NCBI GenBank assembly: GCA_026707905.1 | Contig: JAPOVY010000156.1 | Span: 1-47,513 of the forward strand | Origin: Gammaproteobacteria bacterium | GTDB lineage: Bacteria > Pseudomonadota > Gammaproteobacteria > Pseudomonadales > Azotimanducaceae | Length of the DNA: 47,513 nt | Reading direction: 5' to 3' | Part shown: positions 1 to 47,513 of the stretch, piece by piece | Layout of the letters: every line of letters starts with the position of its first letter | Numbering within the stretch: the first letter of the stretch is position 1 | The notes under the pieces: generated by a model | What the model saw: only the letters and a program-made list of their open reading frames with translations | Told to the model about the DNA's origin: nothing | Databases searched by the model: none | Made by a program: the position numbers and the translations under genes

Positions 1-25
1 GAATCTGTCTATAAGTAAATCAAAT

Positions 26-55
26 CCGGTCCTCGAACATCCGCTCGAGGACCGG
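26..55 (-). terminator. Rho-independent terminator of katG
   Basis: A perfect 11-bp stem (26-36 with 45-55) closes an 8-base loop. Read on the minus strand, just past the katG stop, the stem is followed by a T-rich run (ATTTGATTTACTT). This is the usual layout of an intrinsic terminator. The stem is seen directly; termination is inferred. Confidence 0.8.
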
Positions 56-66
56 AGTCGGATACG

Positions 67-2250
67 CTATGCTACGTCGAATCGGTCAAGATTCATGACC
101 TTCGCCCACGCCGCGACAAAGTCGTTTACGAAGTGTTCTTCGCTGTCATCGCTACCGTACACTTCTGCGATCGCGCGCAGTTGCGAGTTCGAGCCGAAAG
201 CCAAGTCAACGCGCGATGCCGTCCATTTCAGGTCACCGCTCGTACGATCGCGACCTTCAAAGGTTGATTGATCATCAGACGTCGCTTCCCACGCGGTTGC
301 CATGTCAAGAAGGTTCACGAAGAAGTCGTTTGATAACGTGTCTGAGCGACTCGTCAATACACCTTCCGAGGAGCCTTGGTAATTTGCATTCAACGCACGC
401 ATACCGCCGATAAGTGCAGTCATCTCTGGTGCTGAAAGACCGAGAATTTGCGCTTGACCAACTAGGCGATGTTCTGGTGCTGCGCCGTTCGACTGACTAG
501 CGTAGTTTCGAAATCCATCCGTCGTCGGTTCGAGTACGGCAAAGGATTCTTCATCCGTCTGTTCGGCAGTAGCATCGTTGCGTCCAGGCGTGAAGGGCAC
601 AACGACGTTGTGTCCAGCATTGCTCGCCGCTTTTTCGATTGCCGCGCAGCCACCCAAAACAATCAAGTCAGCCATCGATACACGTTTGTTGCCGCCGGCC
701 GATTCATTGAACGAGCTTTGAACTCCTTCAATGGTCGCGAGCGCACGGGCGAGATTCGCTGGTTCGTTGACTTCCCATGCGTTCTGTGGCGCAAGTCGAA
801 TGCGAGCGCCGTTTGCACCACCACGCAGGTCCGTACTTCGAAACGTGCATGCGGACGCCCAAGCGGTTTTGACCAGGTCACTGATGGACAAGCCCGAATC
901 AAGGAGTTTGCTCTTTAGCGAATCGATGTCTTGTTGATCGATAACAGCATGGTCGACCGCAGGAATCGGGTCCTGCCAGATCATGTCCTCGTCCGGAACT
1001 TCCGATCCGACGTATCGAGATCGAGGTCCCATATCACGATGCGTTAACTTGAACCACGCGCGCGCGAATGCGTCCGCTAGTTCATCAGGATTCTCGTGAA
1101 AACGTCGAGAAATGGGTTCATAGATAGGATCCATTCGCATTGCCATGTCTGCGGTGGTCATGATCGGTGCATGCCGCGTATCGGGATCGTGTGCGTCGGG
1201 AACGGTATCCGCACCTGCGCCATCCTTCGGAATCCACTGGTGTGCGCCAGCAGGACTCTTCGTTAGTTCCCACTCGTAACCGAATAAGGTGTCGAAATAG
1301 CCGTTGTCCCACTGTACTGGATTAGGAGTCCATGCGCCTTCAATACCACTGGTAATGGCGTCACTTCCGTTGCCATTCCCGTGTTCGCTTGCCCATCCGA
1401 GCCCTTGTTCAGTGATATCCGCACCTTCAGGTTCTCGTCCGACCAGCGCTTCATCGCCAGCACCGTGACACTTGCCAAAGGTATGTCCACCGGCTACGAG
1501 AGCAACCGTTTCCTCGTCGTTCATCGCCATGCGTCGGAAGGTTTCTCGGATGTCGCGACCTGACGCGACAGGATCGGGCGTAGCGTTCGGACCTTGGGGA
1601 TTGACGTAGATCAATCCCATCTGAACGGCACCAAGTGGCTTCTCGAGATCGCGGTCCCCGCTATACCGTTCGTCTCCGAGCCATTCGTTCTCCGAACCCC
1701 AATAGATGTCCTCTTCAGGATCGTAGATATCTTCACGACCGCCGCTAAAACCAAGCGTCGTTCCACCCATAGACTCAATCGCGCAATTGCCTGCGAGAAT
1801 CATCAGATCCGCCCACGAGAGCTTGCGACCGTACTTCTGCTTGACAGGCCAGAGAACTCTTCGAGCTTTGTCGATATTGGCATTGTCAGGCCAACTGTTT
1901 AACGGCGCATATCGGAGCGTACCGGTACGGGCGCCGCCACGGCCATCGCCGATTCGATACGTTCCAGCGCCGTGCCATGCCATGCGAATAAACAACGGTC
2001 CGTAATGACCGTAGTCTGCGGGCCACCACGGCATCGACGTAGTCATCACGTCGATGACATCCTGCTTTACAGTCGGTAGATCCAGCGACGCGAACTCCTT
2101 TGCGTAATCAAAGGAATCGTCCATAGGGTCGGACGCCGGCGAGTGCTGGTGAAGTAAATCTAGCCGTAACTGGTTTGGCCACCAGTCGCGGTTTGAAACG
2201 TGCTGGCGACCGGTCGATTGACCACCAAATGGGCACTCAGCTTCACTCAT
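67..2250 (-). CDS. katG: Catalase-peroxidase KatG
   Basis: Bifunctional haem catalase-peroxidase that destroys hydrogen peroxide. The 727-residue length is normal for the family. The distal haem pocket is visible as Arg89, Trp92 and His93 ([13 protein letters not shown]), the proximal haem ligand as His256 (VAGGHTFGK), and the Trp92-Tyr215-Met241 trio fits the family's covalent adduct by its spacing. The duplicated C-terminal peroxidase-like half is complete. The start at 2250 is preceded by an AAGGGG ribosome binding site. It is divergent from oxyR across a 122-bp region with a strong palindrome, so peroxide induction by OxyR is likely. A clear terminator follows the gene. No lesion or missing key residue was seen. 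Confidence 0.98.
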
Positions 2251-2291
2251 TGATTTCCCCTTAAGCTACTGATATTTAGTTTGACATGTTA

Positions 2292-2320
2292 AGCATAGGC
2301 AAAGGGGTCGTTCTAGTAAA
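2292..2320 (-). promoter_or_regulatory. Predicted sigma-70 promoter of katG
   Basis: On the minus strand there is a -35-like TTTACT (2315-2320) and a -10-like TATGCT (2292-2297) separated by exactly 17 bases. The -35 abuts the inverted repeat at 2321-2347, the geometry expected for activation by an upstream-bound regulator. Prediction from sequence only. Confidence 0.6.
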
Positions 2321-2347
2321 ACGATTAATAATTGTCGTATTAATCGT
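2321..2347. promoter_or_regulatory. Perfect inverted repeat, probable OxyR operator
   Basis: Arms 2321-2330 (ACGATTAATA) and 2338-2347 are perfect reverse complements around a 7-base centre. The site contains the ATTAAT-type T/A-rich symmetric core expected of LysR-family operators. It sits 25 bases before oxyR and directly next to the katG -35, so it could activate katG and autoregulate oxyR. The palindrome is observed; OxyR binding is inferred. Confidence 0.7.
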
Positions 2348-2372
2348 AAAAAGCGAACAATGAGGCACGTAG

Positions 2373-3278
2373 ATGAAGCGTCTACCTACGATGAAGCAGT
2401 TGCAGTACCTAGTTGCACTCGCAGAAACGCGTCATTTCGGACGTGCAGCGGAGCGTTGCTTCATCACGCAATCAACGCTTAGCGCTGGCATTCGTGACCT
2501 GGAAACCGTCCTTGAGATTGAGGTAGCGGAACGTTCGAATCGCCAAGTCATGTTGACGCGTGTTGGTGAACGGATCGCCGAACGAGCACGCGCGCTTCTT
2601 CGCGACGCCGAGGATGTGATGGACATCGCGCGCGCGAGTCGCGCTTCGATGACTGGGGAAATGCGTTTAGGAGTGATCCCGACGATTGGTCCATTCTTTC
2701 TGCCGACTGCCATGCCTTCATTGCGGTCGCGATTCCGTAATCTGAAGCTCTACATACGGGAAGATAGAACCGCGCAGCTACTTTCGCGACTCCGCGAAGG
2801 CGAACTCGATCTCGCTGTCATCGCATTGCCGTTCGACACAGGCGATTTCACGGTCGAAGTCATCTTTGAAGACGAGTTACTTTTCGCGTGTGCGCGGGAC
2901 CATCCGCTAGCTGGAAATGAGGTCGTTGACCTTGAAACGCTAGCCATGGATCAGCTTATGTTGCTGGAAGAAGGTCATTGCCTTCGCGATCAAACACTTG
3001 AATTCTGTCAGGATCGTAATCTAAAGTCGACGAGTCCATTTGAAGCAACCAGTCTGCATACGCTTGTGCAGATGGTTGCAGCAGACATAGGAGTGGCTCT
3101 CATACCAAAACTCGCCGTCGACGCAGCGATTACGAATGGTGCGAACGTATCACTTTTACGTACGAGATTACCCGCATTTCGCAAAATCGGCGTTGCTTGG
3201 CGTTCAACGTCGTCGCGAACGGGAGATTTTCAAACGTTAACGCGGTTCTTTCGCGAAATATTCTCGTTAGCTGTATAG
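2373..3278 (+). CDS. oxyR: Hydrogen peroxide-sensing LysR regulator OxyR
   Basis: A 301-residue LysR-type regulator. The N-terminal winged helix-turn-helix covers about residues 7-65 (MKQLQYLVALAETRHFGRAA), followed by the substrate-binding-like regulatory domain. The two redox cysteines of OxyR are present at 203 and 212 in GHCLRDQTLEFC, matching the family's Cys199/Cys208 pair, so this is OxyR rather than a generic LysR protein. It is divergent from katG, its classic target, and the shared intergenic region has a perfect palindrome. A second in-frame ATG lies at residue 7, and the LysR alignment would also tolerate that start. Confidence 0.96.
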   Translation: MKRLPTMKQLQYLVALAETRHFGRAAERCFITQSTLSAGIRDLETVLEIEVAERSNRQVMLTRVGERIAERARALLRDAEDVMDIARASRASMTGEMRLGVIPTIGPFFLPTAMPSLRSRFRNLKLYIREDRTAQLLSRLREGELDLAVIALPFDTGDFTVEVIFEDELLFACARDHPLAGNEVVDLETLAMDQLMLLEEGHCLRDQTLEFCQDRNLKSTSPFEATSLHTLVQMVAADIGVALIPKLAVDAAITNGANVSLLRTRLPAFRKIGVAWRSTSSRTGDFQTLTRFFREIFSLAV

Positions 3279-3484
3279 ACGCAATGTCATCATTAATGTG
3301 TTTGAGACTAGAGAATCTTCGAGACGTGGCTGTATCACCTATGACACGGTGCCTTGAGAATTACCTCTTGTTTCGCTACGACTGACTCGACGATTGTAGA
3401 GAGTGGTACGGTTCAATTGGACTATGCGTGATTTCCCCGGTCGTTATTACCAGGGGCACGGGTGACTATTCCCATAATTGGTAT

Positions 3485-3784
3485 ATGGGAGATTTCAGCT
3501 TACAACAATTTCTGATTTCTCGTCGCGATGACATCATTGGTGCCGCGGAAGAGAGTGGTTTCTATAACGTTCGGCTTTTCGGATCCGTAGCAAGAGGCGA
3601 TTACTCGGATGACAGCGATATTGACCTCTTGGTGGACTATCACGCCTCTACGTCAATTTTTGATTTGGGTCACTTAATCGGACGATGTGAAGAGATACTA
3701 AACAGGCGTGTCGACGTAGTAACACTCGGTTGCATACCGGAAGAAGATCATGAGAGTGTATTACGCGAGTCCGTGCCATTGTGA
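3485..3784 (+). CDS. MntA-type nucleotidyltransferase antitoxin
   Basis: Minimal nucleotidyltransferase of about 99 residues. It shows the family signature GSx10DxD in GSVARGDYSDDSDIDLLVD, with the acidic residues expected to bind metal. In MntA/HepT toxin-antitoxin systems this protein neutralises the HEPN toxin by transferring AMP to it. I chose ATG 3485 because homologous proteins begin shortly before the LFGSVARG strand; a GTG at 3428 would add 19 residues without recognisable content. Its TGA stop overlaps the GTG start of the next frame (GTGA), which suggests translational coupling with the HepT-like gene. Confidence 0.8.
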   Translation: MGDFSLQQFLISRRDDIIGAAEESGFYNVRLFGSVARGDYSDDSDIDLLVDYHASTSIFDLGHLIGRCEEILNRRVDVVTLGCIPEEDHESVLRESVPL

Positions 3785-4161
3785 GTGGCAAATCAAGAAA
3801 TGTAGAACTTCTAGAACATATTTCCGAATGCATCTAAAGAATCAATGAGTACACAGAATCTTCTAAGGAAATCTTCTTCGGATCCAACTTAATACAAGAT
3901 GCCGTGATTCGGAACCTCCAAGTACTCTCCGAATCCACCATGAGGCTAACTACAGAGATTAAAGCGACGGAACCAACGATTGACTGGCGGCGGTTACGTG
4001 ACTTTCGAAATGTTCTTACGCACGGTTATCTTCTGCTTGACAAGGAACTAATTTGGATTGCGCTAGAGCTTCTTCCTCCGTTGAGGGACGCTGTCGAACG
4101 AATGCGAATACTCGCTCAACGTAGCACGACGGCTACGCCGCCAAACGACGACTCTGACTGA
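3781..4161 (+). pseudogene. HepT-like HEPN toxin gene with an in-frame stop
   Basis: In one reading frame from GTG 3781 to the stop at 4159-4161, the sequence encodes a HepT/DUF86-like HEPN protein of about 126 residues. The frame contains LIQDAVIRNLQVLSE and then RNVLTHGY, which fits the catalytic Rx4HxY RNase motif of HEPN toxins. The frame is broken once, by TAA at codon 19 (3835-3837), where homologues often have a charged residue; AAA to TAA would be enough. A shorter product could start at GTG 3904 and would keep the catalytic motif but lose the N-terminal helix. The toxin may therefore be inactive or truncated, or the stop may be a sequencing error. Confidence 0.7.
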
Positions 4162-4456
4162 CGCACTAGATTCAAGTACGGGTTTGCGGTACTTTGATAA
4201 ATAACCACGAGTGCTCCAGTAACCACTTGAGCACGACCGCTCAAACCGTAGTTCGTTTTTTGAAGGCTCGCTAGAGTTGCGAACGGCGTTGCGCAGAATC
4301 TTCAAGCTTAGTTTCGCTACTTCGAGACGGAATCACTGACGGCAAGTGAAGGCGTAACTTACTTAAATAGAAAACCTACTTAAAACAAACTCGTATGGAC
4401 TCGACTAACGTAGATGAATGGCGATTTGACAATAGTTCGAAAAATCGCGCGACGTT
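4162..4456. other. Intergenic, no gene seen
   Basis: No supported gene. The segment carries a few A+T-rich patches and lies between the toxin-antitoxin remnant and the 3' end of the ankyrin gene on the other strand. Confidence 0.5.
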
Positions 4457-5551
4457 CTAAGGCAAAGCGCTCTTGAAGATTTTCGCTTCCTTTCGCGCAA
4501 TCTCAAAGGCGGTTTTACCGTTCCGATTCGTGATACTTGGGTCGGCGCCGGCTGCTAATAAGGCTTCCGCAGCTTTTACCTTTCCTTCGTATGTAGCGCG
4601 GTGCAAAGGCGTTCGCCCTTTCTTGTCCTGTGTATTCAGGTCAGCGCCTGAATTAGCTAGCAAGGCTACGATATTGGCTTGATCCATCTCCGCCGCTAGT
4701 TGAATGGGAGCGCGATGGGATCGGTTCAAGGCGTTTGGATTAGCGTTTTGATCGAGTAGCAATTGAGTTGTGGATTCTGCTCCTGCCCGCGCAGACCAAT
4801 GCAATGCGGTCATTTCAAACTCCAAAGACTGATGAGCGACGCCACGGTCCTCCTTTAGATGCTCTTCAACACGAGCCACATCATCTAGTGCACTTGCGGT
4901 ACCGATGTCGTAATACGCACCGTCATCCATCAGCAATTTGGCTACGGTAAGGTGTTCTTCTGTAGTTCCGAGCTTCGGGGGCGACACCGCTTCCTGCAAC
5001 GATGTTTCACCGCGTTCGCCATTGCTCTTCATACGCAATTCGTGGTGTTTGCGGACACCGTATTTGATAAGTAGCGTCGCCATTTCTACCGAGCCTCGAA
5101 ATGCCGCCCAATACATCAGAGAAATGTTGTCGGGCCACCCCAAATGTGGCTTCTTAACGGACACGCACGTCGCGTCGACGACGCCCGATTCAAATAGCGC
5201 TTGCAAGGAGTCCACTGCGTCACACCATGCACCTTCATGCATCTGGTTGTAGACGTCTTGTGGCATCTGAAACGGTACTTTGTGCTCAAGTAAAAACGTG
5301 ATGGCTGGACCACATCCTTTCATGCCAACCATGGTGTTGAGTAGGCGTGGTCCGATGTTGTCTAAAACGTGTGGATGTTGGCTAACGATTTCACCCATAC
5401 GTTCTGTGTTTGGATGCCCGTGCCACCGTTCTGGCGTTTGGCCGAGAGCGGCGATGATCATCGAACTTTCGAAGTGGTTTAAGTCCAGTTTCGGTTCATC
5501 GCGAAAGAAGAAATCGGACTGGACACGATTGATTGGATCAACAACTCTCAT
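4457..5551 (-). CDS. Ankyrin-repeat protein, after holC
   Basis: A 364-residue protein with no signal peptide. The C-terminal part holds at least three clear ankyrin repeats (ALHWSARAGAESTTQLLLD, then PIQLAAEMDQANIVALLANSGAD, split here as successive helices, then TPLHRATYEGKVKAAEALLAAGAD). Earlier repeats in the middle are more degenerate (LMYWAAFRGSVEMATLLIKYG). The first 110 residues are not recognised. It starts 15 bases after the holC stop on the same strand, so the two are probably co-transcribed. Ankyrin repeats mediate protein-protein contact; no partner or pathway can be read from the sequence. Confidence 0.85.
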   Translation of the reverse strand: MRVVDPINRVQSDFFFRDEPKLDLNHFESSMIIAALGQTPERWHGHPNTERMGEIVSQHPHVLDNIGPRLLNTMVGMKGCGPAITFLLEHKVPFQMPQDVYNQMHEGAWCDAVDSLQALFESGVVDATCVSVKKPHLGWPDNISLMYWAAFRGSVEMATLLIKYGVRKHHELRMKSNGERGETSLQEAVSPPKLGTTEEHLTVAKLLMDDGAYYDIGTASALDDVARVEEHLKEDRGVAHQSLEFEMTALHWSARAGAESTTQLLLDQNANPNALNRSHRAPIQLAAEMDQANIVALLANSGADLNTQDKKGRTPLHRATYEGKVKAAEALLAAGADPSITNRNGKTAFEIARKEAKIFKSALP

Positions 5552-5566
5552 TCAGATTTACTTCCT

Positions 5567-6010
5567 TTAGCCGACCTTTACAGAATGGTTCTGAACGGTG
5601 CAGTTCAATTGTTCGTAGTGGTGCTGACGCGTACTTGCGGCATCAGCTTCGTTCGGCATTACGATTTCAAATATACGTTCGAATTTTCCTGCGATTGCGA
5701 TAGCCTGATCCGTAAGGTTGATGAGCACGTAGTGACTGTCCTCGGGTAATTGACTATGTATCCGCACAAGATTCTGATGTGATGGTTTCTCGACGCAACG
5801 TTCGTGCGGCACGAATCGATCCGGAGGGAATTCCCAAAGAAGCTCGTCAATTTTCGCAGAATCTTGCTCGTTTGCGGTAAGAATAAACACTGATTTCGCC
5901 CTTTCATATGCTTGCGAAGCCAGACGGCACGCCGTTTTGAATTTCGCATCAGCGTCAACTCTATCGAGTTGATAGAAACTAACGCTTGCGAGTGCGTTAT
6001 CGTTTTTCAA
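5567..6010 (-). CDS. holC: DNA polymerase III chi subunit HolC
   Basis: A 147-residue protein with the chi-subunit pattern: an N-terminal SFYQLDR strand, a helix ending in RAKSVFILTA, the motif LLWEFPPDRFVPHE, and a VLINL strand. Chi links the polymerase III clamp loader, with HolD (psi), to single-strand DNA-binding protein. The identification is supported by synteny: in many gammaproteobacteria holC lies next to lptF-lptG, usually with pepA between them. Here holC is divergent from lptF with only about 170 bases between and no pepA. An ankyrin gene follows closely on the same strand in place of the usual valS. Confidence 0.85.
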   Translation of the reverse strand: MKNDNALASVSFYQLDRVDADAKFKTACRLASQAYERAKSVFILTANEQDSAKIDELLWEFPPDRFVPHERCVEKPSHQNLVRIHSQLPEDSHYVLINLTDQAIAIAGKFERIFEIVMPNEADAASTRQHHYEQLNCTVQNHSVKVG

Positions 6011-6181
6011 ATCGTTGACTTAAGATGTGTACACGACATCGTCAATTTTCGCTACGGATGGTGATGGACCCGGATTGACAATTGAAGGAACTTCGCCAGG
6101 TATCGCACCATACATGTTTACCAAGCGGATAGAGTGCGTCCGAGTGGTTCTTTTCCCAGGTACGCTAACGAGCTTCTCGTC

Positions 6182-7252
6182 ATGATTGATGTAGGCATCG
6201 CGCCAAGATACTGTCTCCGTGAGCTCGTGGCTGTCTTTGCGGTCGTTTTCTTCGTCCTTATGCTGATTAGTCTTGGCAGTCGCTTTACCGGTTATCTGCA
6301 GGACGCTGCAGCAGGCGAGCTAGCACCCGAAGTCCTCTGGTTGGTGCTGGCGCTAAAGATGCCTGATTTCCTCCAGATCGTCATCCCTTTCAGCCTCTAT
6401 CTATCGATTCTTCTGACGCTAGGTCGATTGGATGCTGACAGCGAAATGCCAATCTTTCAGATCGCGAATGTAGGGCCATTTCGATTACTCGGTTGGCTTA
6501 GCTGGATCGTTATCCCAATCGTCGTCTTTATCGCGTACTTTAGTTTTATCGTGACGCCCGACGCCCGTGCTAAGTTTCTTGAAGTACTTACGTCTCAGGA
6601 AGTCGTAAGTGAATTCGACGTCATCAAAGCAGACACGTTTCGTACGTTTGATTCAGGTCAACGGATGAGCTACATGGGTCAGGTTGATCGTGAGTCGATG
6701 ACCGTAGGCGACGTGTTTTTGCAACAAAGGACGCCCACTTCTAACATAACAATACTGGCTGACCGGGGTCAGTATCACGTCGAACCTGACACGGGTGTAA
6801 GGTATCTCGAACTTTTGTCAGGTCGTCGTTACGCCCAAGACGAATCGGATCGTGGATTTAGTGTCGCGTCATTCGAAACGTTGACGCAGCGGATTGAGCT
6901 CGAGGGAGTGAACCGCTTACGAGACGATCCTTCACGAATTCCATCCTCAAGTCTCGATGCGAATGATCCGAAACAACGTCTTGAGTGGCATTGGCGTCTC
7001 GCGATGCCGATCATGACATTCATTGTCGCTTTCATTGCCGTAGGTTTAGGGCGCATCAAACCTCGCTCGGGTCGTTTTGGAAAAATCCTACCAGGCTTGC
7101 TTATTTTTGTCGCGTATTACGGATTGATCCTTGGATCAATGAATCAACTGCAGAACAGCGCGTCGTTAGCAACGATTGGATTTTGGCACGTTCATGTCTT
7201 AATGGCGCTAGTTGGAATCTACCTCATGAGGAAAAACTGGCGACCCGTATGA
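6182..7252 (+). CDS. lptF: LPS export permease LptF
   Basis: One half of the LptFG inner-membrane permease which, with the LptB ATPase, extracts lipopolysaccharide and passes it to LptC-LptA. I set the start at ATG 6182 (356 residues) because family members begin just before the RYCLRELVAVFA segment; a GTG at 6134 adds 16 residues without similarity. Expected architecture is visible: three membrane helices in the N-terminal part, a periplasmic beta-jellyroll region (about 125-250) and three helices at the C-terminus (MPIMTFIVAFIAVGLG onward). The stop overlaps the lptG start as ATGA, so the two are translationally coupled. Confidence 0.93.
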   Translation: MIDVGIAPRYCLRELVAVFAVVFFVLMLISLGSRFTGYLQDAAAGELAPEVLWLVLALKMPDFLQIVIPFSLYLSILLTLGRLDADSEMPIFQIANVGPFRLLGWLSWIVIPIVVFIAYFSFIVTPDARAKFLEVLTSQEVVSEFDVIKADTFRTFDSGQRMSYMGQVDRESMTVGDVFLQQRTPTSNITILADRGQYHVEPDTGVRYLELLSGRRYAQDESDRGFSVASFETLTQRIELEGVNRLRDDPSRIPSSSLDANDPKQRLEWHWRLAMPIMTFIVAFIAVGLGRIKPRSGRFGKILPGLLIFVAYYGLILGSMNQLQNSASLATIGFWHVHVLMALVGIYLMRKNWRPV

Positions 7253-8295
7253 ATGCACGTTTGATGGATTGGTATATCGGGAAAACTACCTTTCTTGCAA
7301 TGGTCGTTGTGACCTTGTGCGGCGGTTTGTTGATGTTCGTATTCACATTACTCGACGCACTTCCTGATGCTGAAGAGCAAGGTGGTTTCATCGCAGCACT
7401 AGGTCAGACGGTACGAACCATGCCGCGCAAGATCGAGGAACTCGCGCCGTTCGCTGTGTTCCTTGGCGTCCTTATTGGCATGGGAAACCTGTCTTCGAAT
7501 TCGGAACTAACGATTTTCCGCAGTACCGGCGTCTCCGTCGTACGCTTATTCGTGTCCGCTTGTATCCCAAGTGTCGTCATGATTGTCCTTGCTCAAACGC
7601 TCGTACCATTGATTTTCGCTGCAGACGAACGTGGTTCAGCTTCGATTGACGGGACAATCGACGCTGCGTGGATTAGAGAAGGTAAGACGTTCACTCGCAT
7701 TGGCTCGATAACAGCAAGCGACACACTCCAAAGCGTTTCGCAGTACAGACTAGACGATGTCGGCAATTTGTCGCAGGTACGTGAGGCAAAAACTGCACGA
7801 CCGAAGAATGACGAAGGGGGTTGGGAACTTAATGAAGTATCGGAGTCGTCGATCAGCGCGCAGCGAATCGACGTGACAACTCCACAGAATGCGACCTGGG
7901 ATACACCGCGTTCCGCCGATTCGTTGATGAGCGCGTTCACCACCGAGCCACGCAAAATGTCGCTATTGCAGCTATATGAGCAGATCGACGACCTGCGCAC
8001 AGCACGCGAAGACGCAAGGGAATACCAGGTCGAGTTTTGGTTGAAGCTCACTAAACCACTTAGCGTATTAGGTTTGGTGCTCATCGCTATCGGCTTCGTG
8101 GTGGGTTCGACACGAGAGATGGGGATGGGTGCGCGTCTGACGTTCGGTATTGCGGTAGGTTTCGCGTTTCATTATTTTCAGACGTTGGTGGCACCCGTGA
8201 CGGTCGTTTTCGCGCTTCCACCCGCAGTCGCGATCAGCGTTCCCATCATCATGGTTTGGGCGATTGGTTTGGTATTGCTTCAGCGCATCCGATAA
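7249..8295 (+). CDS. lptG: LPS export permease LptG
   Basis: The 348-residue partner of LptF in the LptB2FG transporter. The start at ATG 7249 overlaps the lptF stop and gives the family N-terminus (MNARLMDWYIGKTTFLAMVV). Membrane helices near both ends flank a periplasmic jellyroll domain. The segment LKLTKPLSVLGLVLIAIGFV is typical of the fifth helix region of LptG. The open frame also continues upstream of 7249, but that part is only a shadow of lptF. The operon position directly after lptF confirms the call. Confidence 0.93.
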   Translation: MNARLMDWYIGKTTFLAMVVVTLCGGLLMFVFTLLDALPDAEEQGGFIAALGQTVRTMPRKIEELAPFAVFLGVLIGMGNLSSNSELTIFRSTGVSVVRLFVSACIPSVVMIVLAQTLVPLIFAADERGSASIDGTIDAAWIREGKTFTRIGSITASDTLQSVSQYRLDDVGNLSQVREAKTARPKNDEGGWELNEVSESSISAQRIDVTTPQNATWDTPRSADSLMSAFTTEPRKMSLLQLYEQIDDLRTAREDAREYQVEFWLKLTKPLSVLGLVLIAIGFVVGSTREMGMGARLTFGIAVGFAFHYFQTLVAPVTVVFALPPAVAISVPIIMVWAIGLVLLQRIR

Positions 8296-8317
8296 CGCCA
8301 AAATCCAAACCCCTTTT

Positions 8318-8323
8318 TATAAT
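8318..8323 (+). promoter_or_regulatory. Probable -10 element before gltX
   Basis: A perfect TATAAT lies 25 bases before the gltX start, within CTTTTTATAATCGGTCGC. No good -35 is visible. The same T-rich TATAAT context recurs before the oxidase gene at 32663 and the Ubl locus at 42280. Confidence 0.5.
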
Positions 8324-8348
8324 CGGTCGCTCCCGATAGACCCGTCGT

Positions 8349-9833
8349 ATGTCCGTTAGAACGCGTGTCGCGCCGTCGCCAACAGGTACGCCTCACCTAG
8401 GCACTGCGTACATCGCGTTGTTTAATAAAGCGTATGCAGAACAGCAGGGCGGGGACTTCATCCTTCGCATCGAAGACTCCGATGCCGCACGAAGTTCAAA
8501 ACAGTCAGAAACCGATATTCTGGACGCGTTGAAATGGCTAGATCTCAGTTGGGATGAAGGTCCAGATATTGGTGGCTCATACGGCCCTTATCGCATTAGT
8601 GAAAGGTTGCGGATATACGAAGCACACGCCAACGAACTGATTCAATCCGGCGGCGCTTTTAGGTGCTTCTGTTCGCAAGAACGTCTGGACGATTTGCGTC
8701 GCGAACAACAACGTCGAAGCGAGACGCCTAAGTACGACGGTCATTGCCTCGCTTTAAGCGCAAGCGAAATCCAGCGACGTATGGATGCAGGTGAGTCACA
8801 CGTCGTTCGATTGCGCGTACCTGAAACAGGGGACTGTACCTTCACCGATCAGATCCGCGGCGAAATTTCCATCCCTTGGCAGCAAATCGATATGCAGGTG
8901 TTGGTGAAATCCGATGGATTTCCGACGTACCATCTCTGCGCGACGGTCGATGACCACCTGATGGGGATCACGCACATCCTTCGTGGCGAAGAGTGGATTT
9001 CATCCTGTCCAAAGCATGTACTGATTTACGACTACTTCGGCTGGCAGTTCCAGGAACTATTTCACTTGCCGCTCTTGCGCAATACAGACCAGTCGAAAAT
9101 GTCCAAGCGCAAGAACCCGACTGGCATCAACTACTACCGAGATCGCGGTTACTTACCGGAAGCACTGTTGAACTATCTCGCGACGATGGGGTGGTCCATG
9201 CCAGACGAGCGCGAGCAGTTTAGTTATGCTCAGTTCACCGAAAACCTCGATCTCATTCGGATTTCACCGCGAGGTCCTGTGTTCGACATCGAGAAACTAG
9301 ACTGGCTCAACGGATGCTATATCCGCGACTTGTCGAATGATGAGTTTCAGACCCGTGTTGTGTCTTGGGCTGGGAACTCGGAGAGAGTCGAGAAAATCGT
9401 TTCGATGTTGCAGGAGCGGACCGAACGATTTGACCAAGTCTTACCTCAAGTCGAATACTTATTAGGCGACCGGAAACCGATTGACAAGGAAGATCTCGCG
9501 CACACGTCGTTATCTGAGGAGGACGTGCTGAAGATCTTGGACTTTGCTACACGAACGTTAGAGAGTGCCTCAACGTGGCGGAGCGACGAGATCGGCGTCG
9601 CGCTGCGTCAGACGGCCGAAATCTGCGGATACAAAGTGAGGGATTTTGTTGCGCCACTTTTCGTGGCGTTGTCGGGCCGTAAAGTCGCGCTACCTTTGTT
9701 CGATTCGATTGAAGTGTTGGGATTGGAACTCACTCGCGCGCGCTTTCGCTCGGCAATTGAAATTCTCGGGGGGATTTCGAATAAGAAGCTAAAGAAACTG
9801 GATAAGGAGTGGACTACGCTGACACAAACGTAG
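8349..9833 (+). CDS. gltX: Glutamyl-tRNA synthetase
   Basis: Class I aminoacyl-tRNA synthetase that charges tRNA-Glu. The 494-residue length is standard. The HIGH signature is seen as HLGT at residues 16-19 (SPTGTPHLGTA) and the KMSKS loop as KMSKR at 250-254. A zinc-knuckle-like set Cys106-x-Cys108 with Cys133 (CFCSQERL and YDGHC) matches the E. coli-type enzyme. The C-terminal anticodon-binding helical domain is complete. It stands alone as a single gene downstream of lptG, with its own TATAAT upstream. Confidence 0.97.
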   Translation: MSVRTRVAPSPTGTPHLGTAYIALFNKAYAEQQGGDFILRIEDSDAARSSKQSETDILDALKWLDLSWDEGPDIGGSYGPYRISERLRIYEAHANELIQSGGAFRCFCSQERLDDLRREQQRRSETPKYDGHCLALSASEIQRRMDAGESHVVRLRVPETGDCTFTDQIRGEISIPWQQIDMQVLVKSDGFPTYHLCATVDDHLMGITHILRGEEWISSCPKHVLIYDYFGWQFQELFHLPLLRNTDQSKMSKRKNPTGINYYRDRGYLPEALLNYLATMGWSMPDEREQFSYAQFTENLDLIRISPRGPVFDIEKLDWLNGCYIRDLSNDEFQTRVVSWAGNSERVEKIVSMLQERTERFDQVLPQVEYLLGDRKPIDKEDLAHTSLSEEDVLKILDFATRTLESASTWRSDEIGVALRQTAEICGYKVRDFVAPLFVALSGRKVALPLFDSIEVLGLELTRARFRSAIEILGGISNKKLKKLDKEWTTLTQT

Positions 9834-9855
9834 CCCATCTCCATTCGTTGTATTT

Positions 9856-10794
9856 TTAAAGAAGCGGCAGTAGTTCTCGAAGTCCTTCAAAAGCCCTTGT
9901 TTCCGTAGACTCCGCTTGTCGTACGGCTTCTTTTTGCGTCTCTTTGCCTTGCTGGATATCCGAAGCTCTGAGCAACGCATCCGCTGCCTCACGATAGTTT
10001 GCAGCAATGGTTGTAACGAGTTCGGTTGCTTCATTCATTGACGAAGCTAGGCCGTCAAAGTAGCTCGCTGCCATCGCTTTGCACTCACCCCAAACGACAG
10101 CGTTCCACCACGCGCCATGCTGCGTACCGTGACCTTCGTCAATCGCCTCTATCCAATTTGGATACGAAGCTGAACCTATTCGATACAGTTCATTGTGTTC
10201 ACTTGCGGGGGAGGTTTCCCATATCTCCAGAGCGAACTCGATCGCAGGTTTCAAAACCTCGTGGCGAAAGTCGCGGACTGATTCGTTCCTCGATACTGCG
10301 AAAGCGGTCAGCGGTACGCCAGAATCGAATCCTTCCCATGAACCGTACTTCAGTTTTGGTGGCGTGCTGTCAGCCATCCGATCCCATGGTTGCGTTAAGT
10401 GAAAGCTCTCTTCGTCAAAACCACAGACTGTTTGATGGTCCATGCACTCGAGTGTGCACACTTTGCCATCAATGAGTGCTTGTCGAATCGCGGCGTCAAA
10501 TTCAGCGCGCTGCTCGTTCGTAGCACTGTGCGGCATCACGAATCCGAGCACCTCAACATCGAGATTGAGATTCGAAAACAATTCAAGCATTGGGGCGGTT
10601 TCCCAAACATATGGTCCGCTCGGGCAAAGTTCACCGTGAATGTTCGTGATGAACGCGTGTCCCGACCCGACGAAAAGCTCCGCAGTCGACCAAGGTAAAT
10701 CGAAGTACGCACTCGCAGATTGCATGACCCCAAGATGAGAGGTATTTAAAGGGGGTTGCGTGATGTCTAATTGTTGTGATGCAGGTGCATCCAT
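9856..10794 (-). CDS. Unrecognised protein with a C39-peptidase-like segment
   Basis: A 312-residue protein that I do not recognise with confidence. No signal peptide or membrane segment is evident. The first half (SGHAFITNIHGELCPSGPY, then DGKVCTLECMDHQTVCGFDE) recalls the papain-like fold of BtrH or C39-type domains, with Cys57 followed by aromatic-rich strands. The last 60 residues are helical and Ala/Glu-rich, possibly a short coiled coil. It is convergent with gltX (22-base gap). Function should be left as unknown. Confidence 0.75.
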   Translation of the reverse strand: MDAPASQQLDITQPPLNTSHLGVMQSASAYFDLPWSTAELFVGSGHAFITNIHGELCPSGPYVWETAPMLELFSNLNLDVEVLGFVMPHSATNEQRAEFDAAIRQALIDGKVCTLECMDHQTVCGFDEESFHLTQPWDRMADSTPPKLKYGSWEGFDSGVPLTAFAVSRNESVRDFRHEVLKPAIEFALEIWETSPASEHNELYRIGSASYPNWIEAIDEGHGTQHGAWWNAVVWGECKAMAASYFDGLASSMNEATELVTTIAANYREAADALLRASDIQQGKETQKEAVRQAESTETRAFEGLRELLPLL

Positions 10795-10832
10795 ACTTAA
10801 ACTCGTCGTAGCTCTACTCGTGATTCAAATTC

Positions 10833-10838
10833 TATAAT
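10833..10838 (+). promoter_or_regulatory. -10 element of the tRNA-Ala gene
   Basis: A perfect TATAAT ends 14 bases before the mature tRNA 5' end, a short leader typical of a tRNA transcript. No convincing -35 hexamer is visible at the right distance. Confidence 0.55.
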
Positions 10839-10852
10839 CGGACTCGACGGAC

Positions 10853-10928
10853 GGGGCCATAGCTCAGCTGGGAGAGCGCAACAATGGCATTGTTGAGGTC
10901 GGCGGTTCGATCCCGCCTGGCTCCACCA
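10853..10928 (+). tRNA. tRNA-Ala (anticodon GGC)
   Basis: A complete 76-base cloverleaf. The acceptor arm is GGGGCCA paired with TGGCTCC (one G-U), the D arm is GCTC/GAGC, the anticodon stem is CAACA/TGTTG around the loop ATGGCAT, and the T arm is GGCGG TTCGATC CCGCC. The anticodon GGC reads GCC and GCU alanine codons. CCA is encoded. Confidence 0.97.
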
Positions 10929-10948
10929 CCGATTTTGCGTCAGCTCCG

Positions 10949-11374
10949 CTACGACTTGCCTTCGACTATTTCGATGCTTACGCCATCAGGCGCAGCGACA
11001 TAGCAAAGCCAGTTATTTGGCGTAAATTCCCAAGGTTCGACCGAGAATTGAGCACCGCGTGAACGGAGTTCGTCGCAATATGTGCGGAGATCTCCGTGGT
11101 ACGTGTATCCGAAATGATCCGTTCCCCATTCGTTGTGGCTTGAGTAGTCCGCATACTCACGCATGGGAGAGGGTTCAGTAGGTACCTCGCCGGTGCGTTG
11201 TCCCCGCACGAGTAACGTCATACCGCCAAGGCTCACGTTAATCTGCGGCGCGTTGCGCGTTTGATAGCTCGCTTTGATCTCCGCACCAAGAACATCTACG
11301 TACCACTTTGCGGTCGCTTCAGGATCCGCCGCAATTAAGTGAATGTGATCGAACGTAAGTTCACCTTCAGGCAT
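10949..11374 (-). CDS. VOC (glyoxalase/dioxygenase superfamily) protein
   Basis: A 141-residue single-domain protein of the vicinal oxygen chelate superfamily. Two beta-alpha-beta-beta-beta modules are visible: the first begins TFDHIHLIAADPEATAKWY, with His9 as a likely metal ligand, and the second contains TDHFGYTYHGDLRTYCDEL, ending in DGVSIEIVEG, whose Glu is a likely second-module ligand. Substrate cannot be inferred; the family includes glyoxalases, isomerases and ring-cleavage dioxygenases. It is transcribed toward the tRNA gene and is divergent from the membrane reductase at 11544. Confidence 0.88.
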   Translation of the reverse strand: MPEGELTFDHIHLIAADPEATAKWYVDVLGAEIKASYQTRNAPQINVSLGGMTLLVRGQRTGEVPTEPSPMREYADYSSHNEWGTDHFGYTYHGDLRTYCDELRSRGAQFSVEPWEFTPNNWLCYVAAPDGVSIEIVEGKS

Positions 11375-11543
11375 CGCGTCCTCGTATTTCGTTGAATGAA
11401 GCGATATTGTGCCTCAGACTCACTTTTTTTCGAAGTGTACGACGCCAGATTAATTCAGATAGGAATGTTTCGATCTCACTTGTGAAAAACCGCTAGCTCG
11501 CTAACATGACGATGAGCGTAGAAACGGAATTAAGGAACTAGAA

Positions 11544-12683
11544 GTGATTGAATGGCTCGGTATCGGTCATCTCTTCGAGCTTTCGCAGGCAGAAGCGATA
11601 GCCGGTTTCTTCACGCCTTTGGCTGTTTTCCTTGCGTTTTTTATCGCGCAGATGGTTTTACCGGGACGCAAAGTGCCTGGATATGTCATCAATTCCGAAA
11701 CTGGCGAGCCCCGAAACTATCGACTCAATGGTTTACTCGTCTTCGTTCTCGCGCTGCTTGTTTGGTTTTTTGAACTAACGGGATTACCGCGCGACTGGTT
11801 CTATCGATCGTCGATTTACGCAGTCGCAGGAGGAACGGTGCTTACCTTTGTTCTCTCGCTCGTAACGGTATATACGCAGCCTGCGACCGATGGCAAGAAT
11901 CCGCTCTTCGCGTTGTGGGACGGCCGTGTTCAGGAATTGTCATTTTTCAATGAACGATTCGACGTAAAGATGTACTGCTATGTAGTTGGGGGCGCTATGC
12001 TCGCGCTCAATGCACTTTCAGGCGCTGCTTATCACTACGAAACGTTCGGGAGCAACGCGAATCCTGGCGTCTATCTGTACGCGGGTTTCTTTACTTTTTA
12101 CATTTTGGACTACTTCATCTTTGAGCGCGTTCAACTTTACACCTACGACATCATCCATGAACGCATGGGTTTCAAGATGCTTTGGGGCGGATTGATCGTA
12201 TACGGCTGGATGTTCATATTGCCGCTCTGGGGCATCGCCGTTCTCCCAGACCCAGGTTTTTCAGATGCATGGACGTACATCTGGCTTATCGGAGCTACGG
12301 TCGTGTTTGCGGCGGGTTGGTGCATCTCGAGAGGCGCTAACATGCAGAAGTACGTGTTTAAACGTTGGCCGGATCGTAAGTTTCTCGGCTTCATTGAACC
12401 TGTGTATATTGAAGCGGGCGACCGAAAAATACTTTGTAGCGGCTTTTGGGGTGTATCGCGTCACATGAATTACATGGGAGAGATGCTTTTAGCGCTTGCA
12501 GTCGCGCTTTCATTCGGTTATTTCACGAATTTGTGGGCATGGACTTACTTCATTTTTATCGTCGGTCTGTTTATTCCGCGTGAACGCTTCGACGCTAAAC
12601 AGTGCGAAGAGAAGTATGGAGTAGAGAAGTGGACTGAATATCAGCAACGCGTGAAATACAGGATTATTCCTGGGATATATTGA
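11544..12683 (+). CDS. ERG4/ERG24-like (sterol reductase family) membrane protein
   Basis: A 379-residue multi-spanning protein. The C-terminal half carries the signature of the ERG4/ERG24 and isoprenylcysteine methyltransferase-like superfamily: LCSGFWGVSRHMNYMGE at about 299-315 and RFDAKQCEEKYG with a final IIPGIY. In eukaryotes this pattern belongs to the NADPH-dependent sterol C14/C24 reductases; in bacteria related proteins are of mostly unknown substrate. About eight hydrophobic helices are visible. No other sterol-pathway gene is seen nearby, so a sterol role is not shown. It is followed closely by a tiny ORF and dsbD in the same direction. Confidence 0.85.
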   Translation: MIEWLGIGHLFELSQAEAIAGFFTPLAVFLAFFIAQMVLPGRKVPGYVINSETGEPRNYRLNGLLVFVLALLVWFFELTGLPRDWFYRSSIYAVAGGTVLTFVLSLVTVYTQPATDGKNPLFALWDGRVQELSFFNERFDVKMYCYVVGGAMLALNALSGAAYHYETFGSNANPGVYLYAGFFTFYILDYFIFERVQLYTYDIIHERMGFKMLWGGLIVYGWMFILPLWGIAVLPDPGFSDAWTYIWLIGATVVFAAGWCISRGANMQKYVFKRWPDRKFLGFIEPVYIEAGDRKILCSGFWGVSRHMNYMGEMLLALAVALSFGYFTNLWAWTYFIFIVGLFIPRERFDAKQCEEKYGVEKWTEYQQRVKYRIIPGIY

Positions 12684-12692
12684 GTGCGAATC

Positions 12693-12833
12693 ATGTCCAA
12701 ATCACGCGCTTTTGTACGAGAATTTGATGAGACTTTCCTTTCAATCGGATTGGAAACCGACTGCAGAACTGTGCTGTCAAATGACCAATCAAACAGATAT
12801 GCGAGCTCCGTGAATGATGCTTCGGGGAAGTGA
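12693..12833 (+). CDS. Possible 46-residue protein between the reductase and dsbD
   Basis: A 46-codon frame starts at ATG 12693, ten bases after the reductase stop, and ends with TGA immediately before the GAGGA ribosome binding site of dsbD. This snug fit between two genes, and a balanced composition (begins MSKSRAFVREFDETFLSIG), suggest a real small gene. I recognise no domain. It could instead be a chance frame in a short leader. Confidence 0.4.
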   Translation: MSKSRAFVREFDETFLSIGLETDCRTVLSNDQSNRYASSVNDASGK

Positions 12834-12836
12834 GGA

Positions 12837-14987
12837 ATGACGATCGCGCGATCTATTCAGGTCATCGCTTATGTCGTGTGCATTGTGTGTGCGTCGACGC
12901 AGGGCGCGCCCGTTCGAAGCGATAACAGCACCGTCGATCTTGTTTCAGAAGTACAGTCCGTCGCGCCTGGTGACGAATTCGCTGTCGCCTTTCTGTTAAG
13001 ACCTGATCCGGGTTGGCACATCTATTGGATCAATGCTGGCGACGCCGGTAAACCAGCTACTTTGAAATGGGATTTACCTGACGGATTCACAGCAGGCGAG
13101 CTCACGTTCCCCTCACCGAACTTTGTCCCGTTCGGACCGCTCATGTCCTATGGCTATGACGAAGAGACTTTGTTCATCGCACGCGTCAACGCACCGTCGA
13201 CCGTTGATGAGTCGATTCGCTTGGCTGCGGACGCGAATTGGTTGATTTGTGACGACAACATCTGTATTCCAGAACGAGCTCGCGTTGAACTATCGTTGCC
13301 ACGAGGCGATGGCGCTATCGACTCGGTTTGGCGAAGCGAATTCGCAGCAGCAAGGGCTAAACACCCTATTTCGGTACCTTGGCGTGCGACTTACGTATCT
13401 GACGACGAGAAGGTGCTTTTTGATCTCCATGTGCCGACAGATCTTGTCGTTGATGACAATGTATGGCTCTTCCCGGTCGCTGAAAAGTTCATCGATCACG
13501 CGGCACCACAGATTTTTAGTATCTCAAATGGCGCCCTTAGGGTAGAAACATTAGCGGGTCCGAGGCATTCGAGATACGACGATACAGCGCTTGTTCTCAA
13601 GTTATTCGATACGGATTCGTCGAGTGGACGAAATCAAGCGTTTTGGTTAGACGCAACTCGGGTCAACGAAGTCGATGCTCGCGAGTTCGCAAGCACCTTT
13701 GAGCGAACGCCGGGCACATCCGCCCCGCACGCAGCTAGCGCTGAGTCGGCTACATCGGGACTCTTCGCGTTTATGCAGAACTTGCTCTTCGCCGTTTTAG
13801 GTGGTTTGATCTTGAATGCAATGCCATGCGTCTTGCCGATACTCAGTTTGAAGGCGCTCTCGATCGTCGAACTTTCGCAATCAAGTATGCGCTCCGCAAG
13901 AGTATCGGGATTGGTCTACACGCTAGGTGTTCTGGTTTGTTTCTGTGCTTTGGCGATCGTCATGTTCGCATTACGGGGCGCCGGTGAAGCGGTAGGGTGG
14001 GCGTTTCACTTACAAAGCCCGACGATTCTGGTTCTGCTTACCCTCCTGATGGTTGCTGTCGGCTTGAATTTCTCCGGTGTATTCGAGTTGCGGGGAACGT
14101 TTGCAAACTTCGGTGGCGTCCTTGATCGGATGACCGCGGGTAAAGGGGGCGAGTTCTTTACTGGAATCCTTGCAGTTATCGTAGCTTCGCCATGCACGGT
14201 GCCATTTATGGGTGCGGCACTTGGCTACGCGCTCGTGCAACCGGTCATCCCTGCTCTCGGGATTTTTCTAGGTTTGGCATTGGGATTCGCCTTGCCGTAT
14301 CTATTGATCTCGTTCGTTCCTGCCGCTAAGAACATTCTGCCGAAACCGGGCGTATGGATGGATTCGATGCGGCGCATCATGGCGTTTCCCATGTATGCGA
14401 CCGCAATCTGGCTAATGTGGATCTTGGGCGGTCAACGAGGCATCGATGCGCTCGCGATGCTGTTGGTTGCGGTAATTACCCTGGGGTTTGTGTTGTGGAC
14501 GGTCACCCGAGCGAGAGAAACTAGCCAATGGCGCTGGCGAGTCTCAGGCATCTTAGGTTTGGTTGTTCTTCTGGCAACTGCCAATGTCGCGCGGGACGAT
14601 AACCTCGTCGCATCGCCACAAGCGGCGAACCCGGCGCAAGCGCGAGAGATGGAATGGTCCGTGACGACGGTAGAAACGTTAATCGCTGAAAACAAACCTG
14701 TATTCGCGTATTTCACTGCCGACTGGTGTATCACGTGCAAGTACAACGAACGAGTTGCGTTACGTTCACAAAGTGTCCTCGACTTCTTCGAACGCGAGGG
14801 GGTTCAGGTGCTAGTGGGTGACTGGACGTCCGAAGATCCAGCTATTACCGCAGAGCTAGAACGACACGGTCGTGCCGGCGTGCCGCTCTATCTGTTCTAC
14901 GGTGTCGGTTCGTCGATTGACTCGCCGATGATCCTACCCGAGATCCTAACTCCCGATTTGGTTATCAGTCGTCTCGGCGACGTTTGA
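12837..14987 (+). CDS. dsbD: Thiol:disulfide interchange protein DsbD
   Basis: A 716-residue three-part transporter of reducing power from cytosolic thioredoxin to periplasmic thiol proteins. The N-terminal periplasmic domain has a signal peptide (cleavage near residue 23) and Cys138/Cys143 (WLICDDNICIPE), as in the DsbD/ScsB type. The membrane core has eight helices with the paired cysteines in NAMPCVLPILSLK (Cys331) and ASPCTVPFMG. The C-terminal thioredoxin domain has Cys631-Ile-Thr-Cys634. All six redox cysteines are present. Its 3' end overlaps the 3' end of a TlpA-like lipoprotein on the other strand by 42 bases, and that protein and its neighbour are plausible clients. Confidence 0.95.
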   Translation: MTIARSIQVIAYVVCIVCASTQGAPVRSDNSTVDLVSEVQSVAPGDEFAVAFLLRPDPGWHIYWINAGDAGKPATLKWDLPDGFTAGELTFPSPNFVPFGPLMSYGYDEETLFIARVNAPSTVDESIRLAADANWLICDDNICIPERARVELSLPRGDGAIDSVWRSEFAAARAKHPISVPWRATYVSDDEKVLFDLHVPTDLVVDDNVWLFPVAEKFIDHAAPQIFSISNGALRVETLAGPRHSRYDDTALVLKLFDTDSSSGRNQAFWLDATRVNEVDAREFASTFERTPGTSAPHAASAESATSGLFAFMQNLLFAVLGGLILNAMPCVLPILSLKALSIVELSQSSMRSARVSGLVYTLGVLVCFCALAIVMFALRGAGEAVGWAFHLQSPTILVLLTLLMVAVGLNFSGVFELRGTFANFGGVLDRMTAGKGGEFFTGILAVIVASPCTVPFMGAALGYALVQPVIPALGIFLGLALGFALPYLLISFVPAAKNILPKPGVWMDSMRRIMAFPMYATAIWLMWILGGQRGIDALAMLLVAVITLGFVLWTVTRARETSQWRWRVSGILGLVVLLATANVARDDNLVASPQAANPAQAREMEWSVTTVETLIAENKPVFAYFTADWCITCKYNERVALRSQSVLDFFEREGVQVLVGDWTSEDPAITAELERHGRAGVPLYLFYGVGSSIDSPMILPEILTPDLVISRLGDV

Positions 14988-16424
14988 GGTGGATTCCTGA
15001 TCTATTTCGGTCGAATCCACGCTTGCGAATTGAGCAGCGAGGAGCTTGTCTAGCTCCTCCATGCTCATGTCTTTACCGACAATGCAGGAATCTTTATTCA
15101 ATACGTAACCCTTAGGTATAAACGTCACACCATAGGCGTTGTATACGGGTCCGCTCGAACCATCGATTTGTAATTCCTCTAGATTGAGCCATGGCAGTTC
15201 GTGTTCGTCAGTTGCTTCAACCCATTCTTCGCGCGTATCATCGATAGTAATCGCCACGACTTCGAAACCATCGTCCTGGTAATCACTATACATGCGTTTC
15301 AGTTCGGGGAAAGTTGCAATACACGGTCCACACCAGGACGCCCAGAAATCGACCAGTACGACTTCGTTTTCTTGCAGCACTTCATTGAGTGACACGTTCT
15401 CGCCGTCGAAATTTGCGAGCGTGAAGTCCGGAGCGAATTTACCAGGAGCAAGACTCTTGTCGGCATCAACTCGTTTGAGATAAGCGACTAATCTGTCGCG
15501 GCGTGGTGAAATGCGTTTCGAAACCACGTCTTCCTCAAGTACGCCTGCCAACTCGTCGAGTCGCGACACGCCTTCCTGAACTCGACCTAATCCGCCAAGT
15601 TCCATAGCAAGCAACGCGTCTAGCGGAGCTTCGGTGTTCCTCGCGAGATCGTCCAATGAGTCATTTTGGATTCCGATCACCTTGTCGTAGAGCACGTAGC
15701 GTTCAGGTCGATCTGCTTCTTCTTCGTCCGCAGCGGCAGCTTCTACGACGTCACCTTCGCAAGCGTTCGGTAACGCGTCTTCGTCGGTCGTCGCAACGAC
15801 AGGCGCATCCTCTTTAGCGCTGCCTGCTTCGGCAACGATTGCGGTCTCGACGACTTCTTCATCGTCAGTAGATTCGATGACAGAATCGCCGGCTTCGGTG
15901 TCCGCAGCTGCTTCGGCTTCTTCTTCTGCCTTCTTTTTAGCCTCTTCCTCCTCCTGCCACGCGGTGATCGAGTCGCCATAGGCATTCAGTGACGAGACAA
16001 ATTCGTCACTCATCATCCAGCTGGCAACCAACTGCGCGTGTTTACCCGTACCATCCGCGATCATTCCTTTGTTTTTACCGAGATCGACTAGTCGAATCTC
16101 AGCATGCGGTTCGATGACGGCATAGACAGAATCCTTCGCTTGGTCGCCATCAAGGAGATAAATGCGAACGACGGTCGGTTCGTGAATCTCGCCTTCGAGG
16201 TCGATCTTACCGTCTCTCACTCTTGAAGAGGCGATGTCTTCGGTCGTCAGCGTACCTTCGACATAGGTAGAACGTCGAACAACGATTTCGGGATTTTCTA
16301 AACCTTCACCTGTAGCACCGAGTTCACCCGTCACCGTATAACGGAGATTAGGATCAATGCCACACCCAATGAGTGCGAGACACAATAGGGTTACGGTGCT
16401 CAATAACGAGGCCGATCTGCTCAA
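14946..16424 (-). CDS. TlpA-like thioredoxin-fold lipoprotein (second of the operon)
   Basis: A 492-residue lipoprotein: the lipobox LIGC places the modified Cys at residue 21. The N-terminal part resembles the DUF4369 domain often found before thioredoxin domains. The C-terminal thioredoxin/AhpC-TSA domain has the active site WASWCGPC (Cys365 and Cys368), with the cis-Pro region FIPKGYVLN. Between the two lies a long, very acidic Ala/Glu/Asp-rich stretch (about 155-245) that looks disordered or coiled-coil. Its start overlaps the stop of the upstream gene by four bases (ATGA). Expected to act in the periplasm as a thiol-disulfide reductase, probably kept reduced by DsbD encoded tail to tail. 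Confidence 0.9.
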   Translation of the reverse strand: MSRSASLLSTVTLLCLALIGCGIDPNLRYTVTGELGATGEGLENPEIVVRRSTYVEGTLTTEDIASSRVRDGKIDLEGEIHEPTVVRIYLLDGDQAKDSVYAVIEPHAEIRLVDLGKNKGMIADGTGKHAQLVASWMMSDEFVSSLNAYGDSITAWQEEEEAKKKAEEEAEAAADTEAGDSVIESTDDEEVVETAIVAEAGSAKEDAPVVATTDEDALPNACEGDVVEAAAADEEEADRPERYVLYDKVIGIQNDSLDDLARNTEAPLDALLAMELGGLGRVQEGVSRLDELAGVLEEDVVSKRISPRRDRLVAYLKRVDADKSLAPGKFAPDFTLANFDGENVSLNEVLQENEVVLVDFWASWCGPCIATFPELKRMYSDYQDDGFEVVAITIDDTREEWVEATDEHELPWLNLEELQIDGSSGPVYNAYGVTFIPKGYVLNKDSCIVGKDMSMEELDKLLAAQFASVDSTEIDQESTSNVAETTDNQIGS

Positions 16425-17752
16425 AGTAATACCTCTTCTAATTTTTCGTCGAGTTTGTGTTGGCGTAGGTCTGTCGCGATGATGACACCGGTCTCCGCGT
16501 CGACAAGAAAGTTCTTTGGAACACCGGTGACGCCATACTCTACCGCGGCAGGCGCATCAGGTCCCATCCCTAAGTCGAGCCAAGGGATGTTCTGTTCATG
16601 CGATGCAAGTTCCCAATCTTCCCGATCTTCGTCGATCGTAAACGAGACAATTTCGAAACCTTGCGGCTTGAATCGCTCGTAGGCTTGCTTCATATGAGGG
16701 ATTTCCGCGATGCAAGGACCGCACCACGACGCCCAAAATTCCAACAAAACCAATTTAGATTCTTCACGCACGTCAGTAAAGTTGTACGTAGTACCGTCCA
16801 GTGCGTATGCGTCGAAATCTTGGATTTGGTTACCTTCTGAGAACTGCGCTTGCTGTGCGCGGCGGACGTCCGCGGCTTCTTGGCGCACGAGCGCGTCTTG
16901 TACCCATTGATCGTCTGGCATGTCTTCGGCTAAACCACGAACTGCGTCGCCGTACCAAGACCCAATCAACCAGCTAGTTTGCAATGTCAGTTTTCGCACG
17001 AGTGGATCGGAATGCGTTGTTGCAGTGTAGCTACGCCCTTCAGTTTCAAGCTCGAGGATTTGGTTCATCTTCTCACTAAATGCGTCTACGCGTTTGCGTC
17101 GCTCTTCCTCAGACTCACCTTCGACCGATTTGATCAGTTGAGAATACTGTGCATTAGCTTCGATGTACTCTGGCGACTGACGCCACACATTGAATACCTG
17201 GTCGTTGTAGTAACCCCCGTCGATTACGAACCGTGAACGGGCGTCCATTGTCAATGTGAGGTTGCCTGGTTCAAGTATGAAATGCTGCCCTTTCACCGGT
17301 GCCATGTGACCACCAGTTTCGGCGGTTGCGTAAAGGACATAGAAGTAAACGGGCTGCGGCGTATCTACAGGAGCCGTCAAAGTAAATGTGCCGTCGTCCG
17401 CAATTTCTGCTTCGGCAACGACGTGGAGGCTTTGATAAATTGAATCGCTCGGGTGCGGTTTTGGCTCACTAGAACTATCGTCAACTGGCGTTGCCGCTGT
17501 CATTCCAGTCGAAGCCACCGGTGCAGCGGCAGTGCTTGTAGACATCGACGCGGCTGGAGTCGCAGCAGACATTCCTACCGATGCTGCAGATTCGTCTTTC
17601 TTAGTTGGGTCGAAAACGACGAAGCGACCGTTCGTATAGGCGGCTGAGACGTCACCCTCGAGGACCATGGTTGTAGAAGCGATGTCATCTGCGCCGCAGC
17701 CTGCAAGAAATGCACAGACTGCGACGCAGATCGTTCGGGAAACTAACCGCAT
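16421..17752 (-). CDS. TlpA-like thioredoxin-fold lipoprotein (first of the operon)
   Basis: A 443-residue lipoprotein starting at ATG 17752 (MRLVSRTICVAVCAFLAGC). The lipobox LAGC supports this start, four bases after the TonB receptor stop; the longer open frame to 17866 only runs back into the receptor gene. It has a DUF4369-like N-terminal region interrupted by a Ser/Ala/Thr/Pro-rich linker with two near repeats (GMSAATP and GMTAATP), and a C-terminal thioredoxin fold with WASWCGPC (Cys344 and Cys347) and GVPKNFLVD as the cis-Pro loop. It is a paralogue of the next gene, with which it is translationally coupled. Probable periplasmic thiol-disulfide oxidoreductase; the substrate is unknown. 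Confidence 0.9.
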   Translation of the reverse strand: MRLVSRTICVAVCAFLAGCGADDIASTTMVLEGDVSAAYTNGRFVVFDPTKKDESAASVGMSAATPAASMSTSTAAAPVASTGMTAATPVDDSSSEPKPHPSDSIYQSLHVVAEAEIADDGTFTLTAPVDTPQPVYFYVLYATAETGGHMAPVKGQHFILEPGNLTLTMDARSRFVIDGGYYNDQVFNVWRQSPEYIEANAQYSQLIKSVEGESEEERRKRVDAFSEKMNQILELETEGRSYTATTHSDPLVRKLTLQTSWLIGSWYGDAVRGLAEDMPDDQWVQDALVRQEAADVRRAQQAQFSEGNQIQDFDAYALDGTTYNFTDVREESKLVLLEFWASWCGPCIAEIPHMKQAYERFKPQGFEIVSFTIDEDREDWELASHEQNIPWLDLGMGPDAPAAVEYGVTGVPKNFLVDAETGVIIATDLRQHKLDEKLEEVLL

Positions 17753-17756
17753 GTAT

Positions 17757-20717
17757 TCAGAACGACGTATTGAGCGACAGACTGAATGCGCGCCCGTAAA
17801 GCGGCGAAGAATCCGGAGACGACTGCTCAAGTATGCCACTGGACCCGCGCACGGTCGTCTCACCAAATTTGTCGGTGAGGTTGGATATCGCTAGCGTGAC
17901 ACGACTGTTGTCAAGAAACGCTGGTGAACCCCAAAGCGAATCGGCTGTAAGGTGGTAGCTCAGCGTCAAGTTCACCAGTGTTGGTGGACTATATGAACGC
18001 TCCACGTTTGTACTAATTGTCGTGGTTCGAGATTGGCCAGACACCGCGAGACCCACTTCTACACCACGGTGGAAGTACCGACCGATAATCGAACGACCTT
18101 TCTCCGGAACGACACCGATCGCAGTGGTCCCCATCGTCGTTCCGACGACACTGATAGCTTCAGTGTCTACTGCCGGATCGAGTATGAAATCGTAATCTCG
18201 AATGGTGCTCAATTTGTAGCTGAGATCGAATTCGCCTCTATCCATCGTCGCGTTCCAAAGCACCTCGTAGTCGATCCCACTGCGATCAATGGATGACACG
18301 TTGATCCAGCGACGCTCTTGAAAGTAGGTGTCACTCGCGGCATCGTAGATAGTGTCGGAAGGCAGATCATTCGGATCGACAATGAAATTGCTGAGTCTTG
18401 AGATGCGATTTTCATACGAAACATCGCTATGCGTCACCTTAAAACCAAAGGCGGGTAGCGCCGTTGGAAAAATCTCGATTCCAAAGCTAACTGTATCGCC
18501 GGTCTCTGCTTTTAGATCTGGATTGCCACCTTCGCGGACGATTACCGGCGTTTGTACGAGACTGCCATCGGGTTGTTCGAGGAAGATACCCCGGAACGGA
18601 GCACTCGGCCCTTCTGCCGTCGCTCTTAGCAACTGATTGAGTTGAGGTGCGACGAATGCCGTTTGATGGCTGAGTTTAAATCTAACGCTCTCAATCGGGG
18701 CGTAGACAAGCCCTGCTCCCCAGGTCGTTTCCGCACCAGGGTCTGGCAGGTTTTGAGCGTCCGTACCGACATCATCTTGATAGAAGGTGACATCTGGGTT
18801 GGCATACGAGTCGCGTCGCGCAGAGAAAGTGAGATTCAAACCGGATGCAGCTGCTCGCGCGTTATTGTTCGAGATTAATGGGACAGCGCCTTCGAGGAAT
18901 AGTGCCCAGTTCGAACGAGAAGCTTCCGTGTGGAAGTTGGTGATATCGCCGAGAGGGGTACCCAATGTGGCAACTTGGAATTCTGCAGAAGTTTCAAGAC
19001 CTGTGGAATCTCGACTGGCACCTACGAGAAGGCGAACCGGACCGCCCGGCATCTCAAACACATCACCTTTAACCAGACCGCTTAAGCGTGTTTGCGTGTT
19101 CAAGCTGGTAGCCATGAGTTCGTCTTGTAAGTAGGCAGAAATATCGCCGAACGGATTGATCGCGGCAGGTGGATCCATTTGTACTTGACATAGTCCGAAG
19201 AAGAAACGTCCGCCGCGCTCAGCGCATTCGTCGGGCGTTAGCCCCGATAGAAACGATCGTATGGGTGTTACACCATCCGAATTCATTCCCGCACGGAGGC
19301 TCGTACGATCGATATTGAAGAATTGTGAACTGTCGGCATCTTCACTTGACCTACCTGCACTGACTTCCCAGGTCCATAGTTCACTAAGGTCACCCGTAAG
19401 GTCGAAGCTAAAGTCGATTATGCTAGCGTCAGTCTCAGTGTAAGGTTGCGACATATCGCGCCGTTGACCACGGACATGGACGCTACGTCCAAATGGATTG
19501 AATGGACTTCGACCTGTCAACGTTTCGCCCGTGAAGGAGATGTACCCTCGATGATTGACCGTGTTCCGCATTTCACCGCGAATTTGAGCGTCCAACGAAA
19601 TTGAGTCGGTCAGATCTGTCGAAATCCCTAGGTTGTAGCTATCACGCGTTGATTCAGGAAGTACTGAATACCCCGCCTGTGTTGCAGCACCCCAGCTCGG
19701 CAAGCCGAATTGTGTAATCTCGGTAACTGACGAGTTCTCATTGAATCCTTCCGGTAATACGGCATAGTGGATCTCTTCAGCCCGTGCCTTGTCTTCGTCG
19801 CTTAGCGCTTGGAATTCCGGAAACGTTATGACGGTACCGTCCAATCGATACATGATTGGAAATGAATCGCCTTGCTGTGAACAACAGAATCTGACATCAA
19901 GTTGCGGACCCGAGAAGATCGATTGTTGAAACAATGTGACTTCGCGGTCGGATGCATCCAAGCCGGAGTGGTCGGATCGTTGATAGCCAGCGCGCACTTG
20001 GATATTGCCGAGGACCTGCGAGGTATTGACTGCGACGCGGGTTTCGTTGTAACCAGCAGCGTCTGGTCGATCGTAGTTGAGCGTGAGTTCAACACCCTCG
20101 TAGTCTTTCCGCAAGATGATATTGACAACGCCACCGACGGCATCTGAACCGTAGATTGCGGATGCGCCATCCAAGACCACTTCAATGCGCTCAACCATGG
20201 TTAGGGGGATCGAGGACACGTCAGTGACACCGCCCAGGATGCCGTTGTATCCGATGCGTTTACCGTCGACGAGAATAAGAGTCGATTCGCTTCCTAGTCC
20301 TCGAAGGTTAACGGTGGATGCGCCAGTGAGGTTACTTGCTTGGTTTAGATTAGAACCATATCGTTCACTGGTTGGGTTGGAGTTCTGCGGTAACTGTCTA
20401 AGAATGCGTTCCAGAGACACCTCACCCATTGCACGGATAGTTTCTTGGTCCAAGATGATGGTTTGACTTGCCTGCTCTCCTGGCAACTGTTGGAGACGAC
20501 TACCTGTAACGATCACTTCTTCGATAGGCGTTGCAGGAATGACAGGTGCGTCTTCCAATTCTGTGGCTTCGACTGCCTCGTCATCTTCTGCGTCATCCTC
20601 TTGAGCCTGAACGACGCCGATTGAAAGTAGCGACGTTAGGAGGAGTAGGAAAGGGAGTCGGAAGTAGGTAGATACGCCTGAAAAAAATGCACGGCGTAAG
20701 TGGTTCATCGAATACAT
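17757..20717 (-). CDS. TonB-dependent outer-membrane receptor
   Basis: A receptor of about 986 residues for energy-dependent uptake across the outer membrane. A signal peptide (LLLLTSLLSIGVVQAQ) is followed by a TonB-box-like EEVIVTGSRL, a plug domain (ETIRAMGEVSLERILRQLP, then NLRGLGSESTLILVDGKR and GSDAVGGVVNIILRKD) and a 22-strand-type barrel ending in Phe. Two cysteine-containing loops (RFCCSQQ and FGLCQVQ) may form disulfides. I favour ATG 20717, which has GGGGA six bases upstream; starts at 20741, 20720 and 20708 are possible. It leads an operon with two TlpA-like lipoproteins. The ligand is not readable; loop cysteines and redox partners hint at a thiol-linked or peptide substrate, which is inference. 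Confidence 0.93.
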   Translation of the reverse strand: MYSMNHLRRAFFSGVSTYFRLPFLLLLTSLLSIGVVQAQEDDAEDDEAVEATELEDAPVIPATPIEEVIVTGSRLQQLPGEQASQTIILDQETIRAMGEVSLERILRQLPQNSNPTSERYGSNLNQASNLTGASTVNLRGLGSESTLILVDGKRIGYNGILGGVTDVSSIPLTMVERIEVVLDGASAIYGSDAVGGVVNIILRKDYEGVELTLNYDRPDAAGYNETRVAVNTSQVLGNIQVRAGYQRSDHSGLDASDREVTLFQQSIFSGPQLDVRFCCSQQGDSFPIMYRLDGTVITFPEFQALSDEDKARAEEIHYAVLPEGFNENSSVTEITQFGLPSWGAATQAGYSVLPESTRDSYNLGISTDLTDSISLDAQIRGEMRNTVNHRGYISFTGETLTGRSPFNPFGRSVHVRGQRRDMSQPYTETDASIIDFSFDLTGDLSELWTWEVSAGRSSEDADSSQFFNIDRTSLRAGMNSDGVTPIRSFLSGLTPDECAERGGRFFFGLCQVQMDPPAAINPFGDISAYLQDELMATSLNTQTRLSGLVKGDVFEMPGGPVRLLVGASRDSTGLETSAEFQVATLGTPLGDITNFHTEASRSNWALFLEGAVPLISNNNARAAASGLNLTFSARRDSYANPDVTFYQDDVGTDAQNLPDPGAETTWGAGLVYAPIESVRFKLSHQTAFVAPQLNQLLRATAEGPSAPFRGIFLEQPDGSLVQTPVIVREGGNPDLKAETGDTVSFGIEIFPTALPAFGFKVTHSDVSYENRISRLSNFIVDPNDLPSDTIYDAASDTYFQERRWINVSSIDRSGIDYEVLWNATMDRGEFDLSYKLSTIRDYDFILDPAVDTEAISVVGTTMGTTAIGVVPEKGRSIIGRYFHRGVEVGLAVSGQSRTTTISTNVERSYSPPTLVNLTLSYHLTADSLWGSPAFLDNSRVTLAISNLTDKFGETTVRGSSGILEQSSPDSSPLYGRAFSLSLNTSF

Positions 20718-20741
20718 CATAGTTCCCCGAGCCATGTGCAT

Positions 20742-21460
20742 ATTGACGAAGGTATTGTAAGTTGAAACCTCGATTTTTCGCTTTCTGCAACCCTATATTG
20801 AGAATGAGTTTTGTTCAGATTGCATTGATGAAAGGTTGGTATCGAAAGCGTCTGTAACACCTAGTTTTCGGTGGCTCGTTCGGTTGACCAGTGGAAAATT
20901 TCACGATCCTTCGCAGGATACTTGATGCGGAGGGCTGAGCATCCGCGTTGTGCGACAAACGGAAGTACGCATTCGTTGGAAGAGTAGTCGATGCGTGAAA
21001 AGAGAGCTCAATGCAGATGAACAGAAAAGCGGTGAACTGTTGCGTTCATAACTAAACGCAACTGGCATCGCTGACCGACACGCAACCTTCGAATGTGGAA
21101 ATTCATCCGATCAAGCGAAATGACACGATGAGGTGACGGCGTAGCACACATTTTTTAATGGGCGCGCCGGTGACGCTTGCGCGGATTATCAATGACCCGA
21201 GTCGAGACATTCGCGGCCGAAGTGTTTGCGTTCGTAGCGCTTCTCGTCATTCCCGTTGGCTCGAGAAATATTTATAGATCAAATCTGGTTGATGTTCATC
21301 GTCTTTGGAGTTTCTTACGCGTGGCTCGCGAGTGTGTTGAAGCGATGTTCGTTAACACACAAAAATAAGACGATCTCGATCCGTTACGTTACCTGCAGTT
21401 CCGTATCACGAGTCAAATACTTGGGACGTTTTTATAAAAAGGTATATAAAACATATAGAT
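20742..21460. other. Long intergenic region, no supported gene
   Basis: About 720 bases without a convincing gene. Short frames with hydrophobic stretches occur near 21177-21370 in two different frames (for example FAAEVFAFVALLVIPVG and IDQIWLMFIVFGVSYAWLA), which may be decayed membrane-protein coding sequence or chance. The receptor promoter should lie in the first 100 bases. Confidence 0.4.
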
Positions 21461-21667
21461 ATGTGGAGTTTCTGGGTACTATTAACCATGGCTCTAGGCA
21501 CCTTACAGGCTGAAGATGAAGGCGAGATAGCTAAGGAATCAGACGAAATCAAACCATCTAAGGTCCCAGTCACAACCCAGTGCGACACCTACTTTACCTC
21601 GAAGCAGCGTGTAAATCCGGACGCGAGTATTTTCTCTACAATCTTAAATTACTCGCGAGTAAATTAA
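21461..21667 (+). CDS. Possible small secreted protein
   Basis: A 68-residue frame opening with a signal-peptide-like stretch (MWSFWVLLTMALGTLQAEDE) and continuing with a charged, polar chain that has one Cys. An A+T-rich TATAAA-containing region precedes it, but no clear ribosome binding site. I recognise no family; it could be a chance frame. It lies 51 bases before the AAA ATPase gene in the same direction. Confidence 0.3.
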   Translation: MWSFWVLLTMALGTLQAEDEGEIAKESDEIKPSKVPVTTQCDTYFTSKQRVNPDASIFSTILNYSRVN

Positions 21668-21718
21668 CATTGATATGATTTTACTAACGCCAGAGTCTTT
21701 ATACGAAGGTGAAATTTG

Positions 21719-22867
21719 ATGAGATCCGAATCGAACATGCTCACGCGTTATCTGAAACCTCATATCGTCGCGGACCTCGAACGTAAGATGGTTTTTGTGG
21801 GGGGTCCACGACAGGTCGGTAAAACAACAATGGCGTTGGACATTCTCGATGTCGCTAATCGAAGACACCCCGCATATCTGAATTGGGACGACCCTCACGC
21901 CCGCAAGCAATTACTAGACGCTGAATTCCCTGGTGGGCAATCTTTGCTCGTATTCGACGAACTCCATAAATTCCCGCGTTGGCGCGATCTTGTCAAAGGA
22001 CTATATAACACACAAGGCGATACCACTTCCATCCTAGTTACAGGATCGGCTAGATTAGACCATTTTCGAAAGGGATCCGACTCGCTACAAGGTCGTTATC
22101 AGTACTACCGCTTACATCCGTTTACTCTGAATGAAATTTCTTCGATTCCAACTGCAAGCGATTTAAGCGATCTCTTGCAGTTTGGTGGTTTTCCGGAACC
22201 ACTGCTAGCTGGTGATTCGCGTACGTGGCGAAGATGGCAACGTGAGCGCGTGTCACGAGTCGTTTATGACGATCTAAGAGAATTAGAGAATGTTCGGGAC
22301 GTCTCGTTAGTAGCACTATTGGCAGAAGCCTTACCTGATAAGGTCGGTTCACCTTTATCGATAAACAGTCTTGCTGAGGACCTTCAGGTTGCACACGAAA
22401 CCGTAAAACGGTGGTTGGCGATACTTGAGAGTTTGAACTTCTGCTTTCGAATAATCCCGTTCGGTGCACCTCGTATTCGGGCAGTAAAAAAGGAAGCGAA
22501 GCTCTATCTGTGGGATTGGTCGCAGGTCGCCGGAAAGGGTGAACGTTTTGAAAATTTAGTCGCTAGTCATCTTCTCAAGTATTGCCATTTCGTTGAAGAT
22601 ACGCTGGGTTTCACGATGGAGCTCCGTTTCATCCGCGATATTGATCGAAGGGAGATCGATTTTGTTGTGTTGCGTGACCGACAACCGGAGTTCGCGATTG
22701 AGTGCAAAACTGGTTCGAAATCGACAAGTCCGTCCATAAATTACTTCCGTGAACGTACCGATATATCCGAGTGCTTCCAAGTGCATCTGGATGATCGCGA
22801 TTACATTTCGAACGGAACACGCGTATTACCGTTCACGACTCTCTGTCGCGAGAAAGGATTACCGTAA
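21719..22867 (+). CDS. AAA_14/DUF4143-type ATPase
   Basis: A protein of about 382 residues with an N-terminal P-loop ATPase and a C-terminal DUF4143-like domain. The Walker A motif is GGPRQVGKTT, the Walker B strand LLVFDELHK, and a sensor strand reads SILVTGSARLD. A middle winged-helix-like part (SINSLAEDLQVAHETVKRWLAILESL) and a PD-(D/E)xK-like core (REIDFVVLRDRQPEFAIECK) follow. I chose ATG 21719, seven bases after GAAGGTG; a TTG at 21716 would add one residue. These ATPases are common, patchily distributed and often transferred; many are thought to be toxin-antitoxin or defence related, but their role is not established. Confidence 0.9.
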   Translation: MRSESNMLTRYLKPHIVADLERKMVFVGGPRQVGKTTMALDILDVANRRHPAYLNWDDPHARKQLLDAEFPGGQSLLVFDELHKFPRWRDLVKGLYNTQGDTTSILVTGSARLDHFRKGSDSLQGRYQYYRLHPFTLNEISSIPTASDLSDLLQFGGFPEPLLAGDSRTWRRWQRERVSRVVYDDLRELENVRDVSLVALLAEALPDKVGSPLSINSLAEDLQVAHETVKRWLAILESLNFCFRIIPFGAPRIRAVKKEAKLYLWDWSQVAGKGERFENLVASHLLKYCHFVEDTLGFTMELRFIRDIDRREIDFVVLRDRQPEFAIECKTGSKSTSPSINYFRERTDISECFQVHLDDRDYISNGTRVLPFTTLCREKGLP

Positions 22868-22933
22868 AAACGACGAAGCAATATGAAAATAAGCGCGCCA
22901 TAAAATCGCCGCGCAATCAATCTATCTGAAAAC

Positions 22934-24502
22934 ATGGCTGAAGACCGCACTTCTAAAGTTCCATTTACGCAGTTCCCAACCGACCTATTCGAACAAAGAG
23001 CCGCACTTGAATCCAATGAGCTGCTAAATCGCATGAAGCAGTCTCGAAAGGCGTTTGCGGATCCGCACCGACCTCAGTATCACTACGTGAATCCAGAAGG
23101 CAGACTGAACGATCCTAACGGGCTGTGTTACTGGAAAGATCATTGGCATTTGTTCTATCAAGCGTATCCGCCCGAAGACCCTCGTCAACACTGGGGACAC
23201 GCGATATCACGAGACCTCATCCACTGGGAGGACTTGCCATATTGCATCTATCCGAACCCGGAAGATAAGTGTTATAGTGGCGCGACGCTGGTGGAGGACG
23301 ATCGCGTAATCGCCATGTATCACGGTACGCAAGCGGGGAATATGGTCGCGCTCTCGTCTGATCCGCTGTTGTTGAATTGGGAAAAGGTTGGAAATCGTCC
23401 AGTAATCCCGATGCCCGATGGCGATGCACCTTACAACGTGTTCGATCCCTGTATCTGGAATTCAGGTGGCAAGTACTACTCGTTGTCAGCAGGCCAAACG
23501 AACGACGGACCAGGAGGCCAACATGTTGCAGCTGATTACTTGTTTGAATCGGAGAATTTGCGCGATTGGAGGTATTTGCACCCGTTTATCGAAGGCGATC
23601 GATACACGCGTATCGGCGATGACGGTGCGTGTCCGTATTTTTGGCCGATCGGCGACAAGCACATATTGCTCTTCTTCAGCCACTCAAGTGGCGGTCAATA
23701 CCTTCTTGGTGACTACGACGAAGACAGGCAGAAGTTTGTCGTGACTTTTGGCGAGAAGTTCAATTTCGGTCCGCCTGGTCCCGGCGGCGTGCATGCTCCT
23801 TCTGCAACACCGTTAGGCGACGGTTCCGTTATCGTGATCTTTAACATGAACCCCGCCAAACAAGCGGACGGGTGGAATCAAATCATGTCACTCCCGCGCC
23901 AACTGACGCTCGCAGAAGGAGGTAACGACATCCTTGTAAAACCTGCAGGGGATATCGAGTCTCTTCGCGGCGACGTGACTGAGTTAAACGCCTTCACGCT
24001 GCCTGCGAATCGTGAAATCCGGATTCACGAGATTAGTGGCGCACCCGACGACGGGCTTGAAGGAAACGCGTACGAACTGCAAGTTGACATTCAGCCAAGC
24101 GACGCATCGATGGTCGAACTGTGTGTCCTACAGTCGCCTCAGAAAGAGGAATTCACGCGGGTTTCGGTCTATCGAGGACGCGGTTATCCAGATCGTGCTT
24201 CGTATATCCGGAAGAACCAAACGAGTTTCGTGACGATCGATAACAGTTACTCGTCTGTGGACCCTGGAGTGCGCTGTCGAGCTCCTGAGACGCTCGAGGT
24301 TCATATCGAACCTGACGAACCGCTTCAACTACGCGTTTTCGTCGACCGCAGTATCGTTGAAGTGTTCGTGAATGATCGCAAAGCCGTTGCTTTACGCGTG
24401 TACCCATCACGATCGGATAGTGTCGGTATTTCATTGCGTTCGCAAGGGTCTGAGACGGAAATCAGCCAGCTAAAATTTTGGCCGCTCGGCTCTATTTATT
24501 AA
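22934..24502 (+). CDS. Glycoside hydrolase family 32 protein
   Basis: A 522-residue five-bladed propeller plus beta-sandwich protein of the invertase/levanase family. The nucleophile motif is intact (RLNDPNG, Asp60), as is the transition-state Asp of the RDP-type motif (FDPCIW, Asp171). The third motif, normally Glu-Cys with Glu as acid/base, reads Gly-Ala-Cys-Pro (Ala232-Cys233), so the usual catalytic acid is replaced. The C-terminal GH32C sandwich is present (FVDRSIVEVFVNDRKAV). There is no signal peptide, so it is probably cytoplasmic. It may be a divergent subfamily with another acid or a non-hydrolytic role. No sugar transporter or kinase is next to it; a flavin monooxygenase follows after 25 bases. 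Confidence 0.93.
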   Translation: MAEDRTSKVPFTQFPTDLFEQRAALESNELLNRMKQSRKAFADPHRPQYHYVNPEGRLNDPNGLCYWKDHWHLFYQAYPPEDPRQHWGHAISRDLIHWEDLPYCIYPNPEDKCYSGATLVEDDRVIAMYHGTQAGNMVALSSDPLLLNWEKVGNRPVIPMPDGDAPYNVFDPCIWNSGGKYYSLSAGQTNDGPGGQHVAADYLFESENLRDWRYLHPFIEGDRYTRIGDDGACPYFWPIGDKHILLFFSHSSGGQYLLGDYDEDRQKFVVTFGEKFNFGPPGPGGVHAPSATPLGDGSVIVIFNMNPAKQADGWNQIMSLPRQLTLAEGGNDILVKPAGDIESLRGDVTELNAFTLPANREIRIHEISGAPDDGLEGNAYELQVDIQPSDASMVELCVLQSPQKEEFTRVSVYRGRGYPDRASYIRKNQTSFVTIDNSYSSVDPGVRCRAPETLEVHIEPDEPLQLRVFVDRSIVEVFVNDRKAVALRVYPSRSDSVGISLRSQGSETEISQLKFWPLGSIY

Positions 24503-24527
24503 AGCGTTATATAGCCGAGAAATCTGA

Positions 24528-26129
24528 ATGAGTGAATCAATGCGTACCTTTGATGCGGTCGTGGTTGGCGCAGGTTTCGCCGGTATGTATATGTTGTATC
24601 GGCTGCGTGAACACGGCTATCGAGCGGTAGTTTTTGAGCGTGCGGACGACGTTGGCGGTACGTGGTATTGGAACCGTTATCCTGGCGCGCGTTGTGATGT
24701 AGAAAGTCTGGAATACTCTTATTCGTTTTCCGACGAACTGCAGCAGGAGTGGGAGTGGAGTGAGCGTTATTCGGGTCAACCCGAAATTCTCAGATACGCT
24801 AATCATGTTGCTGACCGATTCGATTTACGTTGCGATATCGAATTTGAAACATCAGTCCTTTCTGCGCACTACCAAGATGACGAATTGAATTGGCACATAA
24901 CAACCGATCGAGGTGAAACCGTCGTCGCGAGACATCTGATCATGGCGACGGGTTGCCTCTCGTCAACGAATCTGCCCGATATCGAAGGTATATCAGACTT
25001 TCAAGGCGAGATATACCACACCGGACAGTGGCCTCACGAACGCGTAGACCTTCAAGGTAAACGCGTGGGAATCATTGGTACCGGATCGTCCGCAATCCAA
25101 GCGATCCCGCATCTCGCGAAGGAAGCGAAAGAACTTGCGGTGTTTCAACGTACGCCGAATTTCTCAATACCTGCTCGTAATCGAGAAGCAGACGCCGATG
25201 AAGTAGATAGTGTGAAGCGTGACTATCGAGCTTTTCGCGAACTCAATCGAACGGCGCCCGCCGCAATTCGTGGGACGATCCCTGGACGAAATGAATCCGT
25301 ATTAGACGTTTCTGAGTATGAACGAAACAAAGAAATGCATAAGCGATGGGAGCATGGCGGTTTTGCGTTCATGGGCGCGTTCAATGATCTCGGACTCAAT
25401 AAGGAAGCGAACGACATTGCGGCGGAGTTCGTACGTGAGCGGATCAGAGAGATCGTGGATGATCCAGACGTTGCGGACACACTCTCACCTGACAACGTGA
25501 TTGGCTGCAAACGTTTGTGTTTGGATACCGAGTATTACGCGACTTACAACCTACCACATGTCAAGTTGATCGACATCAATAAGGATCCGATCGAATGTTT
25601 GACGAACGGTGGCGTAAAGATCGAATCGACGGAGTTTGAGTTCGATGTTGTGGTCTTCGCGACCGGCTTCGACGCCATGACAGGAACACTGTTGCGCATC
25701 GACATTCGAGGCAAGGACGCTCAATCACTCGAGCAGAAGTGGGCGGAAGGTCCTAAGACGTACCTAGGTCTTACGACCGCCAATTTCCCGAATTTGTTCA
25801 TGATTTCCGGTCCAGGTAGTCCTTCGGTACTGACCAACATGATTGTCTCGATCGAACAGCACGTTGACTGGATTGTAGCTTGTCTCGAATACATGCGCGA
25901 ACACGATCTTCGGGCGATTAACGCTGATATGACGGCAGAAGAGGAATGGGTCGCATACGTGAACGCAATCGCAGGAATGACGCTCTATCCGACCTGCAAT
26001 TCATGGTATCTGGGTGCAAATATCCCAGGCAAGCCCCGCGTATTCATGCCACATGTCGGCTTCCCGAACTACGTACAACGCTGTGAAGAAGTCGTAAACA
26101 GCAACTATCAAGGATTTTCCTTCATATGA
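24528..26129 (+). CDS. Flavin-containing (Baeyer-Villiger-type) monooxygenase
   Basis: A 533-residue FAD/NADPH monooxygenase. The first Rossmann motif is GAGFAG (14-19) and a second GTGSSA binds NADPH. The type I Baeyer-Villiger fingerprint FxGxxxHxxxW is present as FQGEIYHTGQWP, and GGTWYWNRYPGARCDVES is the usual FAD-side motif. Such enzymes convert ketones to esters or lactones using oxygen. The ATGA overlap with the following enoyl-CoA hydratase gene shows that the two are made together, pointing to degradation of a ketone- or acyl-type compound. The natural substrate cannot be read from the sequence. Confidence 0.94.
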   Translation: MSESMRTFDAVVVGAGFAGMYMLYRLREHGYRAVVFERADDVGGTWYWNRYPGARCDVESLEYSYSFSDELQQEWEWSERYSGQPEILRYANHVADRFDLRCDIEFETSVLSAHYQDDELNWHITTDRGETVVARHLIMATGCLSSTNLPDIEGISDFQGEIYHTGQWPHERVDLQGKRVGIIGTGSSAIQAIPHLAKEAKELAVFQRTPNFSIPARNREADADEVDSVKRDYRAFRELNRTAPAAIRGTIPGRNESVLDVSEYERNKEMHKRWEHGGFAFMGAFNDLGLNKEANDIAAEFVRERIREIVDDPDVADTLSPDNVIGCKRLCLDTEYYATYNLPHVKLIDINKDPIECLTNGGVKIESTEFEFDVVVFATGFDAMTGTLLRIDIRGKDAQSLEQKWAEGPKTYLGLTTANFPNLFMISGPGSPSVLTNMIVSIEQHVDWIVACLEYMREHDLRAINADMTAEEEWVAYVNAIAGMTLYPTCNSWYLGANIPGKPRVFMPHVGFPNYVQRCEEVVNSNYQGFSFI

Positions 26130-26977
26130 GCAGTCTTGCTAGCAACTCTGAGCAACACCTTATTGAGACTCGGCACGGCTATCTAACCGTGTTGACGATG
26201 AATCGTCCTGAAGCACTTAATGCATTCAGTCCATCCATGATGGCAGGATTGGACGAAGCACTGCCTCGACTCGCACAGGACCGAGATTGTCGGGCGCTGA
26301 TGTTGACTGGCGTTGGACGCGCGTTTTCAGCTGGCGGTGACGTCAAAGGCTTTGCCTCAAACGCAATCCCATCTAACGATGTCGTAGAAGCGCCAGATAG
26401 TGCGCCGCAGATTCCAACAAAGCAAGAACGTGCGGCTGGTCTACGACGAAGTACAGAGATGGTCGAATTGCTTCACACGATGCCTAAACCGACCATCGCT
26501 GCAATTCCAGGTGTTGCTGCGGGTGGCGGCTTTTCAGTTGCACTCGCGTGCGACATTCGCATCGCTTCCTCTGATGCACGATTTACTACGGCATTCAACA
26601 AGCTAGGTTTGTCAGGTGACTACGGTGGAACGTACTTTCTAACGCAACTCGTCGGCACCGCGAAAGCTCGCGAACTCTACCTAACTTCCGACATCATCGG
26701 CGTCGAAGAGGCACATCGCATTGGGATCGTGAATCAAGTATTCGATAAGGTCGTGTTTGCAGATGAAGCGTTGTCGTTTGCGGAGAAGCTGGCCGCGATG
26801 CCGCCAATTTCTTCAGGACTCATGAAGGCGAATCTGAATTCTGCATTGACGTCGGATTTAGCGAGTGTATTGGATCTTGAGGCGACCAACATGATCACTT
26901 GCTTCGATTCGAACGACCATAAGGCTGGGGCTCGGGCGTTCGTGACGAAAGAACCGCCCGTCTTTACGGGAACTTGA
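26126..26977 (+). CDS. Enoyl-CoA hydratase/isomerase family protein
   Basis: A 283-residue crotonase-fold protein. The oxyanion-hole regions are clear: GRAFSAGGDVKGFA in the first and GVAAGGGFSVALACDIRIAS in the second. The two glutamates of a true hydratase are not evident: the second position reads GLSGDYGG, with Asp in place of the first glutamate, so isomerase or other crotonase chemistry is possible. The start overlaps the monooxygenase stop by four bases. It is convergent, 12 bases apart, with the TauD-like gene. Probably acts in the same catabolic route as the monooxygenase. Confidence 0.93.
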   Translation: MSSLASNSEQHLIETRHGYLTVLTMNRPEALNAFSPSMMAGLDEALPRLAQDRDCRALMLTGVGRAFSAGGDVKGFASNAIPSNDVVEAPDSAPQIPTKQERAAGLRRSTEMVELLHTMPKPTIAAIPGVAAGGGFSVALACDIRIASSDARFTTAFNKLGLSGDYGGTYFLTQLVGTAKARELYLTSDIIGVEEAHRIGIVNQVFDKVVFADEALSFAEKLAAMPPISSGLMKANLNSALTSDLASVLDLEATNMITCFDSNDHKAGARAFVTKEPPVFTGT

Positions 26978-26989
26978 TTTAGCGAATAT

Positions 26990-27847
26990 TCAGCCGTTAA
27001 TCGCCCATTCGTTATCTGGCGCGTCTCCAGAGACTGTCGAGCGAACCATTTTTCGTGGTTGGTCGGGCGGCGTATACCGAGCACGGTGCAAAACGCAGCG
27101 GTTGTCCCACATGACAATGTCGCCAACTTCCCACCGATGCCCGAACGTGCGTGGCGGCTGAGCTGCCTCGTTTGTCAGTTCGCGCAAAAGCTTGCGGCTG
27201 GATATGAAGTCCTCACCAATAATGTGGCTTGCGTGTCGACCGACAAACAAGACGCGTCGATCGGAATCTGGATGAATCTTCACAAGTGGATGCTCAACCG
27301 GAGGTAGTTGTCTTAATCCTTCATCTGGTACCACGAGTAATCCGTAATGCCACGAATGACTAAACGCATAACTGTGTACGGCGACCTTATCCGCTAGGTA
27401 TTTCTTCATTTCAGCTGACAGCGCGTCGTAACCTGCGCGCATATCAGCCCACTCTGTTTCACCGCCTTCAGTAGGCACCGCGTGCGCTGCCAGCAACGAT
27501 GCTTTCGCTCCGATTCTCTTGTAGGAGCTGTCGGTATGCCACAATGAGTTACCGATGTTGAAAACCCGTCCGACGTGTTCGGGTGGTAACACATTGCCTT
27601 CGTTGTCTGTATTGCCAATATTTGGGCGCAACTTCATGTTAATTCGAGGTAGACCTTTCTCGAGGCGTCCGAATCGACGAGTGAATACAAAGTGATCTTC
27701 ATTTGAAAGGTTTTGCCGTGGAAATACCAAGACCGCGTAGTCAAACCAAGCCCGTTCAATATCATCGAAATCTTGGTCCGTTAGTTCGTTCAGTGCGACA
27801 TCGGAAACAACTGCACCGAAGTTCTCAGTAATTGCTTTGATTCTCAT
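26990..27847 (-). CDS. TauD/TfdA-family 2-oxoglutarate dioxygenase
   Basis: A 285-residue Fe(II)/2-oxoglutarate-dependent dioxygenase. The iron site is visible: HxD in WHTDSSYKR, and the distal His in DNRCVLHRARY, followed by an Arg for 2-oxoglutarate in QPRKMVRSTV. The conserved segment GGETEWADMRAGYDAL matches the TauD/TfdA family. The family oxidises taurine, aryloxyacetates, carnitine-like and other small substrates; which applies here is not clear. It is convergent with the BVMO/hydratase pair, and a PhyH relative lies 2 kb further on. Confidence 0.93.
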   Translation of the reverse strand: MRIKAITENFGAVVSDVALNELTDQDFDDIERAWFDYAVLVFPRQNLSNEDHFVFTRRFGRLEKGLPRINMKLRPNIGNTDNEGNVLPPEHVGRVFNIGNSLWHTDSSYKRIGAKASLLAAHAVPTEGGETEWADMRAGYDALSAEMKKYLADKVAVHSYAFSHSWHYGLLVVPDEGLRQLPPVEHPLVKIHPDSDRRVLFVGRHASHIIGEDFISSRKLLRELTNEAAQPPRTFGHRWEVGDIVMWDNRCVLHRARYTPPDQPRKMVRSTVSGDAPDNEWAING

Positions 27848-27969
27848 GCGGCATTGGTGTTTGTTGTAGGTGGTGACATCGCGAAAGCTGCAGGATTCTA
27901 TGTAACTGCGCTAAATAATGCGGCTGACGAGCCATCGAATTCGATTTTTAGTTCCACGCAGCTAGGTTT

Positions 27970-28212
27970 TTAGAGATTCTTGATTTCTCGATCAAGCCTT
28001 CGTTTCTCGTCTGTTACGATCGTTTCGAGCGCGCGAACACGATCTTCGATGGATCCGTCGCCTACTATCTTTTCAAGCCGCTCCACACGTTTACGCAGTT
28101 CAGGATCATTTTTTAGTTGCTTTTTCTTCAATCCTAGATACCCAGAGAGGATACCGGTACCGCAACTGATCAACACGATCAGCACGACCATCGTTAATGC
28201 ATCCATTTCCAA
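27970..28212 (-). CDS. PspB-like small membrane protein (copy 1)
   Basis: An 80-residue protein with one N-terminal membrane helix (MVVLIVLISCGTGILSGYLG), a basic junction (LKKKQ) and a C-terminal coiled coil. The end RVRALETIVTDEKRRLDREI closely resembles phage-shock protein PspB. No pspA, pspC or pspF is adjacent, so a role in envelope stress is inferred from family only. A paralogue lies 328 bases upstream on the same strand with an almost identical tail. A consensus TATAAT and a promoter segment shared with the paralogue precede it. Confidence 0.82.
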   Translation of the reverse strand: MEMDALTMVVLIVLISCGTGILSGYLGLKKKQLKNDPELRKRVERLEKIVGDGSIEDRVRALETIVTDEKRRLDREIKNL

Positions 28213-28238
28213 TCGAGTCCTTTTTCATGCTATTTTTG

Positions 28239-28244
28239 ATTATA
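28239..28244 (-). promoter_or_regulatory. -10 element of PspB-like copy 1
   Basis: A perfect TATAAT on the minus strand, 26 bases before the start codon and directly followed (upstream in transcription) by the sequence block shared with the promoter of copy 2. No strong -35 was found. Confidence 0.5.
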
Positions 28245-28278
28245 GGCAACATCTGTACCAAACCTAACATATTGATTT
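28244..28278. repeat. Promoter block shared by the two PspB-like genes (copy 1)
   Basis: This 35-base block matches 28807-28841 at 26 of 35 positions, with identical ends (AGGCAACA and TATTGATTT). Both blocks sit at the same place upstream of a PspB-like gene, so promoter and gene were probably duplicated together. Confidence 0.65.
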
Positions 28279-28540
28279 AATAAGATTTAATTAGTGGTTT
28301 AGGTATCGAGTTAGCGATATGCGTCAATACATGGTCTAAATCGCCAGATCCCGTCGTTAATTTGAGACAGATGACCCCTTATGTGTTCCAAAGACGAAGT
28401 ACGCGTCTATTTGACAATCCGAAGCGTGAGTTATTGCGGAGATGACGAGCCGGCTCTTAGAAAGTGTTAGAACTAAGCGATAACGTTGGAGACGGTTCGA
28501 TCAAATGATCTTCTGTTGGGGTAACTTCGGAAAGAACCGG

Positions 28541-28774
28541 TCAAAGGTTCCTGATTTCCCGATCGAGCCGTCGTTTTTCATCCGTTACGATCGCTTCCAG
28601 TGCCCGTACGCGCTCCTCAAGAGACTCGTCTCCCATCTGTTGTTCAAGTCGCTCAATACGTTCCAGTACACGCCGATTGACACCTTTTTTCTTCGACTTA
28701 AGATAGGATGTGATGACGCCAGTCGCGCAGCCGATCAAGACAATCAGTACGACAAAAAGCAATCCGTCTTCCAC
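28541..28774 (-). CDS. PspB-like small membrane protein (copy 2)
   Basis: A 77-residue paralogue of the protein at 27970-28212. It has one membrane helix (LLFVVLIVLIGCATGVITSYL), a KSKKK basic stop and a coiled coil ending RVRALEAIVTDEKRRLDREI, almost the same as copy 1. It starts with GTG at 28774 preceded by GAAGGAG. The middle regions differ, so the duplication is not recent. A PspB-like role at the inner membrane is inferred; its usual partners are not in the window. Confidence 0.82.
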   Translation of the reverse strand: MEDGLLFVVLIVLIGCATGVITSYLKSKKKGVNRRVLERIERLEQQMGDESLEERVRALEAIVTDEKRRLDREIRNL

Positions 28775-28806
28775 GACAGCTCCTTCGATTTACTCCTTTT
28801 TATATC

Positions 28807-28841
28807 AGGCAACAAATATGCCATCTCCAACTTATTGATTT
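28807..28841. repeat. Promoter block shared by the two PspB-like genes (copy 2)
   Basis: Counterpart of 28244-28278 (26 of 35 identical). On the minus strand it is followed by TATAAA-type sequence and an AAAGGAG, then by the GTG start of copy 2. A further shared TGGTCTAA motif occurs upstream of each block. Confidence 0.6.
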
Positions 28842-28924
28842 GTTTGACTATTTATCTCATTGACAGCGGATCAATTGGCAGATCTCGTCAAATCGTGGTC
28901 TAATTCACTATATATCTTTGTTGC

Positions 28925-29680
28925 GTGAGTGCTTCAACAGTGAGGCCGAAAACGAACGGGAGTCGATTTTTTTTGAACGGGTATGTTGCGTGGCGCAAGA
29001 GAGTTTATGCCTTCGCATTGTCGCTCGTCATAGCGAGTTCCGCGATCTTCGGGCAACAACCGGAGAGCTTTCAAGCGCCGGCGTCACAGCCCATGGAAGA
29101 AATTGTCGTAGAAGGGCAGCTGCCTGAAATCGAAGACATGAATCGATTCGAGGTAATTCATTATTACAACGCCAACGCGCGAGGTGGACAGCTATACAAG
29201 ATGCGCCGCTACGATGATGCGAAACCTTTCCTTGAGGTCGGTGCGCAATTAGGATTCAAGATGAGTCAGGCGCGTTTGGGCGCGATTTATGCATACGGCT
29301 TAGGTACGACAGAACGAGACGCTGTGAAAGGGATCACGTGGATTGGAGTCGCCGCTGAGCCTCGTACCGATCCAGCGATCAGTAAGCAATATCGCGCACT
29401 GCTCCGCGAAATACCAGAGAATGCAGTACCAAGAATCGAAGCCCTAGTCGCGGCGGAACGTGCAAAGTATGGGTCAAACGCTACCGGCACGAAATGTCAA
29501 ATGATCCGAAGCGCAGGATCGCATATGTCGTGGTTGAACTGCGAGGTCAAAGATGTCTATCGTTTTCGTTCAGCTGCGGATAACTACAACCTGTGCCTGA
29601 TTCAAGGTATCGAAGGACTGCAGAGCGAGAGTGGAGGCGAAATGGGAATCGCGGCGATATCGGTTACGCCTTGTATCTAA
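28925..29680 (+). CDS. Secreted Sel1-like repeat protein
   Basis: A protein of about 251 residues from GTG 28925; a TTG at residue 17 would give a more usual signal peptide length. The export signal is RVYAFALSLVIASSAIFGQ. It is followed by MEEIVVEGQLPE, which resembles the motif that starts the plug of TonB receptors, and then by a Sel1-like repeat (AQLGFKMSQARLGAIYAYGLG). The C-terminal third has four cysteines (TKCQM, LNCEV, NLCLI and a near-terminal Cys) that could form two disulfides. No enzymatic motif was seen. Periplasmic or outer-membrane associated by inference. Confidence 0.75.
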   Translation: MSASTVRPKTNGSRFFLNGYVAWRKRVYAFALSLVIASSAIFGQQPESFQAPASQPMEEIVVEGQLPEIEDMNRFEVIHYYNANARGGQLYKMRRYDDAKPFLEVGAQLGFKMSQARLGAIYAYGLGTTERDAVKGITWIGVAAEPRTDPAISKQYRALLREIPENAVPRIEALVAAERAKYGSNATGTKCQMIRSAGSHMSWLNCEVKDVYRFRSAADNYNLCLIQGIEGLQSESGGEMGIAAISVTPCI

Positions 29681-29756
29681 GACCTGTTGGGAGTAACTGC
29701 TGGCTCCGTATATTCGAGGGTGCCGCCTTGAGTTTCATGGATGGGAAGGTCCGCAA

Positions 29757-30419
29757 ATGAACCTAGATTCACTAAAGCAAGAATTTACCAGAGATGGATG
29801 CGTTGTTATTCGGGGTTTTCTGGATAGTTCGGAGCTGCGGGAGTTAGATGCTCGTACCGAGGCATATCTAAAGCGAGGAGAGCACCGAAAGCGGTTTGCA
29901 AAGCGAGAGGTCTTTGCAGGTACGTTAAAGAACCTGAACGTTGACGACGCGTGGTTCGATCAGTTGCTCCGCGACGGTCGACCCGCGAAAGTTGTCTCGC
30001 ACCTGATAGATGATGAATTAGATCCTGCAACCGCTGCGTTTTTCGATCGACTACCTGGTGAGAGATCCGGCATAGCACCTCATTTTGACGCAATCGGTCA
30101 TCGGCGTTTCGGTGCAACGCTCTGGATTGCTCTAGACGATACACGTAAGGAAAACGGGTGCCTTCATTACGTGAGAGGTTCTCACAGGGAACGATACGAC
30201 AGCAAGATTGGACTTGAAGGTTTTGACGAATCAACGGACGGTACGTTCGCTGTTGAATTAGATCCAGGCGATGCAGCAGTTCACAGCTCATTGACGATAC
30301 ACTGGTCAAAACCGAACCAGACACAGCAAAGTCGTCGCGGTGTGTCGTTTTTCTATTGGGCTGCCTCGTCAAGAGGCGAAAAGGTCGACAAGAAAGAATG
30401 GACGCGACTGAAGAAATAG
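29757..30419 (+). CDS. Phytanoyl-CoA dioxygenase (PhyH) family protein
   Basis: A 220-residue Fe(II)/2-oxoglutarate dioxygenase-like protein. The opening FTRDGCVVIRGFLDSSELREL is typical of PhyH. The metal site reads HFDAIGHRRFG (HxD), then GCLHYVRGSHR, the distal His in SSLTIHWSKPN, and RRGVSFFYW with the Arg expected to hold 2-oxoglutarate. It is short compared with many PhyH proteins (about 250-300), but has all the key residues. No partner gene is clearly linked. Confidence 0.9.
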   Translation: MNLDSLKQEFTRDGCVVIRGFLDSSELRELDARTEAYLKRGEHRKRFAKREVFAGTLKNLNVDDAWFDQLLRDGRPAKVVSHLIDDELDPATAAFFDRLPGERSGIAPHFDAIGHRRFGATLWIALDDTRKENGCLHYVRGSHRERYDSKIGLEGFDESTDGTFAVELDPGDAAVHSSLTIHWSKPNQTQQSRRGVSFFYWAASSRGEKVDKKEWTRLKK

Positions 30420-30676
30420 CTCCCTTGATTTTTGGGGATATTCGTTAAGGATCCGAAACGGATCTAAAAACTATATAGGTAGATTTCAATACGATCTTCA
30501 ATAAACAATCATAAAAATGCTTTAAATCAATGAGTTAAATAGAGGACGGATGAAATATAACCGCCTCTGAGACTGGATCTCAAGAGAGGACTTCGCATCG
30601 ATTCATTTGGCTCCGAAACTAACTAATTCGCATTTCGAATGTCTACTTTGCTATCGCACCTTTTGACGCAATTCCA

Positions 30677-31444
30677 ATGAAACTCTTCTCGCTTTTCCGA
30701 TGCTCACTCGGCATGATCGTTCTCGTTTGCTGTTCGGTTAATGTTGCGGCGAACGATCTAAACAAGAGTGTTGACGAATTCACTGGCATAAATATGTCCG
30801 TCAGTGGAGATATCGATCTCGTGCAAAGTAATGAGCATCGGGTCGCACTTAAGCTAGTAAGAGGCAATCTGGACGAGCTCGAAGTGGTGGTAAAACGGGG
30901 TACCTTGGAGTTGAAACGCGATTGTGGATTCGGCATCCGTTGCAAGCGTCCGCACCTCAGAATTGAAGGTACGATCTACTACGAAACGATCGATCGATTG
31001 AATATGAACGGCAGTGGACGAATGACTGCCAAGGACATGACGACGCCTGGACTGGATGTTGCGATAAACGGCGCCGGCGATATCGAGTTCGGCGCGATTC
31101 GGTCACAGAAGTTTCGACTCAAAATAAACGGTGCTGGCGATGTGTCCGTCGAGGAAGGCGAGTTCGATGACTTCTCAGTTGCGATCAATGGCGCGGGAAA
31201 TATCGATATTGAGGAGGGTACCACATCAACATGTGAAGTGAAGCTCGTCGGCAGTGGCGACTTTCGTGGATCTGGATTGATATCGTCGAGGACAGAAGTT
31301 AAAGTCGTTGGCGCTGGGAAAGCACGAGTGCATGCAGCCGATATACTGGACGTTTCGATTGCTGGCTCTGGAGACGTTAAGTATGAAGGTACTCCTAAAG
31401 TCTCGAGCAAAGTGTCTGGAAGCGGCAAGATAGCGAGTCTCTAG
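30677..31444 (+). CDS. DUF2807 (head GIN domain) exported protein
   Basis: A 255-residue protein with a signal peptide (LGMIVLVCCSVNVAAN). The rest is a regular beta-helix-like chain of short strands separated by Gly-Ser-Gly-Asp or Gly-Ala-Gly-Asp turns (NGSG, NGAGD, NGAGN, GSGD, GAGK, GSGD), the hallmark of DUF2807. A pair of cysteines (RDCGFGIRCKR) sits in the first third. Probably periplasmic or outer-membrane anchored; the family's function is not established. It stands alone, with 257 noncoding bases before it. Confidence 0.88.
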   Translation: MKLFSLFRCSLGMIVLVCCSVNVAANDLNKSVDEFTGINMSVSGDIDLVQSNEHRVALKLVRGNLDELEVVVKRGTLELKRDCGFGIRCKRPHLRIEGTIYYETIDRLNMNGSGRMTAKDMTTPGLDVAINGAGDIEFGAIRSQKFRLKINGAGDVSVEEGEFDDFSVAINGAGNIDIEEGTTSTCEVKLVGSGDFRGSGLISSRTEVKVVGAGKARVHAADILDVSIAGSGDVKYEGTPKVSSKVSGSGKIASL

Positions 31445-31509
31445 TTAGTCTTCTCGACACAAAGCGTAAGCTGCCGTTATATTCGGCTCGCTTCATTCAC
31501 CGGAAATCA

Positions 31510-32607
31510 TTACAGAGACAGTTTCGAGGACCGTCTTAGCACTTGCTTCGGCGTACGAGACTTCTTGTTTTTGGCTTGAAGGTTAGCTCCCCCGTTTATT
31601 AATAGCTCGACGACGGTTTGTAGGCGTACGCGATTTTTAATAGAGGATCGACATGCAGCATGCAACGGCGTATCCCCATCTCGATCTTGCGCATTAACGT
31701 TCGCACCGTGAGCGAGCAAAATCTCGACCGGTTCCACGAATCCGGCTTTCGCAGCACAATGTAGTGCGGTTTGCCCCTTGTAGTTGGTGACGTTCACATC
31801 TGCGCCTTGATCCAACAGGTCTTGAACGGATTTCGGATTGCCGCCGCGATCGCCTCGACAGAGATAAACCAACGACGGCCATCCATTCTCGCTGGCGTCT
31901 ATCTCAATGCGAGCACCGAATGATCGGAGCACTTCTACGAGGATTGGATCGCCGATATCACCTTGAAGTAAGGTTTTTTGCGTTACGTCGAGTCCGGCTT
32001 CAAGTAATCGTCTAAGTACCTCAGCGTTACCTCGCCAGATCGCGAAGCGGAGTAACAGGTTGCTGTAAGGTCGGACCTCTGCACCTTTACTAATTAGCAG
32101 TGCCACGATTTCAGCGTGGACGCCGCTGACCGCGTAATGAAGCAAGGTCGCGTCGAAATGAGGATCGTGTTGATAAAACTCCTTGTTAACCAAGGTTGGA
32201 TCGTCGCTGATAGCTCGTTCGACTTCTTGGATCTGACCTAGAAACGTTGAAGTCACCACGTCGTGTCGTGCTCCCGCTTCCTCAAGACGACTTACGATGG
32301 AGTTACGTTTCTTAAAGATAGCTGCACAGAGGGGGCTAATCTCGACGAGTAACGGTGTGTAGTGGCAGCCGCGTGCTTCGATGTCGATGTCGTCGTATGT
32401 ATCGAGCAGGTGTGAAACGATGTTTAGCCGGCCTCGATAGGCTGCCTCCCAGAGCATCGTCCTGCCGTGAGATCCGATTCGTGTACGCCAATCTGGGCGT
32501 AAGTCGAGAACCCGCTCAAGTGTGTCAAGGTCACCACGAGATGCTGCGCCAACGCCGATTTTCAGGAAGTCGCTTGCCTTTCCTGTGAGGATCGATGTCT
32601 TGTTCAA
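31510..32607 (-). CDS. Ankyrin-repeat protein
   Basis: A 365-residue protein made almost wholly of ankyrin repeats. Clear ones include TMLWEAAYRGRLNIVSHLLD, LLHYAVSGVHAEIVALLISKG, TALHCAAKAGFVEPVEILLA and TPLHAACRSSIKNRVRLQT. No signal peptide or membrane helix is visible, so it is likely cytoplasmic. It is about the same length as the ankyrin protein at 4457-5551 but not a close copy. No toxin or enzymatic domain is attached. It probably binds another protein; the partner is unknown. Confidence 0.88.
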   Translation of the reverse strand: MNKTSILTGKASDFLKIGVGAASRGDLDTLERVLDLRPDWRTRIGSHGRTMLWEAAYRGRLNIVSHLLDTYDDIDIEARGCHYTPLLVEISPLCAAIFKKRNSIVSRLEEAGARHDVVTSTFLGQIQEVERAISDDPTLVNKEFYQHDPHFDATLLHYAVSGVHAEIVALLISKGAEVRPYSNLLLRFAIWRGNAEVLRRLLEAGLDVTQKTLLQGDIGDPILVEVLRSFGARIEIDASENGWPSLVYLCRGDRGGNPKSVQDLLDQGADVNVTNYKGQTALHCAAKAGFVEPVEILLAHGANVNAQDRDGDTPLHAACRSSIKNRVRLQTVVELLINGGANLQAKNKKSRTPKQVLRRSSKLSL

Positions 32608-32662
32608 GGTTAGTCCATTGGTCTTGTCTAATCGTCAGAACCGCTGAATCCGACCTCCTTTT

Positions 32663-32668
32663 TATAAT
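32663..32668 (+). promoter_or_regulatory. Probable -10 element of the oxidase/copper operon
   Basis: A perfect TATAAT in a T-rich stretch (CCTTTTTATAATTTTC), about 110 bases before the subunit III gene. The context is the same as before gltX. Confidence 0.4.
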
Positions 32669-32777
32669 TTTCTTGCGCGTTTCATCAACCGTTTTGTTTG
32701 TTTTCCACGCTCGACGTGACCAGCGAAATCGTTCCTAGGGATCTTGCGCGGCGCATCGCTACTCGATAATCGACTAT

Positions 32778-33395
32778 ATGGGTTTCTTTAAAAAAATCCT
32801 GGAGAAGCCTTGGCTTCCGACCGAAGGTAACGTCGTAGATCTTCATACCAGTTACTTTACAGCGAGCAATCGCAAAGTCGCACTGGTACTGTTCTTATGC
32901 GTCGTTGGTGTCTTGTTTTTCCTTCTGTTCTCTGCATATCACATGCGGAAAGCTTTCAGCACTGATTGGGTTTCGACACCTGAACCTTGGCTCATCTGGT
33001 TCAACACACTAGTACTGTTTGTAGTTAGTGGTGCATTTGAATGGGCTCGCGCGGCGTTACCCAAGGAACAGATTGACGCCGTTCGCACGCGATTCGTCAC
33101 GGCTGGCGTCCTCACGTTCGTATTTCTCGTGCTTCAGCTAGTCGCTTGGAAGCAACTATTCGATCTAGGCTATACGGCTCAGAGCAATCCGGCAAATGCG
33201 TTTTTCTACACGATAACTGGTATCCATGGAATTCATTTGTTAGGTGGATTAATCGCGTGGTACCGTGCGATCCGCTATATCAAGGTAGATGAGTCGTTCA
33301 CGCGGATGAAAAACGCTATAGAGCAGTGCGCCCTATATTGGCACTTTCTATTATTTGTTTGGGTTGCGATGGTGGGTCTCTTTATCACCTCCTAA
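32778..33395 (+). CDS. Haem-copper oxidase subunit III-like protein
   Basis: A 205-residue membrane protein of the cytochrome c/quinol oxidase subunit III family. Five hydrophobic helices are visible, with the family features FNTLVLFVVSGAFEWAR, FFYTITGIHGIHLLGGLIAW and CALYWHFLLFVWVAM. Subunit III normally lies with subunits I and II; neither is next to it here. Instead, copA begins four bases after its stop, so this is an orphan subunit III tied to copper handling. It could serve an oxidase encoded elsewhere, or belong to a nitric-oxide-reductase-type accessory group. Confidence 0.88.
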   Translation: MGFFKKILEKPWLPTEGNVVDLHTSYFTASNRKVALVLFLCVVGVLFFLLFSAYHMRKAFSTDWVSTPEPWLIWFNTLVLFVVSGAFEWARAALPKEQIDAVRTRFVTAGVLTFVFLVLQLVAWKQLFDLGYTAQSNPANAFFYTITGIHGIHLLGGLIAWYRAIRYIKVDESFTRMKNAIEQCALYWHFLLFVWVAMVGLFITS

Positions 33396-33398
33396 CGA

Positions 33399-35798
33399 AT
33401 GGTCGCCACGGCCGCGGCACGAAAACGCGTTTCGATTGACATCCAAGGAATGACGTGTGGTGCCTGTGTTGCACGTCTGGAACGCGCATTCAATCGTGCA
33501 GACGGCATCGACAAAGCGAACGTCAATCTACCACTAGAAAAAGCAACGCTAGTTGTTGATCCCACGATCATTGCATTTGATGATCTTCGGTCGATCGTAG
33601 AGCGTACCGGCTTCGACGTCGGCACACAATCTCGCATCTATTTCATCGAAGGTATGACTGCTCCAGGTCATGCGCGCCTTGTCGAGGAGGCGTTATTCAA
33701 TGTCCCTGGCGTGCTCTCCGTTGATGTGAACTACGCGGAAGAGCGAGTCCAAGTCACCTTTGTTACACGTAGCCTTGTGGACTCCGCGTTGGTTGAAGCA
33801 ATCTCGAACGTCGGATTCGTATTGCAGATTCCGACAGAGAGTACGACGAATACCCGAGATGCTGAACGTGCTGATGATCGAGAAAAGCTACTCCTTATCG
33901 TCGCGTGCTTGATCTGCATTCCATTTCTCGTCCAAATGTTCGCACAGTTCTTCGGCTGGCAAGAGATTCACATGATGCCCGCTGCCGAAGTTGTATTAGC
34001 GAGCATCCTGCAGCTGGTGGTCGGCGCACGTTTCTACCGAGCTGCCTACAACGCACTTCGTGGTGGCAGTGCCAATATGGATGTGCTTGTAGTGCTAGGA
34101 ACTTCCTCCGCGTATCTCTACAGCTGGTACTTGATGTTGCAACTCGGAGAAGCAGCGGAAGGTGAAATGTACTTCGAGGCGGCCGCCTTGATTCTGACGT
34201 TCATCCTGCTTGGAAAACGACTGGAATCACGAGCCAAACGGGCGACGATGGTAGCAGTTCGCGAACTTATGGATTTGCGGCCACGCACCGCACGACTTCG
34301 CGACAAAAAGGGTCAGTGGCATGAACGACCCATAGATGAACTCGCCTTGGGAAGCGTGTTCGAGGTCAGACCAGGGGATCGAATACCGGCGGATGGTCTG
34401 ATTCTGGTTGGGAAGACCACAGTCGACGAAGCGCTCCTAACGGGCGAAAGCGCGGCTGTTCCGAAAACCGTAGGCGACATGGTCTTCGAAGGCTCGATTA
34501 ACGTGGATGGTCGTGTTGAAGTTGAGACGACTGCGTTAGGCGAGGACGGTACCTTACACCAGATCGTGGAGGCCATCGAAAATGCACAGACCGGCAAGAT
34601 CGCAGTCCAACGCCTTGTGGACCGTGTTTCAGGAATCTTCGTACCGGTTGTGATCGGCATTGCAGTGGTTGTGTTCGGTACATGGTTATTCGTAGGCAGC
34701 GATCTCGGAACGTCACTGATTAACGCCGTTTCGGTACTCGTGATTGCGTGTCCGTGTGCACTGGGCTTAGCGACTCCTACAGCGATCATTACGGGTACAG
34801 GTGCCGCAGCGCGAGCAGGCATCCTATATAAGGACATCCAATGCGTAGAAGAGGCACAACGCATTTCAGTCATAGCGTTCGATAAGACGGGTACGTTGAC
34901 AACCGCGTCGCCGACGTTAGAGGAAGTTACGATCTTGTCTTCGCTGTCGGAATCACGAGCACTGCAAATTGCTGCGTCTATTCAGGCGAACAGCACGCAT
35001 CCGATTGCAGAAGCATTTACGTCCGCGGCACAATCTCGCGACGTCACGCTCGTTACAACGACCGATTTCTTAAATCATGTTGCCGAAGGCGTCGAGGCAC
35101 GGATCGACGATACGCGGTACTTTGTAGGGAATGTTCGATTGGCTGAACGGTTGGGCGTTCCGATCGATGAGTCACTCGCGCCAGAGGATATCTTGCTCTT
35201 TGACGAATCTGCGTTGCTTGCAAGCTTTGGAATCGAGGACACGGTACGACCCGGCGCTCGTCGAGCGATAGCCTTGCTCGACGATTTAGGCGTTCGAAGC
35301 TGCATGTTGTCGGGTGATAGCACGGAAAAAGCTGCGGAAGTCGCGAATCGGCTCGGTATCAGTGAATTTCTTGCTGAACTAACGCCTGAGGATAAGGTCA
35401 GCGCGGTTGAACGACTGAGTGAAAAAAATGAAGTCGTCGCGATGGTGGGGGACGGTATTAACGACGCACCAGCATTGGCGCGCGCAAACGTAGGCATCGC
35501 GATGAGTTCAGGTACCGATGTTTCGCTTGAAGTTGCCCCGATTACATTGATGCGGAATGACCTTAATCTCGTCGGCGCGGCGATACAGGCTAGCCGATCA
35601 ACGTTTCGCAAGATTAAGCAGAATTTGTTTTGGGCTTTTATCTATAACGTAGTCATGTTGCCACTGGCCGCATTTGGGATACTCACACCCACGATCGCAG
35701 GCGCCGCGATGGCGTTGTCGAGTGTAAGCGTCGTGTGTAATTCCCTTTGGTTACGTGCGTGGAAACCTGAGGTGGATAAGCATGAATCAGATCATTGA
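33399..35798 (+). CDS. copA: Copper-translocating P-type ATPase CopA
   Basis: A 799-residue P1B-type ATPase for copper transport across the inner membrane. The first metal-binding domain has GMTCGAC (Cys20 and Cys23). The second HMA-like domain reads GMTAPGHARL and lacks both cysteines. The membrane metal site CPC (VIACPCALGLATPTA), the phosphorylation site DKTGTLT, the HP motif (NSTHPIAEA) and the hinge GDGINDAPALA are all intact. The gene begins four bases after a subunit III-like gene and overlaps a CopZ-like gene by 17 bases. This context suggests copper delivery to, or detoxification around, the respiratory oxidase. Confidence 0.95.
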   Translation: MVATAAARKRVSIDIQGMTCGACVARLERAFNRADGIDKANVNLPLEKATLVVDPTIIAFDDLRSIVERTGFDVGTQSRIYFIEGMTAPGHARLVEEALFNVPGVLSVDVNYAEERVQVTFVTRSLVDSALVEAISNVGFVLQIPTESTTNTRDAERADDREKLLLIVACLICIPFLVQMFAQFFGWQEIHMMPAAEVVLASILQLVVGARFYRAAYNALRGGSANMDVLVVLGTSSAYLYSWYLMLQLGEAAEGEMYFEAAALILTFILLGKRLESRAKRATMVAVRELMDLRPRTARLRDKKGQWHERPIDELALGSVFEVRPGDRIPADGLILVGKTTVDEALLTGESAAVPKTVGDMVFEGSINVDGRVEVETTALGEDGTLHQIVEAIENAQTGKIAVQRLVDRVSGIFVPVVIGIAVVVFGTWLFVGSDLGTSLINAVSVLVIACPCALGLATPTAIITGTGAAARAGILYKDIQCVEEAQRISVIAFDKTGTLTTASPTLEEVTILSSLSESRALQIAASIQANSTHPIAEAFTSAAQSRDVTLVTTTDFLNHVAEGVEARIDDTRYFVGNVRLAERLGVPIDESLAPEDILLFDESALLASFGIEDTVRPGARRAIALLDDLGVRSCMLSGDSTEKAAEVANRLGISEFLAELTPEDKVSAVERLSEKNEVVAMVGDGINDAPALARANVGIAMSSGTDVSLEVAPITLMRNDLNLVGAAIQASRSTFRKIKQNLFWAFIYNVVMLPLAAFGILTPTIAGAAMALSSVSVVCNSLWLRAWKPEVDKHESDH

Positions 35799-35997
35799 GA
35801 TAGGCGTGGACGGTATGCATTGTGATGCGTGTGTCCAGAGCGTCGAAAGCGTCGTAGGACGACTTAGCGGCGTTGAAAGCGTGAGCGTGGATTTAGATAG
35901 CGCGCTTGCCACCGTCACGTACGATGACGAATGCGTCACGATCGCGGATCTCAATGAAGCGATCGAAGACGCTGGATTCGATGTCGCGCTAGCCTAA
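35782..35997 (+). CDS. CopZ-like copper chaperone (HMA domain)
   Basis: A 71-residue heavy-metal-associated domain protein. The start is ATG 35782, inside the last codons of copA, preceded by GAGGTGG. It carries the metal-binding motif GMHCDACVQSVES (Cys-x2-Cys) and the beta-alpha-beta fold pattern (VSVDLDSALATVTYDDE). Expected to carry Cu(I) to CopA or an oxidase. The 3' end overlaps the convergent small membrane protein gene by four bases. Confidence 0.9.
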   Translation: MNQIIEIGVDGMHCDACVQSVESVVGRLSGVESVSVDLDSALATVTYDDECVTIADLNEAIEDAGFDVALA

Positions 35998-36215
35998 CTA
36001 GCAGTGCCGAGGCGAGCGCACCAACCTCGCCAAAAAATATCCGCATGCGCTAATCCCATCATGAACCACATTAGGTTGTGAGCGGTTAGGTTTAAACCGA
36101 ATATGTTGAAGTGAATGTGCGGTTCGTTGAGTGCGATGATCCCCATCACGATGAATGCGACCGGCCAGATATACGGATACACCTTACCGAATCCGAGGGC
36201 AAGTTTCTCAAACAT
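35994..36215 (-). CDS. Small membrane protein, unknown
   Basis: A 73-residue protein with two hydrophobic stretches (YIWPVAFIVMGIIALNEP and NLMWFMMGLAHADIFWRG). It is rich in Trp, His and Met, and His residues sit at the ends of the helices. I do not recognise the family. It is encoded convergent with copZ, ending in the same four bases, and upstream of nothing co-directional for 33 bases. Its His/Met content and position next to copper genes hint at metal or respiratory association, without proof. Confidence 0.65.
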   Translation of the reverse strand: MFEKLALGFGKVYPYIWPVAFIVMGIIALNEPHIHFNIFGLNLTAHNLMWFMMGLAHADIFWRGWCARLGTAS

Positions 36216-36248
36216 ATTTGAACTATTAGGTTGAGTTAGAAGGTCGTT

Positions 36249-36875
36249 TTAGCGGAACGTAACTGCTTCGAACGCGTTGTTCTGAAGCGCTTGAACTAAG
36301 TCCTGCATTGAACGTATTTCCTGATCGAAACGAGTCGCACACCGACCGATATGGCTGACAATGTGAGCGTCGCTGCCACCGATCCCAGCGTAACCTTGTT
36401 CCTCAGCTAACGAACAGGCAATCTCATCTTCGTTATTACGGCTTCCGCCGTTGTATATCTCCACGATCTTCACGCCTGATGGAACACCGTACTCTTCGAG
36501 ATGTGCTGCCATCCCGACTCGTGGCCGCCCTGGATGGCATGGTACGGGCACGGCAGAATGTTTCTCACATGCCTCGATGACCTTCGCCAGTGACAAACTG
36601 ATGCTGGCAAAATCAAATTCTTCGACGAGCTTCGGTGTTACCCCAAAGACGAGGACATGGCCATACTCCGTTTCGACTTCGCTGCCTTTGAGGATGAGCA
36701 AGCCATACTCTTCACCGAGTTCGGAGTAGTCCGATTCGTCATCGAATTGACGGTGCTCCGTAAGTACGAAACCGTCCAAAGGTAACTCGCGCGTACGTAT
36801 CCACTTGCAGTAGTTATCTACCTTTGCTCGACCGTCGTCCGACTTTATTGAGTGAGCGTGGAGATCAATGATCAT
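36249..36875 (-). CDS. PHP-domain phosphoesterase-like protein
   Basis: A 208-residue protein with the polymerase-and-histidinol-phosphatase fold. Metal ligands appear in order: HAH (DLHAHSIKSDD), an EH pair (LTEHRQFDD), a Glu (LKGSEVETEYGH), His in PVPCHPGRPR, and the late SDAH motif (GGSDAHIVSH). It probably hydrolyses a phosphoester, but the substrate is not evident. It starts directly after the coaE stop on the same strand, with no gap, so the two are likely co-expressed. Confidence 0.9.
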   Translation of the reverse strand: MIIDLHAHSIKSDDGRAKVDNYCKWIRTRELPLDGFVLTEHRQFDDESDYSELGEEYGLLILKGSEVETEYGHVLVFGVTPKLVEEFDFASISLSLAKVIEACEKHSAVPVPCHPGRPRVGMAAHLEEYGVPSGVKIVEIYNGGSRNNEDEIACSLAEEQGYAGIGGSDAHIVSHIGRCATRFDQEIRSMQDLVQALQNNAFEAVTFR

Positions 36876-37484
36876 CTAGGCGGCGCTCCTGGCTTCGAGC
36901 TCGTTGAGCTTCTGCTTGACGCTTGCCATTAGTTCACCTTCTGTTCCCGAATTGTCAAATACGACATCAGCAGCTGCGATTCTCTCTTCGTTAGATAGCT
37001 GCGCGTCGATACGATTCTGTACAGCTTCACGATCCATGCCGTCACGTTTGATGGTGCGTTCAATAGCGGTTTCGAAGTCAACAACAGCGACCCAAACTAC
37101 GTCAACAAAGTCTTGCCAGCCTGCTTCGAGCAATACGGCCGCTTCAAGTACGATGGTCTGATTTGGATCGTTACGCTTGACGTCTTCGATTTCGGATTGT
37201 GCCATCGCTTTGATCGCTGGCCAAACAATGTCAGTCAAACGCTCGAGTGAAGATCCCTCTGCGAAGACCTTTCCACTTAGGATGCGTCGATCGATCGAAC
37301 CATCGTCTGCAACGATGTCTTTCCCAAATTCGCTGACGACTGCGTCATAACAAGCAGTACCTGGTTCGTACGCGCGATGACCAAGTACGTCAGCATCGAT
37401 TATGTGCGCACCGTGTTCACGCGCGTAGGAACTCAAGGTTGATTTTCCTGAAGCGATTCCGCCGGTCAGACCGATGACGGTCAA
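36876..37484 (-). CDS. coaE: Dephospho-CoA kinase
   Basis: A 202-residue P-loop kinase that completes coenzyme A synthesis by phosphorylating dephospho-CoA at the 3' position. It has GLTGGIASGKST at residues 5-16, the DADVLGHRAYEPG segment for substrate binding, and the lid region (RTIKRDGMDREAVQNRIDAQ). Length is usual. In many gammaproteobacteria coaE is next to pilD and yacG; here it precedes a PHP gene and is divergent from a ferredoxin gene. Confidence 0.96.
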   Translation of the reverse strand: MTVIGLTGGIASGKSTLSSYAREHGAHIIDADVLGHRAYEPGTACYDAVVSEFGKDIVADDGSIDRRILSGKVFAEGSSLERLTDIVWPAIKAMAQSEIEDVKRNDPNQTIVLEAAVLLEAGWQDFVDVVWVAVVDFETAIERTIKRDGMDREAVQNRIDAQLSNEERIAAADVVFDNSGTEGELMASVKQKLNELEARSAA

Positions 37485-37718
37485 GATACGCCCTCAAAAT
37501 ACCGGTGGGAATGATAGGTACAAGGGGGTTCTTGTACTGCGAATACATGAGGATCGTAATTTCAATGGTCGGCAAGACACGAAGCAGAATCGTGTTTTGC
37601 CGCCGCCAATAGAATTAATCGTTCGCGCTGAACCTTATCGGCAACCATCGCTCCGCTAACAACTGACCCTGAAGAAGCGACGGTTCATTTCATACAACCG
37701 GACGGCGATTCGATATCC

Positions 37719-37997
37719 GTGACGGATCGAGTAGGGCGTTCGGTGATGGATTTCGCAGTAGACCATGGGATTGCAGGCATTCTCTCGCAATGTGGTGGCG
37801 CATGCATTTGCACGATGTGCCATTGCTACATTGAGGAGAACTGGTTCGATCGTATCGGACCTGTTTCCTACGACGAGAAGGAAATGCTTGAGTTTGTTCC
37901 GGCGCGTCGTGCGACAAGCCGACTAGCGTGTCAGGTAATCGTCACGCCATTGTTAGATGGATTGACCATACATATCGAATCAGAGCCAGGAAGTTAA
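37719..37997 (+). CDS. 2Fe-2S ferredoxin (start uncertain)
   Basis: A plant/adrenodoxin-type 2Fe-2S ferredoxin of at least 92 residues. The cluster ligands are seen in CGGACICTMC and, later, RLACQVIV: four cysteines in the expected C-x5-C-x2-C...C spacing. The usual first strand (VHFIQPDGDSISV) is encoded in frame just upstream of GTG 37719, but between it and the preceding TGA (37629-37631) there is no ATG, GTG or TTG. Either a rare start such as ATC 37647 is used, or the protein is truncated, or a sequence error hides the start. It ends two bases before the SDR gene, so the two form an operon; ferredoxins of this kind often feed P450s or Rieske oxygenases. Confidence 0.85.
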   Translation: MTDRVGRSVMDFAVDHGIAGILSQCGGACICTMCHCYIEENWFDRIGPVSYDEKEMLEFVPARRATSRLACQVIVTPLLDGLTIHIESEPGS

Positions 37998-37999
37998 TC

Positions 38000-38968
38000 A
38001 TGAGAGATTTCAAGAACAAAATTGCGGTCGTAACCGGTGGCGGAACCGGTATGGGTCGAGGACTCGTCCGCCAGCTTGTTCAGGAAGGTTGCCATGTGGC
38101 GACATGCGACGTACTGATGGACAACCTCGACGAAACCATACGCTTAGCTAAGGAAGCAGACACCGACGTGACGGTCACAGGACATACATGCGATGTCGGT
38201 GTCGAAGACGACATCAAGCGGTTTGCACAGGAAGTTCGCGATCAACACGAGACCGAACACATCAATCTGCTCTTCAACAACGCCGGTATTGGTGGTGGCG
38301 GCGGGTTCGTCGAAGGGCCGCGGGATCAATGGGAACGCACGTTTGCTGTTTGCTGGTATGGCGTCTATTGGTCCGCGCGCGAGTTTATGCCGATGCTAGT
38401 TGCAAGTGACGAAGGTCACATCATTAATACGAGCAGCGTCAACGGGTTTTGGGCAAGTATTGGTCCAGGCATCTCGCATACCGCTTATTCAGCTGCGAAA
38501 TTTGCGGTCAAAGGATTCAGCGAATCGCTGATTACGGATTTACGACTCAACGCCCCGCATGTTAAGGTGAGTGTCGTTATGCCTGGACATATTGGTACGT
38601 CAATCGGGATCAATACTGCTCGCATTCTCGGTAACTCGATTGAACCGAACTTAGGCGACGAAGAACTTGAGCAGCTCAAACAAGCGTGGATCGATCGTGG
38701 ATTGCCGGTTCACAACTACACGCCGGATCAGATACGCGAGCGACTCCGCGAGCAACGAAATCAATTTCGCGACAACGCGCCGACAACTGCCGACCAAGCA
38801 GCGACTATCATCTTGAATGGTGTGCGAAACGAACGTTGGCGCATCCTCGTTGGTGACGATGCGCACCGTCTCGACGAATTGGTTCGAGAAGCACCAGAGG
38901 AGGCGTACGATCTTGAATTCTTCCAACGACGACGGCCACTCGGGAGCTTCACCGATGATGAAGAGTGA
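38000..38968 (+). CDS. Short-chain dehydrogenase/reductase
   Basis: A 322-residue SDR. The start ATG 38000 gives the normal N-terminus MRDFKNKIAVVTGGG. The cofactor motif is TGGGTGMGRG and NNAG follows (LFNNAGIGGGG). The catalytic triad is Ser in INTSSVNG, with Tyr and Lys in YSAAK. The C-terminal extension of about 70 residues (QIRERLREQRNQF, then QAATIILNGVRNERWRILVG) is typical of larger SDRs acting on aliphatic substrates. The gene is two bases downstream of the ferredoxin gene. Substrate unknown. Confidence 0.94.
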   Translation: MRDFKNKIAVVTGGGTGMGRGLVRQLVQEGCHVATCDVLMDNLDETIRLAKEADTDVTVTGHTCDVGVEDDIKRFAQEVRDQHETEHINLLFNNAGIGGGGGFVEGPRDQWERTFAVCWYGVYWSAREFMPMLVASDEGHIINTSSVNGFWASIGPGISHTAYSAAKFAVKGFSESLITDLRLNAPHVKVSVVMPGHIGTSIGINTARILGNSIEPNLGDEELEQLKQAWIDRGLPVHNYTPDQIRERLREQRNQFRDNAPTTADQAATIILNGVRNERWRILVGDDAHRLDELVREAPEEAYDLEFFQRRRPLGSFTDDEE

Positions 38969-39020
38969 ACGCTTTTAGTGCGGTTGGACGAGATAGATTC
39001 GAACGGCTGATCTCGCACCA

Positions 39021-39359
39021 CTATTCGGGTATTCTGGTTGTAAGCGCCGGTTGAAAGAGCGCAAATAGACGAAATACAAGTGGTAAGTATCCGTTAGTCC
39101 AGATGTCTCGGTCTAGAAACGCGGTCATTAAGTCGTACTCACCAACAAGAACGTCAAATAAACGTTGCCAACTTACACAATGGATTGTCAGTAGATCGGG
39201 TTCGTCTGGTTCGGTGTCACATCGCGCGATGTCGTTCTCGACGGGCGTGAACTGAAGTACGACGGAGTCGACGCTGAATAGAATTGGTGACGCGAATTCT
39301 TGCGCCACTTCGAGTCGCGTTTTCTCTTTCAACATACGTATGAACTCGGTTTCGGTCAT
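39021..39359 (-). CDS. Small protein, possibly SCP2-like lipid-binding domain
   Basis: A 112-residue protein without signal or membrane segment. The pattern LLTIHCVSWQRLFDVLVGEYD followed by a hydrophobic C-terminal strand and helix (LVFRLFALFQPA) loosely resembles SCP2 sterol-carrier domains, in which a beta sheet is closed by short helices. The match is weak; I would call it hypothetical. It is flanked by SDR and sohB on the other strand. Confidence 0.55.
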   Translation of the reverse strand: MTETEFIRMLKEKTRLEVAQEFASPILFSVDSVVLQFTPVENDIARCDTEPDEPDLLTIHCVSWQRLFDVLVGEYDLMTAFLDRDIWTNGYLPLVFRLFALFQPALTTRIPE

Positions 39360-39443
39360 CTCTACTTCGCCCTTGGAATACCTTAATCTTGCGTCGCGGT
39401 TAGCGACCTATTTAGCTTCACGTTTCAGATCGGTAATTGCTTG

Positions 39444-40532
39444 ATGGAATTTCTTTTTGAGCTCGGATTATTCATTGCGCAGAGCTTCTGGGTAGTCATT
39501 TGTATTGTGTTTGTGCTGATTGCGTTTGCGTCCGTGCTACCGAAACGTCGCCATCATCCAGATATTCCGGAAGGTCATCTCGTTGTACGACACGTAAATG
39601 AGATGTATCGCGACTTACGACGCGGTATCGACATGGAAGCATTCGATCCTAAATCTGCACAACGTGCTAGGAAGCTAGAACGTAAACAACGGCAAGCGGA
39701 AGCGAAGGCCCGTCAACGCGAAGCGAAAGCCGCCGCCAAAGCGAAAACCGATGGTGAAAAGGACGAGTCTTCGATAGATGAGAAGAGCCATGTGTTTGTG
39801 CTGGACTTCAATGGTGAAGACATCGAAGCAGCGAAATCTGAGTTTCTCCGAAAGGAGATTACCGCTGTGTTGGTACGCACGAAAAAGCCCACTGAGGTAG
39901 TCGTACGTCTCAAGAGTGCGGGTGGATACGTTCATAGCTACGGTTTTGCCGCATCGCAGCTGTTGCGGATTCGAGAAGCAGGGATCAAGCTCACGGTTGC
40001 GGTCGATCAAATCGCGGCGAGTGGCGGCTACATGATGGCGGTCGTCGCGGATCAGATCATCGCTGCGCCGTTCGCGGTCGTCGGTTCGATTGGGGTAGCT
40101 GCAGAACTTCCAAACCTCCACCGATTTCTCAAAAAGTACGACATTGATTACGAAGTTCTAACTGCAGGCAAGCACAAACGTACGCTCACGATATTTGGCG
40201 AAAACACCGATGAACATCGTGAGAAGTTTATCGAGGAAATGGAAGAAACGCATGGGCTGTTCCAGGATTTCGTATCTAAATATCGAGAAAACGTGGACGT
40301 ACCTTCCACTGCGACTGGTGAAACTTGGTATGGATCGAAAGCACTTGAGCTTAATCTCGTGGATTCGATTCAGACGAGCGACCAATACATTCAAAACGCG
40401 TGCAATGACGCCGAGGTTTACGAAGTGCAGTGGGTCATGCCCGTGAAACCACTAAACCAACTGGCGGCGAAACTGGCCGCATCAGTCACTGCACTTACGA
40501 GTTGGTTGAAGAACGGAATCCGCTCTTTCTAA
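39444..40532 (+). CDS. sohB: Inner-membrane S49-family protease SohB
   Basis: A 362-residue membrane-anchored serine protease of the signal-peptide-peptidase family. An N-terminal helix (LGLFIAQSFWVVICIVFVLIA) is followed by a long Lys/Ala-rich charged linker and the protease domain. The catalytic Ser lies in AASGGYMMA (about residue 193) and the general-base Lys in GKHKRTLT (about 245). The conserved GSIGV is present. ATG 39444 is preferred to TTG 39441. SohB is thought to degrade periplasmic or membrane peptides. It is a single gene here, upstream of an AcuI-like gene. Confidence 0.92.
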   Translation: MEFLFELGLFIAQSFWVVICIVFVLIAFASVLPKRRHHPDIPEGHLVVRHVNEMYRDLRRGIDMEAFDPKSAQRARKLERKQRQAEAKARQREAKAAAKAKTDGEKDESSIDEKSHVFVLDFNGEDIEAAKSEFLRKEITAVLVRTKKPTEVVVRLKSAGGYVHSYGFAASQLLRIREAGIKLTVAVDQIAASGGYMMAVVADQIIAAPFAVVGSIGVAAELPNLHRFLKKYDIDYEVLTAGKHKRTLTIFGENTDEHREKFIEEMEETHGLFQDFVSKYRENVDVPSTATGETWYGSKALELNLVDSIQTSDQYIQNACNDAEVYEVQWVMPVKPLNQLAAKLAASVTALTSWLKNGIRSF

Positions 40533-40591
40533 CCCTACTTGGTGACCATCCGCATTATTTAAAAAGCTCGATTTGAGCTAGGAGAGACAGA

Positions 40592-41587
40592 TTGACGCAA
40601 TTCAGGGCATTCGAAGTTACAAAGCAAGAAGACGGATCGTTCAATCGCGCGATCGTTGAACGGGATACGAGCGATCTACCTGATGGAGATGTTCTGATCC
40701 GTGTTGCGTATTCATCCTTGAATTACAAGGATGCGCTATCCGCAACTGGCAATCCGGGCGTCACGCGAAATTACCCGCACACGCCTGGGATCGACGCAGC
40801 AGGTACTGTCGCAGCGTCAAGCGACGCGTCGATCGCGAAAGGCACCGAAGTCATCGTCATCGGTTTCGACTTAGGTATGAATACGGCTGGCGGGTTCGGC
40901 GAATATATCTCGGTACCTGCCGGTTGGGTCACACCGCTCCCAACGGGTTTGAGTGTTCGTGAAGCCATGATCTTAGGTACTGCTGGATTTACTGCAGCAC
41001 TGTGCGTCCACAAACTAGAGGCTGCGGGAATGTCTCCTATTAGCGGTCCAGTATTGGTTACCGGTGCAACGGGTGGTGTTGGAAGTGTTGCTGTACGGCT
41101 TCTTAGTCAGGCCGGCTATGAAACCCATGCGGTTACCGGAAAGAAGAATGAGCACGAGTTTCTAACCAAGCTTGGTGCTACGGAAATCCATCCTCGGAGT
41201 GAATTCGATGATGAATCGTCGCGACCATTGCTTCGGGAAACATGGGGTGGTGTCGTTGATACGGTGGGTGGTACGATTCTCTTCAATTGCGTCAGAGCGC
41301 TGAAATACGGTCAAAGTGCAGCGGCTTGCGGACTGGTGAGTTCCCCGATCATTCCTGCTTCCGTGTTTCCGTTCATATTGCGGCATGTCAACCTCTTGGG
41401 AATTGACTCGGTCGAGTTACCGCTAGAGCAGAAAAATGTCATCTGGGAGAAGTTGGCTTCGGATTGGAAGATCGACAACCTAGAGGACTTCGTAACGCCA
41501 CTAATCCTTGAATCACTATCAGATGCGATTGACAGAATTCTGGCAGGTGAGATGGTCGGTCGTGGACTGCTTGCGTACGCAAACTAG
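40592..41587 (+). CDS. acuI: Acrylyl-CoA reductase/quinone oxidoreductase (AcuI/YhdH type)
   Basis: A 331-residue zinc-free medium-chain reductase. It begins with TTG (40592) after a good AGGAG. The family features are SSLNYKDALSATGNPG, the HTPGIDAAG region, and the NADPH-binding VTGATGGVGSVAV. AcuI reduces toxic acrylyl-CoA to propionyl-CoA, for example in DMSP breakdown in marine bacteria; close homologues (YhdH) have less defined roles. No DMSP-specific gene lies beside it. The last conserved gene before the accessory island. Confidence 0.9.
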   Translation: MTQFRAFEVTKQEDGSFNRAIVERDTSDLPDGDVLIRVAYSSLNYKDALSATGNPGVTRNYPHTPGIDAAGTVAASSDASIAKGTEVIVIGFDLGMNTAGGFGEYISVPAGWVTPLPTGLSVREAMILGTAGFTAALCVHKLEAAGMSPISGPVLVTGATGGVGSVAVRLLSQAGYETHAVTGKKNEHEFLTKLGATEIHPRSEFDDESSRPLLRETWGGVVDTVGGTILFNCVRALKYGQSAAACGLVSSPIIPASVFPFILRHVNLLGIDSVELPLEQKNVIWEKLASDWKIDNLEDFVTPLILESLSDAIDRILAGEMVGRGLLAYAN

Positions 41588-42279
41588 TGGACTTTGTATC
41601 GTCGAATATACAGTGGGGCGTCTATGATGGCGACTAGTAGGCTGCGTACGATCCTGACCAAGCGTTATACACGAACCTGAGCTAATCGTTACGAGAACCC
41701 AACTCAATACGAAGCGTATCGTAAATGAAGGAATTACGACCGCTAGCACAAAAAGGTCATTATTACCGGCTACAGCAAATGTCTTGAAACATTCGGAGTT
41801 GATCTCCATCTCTTCGACGTCAGTCAGGATGAGCGTTAAGAGTTCGCTTGTTGGCAAATAGTTTCCGACCGCGACAATCGTGAAAACGCGTACACGAGCG
41901 TATCCGTGATTTTTATTCCAATTTGAATCGCTGTATTCAAGCAACGTCGGTTACTAGCTCTCCCCGTACATCGTCAGATCAAAAACGATTAATGTCAAGC
42001 AAATTGCATGAATTAACAACGTTTAGATTGAAGGAACCAACCTAAACTCAATTGAATATCGGATTCAATCGAGAACATTATCTTGTAATTCGGAGCGTCG
42101 CCATTTGATTTACGAGAATGTCGAACAAAAACGCCAGATTACTCATTCGACTTAATCTAACGCTGAAAATCTACAATAGGTATGTCACTCTAGGCGACGA
42201 CAACAACACTCCCTTGGCACCTCATTGATAACAGGAGCAAGCTGCGTAGGAAAATCGGATATTTAGTGTAAATCGTATC
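41588..42279. other. Long A+T-rich intergenic region, no supported gene
   Basis: About 690 bases between acuI and the Ubl locus. One minus-strand frame (41519-41944) has a hydrophobic run (NDLFVLAVVIPSFTIRFVLSW) but overlaps the acuI 3' end and has no ribosome binding site that I would trust. Composition shifts to higher A+T here, marking the likely left edge of the accessory island. Confidence 0.4.
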
Positions 42280-42285
42280 TATAAT
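42280..42285 (+). promoter_or_regulatory. Probable -10 element of the Ubl/E1 locus
   Basis: A perfect TATAAT lies 44 bases before the GTG start of the Ubl-like gene. A ribosome binding site (ATGAGGT) is present before that GTG. No convincing -35 was identified. Confidence 0.5.
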
Positions 42286-42328
42286 CCGAGACTTCGACTA
42301 ACAATTAGCGATGGGATGAGGTAACTTC

Positions 42329-42583
42329 GTGACGATCACAGTTAACGGTATTAAATGGGAAAAGCCACCGGTCGACGCCGGGGGTGAAATTTCCTGAGTA
42401 CAAGTATTTGAATTTGCGTCTGTCCACGATGCGAGTTTGCAGAGCGGCGGGGAGGTAAGAATCGTGTATGAGGATGCAATCGGTGAAGGTGGCAAGTTCA
42501 TTAGTGGAACTCTTCGCAGAGGAAGGAAAATAAAGGTTGGAGATGAAACGAAGTTCTTCGTTAAAGCGCCTAGTGACACTTAA
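42329..42583 (+). pseudogene. Ubiquitin-like (multiubiquitin-family) gene with in-frame TGA
   Basis: From GTG 42329, after a good ATGAGGT ribosome binding site, an 84-codon frame encodes one beta-grasp-like domain: ITVNGIKWEKPP opens like the first strands of bacterial multiubiquitin domains, VRIVYEDA and GTLRRGRKIKVGDETKFFV match the later strands. The frame contains a single TGA at codon 23 (42395-42397), replacing what a one-base change would make Trp or Arg. It ends PSDT rather than in diglycine. Its 3' end overlaps the next gene by 41 bases. Other genes here use TGA as stop, so recoding is unlikely; nonsense mutation or sequencing error are the main options. Confidence 0.6.
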
Positions 42584-43058
42584 TTCGGATTTAGAGAATT
42601 TATCCGGAGAAGGATTCAATATTGGAATATCGACTTCACCAAAGTGGATTAGTGTAAGGAAGCTGAGAGACAAAAATGGTATGCATATAAAGGACAAGTA
42701 CTGGCATAATCCCAAGCAGTGGTTAATCATCGGTAATGTACCTTACACAACGCGAAGAGACGGCAAACTTGTGCGCGATGAAGCAAGTATGGTAATGCCA
42801 ATCTGGTTTTGTGGAGGAAGAACAACTAAACCAAAAGAGCACTGGGCTTTATGGTTAGGAAATCACCCAATAAAAAACGGGGCACTTGTCAGGCATTTAA
42901 TAACAGGTGAATTTGAACGACATAGATTCGTACCAGAATATAAAAAAATTTTCCTTTTTTCTTGTGAACCTTCGACAAGAGAAACTGAATTTAGAGATTA
43001 CTACGATAAGGCAACTTATTATTTCGACTTATTTGATCCAGATTTTGAGGACGATTAG
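42543..43058 (+). CDS. DUF6791-like protein of a ubiquitin-like conjugation locus
   Basis: A 171-residue protein from ATG 42543 (GTG 42573 is an alternative that better fits homologue starts at SDLENLSGEGFNIG). As I recall the family, DUF6791 is the N-terminal part of large ThiF/E1 proteins in multiubiquitin loci; shared features here are a NVPYTT segment, WALWLGNHPIKNG, and a late FRDYYDKATYYFDLF. Here it is a separate gene that stops before the usual linker. The HP at 108-109 recalls the HP of E2 enzymes, but the following residue is Ile, not Cys. Arg is mostly AGA/AGG, unlike the chromosomal genes. Product is probably the conjugation-side partner of the next protein. Confidence 0.75.
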   Translation: MKRSSSLKRLVTLNSDLENLSGEGFNIGISTSPKWISVRKLRDKNGMHIKDKYWHNPKQWLIIGNVPYTTRRDGKLVRDEASMVMPIWFCGGRTTKPKEHWALWLGNHPIKNGALVRHLITGEFERHRFVPEYKKIFLFSCEPSTRETEFRDYYDKATYYFDLFDPDFEDD

Positions 43059-43060
43059 CA

Positions 43061-43735
43061 TTGCTGGCCATGGACTATGATCCCGATGGGCGTGTATCAC
43101 GTCAGAGAATTGCTATCGTCGGTCTCGGAGGTACGGGTTCTCACGTTCTGGATCTAATCGCAAAAACACCGGTCGGAGAAATCCACTTATACGATAATGA
43201 CACAATAAAGAAGAAGAACACGAAGAGGAGTCCAGGACCAATAGAAACGTGCAATGATGAACCGTTAAAAGCAGAATATTACAGAAGAAGGTATTCAGAA
43301 GCCGATCAGAAGATCCATGCGCACTGCACAGCAATTGACGAACGAAACGTTGAAGAATTGAGTTCTTTTTCAACGATATTCTTGTGCATCGACAAATCTA
43401 AAATCAAGGAACGGATTGTAAATATCTGTAAAGAAAGTGGAATCGTTCTAATTATCGTTGGATTAGATTGTTCGTTCGATGGCAAGAGATTTGATTCAAT
43501 GGTTGCAGTATCAGTTGGACAATCTGGTCAATATGATCATCTGAATTTTATTACTCCGGTTGAAGACGAGATTGAGAGTGACGACAACCATCAGACAATC
43601 GAACTTAATGCAATTAACGCGGCATTGGCAGTGTTGAAGTGGAAGCAAATATTGGGTCTGTTTAGCGATGATCGACCTTATCTTGAATTGTGTTACCTAA
43701 CACAGCGAAGTCAAATATACTTGGATCTGAACTGA
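43061..43735 (+). CDS. ThiF-family E1-like adenylyltransferase
   Basis: A 224-residue E1-like enzyme that should activate a ubiquitin-like protein with ATP. The nucleotide-binding loop is GLGGTGSHVLD (21-31), the second acidic strand is LYDNDTIKKKNTKRSPGP, with the Arg56-Ser-Pro-Gly that I recall from the DUF6791/ThiF family, and the end LNAINAALAVLKWKQILG matches the family's C-terminal helix. Cys137 (GLDCSF) is a candidate thioester Cys. TTG 43061, two bases after the previous stop and preceded by GAGGA, is the likely start; ATG 43070 is the other choice. Its last 74 bases overlap the DUF6527 gene on the opposite strand. Confidence 0.88.
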   Translation: MLAMDYDPDGRVSRQRIAIVGLGGTGSHVLDLIAKTPVGEIHLYDNDTIKKKNTKRSPGPIETCNDEPLKAEYYRRRYSEADQKIHAHCTAIDERNVEELSSFSTIFLCIDKSKIKERIVNICKESGIVLIIVGLDCSFDGKRFDSMVAVSVGQSGQYDHLNFITPVEDEIESDDNHQTIELNAINAALAVLKWKQILGLFSDDRPYLELCYLTQRSQIYLDLN

Positions 43736-44039
43736 ATGGTCTCAGCCACAGTATCTTGTTTTTCTCGATGAAATAATGAGATTGACATTCATGGTTGGTC
43801 ATCCCAATCGACGGGTGTATTGAGATGTGAGATCCATCATAGATCATCGTCCACCCATGTTCTTCAGGTGTCCCGAGTTGCATTACTGCTTGTCCGCCAC
43901 ACCCACAAGCACATAGATGCTTGAGAAACGTGTACTTTTCTCCGATTCGAATGTAGAGCTTACCTGGTTCAGTGTCCAATCCAGGTATTTCGTCGACAAA
44001 TTCAGGCACGATCTCGTACAGCCGGTGGTATTTCATCAC
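43662..44039 (-). CDS. DUF6527 zinc-motif protein
   Basis: A 125-residue protein with a probable zinc site: CACGCG (Cys43, Cys45 and Cys47), then ECQSHYFI (Cys85 and His88), plus the conserved HGWTMIYDGSHISIHPSIG. This fits DUF6527, which I know as a companion of multiubiquitin/ThiF loci, usually in the same operon and direction. Here it is on the opposite strand and convergent, with its non-conserved tail (after about residue 99) encoded over the end of the E1 gene. Its role in the family is unknown. Confidence 0.82.
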   Translation of the reverse strand: MMKYHRLYEIVPEFVDEIPGLDTEPGKLYIRIGEKYTFLKHLCACGCGGQAVMQLGTPEEHGWTMIYDGSHISIHPSIGMTNHECQSHYFIEKNKILWLRPFSSDPSIFDFAVLGNTIQDKVDHR

Positions 44040-44206
44040 GTTTCGGAGTCGGTCGATACGTACATGTTACCCAAAAGGAGTATACATTGGAAATTCTCGA
44101 GAATCGACTGGTGGTATCAGGGACTTGTTAGCATGATGTCTATGGTGTGACGGTACTAGAGGCAGCATGATAGTTCACTAAACACATTTGAAATCGTAGT
44201 CAACCT

Positions 44207-44214
44207 TATCGGCA
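44207..44214. repeat. Left target-site duplication of the insertion sequence
   Basis: TATCGGCA directly abuts the left end of the element and is repeated exactly at 45483-45490 at the right end. An 8-base duplication is what IS1595-family transposition leaves. Confidence 0.93.
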
Positions 44215-45482
44215 GGGGATTACTAACTTAAATACAAAACCCCATTATGCGACACAAATTGTCGTGTGAAATAGGAGAATTTTGTTTCGACACCGACCTT
44301 AGATAGGAACCAGTATGGTTCGTTTAGCCGATGTACGACGTCCTCGTGAAGGCATCTCGCTCATGCGATTTCTTGAGCAGGTCGCCCCCGATGAAAGGAC
44401 GGCAGAAGCATGGTTTGTAGTGCGTCGCTGGCCGGACGGCGTCCGGTGTGCGCATTGCGATTCCACGCGAATCGACGTCCCCAGCCGTATTGGTGCCATG
44501 ACTGCCGACGTTACTTTTCCGTGAAAACGAATTCGGTCATGCATCGCTCACCGTTGAGTTGTCGGATCTGGCTCGGTGCGGTGTATTTAATGCTGACAAG
44601 TCTGAAAGGCGTTGCCAGTACCAAATTGGCACGCGATCTCGGGATCAGTCAGAAGTCCGCCTGGCACCTGGGTCATCGTCTCCGTGCGGCGTTCGCCAAT
44701 GGCCAAGACCGTCTCCTGCTCGGACCGATCGAGGTCGATGAGACCTACATCGGTGGTAAGGCAAAGAATCAACATGACGCCCAGCGCGACGGGAAGCGGG
44801 GTGTGGGTGGTAAATACCCAGTCGTTGGCATCCTCGATTGGGCGAGCGGTGAAGTTCGTGCTGAAGCTGTTGACGACACGAAAAAGGACGAGTTGCAGGG
44901 GTATTTGGAAGAGAATGTTCGGTACGACGCGACCGTGTATTCAGATGAGATGGGTAGCTACGACGATCTGCCACAGCCACACGAAGCGGTACAGCACAGC
45001 ACCGGCGAATACGTCCGTGGCGACGTGCACACGAATAGTCTTGAGTCATTCTGGTCGATGTTAAAACGCGGTTACGTTGGTATCTACCACCGGTTCTCGC
45101 AACAGCATCTGGACCGGTACGTGAAAGAGTATGCCAAGCGTCGTAGTATGCGTGAACTTGATACGATCGATCAGATGACCGAACCGATCACCCAGTTTGG
45201 GGCATACGTCTGTCCTGGTCCGACCTCGTCGCATACAGAGCCGCGGCCTAGTAGAGGTCGTGTCGTCTTCGAGACGCGCCATCACAACACCGAAGCATGA
45301 CCGCTCGAGGTGTCGTACATGGCTTCGTGGATCGCGTGCACACTGAAAGATCTCGTCTACATAGCTACCGGCGAAACGACGTCAGTTCGTCGTAACTAGC
45401 GATCCCTCAGTAACGAACTTTTTCTAACAAACACTAATAAACTGCGTTTTTATCCTCCTGCGTAGTTAAGTCAGTAATCCCC
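44215..45482 (+). mobile_element. Complete IS1595-like insertion sequence (1268 bp)
   Basis: The ends are imperfect inverted repeats: the left reads GGGGATTACTAACTTAAATA and the reverse complement of the right reads GGGGATTACTGACTTAACTA (18 of 20 identical). Both ends are flanked by the same 8-base duplication. The element encodes one transposase of the ISXO2/IS1595 type, disrupted by a frameshift. About 95 bases of noncoding sequence precede the transposase and about 180 follow it. It inserted between the DUF6527 gene and a degraded segment, and it does not break a gene that I can recognise. Confidence 0.93.
44315..45300 (+). pseudogene. IS1595-family transposase, frameshifted
   Basis: The N-terminal part (from ATG 44315, MVRLADVRRPREGISLMRFL) with the first zinc-finger pair CAHC is in one frame, and everything from RRPQPYWCHDCRRYFSVK onward is in the -1 frame, to the stop at 45300. 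The change falls near 44470-44482; restoring one base rejoins CAHC with CHDC into the usual zinc finger. The rest is intact: the DDE-type core has VDETYIGGK, VYSDEMGSYDDL and HTNSLESFWSMLKRG, as in ISXO2-like transposases. No slippery heptamer was seen, so programmed frameshifting is unlikely. Inactive copy or sequencing error. Confidence 0.85.
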
Positions 45483-45490
45483 TATCGGCA
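45483..45490. repeat. Right target-site duplication of the insertion sequence
   Basis: TATCGGCA, identical to 44207-44214, directly abuts the right end of the element. Confidence 0.93.
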
Positions 45491-45586
45491 GACCATGTTA
45501 AAAGATGCGATACATGTTTTTTGATTCTGTCTAGCTAGTAAAAAGCTGATATTTCAATCGACGGGACGTGAGGTCCATGTAGTACG

Positions 45587-45826
45587 GTGCTGCAGATCAG
45601 AACCTGTCGAACATGCCGGGAAAGTAAAGGTAGCTTTTCGATAACGGTCAACAGATCCGCTAACTACTCCCTCAAACGTATAGGTCAGAGGTTGAAATCT
45701 TCGTTATCTGTCGTTCACCAGTGCTGTAGTGAAGAGTGTGGAGAACTCCGATTCAACACGCTTGAAGTCCACGACGCATACGAATCTACTCCGTGGAATT
45801 GGTATTCCAATAACTATCGAGAATAA
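45587..45826 (+). CDS. Possible small cysteine-motif protein
   Basis: A 79-residue frame from GTG 45587 with Cys-x2-Cys (IRTCRTCRESKG) and a later CCSEEC, possibly one zinc site. A stem-loop with terminator form begins at its stop, which supports a real transcription unit. No family was recognised and the ribosome binding site is weak. It could be a remnant of a longer gene cut by the insertion sequence 97 bases upstream. Confidence 0.4.
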   Translation: MLQIRTCRTCRESKGSFSITVNRSANYSLKRIGQRLKSSLSVVHQCCSEECGELRFNTLEVHDAYESTPWNWYSNNYRE

Positions 45827-45839
45827 GCGCTTCGCGCTT
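45825..45839 (+). terminator. Terminator-like hairpin
   Basis: AAGCGC and GCGCTT form a 6-bp stem with a TTC loop, overlapping the stop of the preceding frame and followed by TATTGATTTTC. The stem is short and the T run interrupted, so efficiency is uncertain. Confidence 0.5.
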
Positions 45840-45845
45840 TATTGA

Positions 45846-46016
45846 TTTTCGGGTCCGCCGCAGCAGATAACGGGCGGATTCTGTGGAGAGCTTGAATGTG
45901 CTAATGAGATCCAGACCATGAAGAAGAAGACTGGCGTGGATGCTATCCCGATACCTCAATGTGACCTAATTCACTCGTTCCGATTCTCCGTAAAGCCTCT
46001 GTCAAATGACCAGTAA
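45846..46016 (+). pseudogene. Coding remnant with a ProRS-like CGxxEC motif
   Basis: An open stretch without a start codon, reading GGFCGELECANEIQ and then KKKTGVDAIPIPQCD. The pattern CGxxEC, a helix, TG and a final IP resembles the C-terminal zinc-binding tail of archaeal/eukaryotic-type prolyl-tRNA synthetases. The rest of such a gene is absent. I regard this as a possible fragment of a lost gene; the resemblance is weak and could be chance. Confidence 0.25.
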
Positions 46017-46386
46017 GTGCGGGTTTTATGCCGGCGCAAGGCGATGAAGTGCAAAGAAGCCGGTTCCGATGTAACACGGCGACGACCTAGCGATGAATTG
46101 CATCCTGATATCGTATCTAGGATCACTTCGACTAATCAGTCATATTGGTGTCAATGTTCTAACCGATTACCCGCTTCTTGTGTTGATACAGGGTATTAAA
46201 AACTTGAGTACGTCTTGCTTTTGTTGCCTGAGAAAGCTCGCCAAAATTGCAAACACATTTGACTAAAAACCTGAAGTTGGACACTTGAAATGCGGAGCGA
46301 GGATGTCTTTATTACTTCACGTTTGACTTCGATGCTCAATCTCAGTTCTCAATATTCGGAGATCGTATTAAAATACGAGATAGATC
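46017..46386. other. Degraded or noncoding segment before the methyltransferase
   Basis: No supported gene. Short frames are interrupted by stops and the composition is mixed. The methyltransferase promoter probably lies in the A+T-rich end (near 46350-46385, ATTAAAATACGAGATAG). Confidence 0.4.
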
Positions 46387-47469
46387 ATGAAGACGCTATC
46401 GAATGCTGTATCAGGCCAACCCCGATCTAGTACCGTAGGTCGTGGGAATTCGACAAATCCGATAGATCCTGCGACAATCCCTGAAACGTGGTCGGACGGT
46501 TTAGTTAGCGTTTATTTCGACGATAGTTTAAATCGCTATACTGAATGGCCTACGCCTACGGTGATCGTCTCTGATGGTGGGTATGGTATTCTCGGATTTG
46601 AGGGTGATACTTCCGATCACCTAGACCTACCTCATTGGTACCAGCCGCACATTGAGATGTGGTCAAAACATGCGACACCGTCAACCACTCTGTGGTTTTG
46701 GAATTCCGAGATTGGTTGGGCGGTCGTACATCCTATACTGGAAGCGTATGGCTGGCGATATGTTAATGCCAATATCTGGAACAAAGGTAATGGACATATT
46801 GCAGGGAACGTAAATACACGGAAGATTAGAAGATTTCCCGTGGTTACCGAGGTGTGCGCACAGTACGTCTACGAAGCACGAATCGATGGATTGACTCTCA
46901 AGCAGTGGCTACTTCGAGAGTGGCGTAGGACAGGGTTGCCACTGAAGAAGGCAAATGAAGCGTGCGATGTAGCCGATGCAGCTGTGAGGAAATATCTGGA
47001 TCAAGGACACTTGTGGTACTTCCCACCACCAGAAATGTTTGAAAAACTTCAGAAATACGCCAATTTACACGGAGATGCCAACGGTCGCCCATATTTCGCA
47101 GTTGACGGTAAGAGGCCAACTTCAGCGGATCAGTGGATAAAGATGCGTGCAAAATTCAAGTGTCCGCATGGGTATACGAACGTCTGGGATCGGCCAGCGC
47201 TCCACGGATCGGAACGGTATCGTCTATCTGGTGGAACAGGGAGAGCCATTCACTTAAATCAGAAGCCACTCGATTTAATAACTATGATTATTCAAGCGTC
47301 ATCGGAGAAAGATGATGTAGTCTGGGAACCCTTTGGTGGTCTTTTTACAGCTTGCATCGCTGCCCGTTCAATCCAACGACGCGCATTGGGCTGTGAGATT
47401 GACTCTACGTATTTTTACCACGGAGTCAATCGATTGCAGAAAGAGTCAGAAATGCTGCAGTGGGTTTAA
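46387..47469 (+). CDS. Beta-class amino DNA methyltransferase
   Basis: A 360-residue N6-adenine or N4-cytosine DNA methyltransferase. The catalytic motif IV is SDGGYG (62-67) in place of the more common (D/N/S)PPY. The S-adenosylmethionine motif comes later, VVWEPFGGLFTAC (PFGG at 315-318), preceded by HLNQKPLDL. This order, catalytic motif first, defines the beta class. A long middle region (TGLPLKKANEACDV, then HLWYFPPPEMF) probably recognises DNA. No cognate restriction enzyme gene is seen before the window ends 44 bases later. It may be the methyltransferase of a restriction-modification system continuing to the right, or an orphan. Confidence 0.9.
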   Translation: MKTLSNAVSGQPRSSTVGRGNSTNPIDPATIPETWSDGLVSVYFDDSLNRYTEWPTPTVIVSDGGYGILGFEGDTSDHLDLPHWYQPHIEMWSKHATPSTTLWFWNSEIGWAVVHPILEAYGWRYVNANIWNKGNGHIAGNVNTRKIRRFPVVTEVCAQYVYEARIDGLTLKQWLLREWRRTGLPLKKANEACDVADAAVRKYLDQGHLWYFPPPEMFEKLQKYANLHGDANGRPYFAVDGKRPTSADQWIKMRAKFKCPHGYTNVWDRPALHGSERYRLSGGTGRAIHLNQKPLDLITMIIQASSEKDDVVWEPFGGLFTACIAARSIQRRALGCEIDSTYFYHGVNRLQKESEMLQWV

Positions 47470-47513
47470 TGTTAAATCAACAAACGTGTTAGTGCCTCTA
47501 GTTTATCCTCGTC

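What the first reader, a model, noticed from the sequence alone, without database searches (positions are those of the whole stretch)
42280..44039. Compact ubiquitin-like conjugation locus (Ubl, DUF6791, ThiF/E1, DUF6527)
A Ubl-like gene, a DUF6791-like gene and an E1-like gene follow each other under one TATAAT, with DUF6527 facing them. Related bacterial Ubl/E1 systems have been linked to phage defence. The codon usage (AGA/AGG), A+T content, an insertion sequence and a DNA methyltransferase next door mark it as a transferred defence island.
Basis: partly seen in the sequence, partly recalled or inferred. Interest (0 to 1): 0.8.

Follow-up and report, generated by a model that had tools for sequence, protein, structure and literature searches.

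The report
Bacterial ubiquitin-like cassette, tag gene interrupted
A horizontally acquired bacterial ubiquitin-like gene cassette of an old but uncharacterised family sits next to a restriction-modification system; its small tag protein ends in threonine instead of glycine, and in this genome the tag gene carries a premature stop.

Summary
The four components are there: a Ubl-like frame (42329-42583), DUF6791 (42543-43058), a ThiF/E1 adenylyltransferase (43061-43735) and a convergent DUF6527 protein (43662-44039, minus). The set belongs to a known, uncharacterised family, the polyUbl operons of Iyer et al. 2006, in the form where an unknown domain replaces JAB on the E1. Relatives occur in many bacteria and some archaea, mostly as Ubl, DUF6791-E1 fusion and DUF6527 on one strand. 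The window shows a rarer variant (split DUF6791/E1, tail-to-tail DUF6527), seen in four loci of one genome family. Of 100 Ubls examined 96 end in Ser and 4 in Thr, the four being that variant; none has Gly-Gly. The E1 has no conserved catalytic Cys. The cassette lies in an island with an insertion sequence and a type II restriction-modification pair, absent from related genomes at that site. Defence context holds; protection against phage is unproven. Foldseek found no PDB match at E <= 0.001 for the DUF6791 and DUF6527 models. New variant of a known kind.

The parts
42329..42583 (+). Ubl-like frame (multiubiquitin family), GTG start, interrupted by an in-frame TGA at 42395-42397; C-terminus SDT
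   Evidence: Stop. Non-circular profile 13.3 bits vs best shuffle 7.3 of 1000. By comparison with relatives the TGA falls at a column that is F or Y in 94 of 95.
42395..42397 (+). premature TGA stop in the Ubl frame
42543..43058 (+). DUF6791 protein as a separate gene (ATG start 42543), overlapping the Ubl frame's end by 41 bases
   Evidence: Pfam DUF6791 46.8 bits; relatives-only profile 62.5 bits vs best of 300 shuffles 4.2; AlphaFold2 pLDDT 85.5, pTM 0.82
43061..43735 (+). ThiF/E1-type adenylyltransferase (TTG 43061 or ATG 43070), adenylation residues kept, no conserved catalytic Cys
   Evidence: Pfam ThiF 68.8 bits; relatives-only profile 216 bits vs best of 300 shuffles 2.4; residue table
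43662..44039 (-). DUF6527 protein, predicted metal-binding (H-x-C-x-C-G-C ... C-x2-H), convergent with the E1, 74-base tail overlap
   Evidence: Pfam DUF6527 70.6 bits; relatives-only profile 91.3 bits vs best of 300 shuffles 4.8; conserved Cys/His; AlphaFold2 pLDDT 84.9
44215..45482 (+). IS1595-type insertion sequence with frameshifted transposase; 8-bp target duplication TATCGGCA at 44207-44214 and 45483-45490
   Evidence: Pfam DDE_Tnp_IS1595; terminal inverted repeats; duplication; a copy 81% identical elsewhere in the genome has an open 336-residue transposase
46387..47469 (+). DNA methyltransferase of a probable type II restriction-modification pair; its partner enzyme gene is on the overlapping contig C144
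   Evidence: Pfam N6_N4_Mtase, PADLOC MTase_II 3.8e-20 and REase_II 3.7e-49 for the neighbour L127:2398-3426; 54-base contig overlap
40592..41587 (+). left flank conserved in congeners (quinone-oxidoreductase-like gene); island junction at its 3' end
   Evidence: blastn match to L122, L123 and L124 ends at 41565-41572; a match in 18 of 18 genomes of the genus searched, own included, though in one (G853) only at 28% identity

Best explanation
A horizontally acquired, split-gene member of the multiubiquitin / DUF6791-ThiF / DUF6527 family (polyUbl operons, E1 with an unknown domain in place of JAB), sitting in a small defence-type island. Shown by sequence: the components, the complete set of recalled E1 adenylation residues, the family-wide Ser/Thr C-terminus of the Ubl, the lack of a conserved E1 Cys, the island, the premature stop. 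Inferred: in intact relatives the E1 binds ATP and adenylates the C-terminal carboxylate of the Ubl, which ends in Ser or Thr and needs no protease to mature. Because the E1 has no conserved thioester Cys and no E2 is seen in the cassette, the activated Ubl is handed on within the E1-DUF6791 complex, with DUF6791 in the place of E2 or JAB and the zinc-binding DUF6527 protein as third partner (target choice, transfer or removal). The system is probably switched on by stress or infection, since a share of relatives lie beside HTH, M78-peptidase or WYL genes. In this genome the Ubl is truncated after 22 residues, so this copy is most likely inactive or being lost.
For: Families. Same operon elsewhere: (one strand, usually fused). 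Published description: PMC1779556, section 14 and Table 1 row 6e. Split and convergent layout in L102, L103 and L133; an E1 tree without L133 puts window, L102 and L103 on one side of a branch (90/85). Ubl last residue Ser 96, Thr 4 of 100; at 91 loci with a 26-base overlap of Ubl and next gene, the base that makes Ser rather than Pro is silent in the DUF6791 frame, and is T in 90 of 91 where 41.5 are expected. E1: GxGGxG, D, D, N, R, K, D all kept in the window; 38 of 98 aligned E1 domains have no Cys after the adenylation Asp. E1-DUF6527 natural fusion in L140. A family Ubl ending TDKS has a solved structure, 9cd2. Island.
Against: No biochemistry. The Ubl match in the window is weak and partly positional. 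The window E1 is very divergent (end branch 3.37), lacks the N-terminal Y-x-D-T-x-S-x-R segment of relatives, and keeps 40 of 62 conserved positions. Siblings L102 and L103 have lost the adenylation Asp, so this branch may contain pseudoenzymes. Foldseek found no PDB match at E <= 0.001 for DUF6791 or DUF6527, so their roles are guesses. A single-base assembly error could explain the TGA.
Confidence: 0.7

Rival explanations
1. The cassette works in this genome. The TGA is an assembly or sequencing error, or is read through at low level by tryptophan tRNA, which would put an aromatic residue where the family needs F or Y.
For: The downstream frame is kept to a family-like C-terminus. DUF6791, E1 and DUF6527 are open and score as family members. 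Losses at conserved E1 positions equal those of siblings with an open Ubl (40 of 62 vs 40 and 39), so there is no sign of wider decay of the cassette.
Against: The IS next door is also frameshifted, while an 81% identical copy on another contig has an open transposase. Relatives have F or Y there in 94 of 95, whose codons lie two changes from TGA; W is seen in none of the 95.
Confidence: 0.25
2. The Ubl is not a protein tag at all: the ThiF-type enzyme activates the C-terminal Ser/Thr for small-molecule or peptide chemistry, as MccB does with the C-terminal Asn of a peptide.
For: Non-glycine C-terminus in 100 of 100, no conserved E1 Cys, and TcdA (first, 6.4e-09), MccB and PaaA are among the PDB matches of the E1 profile. 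MccB chemistry is recalled knowledge.
Against: The best PDB match of one canonical member by single-sequence search is Citrobacter BubCD, from a pathway whose paper title, seen only in reference lists, speaks of protein conjugation. No biosynthetic genes stand out among the 25 most frequent of 41 Pfam families of upstream neighbours.
Confidence: 0.2
3. A cofactor or sulfur-carrier pathway (ThiS/ThiF or MoaD/MoeB type).
For: ThiF fold.
Against: The Ubl ends in Ser/Thr, not Gly-Gly; matches to the NCBIfam ThiF and MoeB models lie far under their cut-offs, while PRK06153 'hypothetical protein' models score best; no thiamine or molybdopterin gene among the four cassette proteins.
Confidence: 0.03

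Closest known systems
polyUbl operons, row 6e of Iyer, Burroughs and Aravind 2006 (PMC1779556), version with an unknown N-terminal domain on the E1 in place of JAB
   Same: Ubl with one to three domains, E1 with N-terminal non-JAB domain, and a metal-binding protein whose ligand spacing C-x3-C-x37-C-x2-H agrees with the printed C-x(3)-C-x(35-38)-H-x(2)-C except for the order of the last two
   Different: DUF6791 and E1 are separate genes, DUF6527 is convergent, the Ubl is single, ends in Thr and has a premature stop
Bub, bacterial ubiquitination-like operons (PDB 9ea4 and others; Ye et al. 2026 and Gong et al. 2025, not held here)
   Same: Related E1 (phmmer 7.6e-07 from a canonical member to BubCD; with an 8-row profile 8.3e-09, just behind TcdA), and neighbouring HTH/peptidase or WYL genes as reported for Bub
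   Different: The match to BubCD covers only the E1 part; the DUF6791 part of a family profile matched no PDB chain. Whether the Bub authors would include the DUF6791 form I could not read
Bil (BilABCD) and type II CBASS E1/E2 systems
   Same: Ubl or CD-NTase plus E1 in defence islands; generic E1-E2 PADLOC hits to the E1
   Different: No E2 with catalytic Cys, no JAB and no CD-NTase among the four window proteins, and no Gly terminus
Multiubiquitin protein of PDB 9cd2
   Same: A solved Ubl of this family, ending TDKS like most relatives
   Different: A chain of 222 residues matched over at least two Ubl domains; the window frame has one domain and ends in Thr

Membership tests
polyUbl operon, Iyer row 6e, domain-X form | Ubl of the multiubiquitin family | tested here: inconclusive
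   Right place and C-terminus, 13.3 bits over shuffles, but no Pfam hit and a stop inside. Siblings L102 and L103 score 17.9 and 22.3 bits for PF14452, under its cut-off of 24.5
polyUbl operon, Iyer row 6e, domain-X form | E1-like enzyme | tested here: met
   ThiF 68.8 bits
polyUbl operon, Iyer row 6e, domain-X form | unknown non-JAB domain fused N-terminally to the E1 | tested here: not met
   The domain is present (DUF6791) but as a separate gene; separate also in L044, L059, L061, L082, L102-L104. That DUF6791 is the paper's domain X is my inference
polyUbl operon, Iyer row 6e, domain-X form | metal-binding protein with C-x3-C-x(35-38)-[HC]-x2-[CH] | tested here: met
   C36, C40, C78, H81 of the aligned domain, conserved in 96 or 97 of 97; order of the last pair differs from the printed one
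Bub | E1 fused to the N-terminal part seen in BubCD, plus an E2-like protein (composition partly recalled) | tested here: not met
   Only the E1 part matches BubCD; no E2 found by Pfam in the four window proteins
Bub | authors' own definition of the operon | not testable with these tools
   Papers not held
Bil / type II CBASS E1-E2-JAB | E2 with Cys, JAB peptidase, Ubl or CD-NTase | tested here: not met
   No such Pfam domains in the four proteins at E <= 1; Ubl ends in Thr
Anti-phage defence system | protects cells from phage | not testable with these tools
   Only context: R-M pair, siblings near Ssp and CapH-like genes

The most novel reading that the evidence does not exclude
A widespread bacterial and archaeal ubiquitin-like activation system that uses neither a glycine terminus, nor an E1 cysteine, nor an E2: the E1-DUF6791 pair activates a C-terminal Ser (or Thr in the variant seen here) and passes the Ubl on by chemistry without thioesters, with DUF6527 as zinc-binding partner, as part of stress-induced defence.
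Probability: 0.35. Interest if true: 0.75.

Novelty: new variant of a known kind. Interest (0 to 1): 0.45.

Why it matters
Bacterial ubiquitin-like pathways bear on the origin of eukaryotic ubiquitin and on phage defence. This family was sketched in 2006, and no paper in the open library searched holds the names DUF6791 or DUF6527 (subscription papers are mostly not held). Its constant Ser/Thr terminus and the lack of a conserved E1 cysteine make one question directly testable: can an E1 activate a Ubl that ends in a hydroxyl amino acid and pass it on without a thioester? The split variant separates DUF6791 from the E1, which would make the two easier to study apart, but intact relatives rather than this broken copy should be used.

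Tried and rejected
Searches that led nowhere: the single window E1 in genome contigs (no relative); window DUF6791 against plasmids (no match) and against 398 genomes of the phylum (only its own); PF14452 and a 10-row Ubl alignment in the own genome (nothing, not even the known frame, so no statement about other Ubl genes is possible); Foldseek against the PDB for DUF6791 and DUF6527 (no match at E <= 0.001); Pfam at E <= 1 for 84 DUF6791 domains (no other family in more than 2 of 84), so an E2-like or JAB-like fold for DUF6791 is neither shown nor excluded.

Considered and rejected: a fused DUF6791-E1 gene broken by a frameshift, because three sibling loci show the same split with the same convergent DUF6527. 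General decay of the cassette as the cause of its divergence, because siblings with an open Ubl have lost as many conserved E1 positions. The C-terminal Ser as a by-product of the overlapping gene start, because the deciding base is silent in the other frame and still fixed. Rows are not independent (some loci are near-identical, for example L037/L038 and L056/L064/L066), so that count is not a probability. The TATAAT as a promoter.

Rows dropped: of the loci fetched, L094 and L108-L110 were left out of the counts as non-members, and L001, L006, L095 and L101 as copies of the window; later copies of loci already held (L129-L132, L135, L136, L138) were left out. L042 and L050 were left out of the neighbour scan for want of one core gene, and 6 more loci had no downstream frame long enough. 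L073, L103 and near-identical rows were left out of the structure alignment A7, and L086 of A8. Only 4 of the 17 congeners were compared at the junction, in stretches of 15-19 kb. No matched control was run for the neighbour scans.
Full report
WHAT IS THERE. Pfam confirms DUF6791 (42537-43058 as searched, 46.8 bits), ThiF (43061-43735, 68.8 bits) and DUF6527 (43662-44039 minus, 70.6 bits), each over its curated cut-off. The frame taken as a Ubl, 42329-42583, holds an in-frame TGA at 42395-42397. Read with X at the stop it has no Pfam hit. A profile built only from relatives gives it 13.3 bits; the best of 1000 shuffles gives 7.3, and the part after the stop is the best of 631 window frames (12.2 bits, E 0.007). 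Together with its place and its tail I accept it as a Ubl remnant. By comparison of the flanking residues the TGA falls on a column that is F or Y in 94 of 95 relatives.

THE FAMILY. Elsewhere the same parts form one operon: multiubiquitin protein, DUF6791-ThiF fusion, DUF6527, usually on one strand. Of the 5 relatives found on viral contigs, 4 carry DUF6791-E1 and DUF6527. In a class-wide draw 5 of 369 genomes, the own one included, carry DUF6791. The system is described without a name in Iyer et al. 2006 (PMC1779556; section 14 and Table 1 passages read): polyUbl, an E1 that in a subset has an uncharacterised N-terminal domain in place of JAB, and a metal-binding protein. I identify that domain with DUF6791 and the metal-binding protein with DUF6527; this is my inference, since no paper in the searched library, this one included, holds those names. 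In PADLOC at E <= 0.01 the E1 has generic E1-E2 hits and DUF6791 one weak restriction-enzyme hit (0.0057); the Ubl and DUF6527 have none. The NCBIfam models that fit the fusion are called 'hypothetical protein'.

THE VARIANT. In the window DUF6791 and E1 are separate genes and DUF6527 is convergent, overlapping the E1 end by 74 bases. In the larger of these searches 11 of 206 genomes held a related E1 at E <= 1e-15. On a tree of 98 E1s, made before L133 was found, window, L102 and L103 are one side of a branch (90/85), and with the split locus L104 another (91/98); the branches are long and the bootstrap had not settled. DUF6791 and E1 are also split in L044, L059, L061 and L082. The window E1 keeps 40 of 62 positions conserved in the family; L102 and L103, whose Ubls are open, keep 40 and 39. 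So divergence is a property of the branch and not of this broken copy.

CHEMISTRY. The last residue of the Ubl is Ser in 96 and Thr in 4 of 100 loci; the four are exactly the split-convergent ones. There is no Gly-Gly. The Ubl end overlaps the start of the next gene by exactly 26 bases in 90 of the 97 loci where the overlap could be measured (91 by the slightly different rule), which could force a Ser by accident. However, the base that decides between Ser and Pro is a silent third position in the other frame: it is T in 90 of 91 loci where 41.5 are expected from the same genes. The loci are related, so this is not a probability, but the terminal Ser looks kept for its own sake. A solved family Ubl, PDB 9cd2, also ends TDKS. 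In the E1 the glycine motif and the D, D, N, R, K and D that I recall as adenylation residues are present in 95 to 98 of 98 rows, and all in the window; L102 and L103 have lost the last Asp. No Cys is conserved where E1s keep their catalytic Cys (place recalled): 27 of 98 rows have any Cys in that region, and 38 of 98 have none after the adenylation Asp within the aligned domain. By single-sequence search the nearest solved E1 to a canonical member is Citrobacter BubCD (7.6e-07); with an 8-row profile TcdA comes first (6.4e-09) and BubCD just behind (8.3e-09), then UBA5 and MccB. One genome carries a natural fusion of an E1 with DUF6527 (L140, a 344-residue frame), which ties those two together.

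DUF6791 AND DUF6527. AlphaFold2 gives confident models (pLDDT 85.5 and 84.9; pTM 0.82 and 0.76). DUF6791 is helices, several strands, helix; DUF6527 is nearly all strand, with the Cys/His set conserved in 96 or 97 of 97. Foldseek found no PDB chain at E <= 0.001 for either. The second aligner was not available. The Ubl and the E1 were not modelled.

SURROUNDINGS. Of four congeneric genomes compared, three match the window up to 41565-41572, close to the end of gene 40592-41587, and then stop, apart from an IS copy and a second copy of the gene's end in one of them; the fourth and most distant (L125) matches to 41448. In L125 that gene and a Na/H exchanger gene lie about 55 bases apart. The exchanger of the own genome lies near the end of contig C144, whose end is identical over 54 bases to the end of the window contig. 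A DUF772 transposase fragment next to the exchanger is shared with three congeners, so it belongs to the site rather than to the insert. Between that fragment and gene 40592-41587, about 7.5 kb by coordinates, lie the cassette, an IS1595-type element with an 8-bp target duplication and a frameshifted transposase, a methyltransferase, and a 342-residue protein with a PADLOC type II restriction enzyme match of 3.7e-49, though no Pfam match. Sibling L103 lies near SspB and SspC, and sibling L102 near a CapH-like HTH protein (3.2e-08) (two proteins beside each were tested; L133 was not examined). Of 78 upstream neighbours of relatives, 14 match M78 peptidase, 14 HTH_3 and 2 WYL (sets may overlap); the two plasmid loci L007 and L008 also have WYL neighbours. 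I saw no such regulator gene beside the cassette in the window (frames, by eye). PMC13373217 (passages and one section read) reports CapW (WYL) or CapH+CapP (HTH and peptidase) beside 219 of 544 Bub operons and says that Bub has not been shown to protect against phage. The 72 downstream neighbours hit 96 PADLOC families at E <= 1e-10 (25 shown), but no matched control was run: 34 window genes also gave 12 PADLOC families, 5 of them from the island's methyltransferase. I therefore claim defence context, not enrichment.

VERDICT. A real locus of a known but uncharacterised family, in a rare gene arrangement, with its Ubl interrupted in this assembly.

Noticed in passing
L140:1285-2316 (minus): A single frame with an E1 domain followed by DUF6527, a natural fusion, in a genome (G842) that also carries the split cassette L104.
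   Followed up: partly
window 41588 to contig end, and L122-L125: The gap between the oxidoreductase gene and the Na/H exchanger gene looks like an insertion hotspot in the genus: DUF772 transposase fragments, acetyltransferase, phosphotransferase and nucleotidyltransferase genes in congeners. In L124 a second copy of the oxidoreductase 3' end lies about 5 kb away.
   Followed up: partly
window 47460-47513: The window contig end is identical over 54 bases to the end of contig C144 of the same genome; the restriction enzyme gene next to the methyltransferase is on C144.
   Followed up: yes
L102, L103 (E1): Both have lost the adenylation Asp (to Gly), and L102 also the Asn, so these siblings may be pseudoenzymes.
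   Followed up: no
L092:6030-6263 (minus): A viral contig with a full cassette and a second Ubl-like frame on the opposite strand just downstream of DUF6527.
   Followed up: no
window 31510-32607 and 4457-5551 (minus): Two proteins that look like ankyrin repeats by eye, away from the island.
   Followed up: no
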